The position numbers and the translations under genes are program-made. Below, piece after piece: positions 1-64,000 of a stretch of DNA of 64,000 bases. The notes below the pieces were generated by a model. The model was not told where the DNA came from and did no database searches. It was given only the letters and a program-made list of their open reading frames with translations. Origin of the DNA: Taeniopygia guttata (Eukaryota > Chordata > Aves > Passeriformes > Estrildidae); assembly GCF_048771995.1 (NCBI RefSeq), contig NC_133026.1:91902501-91966500 (forward strand), read 5' to 3'. Every line of letters begins with the position of its first letter. Position 1 is the stretch's first letter.

Positions 1-3000
1 TTTATTATGGCTTTCTTCTTTCTCATGGATGAAATAGCTGATATTTTATTTTGAATTGTAATTTATTATACAGTTAGTATCACAGGGGTATTTTTAATGA
101 AACTATAGCTGTAGAATACTAAAAAAATATAGTATTAAGGAAGAGCTATATTCAATAACATGAATGTTAACACTAACAGTAGAAAAGGAAAGGCATTTTA
201 ATTATAGTTATCCTTATCTTCTTTTATGATGAAAGTAGCATGTGTGACCCATAAGGAAATAAATTAGGGGTTACTCTCTATTGATTTATGGGTGTGCCAT
301 TCTTAGTGCCCATTATTCTATATGCAGGATTAATTGCGTTAGTTCCAGATTTTTGTACTGTTAGTCATATGAGAAGACCAACAAGTTTCACCTCATGAGC
401 TCTGAGACAGATCTATTAACATTATAGTATTTTTATGACTCCAATTTCTGTGCACTGAAAGATAGAAAAATGTAATGACTGACAAAATTAAAATAGAATT
501 CACTTAGAGTGGTTTTACATGGAGAAGAGAAGCAGAAGTTGCTCAGTTTAAAAACCCATATGTAAGATAATCAGTCTTGAGGAAATTGGTCTTCAAACAA
601 CCTACTTCACAGGCACACACACGTATCTTGACTTAATGAACTTTTCTCCTCACAATTATGCACAGAACTGCTGCACTCTATAGCCAGCTTTGTGAAAGAA
701 AAAATCTTGCCTGATTCACTCTTTTAAACCTGGCTTAGGATTAGCCCCGTAAACAAACCTACAGCTGAACAAGGTGCTGTGTGCAGTACAAACCTTGTAA
801 CAATTGACCACTACGTCCTGCAGGAACACAGGACAAGAGGACAGAGTATTGTGGAAGCATGAAACCTAGCTGGAACCTGTTTCCCACTGGCACCCCTCTT
901 TTAGCACCTGGCAAGAAACAGGGCATTTACCTCCTTCACCCCCCTATTAACCCCTGTTTTCTTAACAAACTGAGAATCAAGAAGCTAACATAACAAAGGA
1001 AATCTCAGTGGGACCTAGTGACAAGTCTGGCAGGGCACTTGATGCCCCACCAAGGTGACAGAGGTCCAAGCAGAGTTCCTACAAGAGCAGTGCAGAACAT
1101 GAAGTGCCCCCACTGAATGAAGTGGGGGCTCAGCAGTGCTCAGGGAGAATGAAACCATGTTGGTGCTGACAATGGAAGTATCATTCAAATTGTTCAGGGA
1201 GAAATCCAGGGCAACCTCCATTCCCAGGTGTCTCAGTTTCTCTCCCATCAAACCTTTCTCTTACCTCTCCCACGTGTCTGGATTCGGTCAGCACAGAGTG
1301 CTCAGGGAGGAGGAAGGACTGTTTGGTCACTAAGGAACAGGGAGCCAGGAGCTGTGTGCCATGAAATGGGCATCCCACAGTGTCCAGGCACGGTGAGCAG
1401 GGCAGACCTGGAGATGTGTGAGTTACAGATCACAGCTGTTGCCCAGCTCTGAACTTAGCAGAAACGAAACCAGAAAGTAGCCTTTGCTCCAGGTTAATGA
1501 CTATCAGCTCGATGAATGCACTGGCTGTGGAGCTTTTGGTTTTACATTTACATATACACCAGCACAACTCAGTGTGGATTATAACGTGCAGACAAAAAAA
1601 GGGATGGTCCAAATACAGTAATTGCTTCGCAAGTCCATCAATAATTATGATTTGAAGCTGGAAACCATACTAGCACACTAATAATACTAGACATATGCAT
1701 TTGCTTTTGGACAGATTCTGCTGGAAACAATATAAATCTAATCTGATTCTTGATGCATATTTGGACCTCTTCTGTTCTTTGGCAGAATCCCAAACCATGG
1801 AAAAATTAATCAAGAGACCACCCACAGAGCACATAGAGTGCTTGAAGGACATTAAAATAGACAAGTCTCTTTCTGAAACAGTTCCTGTCTGAGGAAAAAT
1901 GTAAGCATTGACATAAAAAGCAATATACAAAGAGAATTCTGCCAAGAAGGGATATTCCATTCATCCAGTACTAGTGTCTGATTTAACAATACTTAAAGGA
2001 GAGGATGCTTTCTCACCTATTCCAGCAGCATCTAGTTTTCTGCATAGAAGTATTCTTCTAACACTTTAGTGGGAATTCAAGACAAGAAATTGGCACTTTT
2101 AACTTATGATACTAATTTGTGATTTATTGTGAATAAAATCTTCATCTATGAATTTTTAATCACTAAAGCTATATTTAAGTTTATTATAGGTGAGAGGGTA
2201 AAATTCCCCATCTTATATTCCTGTTATATTTCATAAATAATCTGGGATGCTCAAGCCTCAAGGTACTTCCTCTATAATTTAACCCACTGTGGAGAGCTGA
2301 CCTTTTGAGTGAGAGAGGTCCAGTCCAGGCTGTCCTCCATGGGGATAAATATGCTCACAGTAAGGTTGCCTTCTGCCTATATATTCTTAAAGGGAAGTCA
2401 GTTCATAGAACTTGGGGGTTATGGGGTTGTTAGTGAGGCATTTCTGGAGGCTGAAGTAGATACCAATTAGAATTAAATTTGCAACATTCTCTGCAGTGAG
2501 TAAGGGCACTTAAAATTTTGTAATTGCTCTGGACTTGCAGAAGAGTTGTTCAGAAAAGAGGAAAAAGTACTCTAAACCCAAGCTGTTACTGTGCTGAAAG
2601 CAGCTGCACCTTAAGTCCAGAAAGGTTATATTGACATCGATACCTTGTGTTTGCTGTGTCTTCCACTCCCTGCTCCCTGTCCCCTTGTGCAATACTTTGA
2701 TCAAGGGGACAGGGAGTGCAAGTTTGCTTTTATTAGATTTCGTTTCCTCAGTCTCTTCACCTCTGTACTGTTAATTGTGATACAAGAGACACCTTCCTAT
2801 TACGAAATAATCAGGAATCTGTTCTCATCTCTGTTCCTTCCTAGAATGGTCTCCGTGGTCAGCATGTGCAAGAAGAAAGGAGCAGAAGCTGCTGCCTGTT
2901 GTGATTAATGCTTTGTGTAATTGTATGTGGCATTGAGATGCTGTTCTCTTATGAGCGTGTGAAAGCCCTACAGAAGAATGAAAGAAAGATTAAATCTGCA

Positions 3001-6000
3001 ATACACTGTTCTGTGAGACCTCTTCCAATGACCATGGTATGAATGTGGAAAAAAAGATCCCTGGTGCTCACATGCCAGTATTCAGTCACTGCAATATTAC
3101 AGCTGCTTGGATGGAAACTCCCCTGGATAATAAGCAGATGATAGACAGGAAGATCAACTCCTTTTACAATTTAATTCAAATCTCCTCTCTCTTGCCTGCA
3201 GGATTCATCTAGTTTTCGCCTCTCTGTTACGAATCCTTTTATATCAGATTCTCACACTCAGGAAAAGATCAAGGTCATTTACAATGGCAATAGAAAGTTG
3301 ATTGAAACAAATAACAAAGACTGTAGTTTCAGAGAGTTAAAAAAACCTTAAGATCATTAAATGGACAAAGCTAAGGCAGGATCTAAGTCTGATCAGTTCC
3401 AACAGTAGGTTTCCTGTTTTTCCTTTCCATAGGACTCTACATCTTTGCTCCACATAGTGATTCCAGGTTCAAAATTCATCTTAGAACTGTGCTGTTAAAC
3501 ACTGATGAATGAAAGGGCCAAGCAACTGATTCCCCATGTTCATGTAAAATGACAAGCTACACCACAGTCACTCCAGGCCTTTACAAGGTGAGCATAGTAA
3601 CTAAGTTCACATTTGATACTCTTACCTCCCCAAAATACTCAAATTGGCCATTTTACTGTGCTTGGTGCTGGTATTGGTGGACAGGGACAAGAAGGATAAA
3701 ACTGGTTTTTCAACTTTGAAATGTTGTTTGTATTTCTTCCCTAACAGACTCCCTTTGCTAATTGCAAAGAATATTTCAACCCCTTCAGAGGAAATAGAGC
3801 AGGAGAAATGGATGGGGGTGGGCCTACAGCCAGAAAGTTATCCATAGACTTTCAGACGACATCTCATTTAAGCTGATGAAACTCACTTTCACATGAGTTG
3901 TGACATAACCATGGCAGGAACTGACAAGTGTCAAAATCTTGTGGAACAAATAAGATTTCAAGTCCTATTCCTCTGTACCAAAGAAGAGCCAACAAATGCT
4001 ATACATTTATTCTGCTTTTTCCGATGGCACTAACTCCTCTCAGCAGCTTCACTGGCACTCTGAAAGCATGTCCAATTCTCTCGTTTACCTAGAATAGCTG
4101 CTGATATTTAACCTTCATGGCTTTATGAATATGAACTTTCATGGCTTTTCCATAGAGACATCTTCCTAAATGTCACTCTGCTGTGGGGAATAAAGAGTTA
4201 CTCAATGCTCTGTCATCAGCACTGGAGGTTTTGGGCAGATTCTGGAGCCCAAGAAGCAGCCTCAACATTCTAATGGCACACCAGTGTCTTAAGAAAACAA
4301 ACCAGCAAGCAAAGCAAAGCAAAAACTTGATTTTTCCTTGGCACAAAGGAAAAATAAAGGTAAGAAAGAGACAGATCTAGTTATAACTAGATCATGGTGT
4401 CAAAGTGCAAACAGGGAAATTTCCAGCTTTTACCCCTTCACCTACTGCACTGGAGGATACGACAACCTCTTTCAACTAATCAGATCCTGCAGCCTGTTTT
4501 TTCCCAGAATAATGTCTGCCTGCATGATAGAGATGAACCACACTGCAGAGTGTCATCCTTGTAGCCCCACTCATCATCACACAGTGCAGACAAGTAGGGG
4601 CAATGAGTGCACCAGGTGGGTCTATATTGTATAAGGAAAAAAGATGAGAGAGAATTGCTCTTGAAATTCTGGCACACTTTTAGCTACTTTGCAGTACAGA
4701 CAAGGCCTGGGACCATAAAAGCCCTGAGATGTGGGCAGCACGGGCTCACACCAGTCTGCTCACTCATCCAAGTAACAAAAACACAGACAATTCATCTAGG
4801 ACAGAATGATCCATCTAGGACTGTTCAACTTACCTGCAGTAAATAGTTTATCCAGTGTCTTATCTGCAGCCACCACAAGCAACAGGAATCTCTTCATTAT
4901 TTATTGTTAGTACCTCATGATTTGGCATTTAATTTAAGTCTTTCACTGTGTTTTGCCCAGGAGCTTTAGCATTATAAATAGGGAAGCACTTTCTTTCCCA
5001 TTTAAGAACTAGCCACAAGGATTTAGATCAGTTTGATGAACCTTTCCATAAGGCTTGCATCATATTGTCATAAATGTGTGATGCTCAGAAGATTTCCAGC
5101 TTCTCTGTTATGAGGAAAGTCACCTAATTGCTGAAGGCATTGATGCTTCAAGGCATTTATCCATGACATGTTTCCCTAAATACTGTAGAGATGAGGAAGT
5201 ATTTTTCTTTTGTTTACAGTTGCAAGATTCTTTACAAACAGGTGGGTGTTTTTTAACAGATTTTTTTTTCTTTCTGTTACAAAAGCTTCTGTGGCACTTG
5301 GGATACTAGGCATTTTGACACAGGGAGCAGTCAGGTTGGCCACAGACAACATGCCCTTGGCAAATCCATGTGGAGTAGTGCTGATTGCTTTCTTCTACTA
5401 CATGTACTTAGGTGTGGCTGCCAAGAGGATGCACTCTGTGATCTTTCCAGAGAGGGCTTTCACTGTGTGCTTTTCTCACTGTACTCCATCCTTACTCATG
5501 CTGCTTTACCCTTTACAATATCTCAGATGCTGTATTACATTTATTTGTAGCCTCCATTCTCAAACCAGAAGATTAATGCCAAATCCAAACATCCTCCAGA
5601 TACAAACCTTTCCAATAAACAGAAAAATAAGAGGTTTCTCTAACTGAAAAAGGCTATTAAGGCCTAGAAGACTCTAAAAGAAGAGTCCTTGCTCTTCCAA
5701 GGAAGCCTCTCAGTCCTTTTAAGCATGGTTTGAAACCTGTCCATGCATCTTGCAGCTGGAACTGAGAAGCAAATCAGGCCATCTGGTCTTCAGAGCCCTC
5801 ACCTATGTAACCGATTGACCACTTTGTCATTAACTGCTTTTCAAAGCACCGTAAAAGCATTTCCAGTGCTTATACTTACATAGGTACTCACTTGTATTAG
5901 TGTTGGAAATATCTTTGTCTCTATTAAATGCTTATACCATGTTTTCCTTCAAATCTGTATGTCTTGAAGACTGTATGAGCTGACTGAGACTCTTCCTCTT

Positions 6001-7739
6001 CCCAGAGGCTAGAATAGTCTGTATTCCTGTACTCTGAGGTTTTGTTAGTGTAGCTGTGCATTGGAAGACTGCAATCTCAACGTCAAATGGAACTCTAACT
6101 TGGCAGATGACACAGTTTTGTCCCTTATGTATGCATTTTGGTTTACTGAGTAATATATAAAGGAACATTAATCTTTACCTCCATTTTCAGGCTCAAAAAA
6201 TCAAAGACATGCTGCTGACATTTATTTGTTAGCTGAAGTAACTTTCCATGTTTTGTAAAGTAAGACATTTAAACATAAGGAAAGGATCTGCAGTGCAGGA
6301 ACAATGGCTTATGTTAAATGTTTTTGGAATAAAATTATTATTTAGCTCAGAACATTAGCACTGGCTATTCCAGGACATCTTTCAAGGACCACTGTCCTTA
6401 TAGCCTTGAGAATGATGCCTAAGCATCCATTTCAGTCTGCCAAAGGCATGCAGCAGGTCAGGATAGGGAATAAAAGAATCAGTGGGAAGCCAAATGTAAT
6501 AATGAAGACTTCTTGAAGGTAGAGAACAAATGGGACATAACTCCATGTTTGAGTGGTACCTCTGTTTCTGGTTCCTATGGTGCTGCTCTTGCAGGGCTTC
6601 ACCCTGATCTGGGTGAAGCCTTGCAGCTTGAGCATTCAAGGCAGGACTGCTCCCTCTTTTGTAGAGTATGCTTTGAGCAGGGTCTCATTTTATATGTTTG
6701 GATTATGGAGTAGAGTCCTGGCATAAACTACAACGTCAAGAGTGATATGCTCTCCAACATGATATTAAGGTCAAAAGCAGAGGTGCCATTGTTGGGTATG
6801 ATCCAGTCAAAGGGAGCTCTAAGGAGCACAGGCTGGAATTTGGATGTGCGAAGTGGACATTAATAAGATTTTTGCCACCTAACTCCATTTAAGCCCTAAA
6901 CTTAGTCTTCCCAGGCTACTTATTCAAAGGCTTTTTTCTGGGTTTCTAGCTGGAAATTCTGTAGAATTTCAGCCAATATGAGTATGCAGTGCATATAGAT
7001 GGTAATGTGTTTAATTTTCTTTTTCATAGCACACAAAATTAAAACTTCCAAAACTTTAATTTTCTGCCCCCAAAAAGCCACCAGTGCACCTTTGTGATTT
7101 GTTTCATCTGTAATGGAGAGATGATGATATCTCGCTTTTGGCAGATGAAAATGATAATAAAAATCCAAATGAGACACACAGAGCCTAATCCTGTAAAAAG
7201 GATGACATATGAAAATATTATATAACTTATCTGTAAACTTCTTTTTGACTCTGGCTGTAAAACTTCTGGGTCAATCACTTCCCAATCTTTTCCTAGCTGT
7301 AGTAAATTTGGCTAGTAGAATACTCATAAGTTAAAGGAAGTGATTCCTCCCTATGTTAAATACTCATGAGCACTCATCACTACCTCTGAAAGACAGATAA
7401 AGACCATGCAATAGTTAATATATACTCTAAAAAGATCTCTAAAAGTTCTTGAGAAGCATTAGTATTTATTTCTGAGAAAAGTGATTTGGTATATGATTAG
7501 AGATTCACTAGACACATACCTAAATAAAGTTAGAAGGTAAAATCCCTTGAATATCAGAGAAGTATCCTTACAATCCTCTGATTTTGTAAGCTAACAATAC
7601 ATTTTATCTACTTACGGCCTAATGGTAGGGTTTTAATAATGAGGGATATGAAGAAGATGAAGCATCTCCTTGGACGTGCATAGATAAAGGACAACAGATA
7701 TAATTTGCAGATTTCTGACTAGATACACAGGGGGAAAAA
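1..7739. other. Intergenic, no gene recognised
   Basis: AT-rich sequence read on both strands. Open frames here are short and match no family I recognise. The longest, about 145 codons at 5210-5647 on the + strand, is discussed under rejected items. One perfect hairpin at 2673-2716 is listed separately. I see no clear CR1 tail, RNA gene or CpG island in this stretch. Confidence 0.55.
2673..2716. repeat. Perfect 15-bp inverted repeat (hairpin)
   Basis: CTCCCTGTCCCCTTG at 2673-2687 is followed after a 14-base loop by its exact reverse complement CAAGGGGACAGGGAG at 2702-2716. Either strand could form a GC-rich stem-loop. No longer terminal repeats surround it, so it does not look like a MITE. 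Function unknown. Confidence 0.8.
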
Positions 7740-7926
7740 ATCTCTGTATGGGTGGTCAAATAATGGACCAAGTTCCACAGAAAAGATGTGGAATCACCAT
7801 CTGTGGAGATACCTAGAACTCAACCAAGTGTGTCTCTGAGCAAATAACAGGATAATTCCCTGGCTGGACTGGATGATCTCCAGAGCTTCCTTGCAACATA
7901 AATTTCTGTATGATTCTACGATTATG
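7740..7926 (+). mobile_element. CR1 LINE 3' fragment, old
   Basis: The block resembles the 3' untranslated end of avian CR1: a 'gtggaatcaccatctgtggag' type motif near 7788, then 'actggatgatctccagag' near 7868, then the degraded tail 'tgtatgattctacgatta' at the right edge. The tail on the right places the element on the + strand. It is heavily diverged and 5'-truncated, as nearly all CR1 copies are. No coding capacity remains. Confidence 0.7.
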
Positions 7927-10900
7927 ACTACATAAAGACCACTTTCACATTCACCTGAATCATGGGTTGTCACTGCGTGACCTCATATCAGCCCCTTGAT
8001 GTCATAATATCAGTCTTTTGGGGTTCTTTTCTGTTCTTATTTTACATTGTATCAATCCTCATAGACACTGAGAATTTTTAAATCAGATTTTCTGTTTGCT
8101 GACCTACCCTAAGCATGACAATGGTCATATGTTAAATGTGATTTCATTAACTGTTTTTTTGGGAGAACCTTACCTAATAAGGCTTGATAGCAAGATTGCT
8201 ATTTTTTCACAGGAAATGTAGGAAATGTGCTTTTTAAACTAATGAAACTAGTGCTACCTGTATTGTGAAGAGTTTTGCCATTTTTGGCCTATCTAGATGG
8301 CCTCTTATTCTGGTGGAGATACTTTGGAAGTGTCTTGAATATCTGTATCAGTTATAGGCAGCTTGCATGTATTTCTTCTTGGGTGAAATGAAAAATTTAA
8401 TTATATGAAAAAAATGCAAATTGCTGCCAACTGTGTTAACTGTGAGAGAGTTGCATTATCTTCTAACATAAATTGTCAGTGAATTGAAGAAAAGACGTTT
8501 TGGAAGCTGATCTGATTACTGTCAGGGAAAGTGCTCAAACTCAATTGTTGGCAAATGTCCAGTACCCATCACTGAACGATCATCACCTCATCATTCAGTC
8601 TTCTCAACTGACATGCAAAACAACATCCAAATATTCATTGCACATCTGTGCTGGACAGATTATGCATTAGCAATTCAAATCAATTCAATGTACAGGCAGT
8701 TTCTGTAAAGGCGTCTGTTTGGGTGAGATGCCTTGTTGTCTGGGATGGATAATAAGGCAACTCTGTCTAATCTTGGAGAACAATCAGCCCATCTTGAGAA
8801 GGTGACTGACTACGGATGCTCTTGCCCTGACAGTGCTAGAACAATGCCCCCATAATGCACTTGACTCAGCTGGTAATAAAATCTACTTTTGATTAGCAGC
8901 CATGGCTTGTGTCAATCACTGCATGATGTACCATTGTCCTCTGGTCCTGAACACAGTTTATTTACAGGGAAACAAAAGCTTTTTGGATATGGCTGCTGCC
9001 CAGAGATTGCAAAATAGATTGAGCTGTCAGCCTCACACACTAGATGAAGATTAATGAGTTGTGCAGACAATAAATATGAAGCAATGACCATAAATATGCT
9101 AATAGGTATTATCCATATACACTATAATTGCTACAAAAATTAAAAAGTAGTGTAAAGGAAATAGGTCAGAGGGTGACAGACAGATAATCTTGGATGCTGA
9201 AGATCTTTGGTTCAGTCAGATTCTCTACAGGTTTATTTCCTTCAATTAGACCCTTCAAAAGATTAATTGTTTAAAAGCTGTTTGAATAATCTCTTTTGAA
9301 ACAGAGGTTTATGGGAAAATGTTTATGAAAAAGTGACTTCAATGAACATGTTATTGAAATAAAAAAGGTGACTACCAAAAGCAGAGATTAATGTCTCTGA
9401 TCAGCTGCCCAGCTTAACTGTGAGGTAAATATTTCTAAGTGGGGGCTGGTGAGGACTGCAAGGAAAACATACCAAAGAGACACATCAGTTTATAGCCACA
9501 AACGCAAGATATTAAGGTCCTTCCTAGCAAAATATAGAAGAGTTGCCTCCACATCTGGTTGCATTGGTTTGTTTGATGTTTTCAGCTTAGCCTATTTTTC
9601 CTTTTTTTTTTTTCCTTTTTAATTTAAGAAGATAAGAATGCCCACCACTCAAATTTTCAGAGTACTTCCAATCCAGCCTCTGGCTTTCCAATTCCTTTCA
9701 AATAGCACATAGTCTATATTTTTGACACCTATGGGTTTTATTTGTACTTGAAACTCAGGGAGTTAAACTGTTAGCTCTGTATTCAAGTGCTGTAGCACCT
9801 AAGGCTACTGAAATTGTAGTGACACTGAAAATAAGAGGCGGTCATACTCTTGGTATTCATGGCTTTGACTGTCTGGTCTCTCAGGCTTAGAAGTGCCACT
9901 GGATGCTTTTTTAGTTTCTGGAATGAGGAAACTAACTTACCCAGATATTCTCCCAAGTACAATTTACTGTATGTATCGCTGCTTGGATTTTGACAAATAG
10001 TCCACAAAGATTTAAAACTGCCTGACTGCTTCTGTGCCAGTGTTCTTGAAAACACAGCTGAACATTAACTACACTTGCCTAATATCTTGGAATTTACCCT
10101 TTCTAACTATAAATGCCAGTAAAACAAAGCACAAAAAATAATTAAAAAAAATATAGGGACCCATTTAGGAAAATGTCTAACACAAAGCTCTGCAGTCAAA
10201 AGAGAACCATGCCTTTCTGGAAAAATTAATGGAGAAAGAGAACAACTGGAAGCTGCAGGCTCAAGAACTGTGTTCTTGCTCCCAGTCCCACTTCAGCAGT
10301 GACACTGTGAAGGAGGCTGTGATGTCAATGTCACACATTGCCAGGGCACAGCAAGGTGCTCTCCCACCAAGGGAGGTGAGCACAGCAGATCCAGAACTAA
10401 TAAGCAGATTGAACCAAGAGTCCAGATCATTGGGCAAGTTTGTAGAGGCAAGTCCAAGGTTTCCCTTGAATCCCTCCAGTGGCTTTCCTTTCCTTATTAC
10501 ATCGAGTTTCTTCATCTTATTTTTATGACACTTCTAGTAACTTCTTATTTCCCTGCTTATTTTCTGATGTCTCTGCCAATCTGAGTTGCCTTGAGACACT
10601 TTTTTTGCAATAAAACTTTTATTATATCTAGTTTTAATTCTTTTTAGTTAAACAACTTTGTATGTGTTCATTATGATTTGTGGTTCAGGACTGAGTAAAT
10701 TGTCACCTCATATAGAGTCTTAGCAGCTTGTAATGCCTTAATTTTCCTTGGCTTTGCCAGACTTTACCATCATTTCCTAATGAGTTGTTTGCAATATTAA
10801 ATAAATTGGATTAACAAAACACTGAAAGATTTTACTATTTTTGAAGGAGGCATCTTCAGCAATATGCCCAAAGAAACTAACATTTTTTGTTTTATTGTGA

Positions 10901-11960
10901 CGTTGAAGAAGGCCTGTAGCATTCACTGTCCTATTCTTATGTGGAATTTTTGCCTGCATTTAAGCCTCAACTTTAGATATTTTATAACATTAAGTAATTA
11001 AAATGATACATGAGGAACCTGAGAAATTATGGGGTTAAAGATACATCATAATTACAGAAGACCTAATGCAAGCAGAGTAGAAAACAAAAATAACTGACAT
11101 TAGAATTAAGGAAACTAACATACATGAATTAAAGAAAAGTTGAATGAAAGAAAATAGTTAAAAGATCACTGCTGCTTAGGGGTACCTGGGCCAGATATTC
11201 CACTACTCAGATAAATAGCTCAGATAAATATAAGAAGAGAGGAACAGATTTCATATCCTTTGTTCTATAACCCACCATGTATAAGATATAGATATCACAC
11301 TATTGTGAGAACATTATAGTTTTGTCCTGTATATTTCCTCTTTGAGACTCATTCCTGTAGTAGTGTGACCTAATCAGATATTCTTCTTTACCTAAGGGAG
11401 GTCTATGGATTTTTAATGAGCCTTATTTAAACTCCTGGCTAAGAAAGGCTGTGATAAAGGCATGTGTGCCATTTGCAAAGGCCTGCTCATTAAAGGCAGA
11501 GGCTCTGCTTTAGAGGGACTTGCATGAAGAAGCACAAAGCATCTGTGTCAATCTGCTCAGACAAGGTCCCCTCACGGTTCCTTCCATGTAGAAATTAATT
11601 CCAACCATCCATTGTTAGCTGGGTTCTGATTTCCAGCTCTGTGTGAACCAGTGTTTTCAGGGGTAGCTGTACCACAGCTGAACTCTGGATGTGGTAACCA
11701 GCCCAACTGAAGTCTCTGCATGCCATCACTTTACTGCCTTTTTGTCTCTTGTCTTTACTCAGAGTTGTAGGAATTCTTAAAATAATGCAGTACCTTCTAC
11801 AGATTCAATTCAGTGCAAAAGAGTGAAGAAGCAAAGCTTTCAGCTGCATCAGTTGCCAAGCAATGACTCCTGCACTGGTAATTTGTTCTAGTATTGCAAG
11901 AGGAAATTACTTGGTTTGCCTAAATTCCATCATGGCAACAGGAATAAAAAGGCCTATTGA
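7927..11960. other. Intergenic, no gene recognised
   Basis: AT-rich sequence upstream of the ISG12-like gene. The open frames around 9783-10055 and 10229-10528 are short, overlap each other's opposite strand, and match nothing I recognise. Distal enhancers of the downstream gene could lie here, but I cannot point to one. Confidence 0.5.
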
Positions 11961-11967
11961 TAAAGTT

Positions 11968-12038
11968 CAGTTTCGTTTCCTGGCTGAGAATAAGTTTCAG
12001 TTTCTATTCTTCCTTACCATGGCAGCAGTTTCGTTTCT
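11968..12038 (+). promoter_or_regulatory. Interferon-response cluster: one ISRE and two IRF sites
   Basis: Three GAAA-type elements lie just upstream of a TATA box, all in the same orientation. The middle one, AGTTTCAGTTTCT at 11993-12005, reads on the other strand as AGAAACTGAAACT: two GAAA cores separated by two bases, the spacing of a classical ISRE bound by ISGF3 and IRFs. The outer two are identical over 12 bases, CAGTTTCGTTTC at 11968-11979 and 12026-12037. They read as GAAACGAAACTG, with one base between the cores, and each contains the IRF core AANNGAAA. The position, about 20-90 bp upstream of the TATA box, strongly suggests that type I interferon or IRF activity drives the downstream gene. 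Confidence 0.85.
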
Positions 12039-12058
12039 GGACTGTCAGCTGGAGAGTG

Positions 12059-12066
12059 TATAAAAA
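12059..12066 (+). promoter_or_regulatory. TATA box of the ISG12-like gene
   Basis: TATAAAAA at 12059-12066 lies about 20 bp downstream of the last IRF element and 57 bp upstream of the start codon. Transcription would be expected to begin near 12085-12095, leaving a 5' leader of only about 30-40 bases. ISRE plus TATA plus a short leader is a typical layout for interferon-stimulated genes. Confidence 0.8.
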
Positions 12067-12122
12067 GATGGGCTGAGCAGTCTCTGTGTGCTTCCCTGGA
12101 ATTCTCACCAGCAGAAAGCAGC

Positions 12123-12270
12123 ATGTCTGACCGGAACGTCCACAATGCTGGCTTCACTCCCTCTGGGATCACAGGAGGGTCTCTTGCTTCATCACTGATG
12201 TCCCAAGAAGCCAGAGCCTCTGGGGGAGGTGTGCCTTCTGGAGGAGCCACTTCTACTCTCCAGGAAATGG
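12123..12270 (+). CDS. ISG12-like gene, coding exon 1
   Basis: 148 coding bases: residues 1-49 plus one base of codon 50. It ends ...GAAATGG and is followed by the donor gtatgagc. It carries the whole first ISG12-type repeat. The frame happens to stay open past the donor to 12485, but that extension has no family similarity, while the splice to exon 2 restores the family's LQ-x-x-G-A-x-G junction. Confidence 0.85.
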
Positions 12271-15200
12271 GTATGAGCAATTCTGTGTGTGACCCTGTGT
12301 GTGGTTTTGTGTTTCAGTGCATAGGATCAGACAGCTGTTTCTCCTTGAAAATAAGCTTGCCAAATAATCTCTTCTCTCCTATATTCCTGTATGGCACTGA
12401 AAAAAGAAGATTCCTTTATTTAGCTGTGCGCTATGAGCAAGATATTATTGAGGGTGTTTTCTGTGTGTGCACATACTATTCATGAATGAACATATACATA
12501 TGTGATATTCATGAGGTTTTGGACAGTGTTTATTTGAAGTTTGTGCTATCCCTCCATTCTGCCAGGAATCATCAATAATATGAAGAGTCATGGTAGCAAC
12601 AAGCAATGATGCACTTATGCAAGAACATGATCAGTGTAGCTACATTTCATATGAATTACCAGATTTCCCTTGCTCTTTATTCACATACATCCATACAGGG
12701 AGAACTCCCAAAACCTTATGCAAACTCTCTAAAGGAGAGAAATTAGTTGCAGTCCAAGAGACAAATTCATGAAGGGAATGTATAGACATCCTTGACGTCC
12801 CCCATTTAAGTGCTAAAATAAGGCACAGCTGCCTTTCACATGAGCTAACCCTGCAGGTGTTTGCTGTTCTGCTGCTGGCTGGGAGCAGTACCTGACCAGA
12901 CGACTCTTACCAGCTTGGCACTTGTTTAACCCCAGATCCCATGGGATTTGTGCACAAGGTATTCTCCCTGCCAGACCTGCCTGTGTGACCCAATTCAGCA
13001 GCATCCTCTGAACAGGCATGACTCCACAGAACAGAGTGCCCCCTGCAATCCTGCTTTACCCAGCAGCTCAGTATTAGCTCTCTGACCTCTATTAGCCTGA
13101 TAGAGGCTTCAAAACTCCTTCTGCCCTCGGGGTCTCAGACCCACATACCCCATGTGTCAGAGGTATGCCAGCCAGCAGGCTGATTATAGGTGGGCATCTC
13201 TGCCATTTTGGTCTACCACCAGTCTACTGTTCTCATAATCAGCAGGTAGAAATCTGAAAGATGGAGCTGAATGTGACTTCTCCAGCCATAAAATGGGTGG
13301 TTGACCAGGTGAGCTGGCCAGGGTCCAGATTCAGGGACCATCTTTTAATAGCCAAATATGTGTTAAGCTTGACTGAAAGGAAATAAGTTGGATTTTTTTT
13401 TTTTTTAAATATGATTTACATTGCCAATATTATTCATGGAGTGAGGCCCTCTAGACAATGAGGGAATAGGTGACACAAGGGTCATTCAGAGACAGTGCAT
13501 GTGACTCCTGTGAGGCATTTTTTTAATTTTCACATTGTATGATTTGAGTTTAGGTTCCTGAATACAGTGTTTATTGAATATTCAGTAGGAAAGAGCTTAA
13601 GGGATAGTAGCAGCCAAGGGACAGAATATGAGAGAAAGTAAGGAGAGGAGAGGGACAGAGAGAGTCAAAAGCAGAGAGGAGAGCTGCTCTCAGGCACCAC
13701 ACTGCCTCAGCAGCAGAAATCCTGGTACACAGGAGATGCCAGTTGCTCACTCTAGTGATAAGTTAGCTGCACAACCTGCCTTCTGTTACAGATCAGGGTG
13801 GTACAGCACACTCATAACCAGTGGCAAACTCTTTCAGTGGAGATGCCCTACAGAGATCATGAAGCTGTCAGTTCTAAACTAAAACACTGAAGATTTCTAT
13901 CCCTCTGTGTACTGAGAATTTTTATAAGAAACAGAAGCAAAATAAGCATTTAACTATGCCTAGTTTTATTCTTGCAATCTCTCTGTTAACGATGGACTTT
14001 TATGAAAACCACCATTTTGGTGAAGAGAAGTCTGCATGACTCAAGGAAACCTTTGCCGTGCCGACAGGAGATGCTCCAGAAGAGCTTTTATCCATGTGGA
14101 AAATGCTAGCTCTGTAACACTGCCAAGACAGGTGTGAGCTTTGGCTCCCTGCAGCAGGAGAGCTTGCCACACATTCTTTGCCTGATTGAGAGCTAAAAGG
14201 GCCTGATTTCATTTCCGCAGGTGCTCCCTGAAATCTCTCCAAACACATCTTCTTAACCTTTTTATTCAGACTGTAACTCTTCCTCCCCCCAGAACAAACA
14301 TGCTCCAAGGAGCGGCTGATTCTGCAGTGGGACATGAGTATTGTTCAGTGTCACTTTACAGAAGATGTTATAACAAGCTCATCACCAAAATATTTGAGCA
14401 TCCTCCAGGAATGCTTTAAGCATTATCACTAATATTTGTCATCACTGATGCTTTACTCATCTCCCAGGAGAAGAAGAGTTTGTAAAGGAATGTTTTGCTT
14501 GGGACTTATTTAGACTGAGATAAAGATAAACATATAAATTGACCACTGACTACCACAACTTGTGATACTTGAATTTTACAGGTATCTATTACAGGTTTAT
14601 GTGAGGGAAAGTGAAATGAAAAGAGCATGTTCATCACCTGTAACAGAAAGAGCAACAGTTCCTATTTTCTACAGAAGTTTATTCCGCAGTCCTCAGGTAG
14701 CTCCACAGAAAAGTGCAATTTCAGCAGAGGCAAATTGTGATGAAAATATTTTGGAGATCCAGGTTTATCAAAAACAGTCTGTTCAAGAGCTATAGATTTT
14801 CTTTGTGTTCTGGGAGCTCCCCAACAGAACTGATACTATCCTTTCCCCAAGGTAGCAGCTAAAAAGCAGTAGACTGACAGAACAAGTCAAGTGATCTGCA
14901 GTCACCTTATCTTTTTTTTACATTTGCTAGCCTTGAATTGTTTTAAAACACAGTAGTTTGTAATTGTCCTATAAGGACAATTGTCCTTTCTTTCTCAGTA
15001 ACATATCATTTGCAACTGTTCTAGGTGCCAGAGGCACAACCCACTCATCAGGCTATACCAGCAGCGGGATCTCTGGTGGATCCAGGGCCTCTGACACAAT
15101 GTCCAAGGAGGCCTCAGCTCATGGAGGTGGAGTTCCCAGGGGCGGCACAACTTCCACTGTCCAGTCCATCGGTAAGTGAGAATCCTCTCCATAAAGATGA

Positions 15201-16081
15201 CTTAACAAAGGACTTCTGAGGAGTCAGCAGTATTTCAGTTCATTTACTGTACATTTACTAGATGAAGGGATGCAAATAACAGGAGTGGCTGCTTTGTACT
15301 AGTAGCAATATTTCTATTGTTTGTTCCTGTAAACTTGGTGGGAAGATGAAACTGGGCAATTAGTGGAAGTAACTATGCCACAAACTTGCAAAGATATGAG
15401 TGGACGGTAGAATCAGAAATCTGAAACACAGTGACAGAAAAAAAAGCCCAATGGACTTTTAGATTATGCTTTCATCAGCACCACAGTGGCAGTTCAATAG
15501 TTCTTTTTCAATTACAAATTTAGGATTAAACCAAGGGCTCCACACTTGAACATACAAAGCAGATATAGTGGGAAAAAACAATGAGCCATGAGAATGGAGT
15601 TATCAGACTGATAGACAGGAGACATTAGTTTACTTCTTGGGGCCTTTCAGTACAGCTTTCTTTCCTTCAAAGGAAATTCATTGGGTCAAAACCACAAGAA
15701 TCTGCCTGCACTTACCAGCTCAAAGCAGAGACCAACAGAAATCTCCCTCATCACTCTGCCAGGTTAATGCAACCCGCACCCAGACAGAACAAACCAAACT
15801 GTGACAGAGCCCAGTCTATACCTGAATGCATCAGTAAGGATGCTCATTGTGTTAGGATCCTGTGGGGTTAGGAAGAGCCTTGGAGACAGGATTGAAGTTC
15901 TTAATTTTAAAAAGTGTCTTTCAAATAGTAACAGAGACCTTTGATTTCTGACCTGGGAAGGTTTGGAGCCAATGCTTTTATGGTCTGTATATTTTCTTGT
16001 ACTGCAGCTTTGATTTTTATTGTCCTTACAATTTCTCTGTATTTCTCCTTAGCCATGGGTGGAAAAGGAGGAAGACGCTGA
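12123..16081 (+). CDS. ISG12/IFI27-like protein, two polar tandem repeats
   Basis: Spliced gene with coding exons 12123-12270, 15025-15171 and 16053-16081, both introns in phase 1, giving 107 residues. Exon 1 contains GFTPSGITGGSLASSLMS (residues 10-27), SGGGVPSGG and TLQEMG. Exon 2 repeats the pattern as GYTSSGISGGSRASDTMS (59-76), HGGGVPRGG and STVQSI. Both match the ISG12/IFI6/IFI27 motif, whose family form is roughly GFTxxGIAAxSIAAKMMS, then AAAIANGGGV, then LQSVG. Known family members are small, hydrophobic, interferon-induced proteins of mitochondrial, ER or nuclear membranes that affect apoptosis and antiviral defence. Here the usual Ala/Ile/Val stretches are replaced by Gln, Glu, Arg, Lys and Ser (QEARAS and KEASAH where AAAIAN is expected), so no membrane segment is visible. 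The protein should be soluble and Gly/Ser-rich, and it ends in the basic tail GGKGGRR. The start codon has A at -3 and follows a TATA box by 57 bp. The splice sites are good and the frame stays open throughout, so it looks functional. I know no characterised protein of this polar type, so no gene symbol is given. Confidence 0.85.
15025..15171 (+). CDS. ISG12-like gene, coding exon 2
   Basis: 147 bases flanked by the acceptor ctgttctag and the donor gtaagtgag. Both ends are phase 1, so the exon is symmetric and could be duplicated or skipped without breaking the frame. It encodes the second repeat. Its DNA still resembles exon 1 (for example gggatc near the start and ggaggtg/ggagttcc in the middle), pointing to an exon duplication. 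Another good acceptor, tttctttctcag ending at 14998, lies 26 bases upstream; using it would shift the frame and reach a stop codon within nine codons. Confidence 0.85.
16053..16081 (+). CDS. ISG12-like gene, coding exon 3
   Basis: Short terminal coding exon after the acceptor atttctccttag. Completing the split codon gives A99, then MGGKGGRR and a TGA at 16079-16081. The glycine-rich basic tail has no hydrophobic segment. The rest of this exon is 3' untranslated sequence, probably running to the polyadenylation signal at 16520. Confidence 0.8.
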
Positions 16082-16519
16082 ATAGAAGAAAAATATCAGT
16101 CAAAAACTGCAAGCAGTTCATTCTTCACCATCAGCTTTGACACCTTCTTCCCTTTTATGATCTCCCTGTTATGAAAGGCAAAGCCTTCCACGTGCACAAG
16201 TAGTTTCTGTTAAAATGATGAATTCTTGGTTTAAATTAATGGGGACAGAGATGAGGGGCAGTTCTTTCCTTGATTAATATTCTTTGAAGCACAGCCAAGC
16301 ACAAGCCAATAGAAGTACTTGGATTGCAAGGCTGCCTTAGGCATATCCTGGGTTTAGCAACACTTGGCTCCTCAACTGCAAGTAGCTTGCTATGTTTATT
16401 TCACAAAAAGTAATTGCAGTGAAAGTCATCCTGTTGTGAGGGAGAAGCATAGAAACACTCGGCAAAGGGTAGTTCCTTCTAGATGTATTTCTAATACGCT
16501 ATCAAATTAAATCCTACTT

Positions 16520-16525
16520 AATAAA
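16520..16525 (+). terminator. Polyadenylation signal of the ISG12-like gene
   Basis: AATAAA, 439 bases after the stop codon and the first canonical hexamer downstream on this strand. Cleavage would be expected about 10-30 bases further on, giving an mRNA of roughly 0.8 kb. Confidence 0.65.
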
Positions 16526-19500
16526 GGAGACATATAATCAAACAAAAACAGGTCCCAGGACTGATTTTTCCTTACCTATAGAGTTTTTAAGGCCCTTTGC
16601 ACAATAATTTCTAGTCTCAGTTTGCTTGCAGCAAAGCGTCAACTTTGTCCCAATCAGACTAAAACTTCCCTGCAAACTTAGGATAGGTGTGAACAGGTAA
16701 GGAAGAGAGCCCATTTTCTGATGATGGTCTCACTGTTGGGACTTTTTGCTGTTCCTCACACCTGACTCCTTTCCTTCATGTATGCTTGTACAATGATGTG
16801 TCACCAAATACACGTAACATGGTGCATTCCATATGCAAATTCCCACATACAGACCACCCCACACTTTCATCTTCCTTCTGTCAGACATGGACTTCTCCCT
16901 GCTGCCTAGGCACCTTCCAGAATGCACACGAGAAGTCAACATTTGCCTCCAGTTGAAGCAAAGTTGAATTATGTGTTGAGTGGTAAAATGCTAGCACAGA
17001 GGAGAGACTAATGAAGAGGAGAAGAAATGTATCTTCACTTGCTGTGCTACCCAAAGCATTAAAAGACAACTGAAAAACAAGGGCTTCATTTCATAGGCTA
17101 GAGATGATGTCCTAACAAGGAGCTATCTTGGGCAAATGTTTAAATGTAACCAGGACTTGAATTTATAAAAACATAGATTAAATTTCACAGAGACCTTGGT
17201 GTGAGGAGAATGAGGGCAGTTCTCTAATCTAAACTTCACTTAAAGGGTTAACCTTAATGTTAGACTTGCTTGCTTAGGCCTTTGTCCCATGAGATTTTGA
17301 AAATCTTCCAGGAGGATCCATCCCACACGTTCCTTCCTAGGTCTAGTGCACCAGCCTGGGACTATTAAAATACAGCTGTGATCTACCAACAGATTTTTTT
17401 CCCCTCTATGCCCTTAGCACTGGCATGATTTGAAACCAGAAGGTCTACCCTGGGTTTTTCCCATTCTGAAGTTTTTCTCCATGTGCAAATGCCAAGTTAT
17501 GGTCTCAGAGAACAAATGGGGCCTTGATCCCCACAACATTCAAACAACTGCTTAGCACTGATTATGATGATAAATGAGTCATAGGAATGAAACCAGTGTA
17601 AGAATGACATTAAATAGTAGAAAAAGTCAAGTACATACATAACTCATCAGACAAACTGAAGCTGTATTATCTGAGAAATAATGTGTGACCAAATTCATGG
17701 CAATTAATGACCTTGTTTCTTATTCAAAGGGGGGAGATTTAAAAGTGGGTTTCAACTTTAATGTTGTCATTAGTTGACCTCAGGTATTTTTGTCTTGTTA
17801 AAAAATGACTCACAATAATGAGAGCTGACAAAGGGTACTTAGAAGGGTACTAGAAGAAGAAAACCAAAGCAAGGATGATTAATCACTTATCATTTCACTT
17901 TTCAGCTTTTATGTAATTTTGGTGTTAAAAGTTTGAATTATTTTGCCATCTTTAGATCTTGTGTTGAGAAATAGCCTAGATAGCTTTGACAAAGCAGGGA
18001 GAATTCTTAGCTGCATTCAAAATCCCTTCACTGAGTCAGCTGTAATGGGTCTGCAGGAGAACAAAGGTACAAACATCCCCCTGGAAGCCTTCCTCACAGA
18101 CTGCTTCAGCAAATTCCTGTGTACAGAACTACAAATGAACTATTAGCATATTTAACGGAATATAATTGGAAAGGTCAAAAAACAACAAATATTGCAATTT
18201 GAATTCTTCATGTCTTTCAATCAATCTTTGCACAACAAATAGACGGAAAAAGAGAGAGAAAGGAAAAGAGGCAGCAGCGTGTGATTACCAGAGCAATAGC
18301 ACTGGAGCAAGACACTGCAGAGAGCACATAGCTCTCTGCACAGAAATCAATTTCTCCCATGGGATGAGATCAATAGCTGTCTGACAGGACACTATGCAGG
18401 CAATTTAATAGCGTTTTATCTAAATGAATCTATTCCTCCCCCCAACCGACCACACAGTTCATAAGAAGTCTCTCTTAGTAAAATAGATTTAATTATTTTT
18501 TATAATACAACAGGAAAGTATTTCTCATTCTGAAGATACTGCCATTGTCTATTAAAAATCATTTATCCCTCTTAGTTACTCATTACCTAACACTCTTTCC
18601 CAACATCTTTATTCTAATTAGCTAACTCATGGACACAGCCCATAAAAATTACTTTCAGTTACTCTGGAAAATTTTTTTTTTACCCCAAAACATTCTAAAC
18701 TAAATATCAGCCTTTCAGAAAGAAATAAGCTCACATAGCAGGCAAACTCAGTTAACTCAAAGAAGTATTGGTATCTGAAACTACATTTTTATGCAACAAA
18801 AAACTTATTTATTGAGGAATTATTTATACACAGAAATTGATTGTCCAGTGGATCAATTTTAATAGTACTTAATAAATAATAAATAATAAAGTCAATCTTA
18901 TCGTATTAGTAGATATCTATGTGAAGTAAATGATAATGAATGAGAAACCCTAATAAGCATAATTCCAAGGATGGATCTTTGTCACTCTGGGAGTTTGGTA
19001 TTGTGCCCCAAAGGCTCTTGTAAATCCAGCTGCAGTTCTTGCTCATCATTTCAAAGATTAGGGGCTGATAAGCGACAGTCAAGCCTTATTAGAACAGGCT
19101 AAGGCAACAGGAAACATTAATTGGGTAATTTAATACACAAGGAGACATTAAATGCCTGCATTGTGGTTCAGATGCTGTTTCCTCTATTGATTTCTTCACA
19201 TCTTGTTCTATGAAATTCTCACAAATTCTTGGTGGAGAGGGTGTGAGACAAACCCTAAGTTTAAAAACACCAAAATGGTTTTGTTATTTTCTAGGGCTTC
19301 CCTTTACTCCATATGTTAGTGAGGGGCCCATCAGTAGCCCTGCTCTTGCAAGCAAAAGAAAGAAGAGTAGTCCCTTGCCCAAGGAGTCTTCCAAGAATGA
19401 AGGGGAGAGATCCAAGGTCTAGTAGCTCTCTGCAATGAAATGCTCTCTCACCATCTCACTTGTTCTGGTTTCTTCACAGTTTGTGCGTCGAGCAGGAGTC

Positions 19501-22500
19501 CTGCAAATCTGGGAGGAAGCTCAGACAATTTTGTCCCCTAGAAAGCTGGGAGCACTTAATAAAACCCTCTTGCACTGTTTGGGAGGAGATGTAGAAATAG
19601 TTGCTGGACTGATCTTCCTCTGGAAGTAAGGAAGGTGAGAGGAAAGTCCTGACATAGCTGTTTCTTCTCTGTCTAATGCCAGAATTAATCCACTTACGTG
19701 GGTGGATTTGCTCTGTTCCCTCAGTGGTGGATATTGGTGGCTGGAACACCAAAAGCTCTCAGTTACATACCAGCTCCCGATTTGGGTCCCATTTTAAGGC
19801 TTCATTCCTAAGACATCTTTCCCACAGCTGAACAGAAATGAAAAGAGGTGATCTGACAGTGTGAAAAATTCAACATGAAAAGGGGACAGCCTTTCCTTTA
19901 CCTCACTGACCTAGGCACTCTTTGTTTCTCATTTTCTAGTACTGCAGCTTGGGTGATCAAGGGTGATAATTCATGGACACTTTATTTTAATAATTTACTT
20001 TTTCAGCAATTTAAATATTAAAATGCATTTTGAAGACATGCAAGCCTCATTAATTTCAAATAAACCTTGTACATTATGCTCTGTTTAACAGCATTCAATC
20101 CCACTTTTTGTAGCCATGGTCTCTCCCTTTCACCCAGCAGTCTGGCACTGTTCCTGCTGCCAGCAAGCTGCCCCATGTCCATGGCATGGGCTGGAAGCTC
20201 ACTGTGGGCACAGCACCCTTGCTCTTCAAGCTTCCTCAGGACTGTCACATTTGAAATTGGAGTCTTCTTCACACCTCCTCATGTCTTAAGGAAGGAAACA
20301 GCCTCTCTGACTTTATTTATCATTCCTAAAGTCATGGATGCCTTGGGAGAAGAGGCAGGGTCCACCTACCTTCCAACACTGCATTAATTGGTGCTCTGGC
20401 TGTGCCCCTGGTGTCTCCTCAAGGATTGACCCAAACACAGTGATCCAGGACTGACCACTGGACCAGAAACCTGGAACAACACCAACATATTCCTTTCAAA
20501 CCATCTACTAGGTGTCCAGTGGCTGGGTTACATAGGTCAGTCCCTTTCCTCTTCAGGAGAGGAAGAGCCCCAATACTCTTTCTGTGGGCTCTCATTCCAC
20601 TGAAGATTGAAGTGTTGTAACTGCTGTGAAAAGCAATAAAATTGTGCTGACTGCCCACATGGTATATTTCCTGAGAACCCCACACCTTAAACAGACACAA
20701 CTAATAATTTCCTTTTAATACACAACAATTTAAAAAATCATCATCATTATTTTAGTAACCAACATTAAATCATTCCCCATCCTTCTCTGTATCTCATTGG
20801 GGTAATAGTGAGCATTGAAATATAACCTGGTTTTTGCTTATGTAAGATAGGTAGTATTTTATGCAAGCTATCTTCTTTTTACCCATTGTTCAGTGGGTTT
20901 TGGGTTTTGTTGTTTGTGGTGTTTTTTAAGGAATACCTAAATGTGAAAATAAATAAGCCCATACAATTTCCTCAATGTAATAAAATTTCATAGAGAATAT
21001 TGTTACAAAAGAAATCACGTATGCCACAAAAACAGTTCTTAAAATTCAGATGTTGCTTTTTGCAGTCTTTTGCTATTGGAATTTCCACCCAGCCAAGATT
21101 TTTACTGGCCAGTTTTCAGCTACCTCTGCAATTTATGTTTATACATAAACAGCTCTGATTTTAATTGCTATCAACTTCTTATACTTGATAGATGGTCTTA
21201 AACATTTTTTGCCTCCAGAGACTGCTTACTTTGCCAAGTATTGACACACTTTCAAGATTTATACTTCTCTGAGGAACAAAGTTTACAATAAAATGTAATG
21301 TATTCCGTGGCTGTGAATGGTAATGTTGCTAAACAGTCCAAAGATATTTCACAACTGATAGTTATTTTCCTCTCACATCCAGCACTGCCTTCCTTTAGTA
21401 CTACTATAGATTAAGGCTTTTAAAGAAAAATCAGATCCCTAATTTGCCTAATTTAGTGTTTCAGAGATCCAATATGACTTAATTTATGTTTCCTTCCACT
21501 AGAGCCATTATTGGACTAATGATTACACTTTCATTTTTCCCAATAATTATTTTAAGAGGCTAACTCTTGTGGAAGGGATTAGTTCACTTCTGGGATTGGA
21601 ATAACCCCTTTCAGAGCTCAAATATCATACTGCAGCCAGAAAAGGGAGTGGTTACAGAACTGTAGACTATAATGTCAAGCATTCAAGTAGCTACTAATTA
21701 TTGGACAGACAAAACTCAGTAGATGATTGAAGTCAGGTCTAGATTTAAATATTTGGATTGGATACAGTTTTCTGGTAGCAATCACAGGTCATAATGCCCA
21801 GAGAAACCCCACAGGACAAGGGAGAGTTCTTAGAAATAATACATCAGTTTGTACCATCTCCATGAAACTGCTGTGGCATTGCAGCAGAAGTAGCATCATC
21901 AGGCTGTAGCAGGAGCCCTTATAAAATCAGCTGAAAAGATCTTCAGCACCAAAACCATTCACGGATTTTACTTTAGTGACAAAGCACACCTCTCAGCCTT
22001 CTAAGAGTACACTTTGAAAGGGAGAAGACTTAATTTTCTCACTTCATTTCTTTCCCTGCCATTTAATCTCTTTAATGCAGTTTCTCATATTAATCTGTTC
22101 TGTAAATAGGTGACACAGCTCCTTTGCACAGGCAAAAGAAAGACATCTCTGGGTTGCTCAAAGGTGAGCAAATATCTCACCAATAAAAGGAAACTCTCCA
22201 AGCATTGCACCACCCATCTTCCTCATTGACCAGGGAATGGAAAGGATGCAGTCCAAGAGGGTCTGTAATTTCCCTGGGATAAGTGATGATGCAGCCTGTG
22301 CCAGATGAATCTGTTGTGAAGTTTTGAATTTAAACATCCCAGCTCTTGGTGAGACCATAATTCCACATTATTTGGCTTCTGTTGCTTAAGATGAAGGAGA
22401 CATACCCTACAATTTTTGTAAGAAATACTAAAAATTCTAGGAATAGTTTATTTTGTCAAAGTTACAATCTCTATAATTACAAATTTCCTTGCCCTGGTTC

Positions 22501-25500
22501 TCCCCCTCCTACCCATCTTACAGGGATTTCTCTAGAGCAAACAATAGTTTAAATTGCAGACAGAATAAAAACTAAGTAAGCATAAGAAAATAAGTTTATA
22601 GAGACAGAAACAAGTAGCTACTTAAGTCTGTTAATAACCAGATATAGCAACAATGGATAATAATGATCAGAAAACAGAAGAGACCAAAAAGGAAAATATT
22701 TTTTAAGATTTCAACCCTGTAGGAGAAAACAGTAGAAACAGAGCTCAAATTTAGGATAGGATTCAAAAACATGAAAGTTCTAACTTATGCACTTACATTC
22801 TTACCTAAGCATTTATACACAAATGCTTAAGAAGTTCTTCATGTTCTGTCAGCAAGAAATTAATTTTTACTTTGGCACAGAAGTAGTCTGCATTGCAAAG
22901 ATTTTTTTGCAAAAGCATTAGCAAATTTTCAGCAAAAATTTTATTAGGCTGTAAATTAACTCTAGAAACCTGTTTCAAGATATCTAACCAATAGGTCTTC
23001 TGTAGTGCATTTTATTTACTCTTTTTAGTGCTAGGATATAAATCTGAGGGTAATTTTGCACCAGTCCAATAGAGAAGTTATGAAAGACAGTGGATGAAGT
23101 AATTAATTTCTGATTATTCATGTTTATTTTATCTTTAGCATAAATAGATTATGAAAATAATATTTTCCATGGCTGGTGCTTTTTTGATGAATTTTAAATT
23201 ATATGTGGAATATTCTTAAGCAGAAAGATATTGAAAATATAAATTTATAATTAGTTTTACTCCTCTTAGCTCCTGTGCTTAAAAATGGTATATACACAAA
23301 GAGGTTAATTGCATTGTGATTTTCAAATAATCTGTTTTTAAACTACTGACTTGGAAACTGTGAGATTAATAGCACTGAGAATTTCTAAAGGTAATAGGAT
23401 TACAATTTAATATTAACTAAGTGTTTCTTGAGGGTCTGCTGTAGCGGTGCCTCATCTCTGGGATCCACTAGAGTAATTAGTCTGTAGTGGCATACAGTGG
23501 TGATGCTTGATAACTGCAGCTTTTCCTGCCACACTTAGGATTTTCCATTCATTGGCAAATAGTTTTGATTTGCAATATTTTCATAAACAGGCACAGAGCA
23601 AGCTTGCAATGCCTTTGCCCTAAGCTGATGCTGATTAGGGAGAGACCAGTTCTCAAAAACTCACACCTGAAGCACCAGTCAAAGCTGACCAGGGCAGTGA
23701 AGGGAGAGGTTTGGAGGCTTTCCTCCTGTTGCTGGAGGAGCAGGTTTAATCTGTAAACAGGGCAGTCAAAGGTGAGCAAGCTCATTAATGCTGAAGAAGG
23801 TGTTGTTTACATCAAGATCAGAAGTCTGATCCTGGAGTAAGGCTGAAGTACAGCTAGGTCAGCTGAGGACCTGCATGGAAGGATGGCAAAAAGGCACTTT
23901 TTACTGGCATCACTCTTCCAGCTCTCCCAACAGGAAGAAGCATTGTTATTACGGGGATGCCCAAGTTGGGAAACAGAAATGATGCATAGTAAACACGTTT
24001 GATATTTACAGGGTCGGAGGGTTAAACAAGAAATGCTCAAAAGCAAAAGGTTATTTTATACTAAGTAGTAATCCTTAGGAGCTCAGACAGACCCATTCAA
24101 CAATGCCCTTCATGACATCCAGGCCCTGCCTGAAGTGCAGTGACTTCATCCTGCAGGTCACACAGGGGGACCTCTGCCCACCCTTGGAGGGCATGTGCAC
24201 CTTCCTGCTTGTGTGCAGGCCTGAGTGAGCAACATCTAGGAGAGTTTTGTATACTGGGTAGCAAAATTAAAACATTTAAGTTAGAAAAGTAAGCTGGCAA
24301 AAAACCAAAACCCAAACTCTTAATCATTTGAGGAGGGATATTTTACTGATCTTAGTTTGCAAGATGTCCTCGCAAAACTTAAAACTTGAGAATATGATGT
24401 ACTTCAAGAGCTACCTCCTGCAGAATGTTAGTAAGGTTTAAATGCTGCTACTTGTGCATTTTAAAATCTGTTTCAGATAATGAATAATTTTTGACTTTCA
24501 TTACAAGGGTCGATTCACATAGAGCATTCAGATGTCCACAGGAGCTCATGTGCTGCTGCCTCCACATCAAAGTAGTGTTATGCTCAGCATCAATTTATCC
24601 CATACTTTCCTTCAGTTCAACTGTTTAGATTTTTAGCTATTTTTGCCAGTGACTTTTAATCCTCTGCTTGCTAGGAGACGTTTTTATACCAGGAGGAAAA
24701 CTGCTAATGATGGAAAAAAGATAATGAAATACAAATAGTGAAAACCAATAACAAACCCATCAATGTAATACACAGAAAAGAAACAAAAAAATGCTCTTGT
24801 CACAATTTTTTTCAATTTCAAGACCTCTGAAGCTCGATGGATCCCATTAGGTTAGCAGATATGAGCCTCCCTTACACTCACAATTCTCCTGTGAGGCAGA
24901 AAGTTTTATTTGGGAGCACATGAGTGCATGAGAAACCTGAAGAAACTCCACACTATTCAGCAGAGGAGGGACCTGGGATTTATCTGCTGGCACTGACACA
25001 GAATTTTTTCAGAGAGGCTCAAAATTTGAAGTCATTTAAGTCACATTCAAGTGAGTTAAAATGTCACTAAGATATTTTAAGTTGCTCACGTGACAAGAGC
25101 CGCTGACTATCGCCACTGCTTTACCCTGTGCTCCCTCCCTGGTGTATCCCGGGGTCTGTAGGTGATCACTGCCAAAATCAGCTCTAACTGTGCTGCACTC
25201 ATACACAGGCTTCCTTTTTCAGAGTCCTTTGTCCTTTGTTAGAAACTCAGCCCCACAGCATCAGAGACACCCAGAGGAAATGGAAACAAATTGCCCATAT
25301 CAGTGAAACACTCAGTAAAAATGTGTGACCATCTGCCAAGAAACACCATCAGAGGTGAGAGGGAAAGTAAGATGTTTATTTACAAGGGAAAAAGCAACAG
25401 CATTGGACCTTTGGACTGAAGGGAAAAGAACTCCTCAGCAAGGGGCAGTCAATAAACCTCTCCTGAGAAAGTACAGCACCTGAGCACAGAGTTCTCCTTG

Positions 25501-25509
25501 TAACCATGA
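16526..25509. other. Intergenic, no gene recognised
   Basis: Gene-free as far as I can read. It holds AT-rich runs such as the AATAAT stretch near 18870-18893 and a G/T-rich run near 20891-20930. Scattered short frames, such as those at 19435-19752, 20067-20387 and 20419-20700, have no recognisable product. I found no further copy of the ISG12-like repeat. Confidence 0.5.
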
Positions 25510-25650
25510 CTTAACCACACTGGGCCATAGAAACGCTGGCCAGAGGGACATCTGAAGGTCATGTCCCACTCAAGGTGGAAGCTGATCATGTCAGCTTTGC
25601 CCAGCCAAGTCTTGAAAGCTTCAAAGGATGGAGAAACCTTGAAATATTTT
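25510..25650 (-). mobile_element. CR1 LINE 3' fragment, old
   Basis: The + strand text 'cagccaagtcttgaaagctt' followed by 'caaaggatggagaaacc' near 25601-25637 is the reverse complement of the CR1 3' region, whose consensus has a 'gtggaatctccatccttggag' motif followed by text like 'attcaaaactcgactgg'. The element therefore lies on the - strand. It is well diverged and lacks a clean tail. Confidence 0.55.
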
Positions 25651-27489
25651 CATGTCATGGCCACTGATTTCCACAGAATTTAGAAATTTAGATGCATACA
25701 AAAATCTGTGTTTGAAACAATAAGACTAAACAGTTCTTTCACTGTTAGTAAAAATAGTCACTGCTTTTTGAAGTGATAATTAAATAGGGGCAGTCTGTAT
25801 TACAGGATTATCAGCACGTCTTGTAGAGGCCACAAGCTCTTTCTGCCCAATGCCAGGTATAGAAGCTTCTGTAGGTGCACTCGTGCATCTTTCTTACCCC
25901 TTGAAAGCAGCAGCAGAGTAGTGACAGGGCAGCATCCATTACAGGACTAGAACATGTACCTGCAGTGCACAAAGAATTTTGCAATGGATCCCTTCTCATG
26001 ATATTTGCAAAAGCAGGCTGGCATTCTCTTCATGCGGAGGGAGAGCAGCACAGCCCACCCAGGAGCTGTTTTTGACCATTGCTAGTGATGGTTGCCTGCA
26101 GTGAGATAGCTAACAGAAGTATTAAACATTGATACATTTCAGTGTGCCAATTGACTGTGCATTTTTAATAGACTCCGGTATTCTCTCCTAGTGGAAAGAT
26201 TTATTTTACTTTAAGAATATATAGGGCTGTGCTTTCAGTACTTTTTCTTTGTTTAACAAGCAGCTCTCTTGCTGAAAACCCAGTAGACCACAAAACCAGT
26301 CAGGGGCTTTTATCCAGGATGTCTGACCCATCGCCTGACAATAATTAGTTCAGGTTAATTACAGCAAATCTGTAGATTTGCAGCCTGAAATAATCTCATC
26401 CCCTAAGCTGAACCCTCCAGAGGTTTCTTTTATGAGCTCTGCATCCTAAGGGTGGACTTAAAGTAATGAATTTGTCTCTAATAAGATTCATAGGTTTGTT
26501 CCCTAAGCAATGGTGTCAATTATAGAATCTAACTCTGATGGCTTATTTTGCTGAAAATAGAGATATTGAGAGTTTTTAATGAAGCATACAGGATTGTTAA
26601 CGCTTTTGTTTAACTCTTTGCGTTGTTGGAAAGCATAAAAATACAATTATGCAAAATATCATACCACTTTCTAAGTATTTCTGTGTGTGCCAATAGCTAA
26701 TTTCCTTCTGCTCTATAATGGAAAAGGTTAATGTAATGACTCTGAGATTTCATTTGGAGATGTTCCAGAAGAGTGTCTGAGTATTTGCTGCACTTAATGG
26801 CAGGAAGTAATAAGTGAGGTTATGTATTGGTGAAAAATATTTCATGTACTGAGAAGATTAATACTGGAGAGAGGCACATGGGGCACAAGCCTGAGGCTTC
26901 CTCCTCAATTCTGGCACAATATAATATGTCCATACTTGATACGTGCCCTTCTGTAGTTAGCTCTTCATCATTAACAGAGCAGACAGGAAATCTCTGGGGA
27001 ACGTGGTATCGGGAGAAGAGAGGGGACCAGATGTAGGATTCTCTGCTCTCCTGCAAGTGAGTGGCAGACACCTCCACCTGGGAATGCTGGCCAGATGGTT
27101 CTGGTACCAGCAAGCCGCCTGCATGGTAAGATAATGCTATCAGAACCTTAAAGGGTTTGACTCTACCCCGACTATTCCGATATCTGCACTAATATTTAGG
27201 CATAGTTATTGTAGTTAGGAAGATGAACCACCATGTCACAGCTTCATTTCAGCATTTTATTTCACATGAGACTGCTTACTTATGAAAAATTTAACACCAT
27301 CGCGTATGAAAGATTTAGGCCTTTATTTCAAACTTTTAAAATTTACTTTTAATTGAGATCCTATTCCTGCTGTCTGAGTCAGTGCAAGTCACAAAACTAA
27401 GGTTTCAAGCTGGAGAAAAAGCTCCAGTCATTGATTTTACTAATTTAATAATGAAATTATTATTTTGCTTTTAGTATTGTCTTTTTAAA
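25651..27489. other. Intergenic, no gene recognised
   Basis: No gene seen. The part at about 26300-26700 is rich in TAATTA-like motifs and contains an imperfect palindrome (GCAAATCT gt AGATTTGC). It could be a conserved non-coding element, but that needs an alignment to decide. Confidence 0.45.
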
Positions 27490-27760
27490 AGGACATCTAG
27501 TAATAGGACATGGGAGAATGGCTTTAAACTAAGAGAGGGCAGGTTTAGATTAGATATTAGGGTGGTGAAACACTGGAACAGGTTGCTCAGAGAAGTTGTG
27601 GATGCCCCATCCCTGGAAGTGTTCAGGTCCAGGCTGGATGGGGCTTTGAGCAAGCCTGTTCTCGTTGAATTTGGCCCTGCCCATGGTAGGGGGATTTGAA
27701 CAAGGTATCTCTAAGGTCCCTTCCAACCCAAGCCATTCTGTGATTCTATTCCATGATTCT
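27490..27760 (+). mobile_element. CR1 LINE 3' fragment
   Basis: Clear avian CR1 3' end, forward orientation: 'gaacaggttgctcagagaag' near 27577, 'ccatccctggaagtgttcag' near 27607, 'aggctggatggggctttgag' near 27631, 'aaggtcccttccaaccca' near 27713, then the tail 'ccattctgtgattctatt' with a second decayed unit to 27760. About 270 bp remain of a 4.5-kb element. It matches the consensus better than the copies at 7.7 and 25.5 kb, so it is probably younger. Confidence 0.9.
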
Positions 27761-28565
27761 ACAAAAGAAGAGACAATGTTCAAGGACCCTCTACACCGCT
27801 GGAATGACATCTTCGAGAATGAAACTGGAAGAGGTTAAACATGGCAGTAGTCATCACTGGGAGGGTGGATATGTCTAAGCAGCAACAGTTCACCTACAAT
27901 AGCTCATAATACTCAAAGCACAATTTACTTTAGCAAGGTAAATTGCTGGAAAATTGAAGTTAACCCTGCACTGCTGGCAGACTGCCACAAGAGCTTGGTC
28001 TTCTTCCTGGCCAGGGGTAACACCAGCAGGACAATGCAAGCTATTTTTCAGAAAGAAAAATAGATCAGCTTTTAGATCAGCTGTGATTTCTCTGCAGTTT
28101 CAGCTGAGTGGGTGAACTTAGAGGCTGTTGGGTCAGACTGGACAGGCTGCCATGGTCTGGCTGACACAGGGAGCGGGGATTGAGGACTGTGTCCCTCCTT
28201 GCCTTCCCCTTGTCCACCGGTCCACTGAATTCTCACATTTTGCTGACTGCTATGCTTAATTTTTCACTGATCTCCTCTCTGAAGGCTGCTTATCTAATGA
28301 AGTCAATTTCAGTGCACATTTGAAGCAATAAACGTATCCATTAGGAAGAATATTATTTAGAAAAGAAGATAAATGCACTGGAGATAGAGGATTAAAAAGA
28401 AAACTTTCTCTAGGTTAAGCACAGATCAGACGCTTGCAGTGACACACATTTCTTAGCTGGAAAAGGCTGGAGCACTGTATTGAATTTACATGTCAAGGCT
28501 TTGGATAGAATAATCTCTTCATGTCCTTACCTTGACCTATCAGCTTTTTGTCCTATTTTTCCCCC

Positions 28566-28611
28566 ACTCCCCTTCCTCAGCAAGACTCTCATCTTGCTGA
28601 GGAGGGGGAGT
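28566..28611. repeat. 20-bp inverted repeat with 6-base loop
   Basis: The left arm at 28566-28585 (ACTCCCCTTCCTCAGCAAGA) and the right arm at 28592-28611 pair over 20 positions with one T/G mismatch, which would be a G-U wobble in RNA. The loop is ctctca. The stem stops sharply at both ends, so it is shorter than a typical pre-microRNA. Confidence 0.8.
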
Positions 28612-31600
28612 GAGAGAGCAGTTTGGTGGGCACCTGATATCCAGCCAAACTCAACCCCAAGATCTTAACTTTTAATGGAAAAATTACTGGATCTCTTCTT
28701 TTCTCCACAAGGTCTGGGATTGTGTTTCTGGAGAAGGAAACTCTGAGAGCCCAAAAGGACTGATTGCTTCTCTCAAATGGCAATGCTTCAACATCAGCTG
28801 CTGTTCTTTGTTTCAGGGCAGGGATCTGAACCTACAAATTAGGTTGTACATGGGTATCCACTCTGCTGGAGGGAAGAGAGGGTCCACATCAGCCTATCTG
28901 TAGATCATGCTGCCCTCTTATTCATTCATGCAAATAAAGAAATAAAGACAAGCTATCGAAGGCTGTACCTGCAGCCTGGTGATTCCAACGTTGGGCTTAA
29001 ACACAACTTGATCCTGGGACATATTACTGGGGGGAGGTGAAGGATGATCATATCAGAAAATTTTCTTCTGATGTTGAGTGAAATAAAAGTTCTGCAAATT
29101 TTCACAACTGTCGTAGAGCTAAAAAATTGTTTTTCAGGTGGCCCTAGAGATTGACAGGTGGTATTAATTACGTAGAAGGCTGCTTTGGCCACCTCTGCCA
29201 ACACACCCATTACGAAATTATCGAGCAGGGGTTTAGGAAGGGGAGGCACACAGTTTGCTCTCTTCTGTTAAACCTGTTAACTCAACATTGCAACATATTT
29301 TGTCACATAACAACCCTCCCCTGTGGAACGACCACAGGAAAGCTCAGGTGTGCAGACTAGCCATTGTTTAATCCTGTCTTGCAGTCGGAACTCTCCTCAC
29401 TTGGAACCTGTAGCCTGTTAATTGCCTTACCCTCATTTATATGATAAGTGGTTCATTTCCTTTATTGTGATTGAATCCCCTCCCTATATTACAAGAAAAC
29501 TGGAGCTGCAGAGAGTGCTTGATTGGATTTCATTGCTGTAGGCCATTTCTTAAACAGGTTACAGGTTGACAAACATAGAAGGGGGATCAATATCCATCCT
29601 TTGCCTCATTGACAAGCTAATCTTTTCAGTAAACATTTCATCAGTACCTGCCATTTGTATACACACCTGCCTCGTGAGGATGGAGAAAGCTCTGCTTTAT
29701 AAGGTTTAGGTAACTAATAAATGAAAATCATTAAGATAGCATTTTTAGGAAAATGGCCTTTCATTGCCTGCAGAGTATAACCAAACACATTTCCAAGCAC
29801 TCTTAATTTTGATTAGGTTGCATTACACTCAGACCTGGTGTCAGCTCCTGTTTCTTTAACTCAGTCTGTGCTGCTCTCTCTGGAAAGGTCTCTCCCTAAG
29901 CCCAAAATCTCACACTTGCCAGAGCTGAAGATATTAAATGAGCTCAGGGGAACTAAACTGTCTCTTTTTCAGGCATGTGGCCTGCCTGCTTTCTTCCTGT
30001 TTTTTTGTTCCAATGCAGATAAGAAGGGCTGCCACACTCAGTAAAGCGACATCCTCCTCTCTTATCAGAGGTAACAGGGCTCTATTTTGAGTTGGGATTG
30101 AAGTTGGGGCTCTACTAATAATTTAAAACCCATGAGTCACACTCCAAAAGAAAGCAAGAGCGTTATGTTAAATGTGTTGGGAGACATTTTTTTTTTGCTT
30201 TTGTGTCACATGTTGAAGCCCACTTCCCCCACAATGATGTGGGCTAGAAACAGGCATTGTCTCTGACATAAATAAGGGCCAAGAGAATCACTGCATTTAG
30301 GCTTCTTTTACAGTCCTGCATATCAGAATTGCATGTCTGGATGACAAATTCTGCCAAAATTGGTGATGCTGGATTTCAGTCTAACCTAAGATGGAGCATT
30401 TACACATTCCTTGGAAGAATGTGTTGACAGGAAAATTAAGTAATTCTGATATGGATACTTTAGTAATAAGTTTATAATTATCCTCCTGTCTTTATTATTA
30501 ACCAAAAAGTATATCTTAGTGATATGAACAGGATCTGAAGCATGGCAGGTAATTTATTTCTTTTACTAGCCCTTCCTCTACTGCCAGGATCCAGAACTAC
30601 TACTGGGTGTGCTAGAGGACTGAACTATTTCCTCTTGGACTTCGGAAATGCCACCAGCAGAAGGATGAACACACGACAAATATTCCTTTCCAGGTAGAAA
30701 AGCCTCCCTTCAATGCTCACCACGGCTAACAGAAGAGGGTCTGCTGGGGCAACCTGGCTACTGGTGCATGTGCTGCTTTAGCTAAGCTGGCTCTGATCCC
30801 AGCTACAGGACCTCACATTACTCCAGGTTTAGGCAACACTAAGGCTTCTAAGGCATCTCCATACAGGACTGCCAGTGGAGGCTAGGATGGGATGTACTGG
30901 TCCTCTGCAGTCATATCATACAGGTAGGATACTGCACCAGCTCTGCTCGTGGTATGTGTTTGTTCCTTTGGACATCTTTAATTTGCCATCTCACAAAGTC
31001 CTGCAAGTCCAAAACAAGTCCCCTGCAATCATTTCAGAGGCAAACTGTTTCTCAATTTCTCACTAATTTTCCTGTTTCTCTGACACAAAGAAACTCTTCA
31101 AAGTCACACAGTAACACTTTCCAAGCAAATACATTTTGCAGAGTAGAATGTATTAGAAGGGGAGATTTCCCCAGGTGTAACTTCACTGGCACCATTTTGG
31201 TGCTGAATATCACTAGTGAAAAATGAGGGGGTACCCCTACTCAGTGGCATCAGAGTGTAAAGGCAGTGTAAAGGTCAGGGGAACACATACACAGTTCCTT
31301 TTCTCCCCAGTGGAGTATTTCAATCAGTATTATTTTGAAATAATAACTAAAAGCAATGCATCTTGGAAGTCAATTCTATCATCTATATAATAGTAGGGAG
31401 AACAAGTAGAAAGCAAGAGATCAGGTAATGTTCAGCAACCTGAGAAAGTATTTAATGTAACATTTTCGCAGCATATTGGATTCCCTCTTTTCTTTTATCA
31501 AGCTGGTCCATGTAGGCCTGAGAACTTTTATTTTCTATACTCTTCAATTAGCAAAAGCAATGTTAGAATACATCTTTTATTTGATGGGCAGACTAGAATA

Positions 31601-31613
31601 GAAATGTAATAGC

Positions 31614-31639
<26 letters not shown>
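31614..31639 (+). repeat. A26 homopolymer
   Basis: Uninterrupted run of 26 adenines. I could not recognise a retrocopy or transposon on its 5' side. Confidence 0.9.
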
Positions 31640-31644
<5 letters not shown>

Positions 31645-33591
31645 TACCCATAGGTTAATTGCCAGCAAATGTTGCTCAAGCGGTCCTGGGTATGTTGATT
31701 AATGGCCTCAGTGAGCAGCTGAAAAATAGCCAGGCTGCTGGAAAGATCATTAGCAATTTTAACTCCTCAGCTATTGTGATGGGCATAAAGAAACAATTGC
31801 TAACATATATAATGCATTTTCTGAGTACAGCAGCACACTGAAACCAGTATAGCAAGGGAGAAACAATCACTGAGTTGTTCTTGAATTCAATTTTATAGAA
31901 GTTTACAAGACAGAGAAAGAAAATATTTTTTTATTCTTGTTTTTCCAAAGCTTTTGGACATCTCCTTGATAAATGCATGGGAGGTTTTATACATAAACAC
32001 AAATAGTCAGTTCTGCTCATTAAATCCTATTATTTGAAGGAGAAGAGGAACAGAGATGCTGTGTGAAAAATACCGTGCCAGCAAGCGTGGTAAAGGTACA
32101 GCAATATAAAGCAGAGCCTTTTGACAGCACAAAGCTGGCAGTCCAGGGGCTGAGGAAAAGAAAGATGATCATCCAAGCTGCCTTTCAAGATGATCTTTTG
32201 AAAGCTCTGAATACCACTGCCTCCAGAAGACCATGTTCCTTTGGGGAATTCATGACAATATCTCTCCTTATCCAGAGTGGCCGCAGACCCTGAGGGTGCC
32301 AGAGTGCCAACTGAAGTTTTGGGAAGGAAATATCTCAGCAATCAGAAGAGGGGAATTCAAAGCTATTACAGACCACTCCTGGCCATTTACACCACATAAA
32401 ACCAGGGCAAGGATCCCAGCATCCTCCTTTGGATAGATACCCAGCTCCACAAACAGTCATAAATTGCCTCTTTCTACCTAAGTTCTCAGAAAAGAAGGAA
32501 ACTCCACCTTCAGGCTGACTCTTCCTAGTGAGGCTTCTGCAGGCTAGAGCATGGCCCCACAAAGTCCTGAAGCACTGCATGCAGGAGGCTGGGAAAACAG
32601 ACAGCTGAGAAGAAAGCTCATAGAAACATGCCTGGATACATGGCACTGAATACTTTGTTCAGGAACAAAGCAGCCGCCAGAAAGTATGATCAGGTTCCTT
32701 GGAATGGTGTACCTTTCAGCTGAGTGTGTGGGAGGCAGGGTGTGTTGGTACACAGGTCTGTCAAAACCAGCTCTGTGCTGCTGAATGATGTTTCCAGCCC
32801 TACGAGTCCTCAACTCACTTCAGGCATAGCTGGGGCATCTCCTCCGTCTGCTCCACTGCACAAACCAGACATGCACAGAAGATATTTGGAAGTCCTGCTG
32901 ACATTTCTGTCAATCCTCCCATATTCTTTGGGCCACCTGCACTTCCTTCAGCCCTAGGAATTTCACAATGACCTCTGCCCACCAGATCATGTCCTTACTG
33001 AAGAGTAGCATAAGGGTGATACACTCATGAGCAGTCATCGCTGTCTCCTGGACTATCCTTTGGTAAGCCCTGGTCAAAGATACAGGCACCATATAAACCC
33101 TTTATGAAGCATCCCTACTGCTAAGAGCCCTCTCTTCCTGACATTTTTGTGTGCTAACCCAGACAAACTTGTGACACCTACTGTCAGAGACTCCATGATC
33201 CATATTAGCACTCAAATCCCAGGAGGGGGAAATAAAACAATCCTGAACGACAAGAGAAAAAGGGTGGCAAGAAGCTGAAGGCTATAGCTGGCTGATAATT
33301 AGACAAGTTCAATTGTAGCAGGCTCCTGGAAAGCTCATCAGGAACAATCCCTCACATGGTTTCAGAAAATATGCAACAGGAAATTACAGCCTGAAGGCAC
33401 TGTGTTCACTAGCAATTCCCAACCGAGGAAAAGAGAGACGACACAAACCAAAATAATTGCATAAGACTCTCTGAGCTTTACATGCAAGCTCTGCACTTGT
33501 CAAGGGAAGTGGGCAAGCAGCCAAAAGGGACACAATATGTCACTAATTATCAAATATAGGAGAGAAATAGCCGGCTTGTTGGAGAAACAAT

Positions 33592-33772
33592 TCATAGAAA
33601 CAGGGAAACATAGTATCTTTTATGTTGGAAAAGACCTTTAAGACTATCAAATCCAGCCATGAATCCAGCACTGCCAATTCCAGCACTAAACCATGGCCCT
33701 AAACTCTGAATGATTTAAATATCTTTAGGGATGGTGACTCAACACATTTCCCACAATTTAACTGTCTGGAGC
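33592..33772 (-). mobile_element. CR1 LINE 3' fragment
   Basis: Inverted CR1 3' end. It begins with a decayed tail (tcatagaaac... at 33592), then 'ttggaaaagacctttaag' near 33626, 'cactgccaattccagcac' near 33670 and 'agggatggtgactcaaca' near 33727. Each is the reverse complement of a well-known stretch of the CR1 3' end. The element is on the - strand, 5'-truncated and moderately diverged. Confidence 0.8.
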
Positions 33773-34629
33773 AAGGAATTTGGTAAGGTATCTGTGATGG
33801 AAGGGCAGGGGGAAATCCCTTCATGCTCCTTTCACTTGGCATAGTTTTTGTATTGGGGCTTTTAAGAGGAGATTCAGCCAGTGTACAGCACAGACACAAA
33901 GCATGCCAGGCACTCTAAGCTGTTTGCTTTGGGTAAGAAACATACAGGATAGGTAAATTTGCACAGCAGTTTGCCACTGTCATAAGGCAAATGAGCCCTT
34001 CTTGGCAATCCCACAAAAAAGCCAACTCTCTGTTGCAGAAAGCTTCTCTGTTTTGCAGAAAGCCTAACTAAATGGTGGGGAATGAAGAAAAGTGGAGGCA
34101 GGAGGAGTGAGGAAGCCACCTGCATCCCCTGTAGCCTGGAAGGACACAGCTTTCCCTCAGATGGGAGAAAGTACTAGAGGTCCAGCCAAGCTGCCCTGAA
34201 GCAGTGTTCCAGGCAGTGATTCCAACTTCTGTGCTCTGCTACTCCCGACACATCGACAGACATCCATCAGTACACGTTCAGGTACTCAGCACCTCCTTCT
34301 CCCCATGCCTAAGGCCAGAGTGGACGTTTAGCTATTAAGGCAGGGCTACAAAACAACCCCGGGAGCTGTGTCAGCCAGGACACTTAAATAAACGCCAGCT
34401 TTTTGTGAATTTCTATATTGTTGCTTTGTTTTCTGACAGCTGAATGTGGATTTTGGATGCAGGTGCGGGTGGACCTGCAGCCCCCGAGCCGTAGCTACAG
34501 GTGCAGACACCGGGCTCACCAAAAAAAAGGGCAGAATATAAAGCCCTTCCTTGGTCCCATCACTTTATCTCACTGTGCGTTTGGGTGGGCTCAGTTAATC
34601 CCCTTCCAAGCCGCATTTTCAGTCAAATT
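33773..34629. other. Intergenic, no gene recognised
   Basis: Sequence between a CR1 fragment and the CpG island, with GC content rising towards the right. No exon recognised. Confidence 0.5.
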
Positions 34630-34856
34630 GGTGCAGCAGAGCCCCCGGCTGCCGCGGCGTGAGGAGCGCTCGGCCGGGGCGGAGCGGCGGGGCCGGGCGG
34701 ACGCGCGGGGCTCGGCTGCCCCCTGCGGGCCGCGCCGGGGAACTGCCGGGCAGCGCCGGGCGGGGCTGGGAAAGGCGGGCGGCCCGAGGCGGCAAACCGC
34801 GTACTGCGCTGAGGGGAGAGCTGACCGCGGAACCGCGGCACGGTTCGGGCTGGCAG
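34630..34856. promoter_or_regulatory. CpG island, possible orphan promoter
   Basis: About 225 bp of very high GC with dense CpG (for example gctgccgcggcgtgagg near 34648, ggacgcgcggggctcggc near 34699, ccgcggaaccgcggcacgg near 34825). GC boxes of the gggcgg/ccgggcgg kind recur, for example near 34694 and 34758. The surroundings are AT-rich and no gene with a first exon here is recognisable. In vertebrates, CpG density like this outside a known gene usually marks a promoter, so it may start a lncRNA, an unrecognised gene, or an upstream or downstream transcript of a neighbour. Long open frames cross it on both strands, as expected where stop codons are rare. Confidence 0.6.
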
Positions 34857-35462
34857 GAACCTTAAACATCATCGAGTTACAGTCCTCCTCGTCAGCCCCA
34901 TCCGGCCCCGCTTGGAACACTTCCAAGGATGGGGGTACGCGCAGTTTCCCTAGACAGCCTGCTGTCAGTGAAGAATCTCTTCCTAATATCTAATCCAAAC
35001 ACACCTGCTGTCAGTTTAAAGCTATTCCCCGCATCACTACGTGCCCTGGTGGAAAGTTCCTCTCCAGCTCTCATGCAGGTCCCTTTTACGCGCTGGAAGA
35101 ATCTACAAAGTCTTCTAGGCACCTTCTCTCTTTCGGGCTGATCAGCCCCACCTCTCTCAGCCTGTCTTCACAGGAGAAGAAAGCCCTCTGATCATCTTCA
35201 TGGCCCTCCTCTGAGCTCAGTCCAGCAGGCCCACACCCTTTTAACACCAGAGGCCTCCGATGCTCCAGGGATGCAGTACCCTGGGAGCAGGCAGAAGCTC
35301 TCCCCGGAGCACAGCGGAGGGGCAGAATCCCCTCCCTTGCCCTGCTGGCCACACTGCTTTGGGCGCAGCCCAGGACGGCGTTGTCTTTCTGGATTGCCCA
35401 TTTGTCGGGTCATGCTGAACTCCTTGTCAACCAACAGCCTCAAGTCTCCTCAGGAAGAGATT
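34857..35462 (-). mobile_element. CR1 LINE, about 600 bp, inverted
   Basis: Reverse-oriented CR1 that directly abuts the CpG island. It runs from its 3' end ('aaccttaaacatcatcgagt' near 34858) through 'cagcctgtcttcacagg' near 35159, 'atggccctcctctgagctca' near 35200, 'ggggcagaatcccctccc' near 35319, 'cctgctggccacactgct' near 35340 and 'cagcccaggacggcgttg' near 35368. These are antisense to the end of the CR1 ORF2 (reverse transcriptase) and its 3' UTR. On the - strand the conserved LDIRK-FFT motif of the ORF2 C-terminus is readable near 34960-35000. It is broken as a protein. No intact tail repeat is seen. Confidence 0.85.
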
Positions 35463-36779
35463 TTGTTCTTTCGGGGAGGTCACGGAGGGAAGCTGGTAAT
35501 TGAAAATGCTTAATGCAGACTTTCTTTTTCAGCATCTTTTAAAGACCAATCCCAATACTTCCGCAAATGCTCTGTTATGATTTAAACTAGAAGACTAGAA
35601 ATTAAGCCTCAGACCAACAAGTATTCCTCCTCTTTCTCCAAAAAGACCTTAGAAAACAGGTATTTTTCGCAGCTTAGCCTTTTCTTTGTTCCCAGGGCAA
35701 ATGTTGCTTCTACCTCTAAAACTCTGAGGAACATCTTGTTTTGTTCTAACCTGACAGGAGATAACCTTTCTTTGCCACCTCCCAACATCCACAACTCTCC
35801 AAGATGTGGTACGGTGGGGCACACAGAGCCTTTTTAATACTACGCTGGCAAGTCAAGGTTCAGTGTACAATTCCAAAAAATCATATGGCTTTTGGGTGAG
35901 TCGCATCAGCAACATTACCCTTCCCTTTGCATTTGGACTCCTACATACACCATGGTTTGTAGCACAGCCAGAGTTCATTTGCAGAAGGTATCAGCATCAC
36001 AGTCTTGGGTCATGAAAAAATAAATTAACAGTCTGGGAGTTTTTAATCCTTACAATCATACTTGCACGGACTCTTTGTGGAGTGCATGAAGCAAGCACTG
36101 AGGCTATTTGAGTGGCTTTGTGTTTTTTCCAAGTCCAGTTACTTCTGCTGCCCTCTCAAGATGGTCTGTCTAAAAATGTCCAGACGTCCACCTGCCGTTA
36201 TCATTTTAAATAAAGATAAGTAAAGCCTTGTTTTTGTTTTGTTTTCTCTCTTTATCTACCTTCCCATGTCTCTCTGAACTTAAAACCTAGGTGGCAGCCA
36301 AGATTCTGACTTGACTCACTCAACTACAACATGTACAGTTTTGCATCAATCATTCAAGGAATTATAGGGCCAATAGCATAAAAGTCATTAGAAAAAACAG
36401 ATTTTTTTAATACTGCCAATTTCTTTAACATCAGAATTTAACTTTACGTCAGTTGCAGCAAGCCTGTTATTTTTTATAGAAAGTTCTGTTTTCATTCCCA
36501 TCTTTCTTGTCAGCTGAGGGCTGAGGGGAGGAAGGCCCCAAGGCTGCAGTTCCTGAAACACACACACACCTGAGTGGGAGTCGAGTGGGTTTTCTTTACG
36601 GACCTGCTGCATGATTCAGCCTCTCTTAGAAGGTCTCTTCTTCCTTTCATGGACTATAATAGTTGCTGCTTTTATTTCCCCCCATGTTACGAAAGAAATA
36701 ATGTCATAGGTTAATGTCCTGGAAATAAAATTTTATGATTATTCGACAAAGAATCAGGTAACAGCAAAGGCTTGAGTAG
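35463..36779. other. Intergenic between CR1 and the GLIPR2 3' end
   Basis: No gene recognised. It contains T-rich and GTTTT runs near 36228-36250. Part of it could belong to a long 3' UTR or a downstream read-through transcript of GLIPR2. Confidence 0.45.
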
Positions 36780-38184
36780 TTCATATTCAAAAATATTTAT
36801 TTTTCAGTTGTTCATGATACGTGTCAAATTCTTGGTTACAGCAAAAAAGTTGTAACAAACAGCATCACAGTGACAAATAATCAAGCCATAAGAGTGAAGT
36901 TTATTACAACTGTGTAAACAAAAAAAAGTATTTCTGTCATGGCACTGTCCATGAACCAGATTATGGCATACAGAATCCCAGCAAAAGTCAATAGAAACTT
37001 TTGTAAAGAAAACAAACCCCCAAATTGTAGAAGAGTATGCCAAAATGGCCCAATCCACATTTAATCAGAGATAAGAGTGTCCCCAGAATTTTTGCTTGGC
37101 TTGTTCTTTAGGAAATTAAATCTTCATTGTTTTCAAGGCATCAATCCAGCATGTGAAATAGTACTATTATTGAATAATATGAATAAAGAGCATACATCTC
37201 TTAATTATGACAATGTGAATACCCCTACTGTTACATTATTAAAGGAGATGAGATGATTTTGGAATGTTATTGCCTGTATAGCATGACACCTTTAAGAGAT
37301 ATTCCTCAGGAAATAAAAATAAGTTACTGAGAAATAAAATCCAAAGTACACCATCAGATAAACTTTTTTGTGCATAAATATAAAAAAAGTAGAATCTTAT
37401 TTTTATGCAATGAAAGTAAACAATTTGATTATAATACAAGGTACATACTGTAAACTGTAGGATACACTTTGAACGAAAAATATACTAATCTCAAACATAT
37501 TTTATTTATCAGCATCTAAAATGAGATTTTAAAACCTTAGGGGTTTTCTTTTAGATCATGCATTAGTTACAGCTTGCTTGATGGCCACAGTTTTGCCAGC
37601 AGCCTTTTAGTGTTCTGTGAGAGCCTCTTAATAAAAACACACAGGTCTGAATTCCACTACATTTTACACATGTACCTTTCATACAGGAAGTTTTGCATAT
37701 GTTCCATCTGCAGAGAGTAGGTCCCACAACAGCAGGAGGTAAAGACAGAGCAACCAAGGTACAGTTATTAAAAAGTGCTGGACAGTTGGGAGTACACAAT
37801 ATAATTACAAGCTGGTATCTTCAGTTTACAGAAAGCTATACATTTGTTTGTTCAAAAAAAAAAAAAAAAAAGACATCCAACATGTGCTTACTCACATGCT
37901 GACACAGAGCTCATGCAAACAATTAGAAAAAAATCTTCCCCATTTTATCCTTCAGAAATGCTGCTTATAGTTCATCCTCAAATAAATTGAGGTTCCCTCA
38001 TAAACAGAAGGGGCCTGATGTGCAGATTGACTCAAGCAAAATGTAATTGTTTCCTGCACACTGAGACATGAACAGAAGTATCAAAGAGGAGATTTCATTG
38101 AATTGGGCTTCATTTCAACACTGTTAGGTCCAAATCCAAATTCACTTGTCATTAAGTAATAAGACTACCTTAAAAAAAATAAAG
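36780..38184 (-). other. Probable 3' untranslated region of GLIPR2
   Basis: Sequence following the GLIPR2 stop codon on the - strand. Canonical AATAAA hexamers on that strand occur at 37501-37506, 36900-36905 and 36796-36801, so the 3' UTR could end near 37.48, 36.88 or 36.78 kb, possibly with alternative polyadenylation. An A18 run on the + strand at 37854-37871 would appear as a U-tract in the mRNA. The end I give is the most distal candidate and is uncertain. Confidence 0.4.
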
Positions 38185-38345
38185 TTATTTTCTTGGAGGA
38201 AGAACATTTTCTTCATAATAGCCTGGATTTACCACATTTCCAGCTGGATCATATCTAGCCACCACAAACGTTGAGCCATCACTAGCAGATGCCTTTCCAA
38301 CTCCCATCTTTTTTGTGTTCTTCCAAACCATTGCTGTAAAGTGAC
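38185..38345 (-). CDS. GLIPR2 coding exon 5, with stop
   Basis: 161 bases after the acceptor tttcttcag. It encodes [17 protein letters not shown] and [20 protein letters not shown] to the terminal ENVLPPRK, with TAA at 38185-38187. His103 and the CAP signature around it are intact. The human FPAGNVVNEGFF segment is here [12 protein letters not shown]. Confidence 0.98.
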
Positions 38346-41300
38346 CTGAAGAAAGAGAGAGAAATATAAACATTCCCTTTAGATACTAAATCTGTAACAT
38401 TTCCTTTAACATGTGAGGTGCTGGGGGAAAAAAGAACAATATACAGCTGCTTCTTTGTGTAACATGAGAACAAGCTAAGGACATGAAAAGGAACCCTAAC
38501 TCTACTACTACCCTACTTTTGAGTGCTGTGCCCAGTTCTGGCCCCTCAGTTTGGGAAGGACACTGAGACACCTGAGCGCATCCAGAGGAGGCAACGAGGC
38601 TGGTGAGGGGCTTGGAACACAAACCCTGTGAGGATCGACTGAGGGAGCTGGGGGTGTTTAGCCTGGAGAAAAGGAGACTCAGAGGTGATTTTATCACTGT
38701 CTGCAACTTCCAGAAGGGAGGTTGTAGTCAGGTGGGGTCTGGTCTCTTCCACCGGGCAGCAACTGGCAGAATGAGAGCGCACAGTCTCAAGCTGTGTCAG
38801 GGAAGGTATAGGTTGGATATTAGGAAAAGATATTTCACCAAAAGATTAATAAAATACTGGAATTGTCTTCCCAGGGAGGTGGTAGAATCACCATCTCTGG
38901 ATGTGTTTGAAAAAAGACTGGACATGGCACTTGGTGCTATTGTCTAGTTGTGGTGTTAGGGTATAGGTTGGACTTGATGATCTTAGTGGTCTCTTCCAAC
39001 CTCATTATTCTGTGATTCTAGCATTTTGTCTTGAAAACCTGTAACCTGATCTGTTTTCCATGCTACTATTCCCATTTCCATGTTCTGTATCCAAATAAGA
39101 ACATGTAGCAAGAGAATCGTGAAAGAAGTAGCTTGATAAGTATCTGATGTAAAATTTGACAAAGATATCACAGTCTGTACTCCCTGCAGTGTGAACAGCA
39201 GCTCTGAGAGTGACTATTATTCATTTGCTTTAATTGCCTCATACTCCCCCATGTGTTTGCATGTGCAACTCTTAAAAAATCCCCACTGTTTCTGTTGCTT
39301 CTTCTGCCTAATTTAATAGCCACCCCTACATTGTTGTTCCCACTATGCATAGGCTGATCCCAAAGTCAGGGAGAAAAGACTAATTTTCTTAATCTGAAAC
39401 AAGGTCAGGTGCCTCTCTTGCTTGAGCATTATTTAAGGAACAACATTCTCAAATACATTTTGCACTAGATTGTTAATATGCAGCCAATGACCTGTTCCCA
39501 GTCTCCAAATTAGCTGAAGTGATCTCTGTGAGTAGAGTGATATAATTCAGCAGAAGTCACATGTCAATTTAAGCAACACAGTACATTTAGTAAGACTCCT
39601 AAATGATTCTAATTTAGTATTTCTTGCAAATTAATTTCCCTTAAAAATAAGTTGCCTGTTCAAAACTTCGAAGTCAGAGGAAAAACGCAGTACTGAAAAA
39701 CCCTACAAATTTTGCTCATTTTCTAATTTCTCAGGGTTTTTTTACACTTTTGTAAAAGTTTTTTAGCATAATAGTAGAAGTTTCATCTTTGAAGAGACAG
39801 TTCCCAGTCTGAACTTACCTGTCCTAGAAGAAAACCCTGGGTTTTGAAAGCTGTAATTTTTTATTTCACTGTACCATCTATCAGCCACATCTTTTCCTGA
39901 AAGACAAAAGAAACGTGCTGCAGAATCATGACATAAACACAAAAGTGTAGCTCACTTACAGCCTGGCCAGTAAGATCTTTTATAACTTAGAGCTTGGAAG
40001 GTAATGAAGACATCTGCCTCATCTTGGATAAGTGCTCCTGTCATCAGGTTTATACATACAGCTTGCACCAGCTTCTTCCTCTTGAAATGTGTTTGAAAAT
40101 GCCTAAGTGTACCAGATTTTCTAAGCAAAAGGTCACACCTGTGGATGTTTACCCCTTCCAGCTCCAGGTAAACCAAAGAAAAATTAAATTTCTGATGTCT
40201 TTTTAGTTTCCCATGTTCTCACCAGCATTGAATATTTCTGACTGTATTTATTTTTAGAGGTGTCTACCTAGCACTAAGCCATTGTGAGGGCCCATTTTGA
40301 GGCACTATAATCTGGAGTACTACAGAAACCTCAAATATTCATACTTAGGAGCTGTTTCTGTGTGGAAGCCTATGTGTCCAGCATTGTCTCATCCCACCCA
40401 AGGCTTTCCTTGACAACAGCTGCATAAGGACTATGACTACAGCCAGGGATGTAGCTCAGACCCAAAACTGCAGATGCAGTGCAGACAAATGTCAAATGTT
40501 ACTTGTTTTCCATTACTGGTTGTTAGGAAATTCTTGTGCCAAACACCAGGGGGATGAGAGGGGTTAGGTTTTTCCCTGAGCAACCTCAATAATTAAGTGC
40601 CTGCTTTGCGTTCCAGGATGCATCATCCACACAAGGCCAGGAGGTTTCAAAGCAAGCTGCCAAAGCTGTTAAGCCTGCCATCCTGAAGAATGCTGGTCCC
40701 TGGTGGACTGTTGGCTGCAGAAGAACAATGAGTCATGCTTTGCTATTTCACAGCAAAAAGTCTTAAACTTGTGCACTTCTGGAAGTCAGACTCCGTGTTA
40801 ACTTCCTTAAACTTCAGTTTGTTATGACTGAAGCCAGCTAAAAGGATGATGCTGTTAGCCTGGCAAGCTGGTTGTCAGAGCCCCAGCTGATAAGCAAATA
40901 TTCAATGAAGTGCTATCTCTAGAGAGGTTTATGAACTTGAAGTACTATGAACTTACATGCCACACTGGTTGTTAGGAATAGTGCTTAGTAGAGTAAATAT
41001 TTTTTTCTACATAGAAAGGTAACAAAACATCTCTTTCCTCCCAAAGTTTCAGGAACAGCAATTGGCTTTTCTTTTCCTTCTCTCCTTGCACCAGAAAAAC
41101 AAAACCAGTAGACCTGTATTATGGTTGAAGTATGTAACACATACTTATTCCTTTCTTACTTACACTAGAGTTAAAATGAAGGCTAAAATAAAATGCAAAT
41201 AGTGACCTTTATGCAATACAAGGGGAAAGAAAAAGCACATAGCAAAAAACCACACAACAAATCAATCAGGTCATCCTGTCCCACTCCAGATTTCATAGCT

Positions 41301-44300
41301 TTGAAGGATTTAGATGGGTTTGTGGTAAGCTGGCTGTAACAGAAGTACAGAAGGTGACTGCTGACATATCAGGCCTTATGAAGCCCATGTATTTTATCTG
41401 TACTAGTGCTGAAGTGAATGTACCACATAAGCAAGATTTTAGCAGATGTAGGACTGAATTCTCACTGCTGCCAGGTATTTATTCACTCTGTATATAATGT
41501 ATCAGTGTAATATAGTATTTAAGAGAAAGTCACTCCCACTCTGCTTACTGTAGCTCTAGGCTGTATGTGACAGAACTTAAAATCTACAAAATGCAAGTAT
41601 TGCAGGGCACATGGAAGTTTGGACAAACACTTTCTCTTCATAATTAATTTGCTTTTAATTAAAATAATACTATCATTTAAAAAATTGTTTTCTTTTTAAT
41701 TCAAGAGAGATAGAAATGGCATCAGGTAAGACTGCCTCAATCCTATACCTGAAAGACAATGAGCATAGTTAGCACAGTCTATCATGTGTTAATTCCCAGA
41801 TTTCAAGGATGAAAGCTTTCAACTGACTGAGGCCAGGCAGTTAAAGCTGAGAAACTGATCACTGTTCTACATTTTTCACATGCTGGATCAAGTTTTCATT
41901 ATATAGCATTGCTGTCATCATCCTTGAATTAAAAGAGTCATGGCCTCATAAACTGTGAGAAAATAAAGACTGACTTTTTTCATGCAAAAGAGAAGGTCAC
42001 CAATGGACTAGGCAATTTTCAACAAACTCTGTCCTGAAATCACGTTAAAGAAGCGTCCTGTAAGCGAAGGCAATGAATGGTACCTGTCACATGGCACAGG
42101 AAGTGAGGGGGAATGCAAAGTGGAAGTTATTACTTTGTGAGAAGACAGGTAGGTACCTAGCAATCGATTAAACAGACTCTCTTTCCTCTGAAATACTTCT
42201 ATTCTGATTATTTTCCCTTTGTGGAGCAAAGACAATGCCCTGATGGGACACAAGCCAAACCAGTGTTGAGAGTAATAGCTGGCACACAAGGGACCAAGGA
42301 AAACCCCTGTTTTGAACCCAGTAACCTCCAGGCTTCCAGAGAGAAAACAGCACAAGGGTCAGGAGTGCACTGAGCCTACCTGCTTTAGCAGCAACTTGCA
42401 TCCTCAGACTTACTAGTTCAGAAAACTGACCACAATATTTCCATTTAAATGTATTATGGAATAAATTATGCAGTCCTATTTAGGGTCCGTTTTGATTGTT
42501 TTTCAATGTTCCATTGAAAACAGCTCGCCCTGCTCCCAAAGTTCCCCCAAAGCAAAGGAAGTTGGTTACAGTTCAAAATGCTCTTCAGTCAGAAGGAAAA
42601 AAGCAGAAAAGAAATGGCTCACATTCCTGATCAGAGCAGAAATGATAAAGTTTACTCCTCTCAAGAAGCACATGGATGTGCCCTGCAGTCAGAACTGCAG
42701 CTTGAACTGTTGCTCTGCTTGTGGAACTGATTAGTAAATATTCTGCTGGGCTTTTTTATCACTCTTCCTCTTTGCACTGCTGTAAACTAGGCTCAGAGTT
42801 TCAACACTTTCACTATGGAAACGCGGTTTGACTCCACCCTTCTCCCAGGAGAGACAGCTCACTAATGACCTGCTCAGCTAGGTTTACTAGACATTCATTT
42901 CAGAACAGGCTGAATCTCAATCTAATGAGTTTCAGTCATCTTCCTCAGGTGAAAACTTGGCGCAACAATCCTTGAACTAACATCCAAGTATAGTTTTGCC
43001 CAAGACTAGGACCAGAATCAGCACAGTGATTTGATTTTATTTGCACAAGATACATGCTTGCAACGTGGCCACACTGACTGTGCTTCAAGATTCCTGAGAG
43101 GGTCAGAGGAGTGACCATGTGGGCTCAGTCCATATGTAGGACTAACAGTCTAAATTATGTCCTCCTTATTATCAAGGGGCCACTGCATGCAAGCAGTGAC
43201 TTGTCCATGCTTTGCATCTTATCAGCTGTGCTGTCGTGCATTAAATGTCATTTTTAGCTATTCTCCTGGGTGAGGAGCTGTGTGGATGTTGACGGGGTGA
43301 GCACTAACAACTGGTACCAGACCAAGGGTTGCAGGGACCTCTGGGTGGGGCCAGCAACTGGAGCACCAGAAAACCACAAGAGGGACCAGCTGGTGAGCAG
43401 GTGAAGTGCTCTGAGGGGAGCTGCAGAAGTGAATGGCCATTGCAGGGTGGGTCTGATCAGCAGCCAGGGACCTGCGTGTGTGAGATGCACTGTGCTGGCG
43501 ACTGGAGTGGAACTGCAGACTCAGGAATTGGTGTGTCCAGGTGCAAGCTACTGGGGAGATCGGAATCCAGGGAGAGCTAGTGGGCAGACAGTGTCTGAGC
43601 TCAGTTACTGCTGGGATCCACACTGGAATTCTATTTCTATTATATACATGTATATAAACATAGGTAATTTAACACTGTACAAGATACTTTACATCTACTT
43701 TTAAATCATTTACTGAGAAATAGGTATTTGTATTTCTATATACTACATTAATTTACTTACATATACTCCAGTAACATATATTGGAATCAGACGGAAAAGG
43801 AAAGAGGAAGAGGCCACTGGTGCTGTTCATTTTAATACTGACTGCATCTATTTGTGCTGTTCTGCACATAAACACATATCCACAATATATTGTGTAAGGC
43901 TGGAAACACATTCCCAGCCTGGGCAAGACTGGACACACATTCCCAGCGTCACCATTGGGAACACAATGCTGTGGCAGCCCTATTCCTGTATTTAGCTCAC
44001 CTCAACTGGGCCCAGTTAATTCCTCTGGGCCCAGCCTTACTGTTTCTGCTCATACCAAAGAATGCTTAAATCCTCAAGTAATCCAACATTCTAATAGAAT
44101 CACACAGGCCATATTTCTCTGCAAATGGACAGCACCTTGGTGATCTACTTAAAAACTAAGTTTTCACAACATTCTTTTGACCAGTCAGGGGATAGAGGGT
44201 AGATTTAACATTGCCTTTGAAATAAAGTATCTGCCTAGACCAAAGTCATACCAATGGCTTTTGGAAATAATTCTCTGATTTCATCATCTCTCATGCAGGT

Positions 44301-47300
44301 CCTTACTTTATTTTACTTTATTTAACACTATGGTATGAGCCTGGAGTTAGACAGCAATAGATACATCAAGACAGGCCTTCAGTCAGAGCACACTCCTCCA
44401 GGGCTTGGACAGACAGTGCTTGTGCTGTTCTGCACACTAGTCCCAGCCTTAGGAGACCCAAATTCCTCCCATGACAGATTTGGGGGATAGCTGACTGGAT
44501 TTCTCTTACAAACTCTCTAGGGTTTATAAACCATAGTGCTTCCACCAGCAAGAGGGCATGTTCTTTTCAGCCACACCAGCCATCCCAAACAGAATTCAGA
44601 CATCCAGTGCTTGCCTTCAGCCTCCCAACACACGAGAAATGAGATGAGGCATCCTGTGAAGCCTGACATAGCACAGCTGCCAAGGCAGGCTGCAGTCTCT
44701 CGCATTAGTGGCAGATGACAGCTCACTTATTTGAACAGACAAAGAAAAGTCTGCCACAGAGCAGTTCCTGCAGGACTGGAGGGAGGAAACAGCTGTCAAC
44801 TCTTTCTTGGATTACAGGGATAAACATATTTCTAGCAACAGCTTTAGGCTATGTAACTCTAAAATCCTGAAGAGAATTCAAGGTATTCTTGTACCAAGGG
44901 AAGAGTCATATTAGGCAGCTTTATAGTTGAAAGCTTAAATCTTCCCTGAAACAAGAAATACATCTTCTGGCATTATTACAAAACTCAGCAAGAGCCAAAA
45001 TAAACAACAGCGTCACTTTTTGAGAGAGAATACAGAGAATTCTAGAGGTTTATTGAGTCTTGCTTTATCTGGGAAAGAAACCAGAAGACACTGCCTGCCT
45101 TTGTTAAGTCCCTGAATGGATGTCTTAATCCAAATTTCAGCCTCATTGAGCAGGGTACAAATTAACTATCGAGAGGGAACTATATGAGAAAAAGAGGAAG
45201 AATGAACCAACTCCTCAGAGGTGAAGATTAAGCCTAGATGAGAAAATAACTTCCTTTGAAGAACTAGCTTTCTCATTCTGGTACTTCGAGTGATCTTGTT
45301 GGAAATGTAGAAATGTTTCACAGAACAAGAGGATGTACTTTATTTTTCTCAACATGGTATTTAGTCCTGTGGATAAAAACCAGCAAAACTTCACAAAACT
45401 GGAAAGTTATGTATGTTGTGTATGTATGGAAATGGTGCATTGAAGAAAACAGACCAGATCCAGAGAAAAGACAGACATTTTGTAGAAGGATTTGTGTGTT
45501 ATGTTTCTAGCTCTCTAAAAGGGAATTCTGTGGTTTAACCTCAAGGGAAGGAGCACAGGCCAGTAACACAAACAAGAAAGAGCTAAGCTCAGTCAGTGAG
45601 TCATAGCCACTATGCAAACTCTGCCATACATCTGTGTTTTCCCATGCTGCTCCGAATCCTTTCCTCACACCCTTGTAAGGGACAGAATGCCAAATATGAG
45701 CAGATCAAATTGTATTTTTCCACCATGGGTTTCTTTTTCAACATGAAAATTTGGACTAGAGTTGGCACTTGAAGAGGAACCAAACAGCATCCCTGGGACT
45801 AAAACTCACAAAAATTTCCAGGTCCTTCAAACAGAGCCTCCAGCCTACAGAAAAGAGCTTCTGTTTCTTTGGGGCTGTGCTGGAAATTCCAGGGGTAGAC
45901 TGAAATAAAGAAAGCAAGTGGTCACTTTTAATACATCCCACCTGCTGTCCCAGCAGGCTGAGGCATGAGCCCTACTCACTGGAGGGAGGCAGGAGGAAAG
46001 AGCCTGCTGAATCTCTCTCCAGCCAAGGGCTCACTACAGGCTATCAGCCTGACCAAAATTCAACTCCTGGGGCACCCAAATCAAAGGCTCCCAGTTACAA
46101 ATTACATTTGCAATCAGAACATACATGAAGTAAAACAGTCTTCAAAAATGTTGTCATGAAAAAGGGCATAAAGCTGTTTGCTGACACATTTGAAGATACT
46201 AGTGGAAGGACATTAGCCACTGTCACTTTGGTGTCCAGTCCTCTGCTTTTGCCCCTACAAACAAGAACTTCTGTGCAGTGTGCAAGAGACATTTTTCCAC
46301 TTCCCTCACCACAGCTGGGCTGTGGGCTGACCTCTCTTTGGCTGGGACAAACTAAGGATAAAGGTGAAGTAGGAGGCACTGTTGACTTCCTTCTCTCCTG
46401 CATGAACACACAAGTACCACCAAAGACAGCTCCACAGCAGGGACACAGGGAGCAGCGTAGCTGCCAAGTCCTGCCTCCAAAGGGACATAACACACCACCA
46501 CAATCCCATACTCCCTCTGTGCCCACATACGCTTCTTGCTCTCAGGACACATAGGTGACTGCAAACCACCAGCCTGTCCCCAGGGAACCTGGACTGGGCT
46601 ATGCTGGATACATTTTTGAGATAGAGGAAACTCCAGCACCCTTGCTACCAGATGCAAGCCAAAGTACTTAAGGGATTTATCAGGTGTCTGAGTCAACAAG
46701 TGAAGAGAGCTCACCTGATTGGTCATAGGATGCCCATGCCAGGTTTTCTCCACAATTCCCATTAGCAGACTCAGAGCTGTGCTTGAGGACCCTCGTAGTA
46801 GCCAGTTCTTCTGCATACCTAGCAAATGAATCCACACATTCAGTTAGGGACCACAGCTGCAATGAGCAGAAAGGAGGAGGAAGAGAAGAATATGCAAGCA
46901 AAGAATTGTGCTGGAAGATGATGGGTTTAAGTCAAGTTGCAAAGTCCTGAAGCCAGAGATGCTTTAAAGTTACATAGACCAATGAGTTAGGCAAAGGAAA
47001 AACATGTTTTCCTTCTCTTTCATGAGTATCTGTATAAATTCTGAGAAGGGCCTAGAAGAAATCAAAGGGCAGATCCCCTTGCACCATATTTTATCCAGCA
47101 CCTGGAAATCCTACGGCCATCCTCAAACACAGCTGTGGGTGGAAAGGGATGTACCTACAGCAATTGCTACAAGTGCCACCTCCTGGCATTTCTAAGTCCC
47201 TCACAGGAGGAAATTAATTGTTCTCAGTGAGACTGGGAAAAAAAATAGATGTGGGAATTCAGTCAAAGCAAGCATAAACCCCCTACATTTACAAATGAAA

Positions 47301-48018
47301 GAAAAAAGTCAATTGCAAAAAAAGAGCAATGTTCCAGGCAATACGATGGAAGAGAAGGGGATCACATGGAGACTCTGAGGCAACAACTGTGTAAACCAAC
47401 ATAGGGATAAGCAGCACTGTTTCTATAGAATTTGACATGTGGGTGAATGTGGGATGTATTTTATTTTCTTAGAAAAATAGGGTTAAGAAGAACATAATGG
47501 GTAAAGCAATTACTCTCTTTATTCAGCATTGGAAAGGCTTCAGTACAGAGATAGGGAAATTGGAACGACCATTTGTTATTTCCTATAGTGGCAACAAAGA
47601 GAGTCATCAGGTCATAGATTTAAAATTCAAGTGAGACAAAGCTCTTCTTCTACACTGTGCAGCAGAAGTCATTGCCACAGGATAATGCAGGCACCAAAGC
47701 ACATGTGAGTTTGAAAAAGAGAGAGGCAAAAACAGCGTATGGATATGGGGAGGAATCTTCACAGCATATTAAACAACAGCAACAAATAAATGAGGATACA
47801 ACTTACTACTTAGGAAAATGGTGATGTCCAGGATAAATCCGTAATTTCCAGAAAAAGATAATAGGGGAAGGATCACATTTGTTTTGTCCTCCTACTCCTT
47901 CCCTAATCGTGAATTACTGGCATCTGCCAGAGACATGAATTTTGTGCAGCTGAACATTTTGACCCAAGCTAGTACTTCAGTCATTAGGTTCTAATTTCCT
48001 TCTGCCCTAATCCTCCCA

Positions 48019-48066
<48 letters not shown>

Positions 48067-51000
48067 TATTCATCTACATCCATTGATTTAGAAATAATGA
48101 AAACTTGTCAGTTGTCAGTTTGCTAGATTCTGGACTAAAGGATATTTAGATGCTATCTCTACAGTTCTGTAATTTTTCTCAGGATCCTCATATCCCAAGT
48201 TAGAGGCAGGACTGAGACTAAGTACACATTGCAGATGGATGAAGCTGCCAGGGATTTGAGACAAAAGGTGATTAATCCACTCCAGCTCAGGCAGTTGAAA
48301 GCATGAGATTTTCATCTCAGATCATCACCCTATGCTTCATTACAGTCAGAGATAAACAGACACCTGCTGAGGCTGACTCATCTCATGTTAAAGCCAGGAT
48401 CCAATAATCAGTTCACCTGTCACAGTAACTGGACCTGAAAATAGTAGGAAACACACCATTTTCAACACAGGTAGAGAAGCAAAGAAAAGCACCCAGAGAG
48501 AATAGCATCTAAACACATACCAACAATATATATATATATGTCCTATATATAGGATATACTCAAAGAAAAGGTGAAGTTCCTCTTTTAATTTAAGAATATG
48601 CAAGATCTATCTTGACAAATATGAGATTTCTTAAATTTCATGTCTTTTATTCAGATCAAAACATTTCTTGTTCTTGCTATCAACCAGTTTTACCTGTCTC
48701 TGAATGTGTCTTTTAAGTTACAGACCTCAACCAAAGAGAAACCTCTCTTTGTTGTTCATTGCAGCAGGGCATCAGCTGAGACCAAAGAGGGCTGTGAGGA
48801 ATTTCTGAAGGATCTAAAAATACCCAGCAAGGGCAACAGCACACTTAGAGATAAATGTGGAGCAACGCATATTTGATAGAATAATCTGAACTATTCACAC
48901 AAGCCAACTTCTTCAAACTGAGTGTAGCACTTCTGAGACCAAACAAGTGCTATTGACAAGTCAATGAAATCTCTTACTCACTGTGAGCATGAAAAACAGA
49001 AACAAAAAAAGAAACCCTTAGAAGAACAGAAGGAAAGCCCCAGCAGATTACAAGGTTGGTGGATGAGTCACTGGCTTTCTATATCTTAGGAATACTGTAT
49101 CCAGTTATAATGGTGTGTCAAGAAAAGAAAAAAAAAAAAGTGAAAACACCAAGATTTTTCTTGCTGCCAGAGGTCATGTCCACATGCCATTTACATGGTG
49201 TGTTGTACAGCACAACACCTGGGAGAAATCTAGGAGCCACACAGTTCATCTGTGTGACATCTCTGTCCCATCATTCTGGGACAATAAATCAGGTTCTGGA
49301 AAGACTACAGCATCTCTGGCTCCTAATAACTCAGCACAGAGAAATCTGTGTGGTTGTGGTAGAAAGATAATGGGAGCAGATCTTATGTCTAGAGTAGGGA
49401 TCAAACTGCCCGCCATTTAGTATAATTTATCTTCCAAATAGTTTAATCAGCATTTGCTCCTTCTATTATCTTCTTTGTACTGTGAGGATCAGCATGAAAA
49501 AAAATTGAAGATTATAAAATCTACTTTTTGAAAAAGATTGCTGTAAATAGAAGAGAATTAATCTGGTTATCATAACTATAGCAAAGAGGACAAACAGTAT
49601 TGGACTCAAATTTCTGTAAGGAAGATTCAAGTCAGAGAGCAGGAAGATGGATTCACTGTATGTTAGACTGAGAAGAACTTGTGCAGACTTCAACACTGGA
49701 GTAGAGGCAAGATGTTTCCTTCCTGACAGAACAGAGAACATATAATACTTTTACATTTGAGGCTGGACGAGACAGATAAATTAATCAGAAAATACTTCCT
49801 CCTGATTCTACTGATCTTAGACCAGTTGCCACTTTTTACCATGAATAAGTTCTTTTTTCTCTATTTCAGCAGGAGTAGATATTCTCCTGCAGGTGACAAT
49901 CCCTCATCTGACAGAAGTGGTGGTGGAGCATGTTTTATACAACTGCCCTCTGCAGAAGACACCTACCAATGCAGACAGATGTAGTGCACATGTGAAAAAG
50001 GCTCCCAGAAAGATTTGTACAGTTGTGACCACAAAAGTGTCCATGTGACCAGCTACAGCTATGGGATGGAAAAAGAGAAGATGAAAGAGGAGAGTCCCTC
50101 GCTTTCTACTCAGTAAGTCTTCACTGGTTATCAGCATGCCAAAATGAAACAGTAGTAAACACAGTAAACCTAGCAGATAAAAGTAAACACAGTCAAACCT
50201 AACAGATAAAAGAGTCACAAATCTCTTTAGAGAAAAGAAAGGACTGAACTCACTGTTGGGCTCCTCTGTTTAACTTCTTGCAGAGTTTTAATGGGGGGAC
50301 TCCATGTTTCTTCCTGTAGTCATTGTGTACTTTCAAGACTTCTTCAGCAAATTGTTTGGAAGCTGAAATCAAATTTTAAAAAAAATTGGAAAGGTCTGTA
50401 AAATATAGACATTAGTGAAGACAGAAAAAACATACCCTGTACCTAAGCCCTGATGCAGGCTGGACAGAAGAACACAGGATGAAATGAACCACTGACTTCC
50501 ATCCAGAAACAAACTAACAGATACTCCCATTGGGAAACTACAGACTCACCAAAGGTTAAAGAAAACTGTGATCCTTACTGCTTTCCTCAATAGCAAGGTG
50601 GTTTAAAGTTGTTCAAACAGTTTGTCAGTTCAAAACCAAAATCTGTTTGACTGACTTTCATTTTAAGATATCTGTACTGCATCACCATTCCAATCTCAGA
50701 GTAAGCAACAACTAAGTCCTTCGAGAAGATGCATTAAAAATACAAATGATTGTTCCTCTAAGCAAGGATTGTCTGTATTATTCAGGGTACCACCTAAAAA
50801 GAATGAAGATATTAAAATGTTTAGATCTCTGCAAGTACTTGGAAACATGCAACATTCTTCTAATTCATTTTATAGTACAAATTCATAGAAATCTCAAAAT
50901 GCACCTTTATTTGGCTCAACACAAATAAATGTTGACAACAGCAAGTGGTAAGGAAAGATACAACTACTGTGGCATGGTCTTTATATTTATTAATGACTCA

Positions 51001-54000
51001 TCAGCTTCATTTCTGAGTGTCTCAGTTAGCATGACTACCATCATTTTCCTTGTAAGACACTTGGGAAACCCAAACAGATCCAATGACTAGAAAGAGTTTC
51101 CTGTTATTAACCTTGGATTTCACAACTTCCTCTCACTAGTTGATCCTGACAACTAAAATCAGTCATTCTCTGCTGTATTAGCATTATTCTCTTCTGCTGT
51201 TTGTAATGATCCACTTTCCCCACAATAGAGCTGTCAGTTTGCACACATTGGTCTCAGAAATTTTTCCTAAGATGATTACCCAGCTCACTCTCATGCTTTT
51301 GGTTTTTCTTGGAGCTCTCTCCAGTTTCCTCAATAGCACTGGGATAATATAGCAGCCTAATATAATCTCAGTATCCAATGCATACAAGAAAGCTATTACC
51401 ATTTCATATTACTTTTGAACACAGTCTGAAGCTGGTTTGACTCTTTCCTGACTGGAGAGTCATTGTGGACATATATCTAACATATTCTCCATAATATGCT
51501 TTCAGAATAACTTTTTTGGTATCAGTTTGTTGGTATAACACAGCAGCCCTGTTGAACCTGGTGACATCTGCCCACCACCTTCCTCCTCTTCAGTTCTCCC
51601 TCAGTTTTGTGTATCACAAGTTGCACATCATCAGAAAAACAGGTACCTCCATTCTGGTATTCAAGTACACAAACTCCTTTTTGCTAATGAACCTGCCCCA
51701 TCAGTCTTGCTACCATAGCTCACAGCTTACTGATTCTATCAGGCCAGAGTCTTAAACCTCTCATCTGCTCTGTTACAGAGGTAGCCAATTTCTACAGCAT
51801 TTATCACAAGTCACTGAGGAAAGCAAGCCTACATCAAATTCACCCCCTCCCCTGATGCAGGGGGTCCAAGCTTCCAGCAAGGAAATGTTAAGACAGCCTA
51901 CAAATTACAGACATTGAAAAATATAGCTTTGAAAGCTGCATTACATACTCCAGACTAGTTTTTTGGGGTGGTTTTTTTAGTTTTTTTGGGTTGTTTTTTT
52001 TGCTTGAGACCATGCTAAACTTGTGGCTGTTATCACCTAGACTTAATATCCTACCCACTCAGAACTGAATAGATAAACAATCTGACCTGCAAGTACGGAA
52101 GTTTTTATCCAAATAATTTGCTCGCAATGACAACATAAAATTGAAATTCTAATTTAAAAAAAAATTCAACTGAAATACAGATTTTGCAGAGCTCAGTCCA
52201 TAGATTAACAGAAATACTGCAGTGTAGCTCTGTACTAACTTTTTTGACTTACAAAGATAACAAGTCATGGACAAAACTGAGTTGCTTCTAGCTGCAACAG
52301 GCACTGCGATGCTGTCCCTGGAGAACCTCCATCCTCCCCTTCCCTCAGAGGTGGCTGCTATAGAAATGCTTATCTTCTGTGAGTCAAGCTCATGTGCTAA
52401 CCACCTCCCTCTGTACAGCTTTTCCCATGCCTGATGATGTGTGGAGAGGGACGCCCAAGTGCCAGATATATTTCAGATTTGTTTCAGGACGCGTGTTAAG
52501 TTTTTCCATTTTACCAGTGTTCCATACACTGAGAAGCCAGGCATTAAAAGTGAGAGTTAATGGGAGCTTTCAGGCTCCCACCCAAATGGGAACAGCTTCC
52601 CAAACAGCTGTGGAGACGTACCTCTTTCCCTTCATGTAAGCTGCTTAAGCTGCAAGAAAAAAATTATTTTCTACTGCCAGACAGTTAAGTTTGGTCATGA
52701 ATCATTACACACCTTAATAAGTAAAACAACTGAAGGTATTAGATACAGTTGCTTGCTCCTCAATAGTTAAGTATTTGCCTCTATTTCTTACTCTTCTGGA
52801 AAATAGGCTAAGATAATGGCAGCATGTGACGTTGAATTTCTAAGCTATGATGTGGTACAGATCATACCTACAGCTGTTATGGTCTTGGACTTCCAGTTTC
52901 ACTGATCAACTTTGTGTGACAGGGAAAAATAAGCAGAGGAATCTAGGTTGCCTTTTCCCATCACATTTGTTTTTCTGAGAATTCTATTTATCTATTCTTA
53001 CTGTCTCTAAGCAGTGCCAGTCTACTCAATCTTTCTTGCATGAAGAGCTCTTCATGCCTGAATCCATACAGCCTCTTGTTAGAGCTGTCTTCTCCTGTCA
53101 TTTCTGCTTTAGTTTGGGCACCAAAACAGAGGTGAGTTACTTGAACATGTGCTCCACAACACAAGCTGCCCTGCATCACCTCTGCAGCTGTCAACTGCAC
53201 CTCCTCCGCTGGTCTTGTGGAGCCACAAGATGAAAAGAGTGAATTGTTCCACAAAGCACCAAATCCCTACACAGCAGAAATGCTGTGGGTAGCCTTTACC
53301 TCAGCACAGGGGACATTATAGCAACATTATAGCAGGCACACACATGACTAGCAAAACAGGCATACATTTTTATGCCTAAGTATCCACCCTAGTGACACAA
53401 AAATGAGCCCTGTATCAATCTCCACAGGTATTGTTTCTTCTCAATGCTTTTTGTCCTATTGCTTATGGATTAATTTTCACTGGTAATGTTTTACTTTCCA
53501 TAAATACTAAGTTTTTCTATTTAGCTTCAAATAATTAATATATAATGCTGTCAACAAGAGAGAGTTGGGACTGTTCAGTCTAGAGAAGACAAAGCTTTGG
53601 GGAGACCTTATTGTGGCCTCTGCTTAAAGGAAGTTTATAAGAAAGACAGAGGCAGACAATTTATTATGGCCTGTAGTGATAGGACAAGGGGTAATAGGCT
53701 TAAAATAAAGTAGATTCAGGCTAGATGTATGTAACATTTTTTAATTACAAAGGTGGCAAAACACTGGCACAGGCTGCCCAGAGAGTTGGTGAATAACCCA
53801 TCCCTGGAAACATTCAAGGTGGTTGGATGGAGCTCTGAGCAATGTGACGTAGTTGAAGATATGCCTGCTCTGGGGCTTGTATTAGAGGACCTTCAACAGC
53901 CTCTTTGAACCCAGATTGTCCCACATTACTATGAAACAAACCTCATTCAGAATTCTACAGGGAAAGATACCATTGTGTCTGTCTCAATCTCTCTCTGAAC

Positions 54001-57000
54001 CATGACAGAAGCTTCAAACTCTTCACCCAATGTGTGCATTAGAGGTAAATTGAGATAGCGACCCCACCTTTCAATCTTCCCCCAGAAATAAATACCTAGA
54101 AATTTGCTTTTACATTAACAGGACACTGCATGTTACTCCCATGTCACTCTTACAGGCCCAGATCCCAGGCAGAAAGAAACTATCTTGTTTCCAGCCAGGA
54201 CAGAGCTAATTTTTGCAATAGCCAGGAAGGACCACATCTAGGACCTGGAGATTATTCTATACCACCTCTCATCATTTTCCAGGAATGGGGGAAGGGGCCT
54301 CTTCCATGTCAAAGTAGCATGGCACGATCAGCTATTTTAGGCTCCAAGTGGTAGTGAACATTTGCATATGAATCACTCACCTGTCTTGCACATTTTTCCA
54401 TAAATATTGTTGCTGTTACTTTTTCTTCCTGTTTCTAGTAAATTGTTTCTCATTACTGTTTCCAGTAAATTGTTCTTATCTCAACACGTCTTTATTCTTT
54501 GTTTCTCCAATTCTCCTCTCCAGCCAACCATGGAAAGGGAGAGAGGGGATTGAGAGAGCAGTGCAGCATCTGGGGTGGTTTAAGTGGGAACACTAAATTG
54601 GAGAATATCATTCCTAAACCACAACAGAAGCCAAGTGCCAGAATACATGGAGAAGACAGATGCAAAGCAGATAGAAAACACATAAAAGGTAATTAAGTAA
54701 TCGTTTAAACACTGAATTTAAAGCTCTGCTTTAAAGCCGAAATCCCTTCAGTTTCCCTTGATTCTGCAGAATTGTTCTGCTCTACCCTGAAGCAGAAGTG
54801 GGTTATGGAATAAGAATGCAGCAAATACAGCTTTTAGTATGCCCAACAGGTTTGTCAAAAAAAATAATTAGAATGTTTAGGGTACTGTAAAGTAATTACA
54901 TCAAAAAGTACTTTGTTACTGTCCCAGGTAACTGATACTTCTATTTGTGACAAACTTCTCAAAGTACATTCACTGACTGGAAATAAACAAAATTCTCAGT
55001 AAAAGAAACCCCAGCTTCTAAAGACAACATTTGCAGCTAGACTCTTTTAAGAGAACTGACATTTATTATTAATCTTTATCCACAGTTGAAATGTAACTCT
55101 CTGGAAACCATCCCTAGCTGAATCTTTCCCACTGTGAGAATAGCATTCCTTCTATGGAGAAGTGATGGATGCCTAACTGATATGAGAAATGTTCAGAAGA
55201 TAGTCATGTTCTACTGCACTTTAACTCAGCACTTTGGTTTGAGGCCACAAATGCTTCAGGGTGGTCTCATGCTGGCTGATGTCTGCGGTAACACAGGGAG
55301 TGAATGTTCCATGCTTCATTCTCCACATATTTAACTGCACTTTCTTGGCCCCCATTTGGGACTGTAACATCTTCCAATACTGGTCCTTAATGCTCTATGT
55401 CATTTGGGAAAATGTATCATGTTTCATCCATGATCCATTTCCAGCCATAAGAACTTATTTCCCCAGTGTTAAACTCCCATTTTCTCTGACATAACTGGCT
55501 GATTGCTTGGAAATAAACAGAAGAAAGGAAACCATGTATAAATCTTGGAGGAAAGGAAAGATAAAATCATACTATGTTTAGAAAGTATTGTATCCTGGGT
55601 GGCATTTCCTTGTCTCCTCTTACACAATCGAGAATTCAATAAAGGAGTAAGGTCTCCATCCTATACAATAGGCATTTATGAGAGATATCATAATTGTTGG
55701 TACATGATTCCAAGCTGAATTATCCTGTAACCTTATTAAAAGTTAGAAGAGAAACTATTGCTGATGGAAGTGAAAGGAATTGGGAGTTATAATTATATAC
55801 TAGTTTAAATGGGAGTAGTTTCCTGGAACCTTCCTATGCTTGCTGCTCAAAATAGCTTTCTCTTCAGCTCAGGAGATCCTTCTTCAGGGAGGAGTTTGTG
55901 TGATGTTTCTCAGCATTCAGTTTTGCCTGAATTTGCTCACATGCTTGCTTATCACTGGGGTGAGCTTCAGGACAACAGTGAGATGTCCAAGTTAACAGCA
56001 TCTGATGGACAAGGACCCCACTCATTTCAATATCTGAGCTTGCTCTACAGCAAACTGACAACTTAATAACCTTGCATTACCTGTGCCACACAATGTTACA
56101 CACTCTTTTTCCCCATACCAGATTTGGGGCATGTGGCCTGAGACTATGAAGCTGCTGGTGCAATAATGTTTCAATGACATGAGTCATGTCACTGTTTGAT
56201 TGCTAATCCTATTCTTGCTATAATAGACAGTGCTGATTACTTCCTCACTTAAGGCCTTTTATAAACAGCAAGGCAATTGACTGCCCTGATTAAAAAGGAA
56301 CACCTGGTAAACTGGAGGCTGCTCAGCTCTGAGAGGCAGCAGAGCCTTCTATGATACAGGCATTTAAGAAACAAGCAGCACTAATCAGCAGTTTTGAGGT
56401 CTTGAGCACTGACAGAAGCAACTTGTCACTTCCACTGGAGGCAAGGGTGTGAGGAGAAGACCTTGGCTTGTAGCCCCTGTCTCCTCCAAACTGACCAACA
56501 ATCAGAACAGCAAGCAGTCACTTCCATGGAATGTTCATATTGCATAAGGTTGGAACTGATTGCTCATCATCTCCAGAGCAGCCAGTCCTTTTGCATGAAA
56601 GACAATCAAAAGTGTTGTTTTTATTACTATTCTGCCAGGAAGGACACCTGAATATTGTAATCATGCCACACACCCACAGAGACAACATTTGTAGGCAGCT
56701 AATGTGTATGCTGCTATCCCTTTCAAAAAGACAAAGGAGACTCTCCCATCAGAAGGACATCCTGTTCTTAAATCCAACTGCCACAGAATTCCTAGGGCAC
56801 GTGCACTTCCAAACACAAAGCCATAAGTGACCTGCATGTGTTAGAATCACACTATGCAGAAGTAATTCATGTGATCTCCATCTCTTCTTCCCCCAACGCT
56901 CTATCTGCTCAGAGTTTATACTTACAGAAATTTATTGAAGAAAATAAGGCACAACTATATTCACTAATGAGTAACAACAGAAATCAGTTGTTTTGAGTAA

Positions 57001-60000
57001 TTGTAAAGAAGTAATTGAACTGAAATGGAATAATATTTCTATTCATATTTTGGATGCTGCATGTTCTTATGCTCTACAGATGGACAGCAACAGACACAAC
57101 CTTGTTTTTACCCAGTGCCAAGCTCAATTTACATAGCACTGCTAGCTGTGTGGTGCCAACCAAAGTCTTTGGAAAGTGAAGAATTTTGCAAACAAGAATC
57201 AAAGTGAGATAGAACAATCCCATGTCTGCTGGGATATGCTCCAGCATTTCACCCCTACCATTCATGTTCTGTCATGGTTTGGGGTAAGCATACCTGACCT
57301 AGCTTTAATCTCATCACTCAAATATCCTCCCACTTTGCTTTTCTGCCAAGGACATCCAAGATAGCTGTGGCAATGCTCAAAGTATGTTTACTTATGCACC
57401 TCCCTGAGGCATGGAAATATGGCCATGAACATTTCTTCTGATCGCTGATGTATGTGAACTCACCTATCCAGTACCCAAAGTCAGGCAGGAAGGCACAGAA
57501 ATCTTTCTTTACTCACATTTACTATCAATTACATCACCTGATTTTCACCCTCTGCTCAACAGGCTGAACTCCAGCTCTCGCAATTCAAAATATTTTAAAA
57601 AAGGTATTTATTTCATAGAATCACAGAATAATAGAATAGTTTGGATTGAAAGGGACCTTTGAAGGTCATCTAGTCCAATTCTCCTGCATTGAGCAGGGAC
57701 AACTTCAACTATACCCTGTTGCTCAGAGCCTCATCTGACCTGACCTTGAACACTTCCAGGGATACATTAAATGATGTTTACAGTGACCTAGACAAGCCCA
57801 TATTGTCTTCCTACACAACATCCCAGATTCCTACCACTTCCTTACACCTACTTGCACAGGAGCCAGTTCTGCACCAGGGAGATTGGGCCTCACCTCATCC
57901 CCCTCTGCAGGGCCAACCAGCCCAGCTCTGGCTGCTGTTCAGACCTTCACAGACTGGGCAGAACTTGCCTATATCTGCCTGTAAGAACAGAACAGAGATA
58001 GGCTCCAATTTATCTTTCAGAGAACAGCACAGCCTCTACAGAAAGAGAGATCTGACATAGCCTTCTGGCCTGTTGAGATAAATAATGAACAACCAAACAG
58101 TTAAAATCAAAATATTTGTTTTCTCATACTTTTTGTTCCTGCACATAGAGCAGCAAAAGAAGCAAATTCAAACCCAGGCAAGACAGACACTAACAACAGT
58201 ACTGATGTACTGATAGAAAATGCAGGGTTTGCATGTTTCCAGTAATAAAACCTTTCTTCATGGGGTTTTTTTTGGGTTTTTTTGGTTTGTTTTGTTGGTT
58301 TTTTTTTGTTTTTTTTTAATGCACAACACAATAGTATTGGAAACCTTGGTAGGTATGTCAGTTACTATAGGCCATCACATTCTATCTTATTCTTTCTGAA
58401 CCCTACCCAGTTGTTTTGGTATTTATCTGCCTTGAACACGAGGCACTAAGGGTATAATCTAACAGCTGACAGGAGCAACCACTGTTGTAAGGGGTGGCTG
58501 CTGCATTCTCCTCCCCCATCAAAACCCTGATGATTAAACAGACAGGTAAAAATTGGGCCCACAATACTGTCAAAGCCTGACACATTCCTGGAAGACTTTT
58601 TTTTTATCCTACTGAACTATTTTTTATTCTTATTGAACTTGAACCTGGCAACCAATGTCTTCTGCACACAGCAACTGGAGATGCAGGGCTATGAATTGAA
58701 TTACCTTTGGTTTTGAAAAGTCATTTTCCCACCACATCTCCAGCTCAGCTCTGGTGGCAAGTTCTGCAAATGTTCTAATGTTACCAAATGCAAAAGCTCA
58801 ATTTCTAGCAGTTCAGAACAATCCATCTTCCTTATCCCCACCAGTCCTGTAAAACCAACCAGCACAACTCTTTCTCATTTTGGCAGCTTGGGAGTATCTA
58901 ATTTCTCAGAAAGCAAACAGGTCACTTGTCTAGTGACCTGTATTTTTGTCATGACCTGCCATGGCTGTCTCTTACCAGAATGCTGAAGTAAAAGTCAGCA
59001 TTTCAGCTGAAGATGTAGCTCGTTCTGCAGAAAACACAACAGTCCTTTTCACTGTATTCTGAAGATGCACCTTAAGAGTTAAAAACAGCACATGCTTCTA
59101 AATGACATTAAAACCAGCATGGAAAATTGTATTTAGTCTGGTTCCTGTCTCTTTTCCTTTTCTCAAAACCCTTTCTCAGCCCCTCTTTGTTTTTTTGTAC
59201 TGACTCAACATGCAGAGCAGTGGGTAACTCCCAGCCCTTTCTATGGAGTCCCGCCCACATTTGCAGTAGCGGGGAAAAAAAGGAAAACAGCAGAAAAATA
59301 AAACAAAACTTTAAAAACAGAACCAAATTCCGTAAAATAATTGCCGTATTTACTGAGCCTGACATTGACACCTTCTGCAGAATAGAGAGCTATTCCCCCG
59401 TAGGGAGCAAGTGGGGCAAGCTCCCTTCCCCCACGAGGTTGAACCCGGGGAGGGGGGAAGTGGGAGAAATAAGACTTTTAGCAGCCTTTCCTACCACCAT
59501 CCCAGCCTTTTCAGAGACTCCCACTGCTCAGCAGAAATCCACGTGCTCCAGAGCGGAGGAGTGGAGCTCGCAGGCAGCTGCTCTCCCGAGCATCGCCCGC
59601 AGCTGCTGGCAGGGATGGATATCCCCGGTGGGGCCAGGGCTGCGCCGGGGTCAGAGCCCTGCCAGCACGGCACTGCCAGCAGCAGGGCAGCGAAGAGCTG
59701 CCAGCTCTCAATCTCCTCCTTTCCTGCAGAAACAGTATCCCTGTCTTCTTGCCTAGAGCTCTCTGCGACCTGTGGGGACGGCTGCCTGCACCCCCACTAA
59801 TCCAAATGGTGTGTGAAAAGACCTTGGGGAGGGCAGAGAGGGTCTCCGTATTTGGCTTAAGTCTTTGCAGGGGTTATGACCACGGGAGGCATTTTCTAAC
59901 CCTGACAAGGAAGTTTCAGTATGAATTTGATTTCGTCAGCCCGCAGCTTCCAGGGAAGAAAGCTGAGTCAGAGGTGCTGATACTTTCAACACTCAGCTCT

Positions 60001-62272
60001 CTCCAATGAAACACAGCAATGCTAAGTCTCTAGCTCGGACACTTGGAATGAACATGGCTTCAAATATAATCTAATAACTACTAATACAACACTATTGGAG
60101 AGTTTTTACCGAAGAACTGAGATTTCCAGCAGCAGGTTTTTGGGTTTTTTTTTTGTATGGTGATATTTAGACCTCAAGACAGATTTATCAAAATCAAGAG
60201 GTTAAAGAAACTGCTCGTTTGATTTATATTAAAGTAGTGGTCCTGCTTGTCATGAATTAGAGCATCCTTAAATTAAACCTTCAGGTAATCTCTGCCTTAA
60301 CTTTCTGACCCAGGAGAGGAGTAAGGAATCTGTACTGAGGTCAAACAGATCTGTCATGCAACCAGTTACATGTTCATGTACCCTAGTACAGAGAAATTGG
60401 TCTGCATCATACCTTATGAGTACTAGAGTGGGAACATATTATGTATTTCACACAAAACACAGAGGAAGCAGTATTCTGTACAACAGCTGTTCTCCCCATT
60501 CAAAGGCAAACCACACTGAATGATCTCAGACAGGAATTTGAAGACTTCAGTGGACTAGAAAGGGCAGATGGGATCTAGTCTATAAACCAATTGTCAGGAC
60601 AGGATCTCAGTTTTATGATTCATCTAAAAATATTGCACGCAGTTCAAAGACAATAACCTGGACCTAGTTTAACATTGGTTTGCATTACACAAGTAGTTAG
60701 AAAACATTCTTAACATGCACCTAGATTTTAAGCTCTATTTGTATAACCACTTAAGGATGCAAACATTACCCAAGCCTTGGCAAAGGGAGTTTCTGGTCTG
60801 CCATTGTTCCTAAGTTTGTAAAAATCAACTAATGCACAGCAATAAATGTGCAGGGGAAAAAATGAAGATGGTAATTGCTTTATGACTGTTTTAGCAACTT
60901 TCATGCATTAAAATAAAAGGAGATTTTTATTCCTTTGGGGATTGTGAGGTGCACAGTGGAGTATCTCTATTGCTTTTGCCCAATGTGGTTTGCTAATGTA
61001 ATGTATAGGCACTACACTGATTTGGTATTTGTACTTTTTAGCATGGGAAGTGCTGAGCTTGGTATTTCACAGCAACTACACTTACTTAAATTGTTATAGG
61101 GTTATTTATCCCAATCTAGCTGCCAGGATATGAGGCCAAACCCACCCATTGGCAGCTGGACTTTGCCAAAAAAAAAAAAAAAAAGCAGGTGGTTTGTCTG
61201 GACTGGGTGTCATACCAGTAAGCCCTTTACAGTCACATCTGCAGACAGCTCTGATCTCATCAAGCAAGCTGACCTTTAAAAATAAAGAAAAAGGGAAAAA
61301 AACCCAAAACACCCGTGCTGAGGCCCTTTAAAGTGTTACTCACACAAAGATTTTCTTTAAGTTTCTCTGAAGAGGCCTATAGTTTTGAGTTAATCAAGCA
61401 CTAAATTTTGCTGAGCATGTCCCCGTATGTGCTGTTCACACACAGGACAGAGACACAACATGCCACCAGGCTCTGATTTGTCACAGAAACAATACCCTAA
61501 GAACAAGAACAAACAGATCCCATCCAGTTTCACAGCTGTATCAGAAATTCAGGACAGTTTTTCACTCATGGCCTTAGCAGGACAAAGATGGAGAAAATCC
61601 AGGGCACTCAGCACTCTCTTCTTAAGGTCTCTGGCTCCTTGGCAACTTTGGAGAAGTCTCTCCAGCCTAAACTGAGCAGGGCACACAGACAGCCAGCAGC
61701 AGTGGGGAAAGAACCAACAGCACAGGCAGCAGCAGCAGCAGGAAAAGGCTTAAAGAAAACGTGCACAGCTGGGGAGAGACTTAGGAGCTGATCAAGTCTG
61801 TTCTCAGTTAAATGGTAACCAAATTTTACATTTAAATCCTTCCGACAGGAAGGTGATAAAGCTTATCCCCCTCGAAGCATCCTGCTGCTTTTCTGCAAGG
61901 CTAGTAAGTTTTGTCAGACAGCAAGACACAAAATAACTTTAAAGCTACAGGATTCCTAGTAATTTTTTACAACAAAGCAAAAGTACTTTAGGTTACAAAA
62001 TACAAACTTTACAAAGTTGTACATGAAATACAACTACCTCTACACCGTGCAGGCTAAGGAGGGGGGTAGCTTTTCTTTTCGTTTTTTTCAATCCAACCCT
62101 TTGTCAGAGAGAAAGCTCCTCCCAGGCTGTACCATGCACAAATGAAAGCAGCCTTCTCCGAGGAAAGCCACTGAACGCTTTAGCAACGCTTTCCAAGCAC
62201 AAAACCAGGCACGGACTTTGTGCGAACACACAGGCACCTGCACAAAGGCATTTGCTCACCTGATTTCCCCAT
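38185..62272 (-). CDS. GLIPR2 (GAPR-1), CAP-domain Golgi-associated protein
   Basis: Five coding exons on the - strand: 62272-62260, 50362-50254, 46818-46715, 39896-39819 and 38345-38185. They sum to 465 bases and 154 residues plus stop, exactly the human length. All introns are GT-AG and the phases join cleanly. The protein begins MGKSAS, a consensus N-myristoylation signal at Gly2. One CAP/SCP domain follows, with [10 protein letters not shown] (24-32 region), [12 protein letters not shown] (63-74), [10 protein letters not shown] (81-90), GHFTAMVWK (102-110) and the C-terminal ENVLPPRK. The CAP cavity residues of human GAPR-1 (His54, Glu65, Glu86, His103) are all present. GLIPR2 is a peripheral protein of the cytosolic face of the Golgi that binds acidic lipids, dimerises, and binds Beclin-1 to restrain autophagy; unlike other CAP proteins it has no signal peptide, as here. 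In human it lies between RECK and CLTA on 9p13. RECK would be expected beyond the right edge of the window. Confidence 0.97.
38346..39818 (-). other. GLIPR2 intron 4
   Basis: 1,473-bp intron whose left third is occupied by a CR1 insertion on the opposite strand (38520-39020). Nothing else recognised. Confidence 0.85.
38520..39020 (+). mobile_element. CR1 LINE 3' fragment with readable ORF2 end
   Basis: About 500 bp of CR1, antisense to GLIPR2. The conserved C-terminal part of ORF2 remains open over about 115 codons (38603-38947), with family motifs [29 protein letters not shown] and [19 protein letters not shown]. The 3' UTR follows ('ggttggacttgatgatctta' near 38967, 'ctcttccaacctcattattctg' region) and the tail 'attctgtgattcta' ends at 39020. 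A long, nearly undisturbed frame suggests this is the youngest CR1 copy in the window. It is 5'-truncated, so it cannot move on its own. Confidence 0.95.
39819..39896 (-). CDS. GLIPR2 coding exon 4
   Basis: 78 bases, acceptor tgtctttcag, donor gtaagttc. It encodes [16 protein letters not shown] and QNPGFSSRT, then one base of Gly102. Glu86 of the CAP cavity is present. Confidence 0.96.
39897..46714 (-). other. GLIPR2 intron 3
   Basis: 6.8-kb intron. It holds the unclassified GC-rich block at 43254-43690, a 29-base imperfect tandem duplication at 43901-43950, and two copies of the palindrome CTGGGCCCAG at 44006-44015 and 44025-44034. No further exon recognised. Confidence 0.75.
43254..43690. 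repeat. Unclassified interspersed block, possibly an LTR remnant
   Basis: A GC-rich block of about 370 bp with sharp contrast to its AT-rich surroundings, ending on the right in 'ggatccacactggaattc' and then a run of tatacatgtatataaa-type sequence. The composition and the ending remind me of avian retroviral long terminal repeats, but I see no internal viral genes or a partner repeat. The assignment is therefore tentative. If it is an LTR, it is an old solo fossil. Confidence 0.3.
46715..46818 (-). CDS. GLIPR2 coding exon 3
   Basis: 104 bases, acceptor tttgctag, donor gtgagctc. It encodes [17 protein letters not shown], then [17 protein letters not shown] and one base of Gly76. It includes two CAP cavity residues, His54 and Glu65. 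Confidence 0.97.
46819..50253 (-). other. GLIPR2 intron 2
   Basis: 3.4-kb intron containing the A44 tract at 48020-48063 and a small TA-rich microsatellite with the palindrome TCCTATATATAGGA near 48541-48554. No exon recognised. Confidence 0.75.
48020..48063 (+). repeat. A44 homopolymer
   Basis: Forty-four consecutive adenines, a T-tract in the sense of GLIPR2 intron 2. This is by far the longest homopolymer in the window. No retrocopy is recognisable on its 5' side, and CR1 does not use poly(A) tails. Confidence 0.9.
50254..50362 (-). CDS. GLIPR2 coding exon 2
   Basis: 109 bases, acceptor gatttcag, donor gtgagttc. It encodes the end of Ala5 through most of Gln41: [20 protein letters not shown], then [16 protein letters not shown]. 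Differences from human are mostly conservative. Gly38 replaces the Glu of the human protein. Confidence 0.95.
51959..52003 (+). repeat. G/T-rich low-complexity run
   Basis: Runs of seven to eight T separated by G or GGG. Similar runs occur at 58261-58319, 60138-60160 and 20891-20930. Confidence 0.8.
53038..53057. repeat. Perfect 20-bp palindrome
   Basis: GCATGAAGAGCTCTTCATGC is identical to its own reverse complement with no spacer. It does not sit at the end of any recognised element. It might be a dimeric protein-binding site or chance. Confidence 0.85.
53558..53935 (+). mobile_element. CR1 LINE 3' fragment, old
   Basis: Forward CR1: 'gagttgggactgttcagtct' near 53562, 'ggggagaccttattgtggcc' near 53600, 'agtgataggacaaggggtaa' near 53675, 'cactggcacaggctgcccag' near 53762 and 'ccatccctggaaacattcaa' near 53799. 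The tail region is eroded (ccacattactatgaaac). It is clearly CR1 but more diverged than the copies at 27.5 and 38.5 kb. Confidence 0.88.
57612..57790 (-). mobile_element. CR1 LINE 3' fragment
   Basis: Inverted CR1 3' end starting with the tail 'tcatagaatcacagaataat' at 57612, then 'ttgaaagggacctttgaagg' near 57647, 'tcatctagtccaattctcct' near 57667 and 'cttgaacacttccaggga' near 57745. The tail on the left puts it on the - strand, the same strand as GLIPR2. Confidence 0.88.
58261..58319 (+). repeat. G/T-rich low-complexity run
   Basis: T-runs of seven to nine bases separated by GGG, GG or G (ggggttttttttgggttttt and onward). It may slip in replication. No promoter features around it. Confidence 0.8.
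59390..59720. promoter_or_regulatory. GC-rich block in GLIPR2 intron 1
   Basis: About 330 bp of raised GC with moderate CpG density (cccgagcatcgcccgcagct near 59586, ccggtggggccagggctg near 59625, gctgcgccggggtcagag near 59639). It lies 2.5-2.9 kb downstream of the GLIPR2 start. Long frames cross it on both strands, which is expected at this composition; none matches a known protein. It could be an alternative promoter, an enhancer, or the start of a non-coding transcript. Confidence 0.35.
62260..62272 (-). CDS. GLIPR2 coding exon 1
   Basis: Only 13 coding bases: ATG GGG AAA TCA G, then the donor gtgagc. It encodes the myristoylation signal M-G-K-S plus one base of Ala5. The ATG has G at -3 and G at +4, a strong Kozak context. 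It was found by searching for MGKSA followed by a donor upstream of exon 2. A tiny first coding exon is consistent with the family's gene structure. Confidence 0.9.
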
Positions 62273-62440
62273 GACCAAGTGGGTTTGTTTTTTTTTTTCT
62301 TTCTTTCTTTTTTTATTTTAAATTTCACCTGCTTCCTCCTCTCTTGACTGAGTTTTGCCGCTCAGTGCCGGGATGAAGTGTTCGCAGTTTCAGCTCAACT
62401 TCTTCATTCGCCTGCGACCGCTGCTGGAAAAAAAAATCCT

Positions 62441-62495
62441 CGCCACCGCCCCTTCTTGAGCGCTGGAATAAGCCTGCCCATGCCTTTATAAGGCA
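62441..62495 (-). promoter_or_regulatory. GLIPR2 core promoter
   Basis: Reading the - strand, a TATA-like TTATAAAGG at about 62493-62485 precedes a GC box GGGGCGG at about 62453-62447. Transcription would start near 62455-62465 and leave a 5' leader of about 185 bases before the ATG at 62272. The leader contains an A-rich stretch (the poly-T/CTTT run at about 62287-62325 on the + strand). The surrounding 150 bp is moderately CpG-rich (gcctgcgaccgctgctgg near 62411). Confidence 0.55.
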
Positions 62496-64000
62496 TAGGG
62501 ACACCGCTCTTTTTTCATGAAAAGATCCGGGTTAGGGTCAGGAGCTATTTATCCTCCGCAGTAACCAAGCAGCTCCAAAACAACATATGTTTTCACATAC
62601 CATTTTAGGTTAGTAATCGCATCTGTCTTCTGATAAGAGTAGGCTGTGAGAAGAAATTCTGCTGACAAATAGTTCTGCTGCCACAGTGGGCATAGCCCAC
62701 GGAGCTAATTCATACAACTAAATGCTGTTGAAGTTTTACCCACTTGCTGTACGTAAAGTTGTAACAGAAACGTGATAAAGCACTTTGAAGTATAACTACA
62801 TTTCTATGTCTAAAATGAATCACTTCCTGCCCTGTTACAACATAATCTGTAGAAGGTGTTAGTAAAATAAGATTTTGCAGGTTAAAGAGAAACGGTGCTG
62901 ATGGTGTGTTTCTGTGAAAAGCATTGGACGTGAGTACGTCTCATTTCATCCGTGTAAGCACGCTGAGCCACTGTTATCTTCACATTACATCAAAATGCCT
63001 TAAGCCAATCTGGCAAATATTAACCACTTTAACTACAGTGAACATGATACTTTGATTTAACTTCAGAAGTGCTGCATATCTACAAACACTAATTCAGTTA
63101 CGTGTCTCCAACTTTCATCTTCTCATCATCACAAAAATCATCTGAGGTTAACGCTTCCCAATTTTTTACAATGCCTTTCAATATGTCAAGGTTCTTCTTG
63201 GTTTTGTGCCAAGTCTGCTGGCTCATCAGGATTTAATTATCCTTTGTCCACCTCTGCAGGCTTGGCTCCATGGTAAGTAAAAGAAAATGAAAAGATGCAA
63301 GGGTTAGGTTTTTTTCTTCTTATGCAAGTAGCAGCAGCAGGTGAGGAAAGGCAACATCCCTTCACCAACACTGCTCCTCCTGTGGTGGTTCCACTGGCAG
63401 GAGTGAAACACGGGTTGAGAGAGTGTCACTGACAGCTCATGGGTTCACTGAGAAGAGGCATGAGGACAAATGATCACCACCCAGAGGAGGAAACCACAGA
63501 GTGTGAGACCACGGTCATCTTCACAGCTGCCTGATATTTTCTTTTGCTGGCAGCAAGGCAGGCAGCAGAACAGGAGAAGGAAGTCAGAGAAGGTGCAGAA
63601 GGAAATCTCTTCCCGGTCTCTCTGCTGCAAGTGGCAGTAGTTGGCTGAGGAGGAGAGTGGGGAGCTGGAGTTGGTACTATCAGAGCCCTGTCAGGAAAAA
63701 GCTGCTGTTTCACTTGCTTGCAGGAGTGAGCAACCCATGGACCAGTCTGAATGAATCAGATCCCTGGTCTCTGAAAATGCTCTGCTAAATTTAAAATACT
63801 GGGCTATATTACTCCTAGGACATACATCAATGCTCAGCAATAGCCAGTGCCGTCCTATGGCCTTGACAAGGAGTAAAAGGGATTTTATATTTGTATAGCT
63901 GTGAGTCCCTGGTATTTGAAATGGTCACTTACATTCTCATACTTGATTGTTATATTTTATACAGTTTATGTTTTAGATCTTTATAATATTCAGCTGAATT
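62496..64000. other. 5' flank of GLIPR2
   Basis: No gene recognised up to the window edge. Human synteny would place RECK beyond the right end, in the same orientation as GLIPR2, but none of its exons is visible here. Confidence 0.5.

Follow-up and report, generated by a model that had tools for sequence, protein, structure and literature searches.

The three-exon gene at positions 12123 to 16081 of the window (the whole stretch of 64,000 nucleotides of zebra finch DNA that was analysed) is very probably the orthologue of chicken IFI6 (ISG12-2), a known interferon-stimulated gene of birds, and is an already known gene rather than a new one. It encodes a polar protein that carries two copies of the ISG12 core. 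It is quite possible, although we put it forward tentatively, that in birds IFI6 has become a cytosolic antiviral protein that is soluble and carries two ISG12 cores, without the membrane mechanisms of mammalian IFI6 and IFI27, and that the protein is possibly the last member of its family in this bird.

Gene structure

An earlier note, made from the letters of the window, had described a three-exon open frame with good splice sites that encodes two tandem ISG12 repeats. This observation is confirmed and the gene itself is real. Joining of the three exons on the + strand gives a coding sequence (CDS) of 324 nt, which is an open frame encoding 107 aa with the C-terminus GGKGGRR, and both introns are GT-AG. 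The features of the gene are as follows, with the basis of each in brackets:

12123..12270, + strand, coding part of exon 1, repeat 1 of the ISG12 core (splice join, PF06140 profile match)
12271..15024, + strand, intron 1, GT-AG (splice join)
15025..15171, + strand, exon 2 of 147 nt with phase 1 at either end, encoding repeat 2 of the core (splice join, PF06140, repeat alignment)
15172..16052, + strand, intron 2, GT-AG (splice join)
16053..16081, + strand, coding part of exon 3, basic tail GGKGGRR and stop (splice join, oligo matching)
16520..16525, + strand, AATAAA, possible poly(A) signal (motif only)

The TGA seen within the genomic match to exon 2, which runs to 15179, falls within intron 2, which begins at 15172. 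The Pfam profile PF06140 (Ifi-6-16) matches two stretches of the 107-aa protein with 82.2 bits, against a curated cut-off of 29.1, and this match is not due to chance. Human IFI27L1 (2loq) has the same ISG12 core (GFT..GI, S.A, MS..A.A.GGGV and LQ..GA.G, E 6.4e-05), but only one copy of it, as opposed to the two repeats of the window protein. A single core is also the state of the other mammalian IFI6 and IFI27 forms.

The window gene lies on contig C3 (152.5 Mb), which may correspond to chromosome 2. For neighbouring genes, 10 of the 69 open reading frames of at least 90 aa in the window were scanned with Pfam, and none of the ten exceeded the cut-off. Two open frames, at 38576-38947 (+) and 35086-35409 (-), carry wording like RLDIRKR.F...WN.LPREVV, which we take to resemble the final part of a CR1-type LINE reverse transcriptase; a Pfam scan of these two frames found no match.

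Relation to chicken IFI6

Chicken IFI6 has been cloned from DF-1 cells, with a 324-nt CDS encoding 107 aa, on chromosome 2 (PMC10687481), and the lengths of both CDS and protein are equal to those of the window gene. The accession NM_001001296 is given for IFI6 as well as for ISG12-2 (PMC7892438, PMC4600211). All six published chicken coding oligos fall best on the window CDS and do so in register, with matches of 20/21, 16/19, 16/19, 16/18, 18/19 and 20/22, where the best of 200 shuffles reached 15, 15, 14, 14, 14 and 16, respectively; the si54 oligo exceeds its shuffle maximum by one base only. The siRNAs named 54, 156 and 274 are placed at 49, 151 and 269 of the window CDS, a constant offset of 5, which suggests that there is no indel between the siRNA sites. 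The chicken 3′UTR oligo has no ungapped match (11/20, where the best shuffle reached 14).

The chicken gene (NM_001001296, ENSGALG00000013575) thus compared has the start MSD.NVH, the TTST and the tail GKGGRR in common with the window gene, with no change of length between oligo sites. The comparison extends over the oligo-covered 35 of 107 codons, of which 28, including those of TTST and GKGGRR, encode the same residue and 7 a different one; the remaining 72 codons, including the QEARAS and KEASAH stretches, lie outside it. Published relatives of chicken IFI6 include zebra finch NM_001197179.2, with 83.1% aa identity, and bee-eater XM_008944065.1, with 67.6% (PMC10687481). The IFI27L2 of the chicken papers may be a third name for IFI6/ISG12-2, or a different gene.

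The statement of the earlier note that no such family member had been described does not hold, given that the chicken counterpart IFI6/ISG12-2 is on record as a cloned gene: it is induced by virus, it inhibits avian reovirus, and its tagged product gives fluorescence throughout the cytoplasm. In chicken DF-1 cells, replication of avian reovirus goes down when IFI6 is overexpressed and up when it is knocked down; MAVS mRNA follows IFI6, while IFN-β and IRF1 mRNA go the opposite way, these being mRNA levels from one study (PMC10687481). A limited search of the literature found no statement that avian IFI6 is soluble.

Hydropathy and cellular location

Mammalian IFI6 and IFI27 are held to be membrane proteins (PMC10687481). 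The hydrophobic membrane-spanning segment that is the hallmark of ISG12/FAM14 proteins is not recognisable in the 107-aa protein on the Kyte-Doolittle scale: its best 19-residue window reaches 0.62 and none exceeds 1.6, with a GRAVY of -0.48 and a pI of 10.8. Human IFI27L1 is more hydrophobic, although the 52-residue fragment that served as control has a best 19-residue window of 1.62, barely over 1.6. On a Hessa-type sum, the window protein scores 8.53 and the IFI27L1 fragment 4.11, both positive, so that the control is likewise not called a membrane segment. An AlphaFold prediction for exon 1, in which the only other row of the alignment was exon 2, has a mean pLDDT of 53.8 and one helix at 21-32. 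Of the polar, soluble protein that had been proposed, the polarity stands, with no membrane segment on the hydropathy scale, and solubility is plausible only. For chicken IFI6 the polarity is only partly shown, because the QEARAS and KEASAH stretches lie outside all oligos.

Doubtful, although a real possibility, is that the protein is still membrane-bound, with two amphipathic helical stretches lying on the membrane surface, and acts on the ER or mitochondria like mammalian IFI6. The hydrophobic moments of GSLASSLMSQEARAS and GSRASDTMSKEASAH are 0.67 and 0.70, compared to 0.34 for the IFI27L1 counterpart, and it is because these helix stretches are more amphipathic than that of IFI27L1 that binding to the membrane surface stays possible; their mean hydropathy, however, is low (-0.07 and -1.04, respectively). 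The published placements of the avian protein differ. A review puts IFI6 in the ER (PMC11545081), and a chicken study puts ISG12-2 on mitochondria (PMC5042506), but the latter cites human work for this. Tagged chicken IFI6 gave fluorescence throughout the cytoplasm, which speaks against a membrane location, although neither the methods nor the legend mention an organelle marker, and the same paper terms the IFI27L1-like part a transmembrane region (PMC10687481).

Other family members in the genome

A second family member of the membrane type is of relevance to the suggestion, also made in the earlier note, that the window protein serves membrane-type ISG12 proteins of the same cell as a decoy or a partner. 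Among the best-scoring candidates of a PF06140 search of the 1.14-Gb genome, only exons 1 and 2 of the window gene were over the cut-off. The IFI27L1 fragment likewise found only these two exons, with E values of 0.006 and 0.014. A place on C16 with a PF06140 score of 18.9 bits (E up to 10) is under the cut-off, has translations without GFT or GGGV, and was taken as chance, as were two extra places from the protein search with E values of 6.5 and 9.5. A degenerate codon pattern for ANGGGV found 23 places in the genome, compared to 8 in the reversed control, and none of the 23 was ISG12-like by eye; this pattern had no positive control, the window gene itself having ASGGGV and AHGGGV, and members that lack ANGGGV are missed by it.

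Eight of the 23 ANGGGV places (L025, L026, L027 (C32), L029, L030 (C36), L031 (C38), L032 (C39) and L016 (C4)) share a similar translation, LAAPAVV.MWN.LWRF.YQ and relatives, and are therefore taken as a repeated sequence on several small contigs and C4.

Chicken has a second, virus-induced family gene, listed as ISG12 (BN000222.1) and cited as mitochondrial. It has the family name and induction by virus in common with the window gene, and differs in that its reverse primer translates to MGFTAA, a standard core, and in that its counterpart was not found in this genome. We take BN000222.1 to be ISG12(1). The absence here of a second family gene may be lineage-specific, or may reflect a gap in the assembly or a miss of the search. 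The family core kept in the window protein, and the second gene in chicken, would suit a decoy or partner, but this reading loses its object because the searches of this genome turned up no family gene of the membrane type; we regard it as improbable, and the original suggestion is weakened.

Probable duplication, and constraint between the repeats

Repeats 1 and 2 have the same residue at 27 of 48 aligned positions. From its phase and its similarity, exon 2 appears to have arisen by copying of the core in exon 1, and the duplication looks old because synonymous sites between the repeats are near saturation (pN 0.36, pS 0.72). The presence of the same polar change in both repeats had been read as a sign of selection. 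This argument is weak, given that a single change before the duplication would make both repeats polar without two events. The related claim that the gene is conserved rather than decaying fares better: pN/pS between the repeats is 0.50 (codon bootstrap 0.32-0.74), albeit with the near saturation of synonymous sites noted above.

Between the window CDS and the chicken oligos, the 35 comparable codons hold 7 replacement changes and 5 synonymous ones, a pN/pS of 0.54, which are too few to speak of constraint. Arithmetic on the printed identities for chicken and zebra finch (87.4% nt and 83.1% aa, with denominators unchecked) gives about 41 base differences and 18 residue differences and, with the site ratio from the codon comparisons, very roughly a dN/dS of 0.3-0.5. 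That the gene is a decaying, non-functional copy is very improbable, the loss of hydrophobicity being the only point in its favour, against the open frame, the GT-AG introns, the length equal to the chicken CDS, the constraint between the repeats, and a chicken counterpart that is both expressed and active (PMC10687481).

Putative promoter

Upstream of the start codon are a TATA-like box and three elements of the type TTTC-N(1 or 2)-TTTC:

11971, strand not given, IRF/ISRE-like element with one-base spacing (TTTC-N(1 or 2)-TTTC motif)
11995, strand not given, IRF/ISRE-like element with canonical two-base spacing (TTTC-N(1 or 2)-TTTC motif)
12029, strand not given, IRF/ISRE-like element with one-base spacing (TTTC-N(1 or 2)-TTTC motif)
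11971..12037, no strand assigned, group formed by the three IRF/ISRE-like elements (motif search)
12060..12066, + strand, TATA-like box TATAAAA, some 60 bases upstream of the start codon (read in the sequence)

All three elements, one canonical and two variants, lie at most 160 bases upstream of the start codon. The motif TTTC-N(1 or 2)-TTTC occurs 33 times in the window, and the promoter trio is the only case of three within 120 bp. Clusters of three were found in 1 of 200 first-order Markov sequences, a null that is too easy, with a mean of 11.6 elements per sequence compared to the real 33. The canonical form GAAANNGAAA occurs 12 times in the window without clustering, GAAANNGAAAC occurs three times, compared to 0.74 expected, and one of these copies is at the promoter, and GAAACNGAAAC occurs once, a count that 18 of 100 shuffles also attain. 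The region is a likely, although still putative, interferon promoter; of the interferon promoter first proposed, one canonical ISRE-type site with two close variants remains, and the statistics are weak, given the easy null and the shuffles.

In chicken, infection and gut colonisation raise ISG12-2/IFI6, and it was the highest induced gene in macrophages of a resistant line 48 hours after influenza infection. It is the top-listed induced gene in one study of chicken caecum (PMC5042506), and a review has IFI6 raised by chicken interferons (PMC11545081).

Implications for the IFI6 family

If the window gene behaves like its chicken counterpart, for which induction is published, infection or interferon would switch it on, probably via the ISRE-type sites. 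The three exons would then give a basic, Gly/Ser/Thr-rich protein of 107 residues, in which the two ISG12 cores would have come from duplication of a single exon. In the cytoplasm IFI6 would hold down virus replication, as has been published for chicken DF-1 cells. In the mechanism that we favour, IFI6 would regulate signalling near MAVS, either in the cytosol or at the membrane periphery, a placement that is possible but more speculative still, and would not be an integral protein of ER or mitochondrial membranes, unlike what is held for mammalian IFI6. If the protein is soluble, the mechanisms of mammalian IFI6, i.e. ER protection and mitochondrial survival, would not apply to birds, and if avian IFI6 is both soluble and cytosolic, its placements in the ER and in mitochondria would be a wrong carry-over from mammals.
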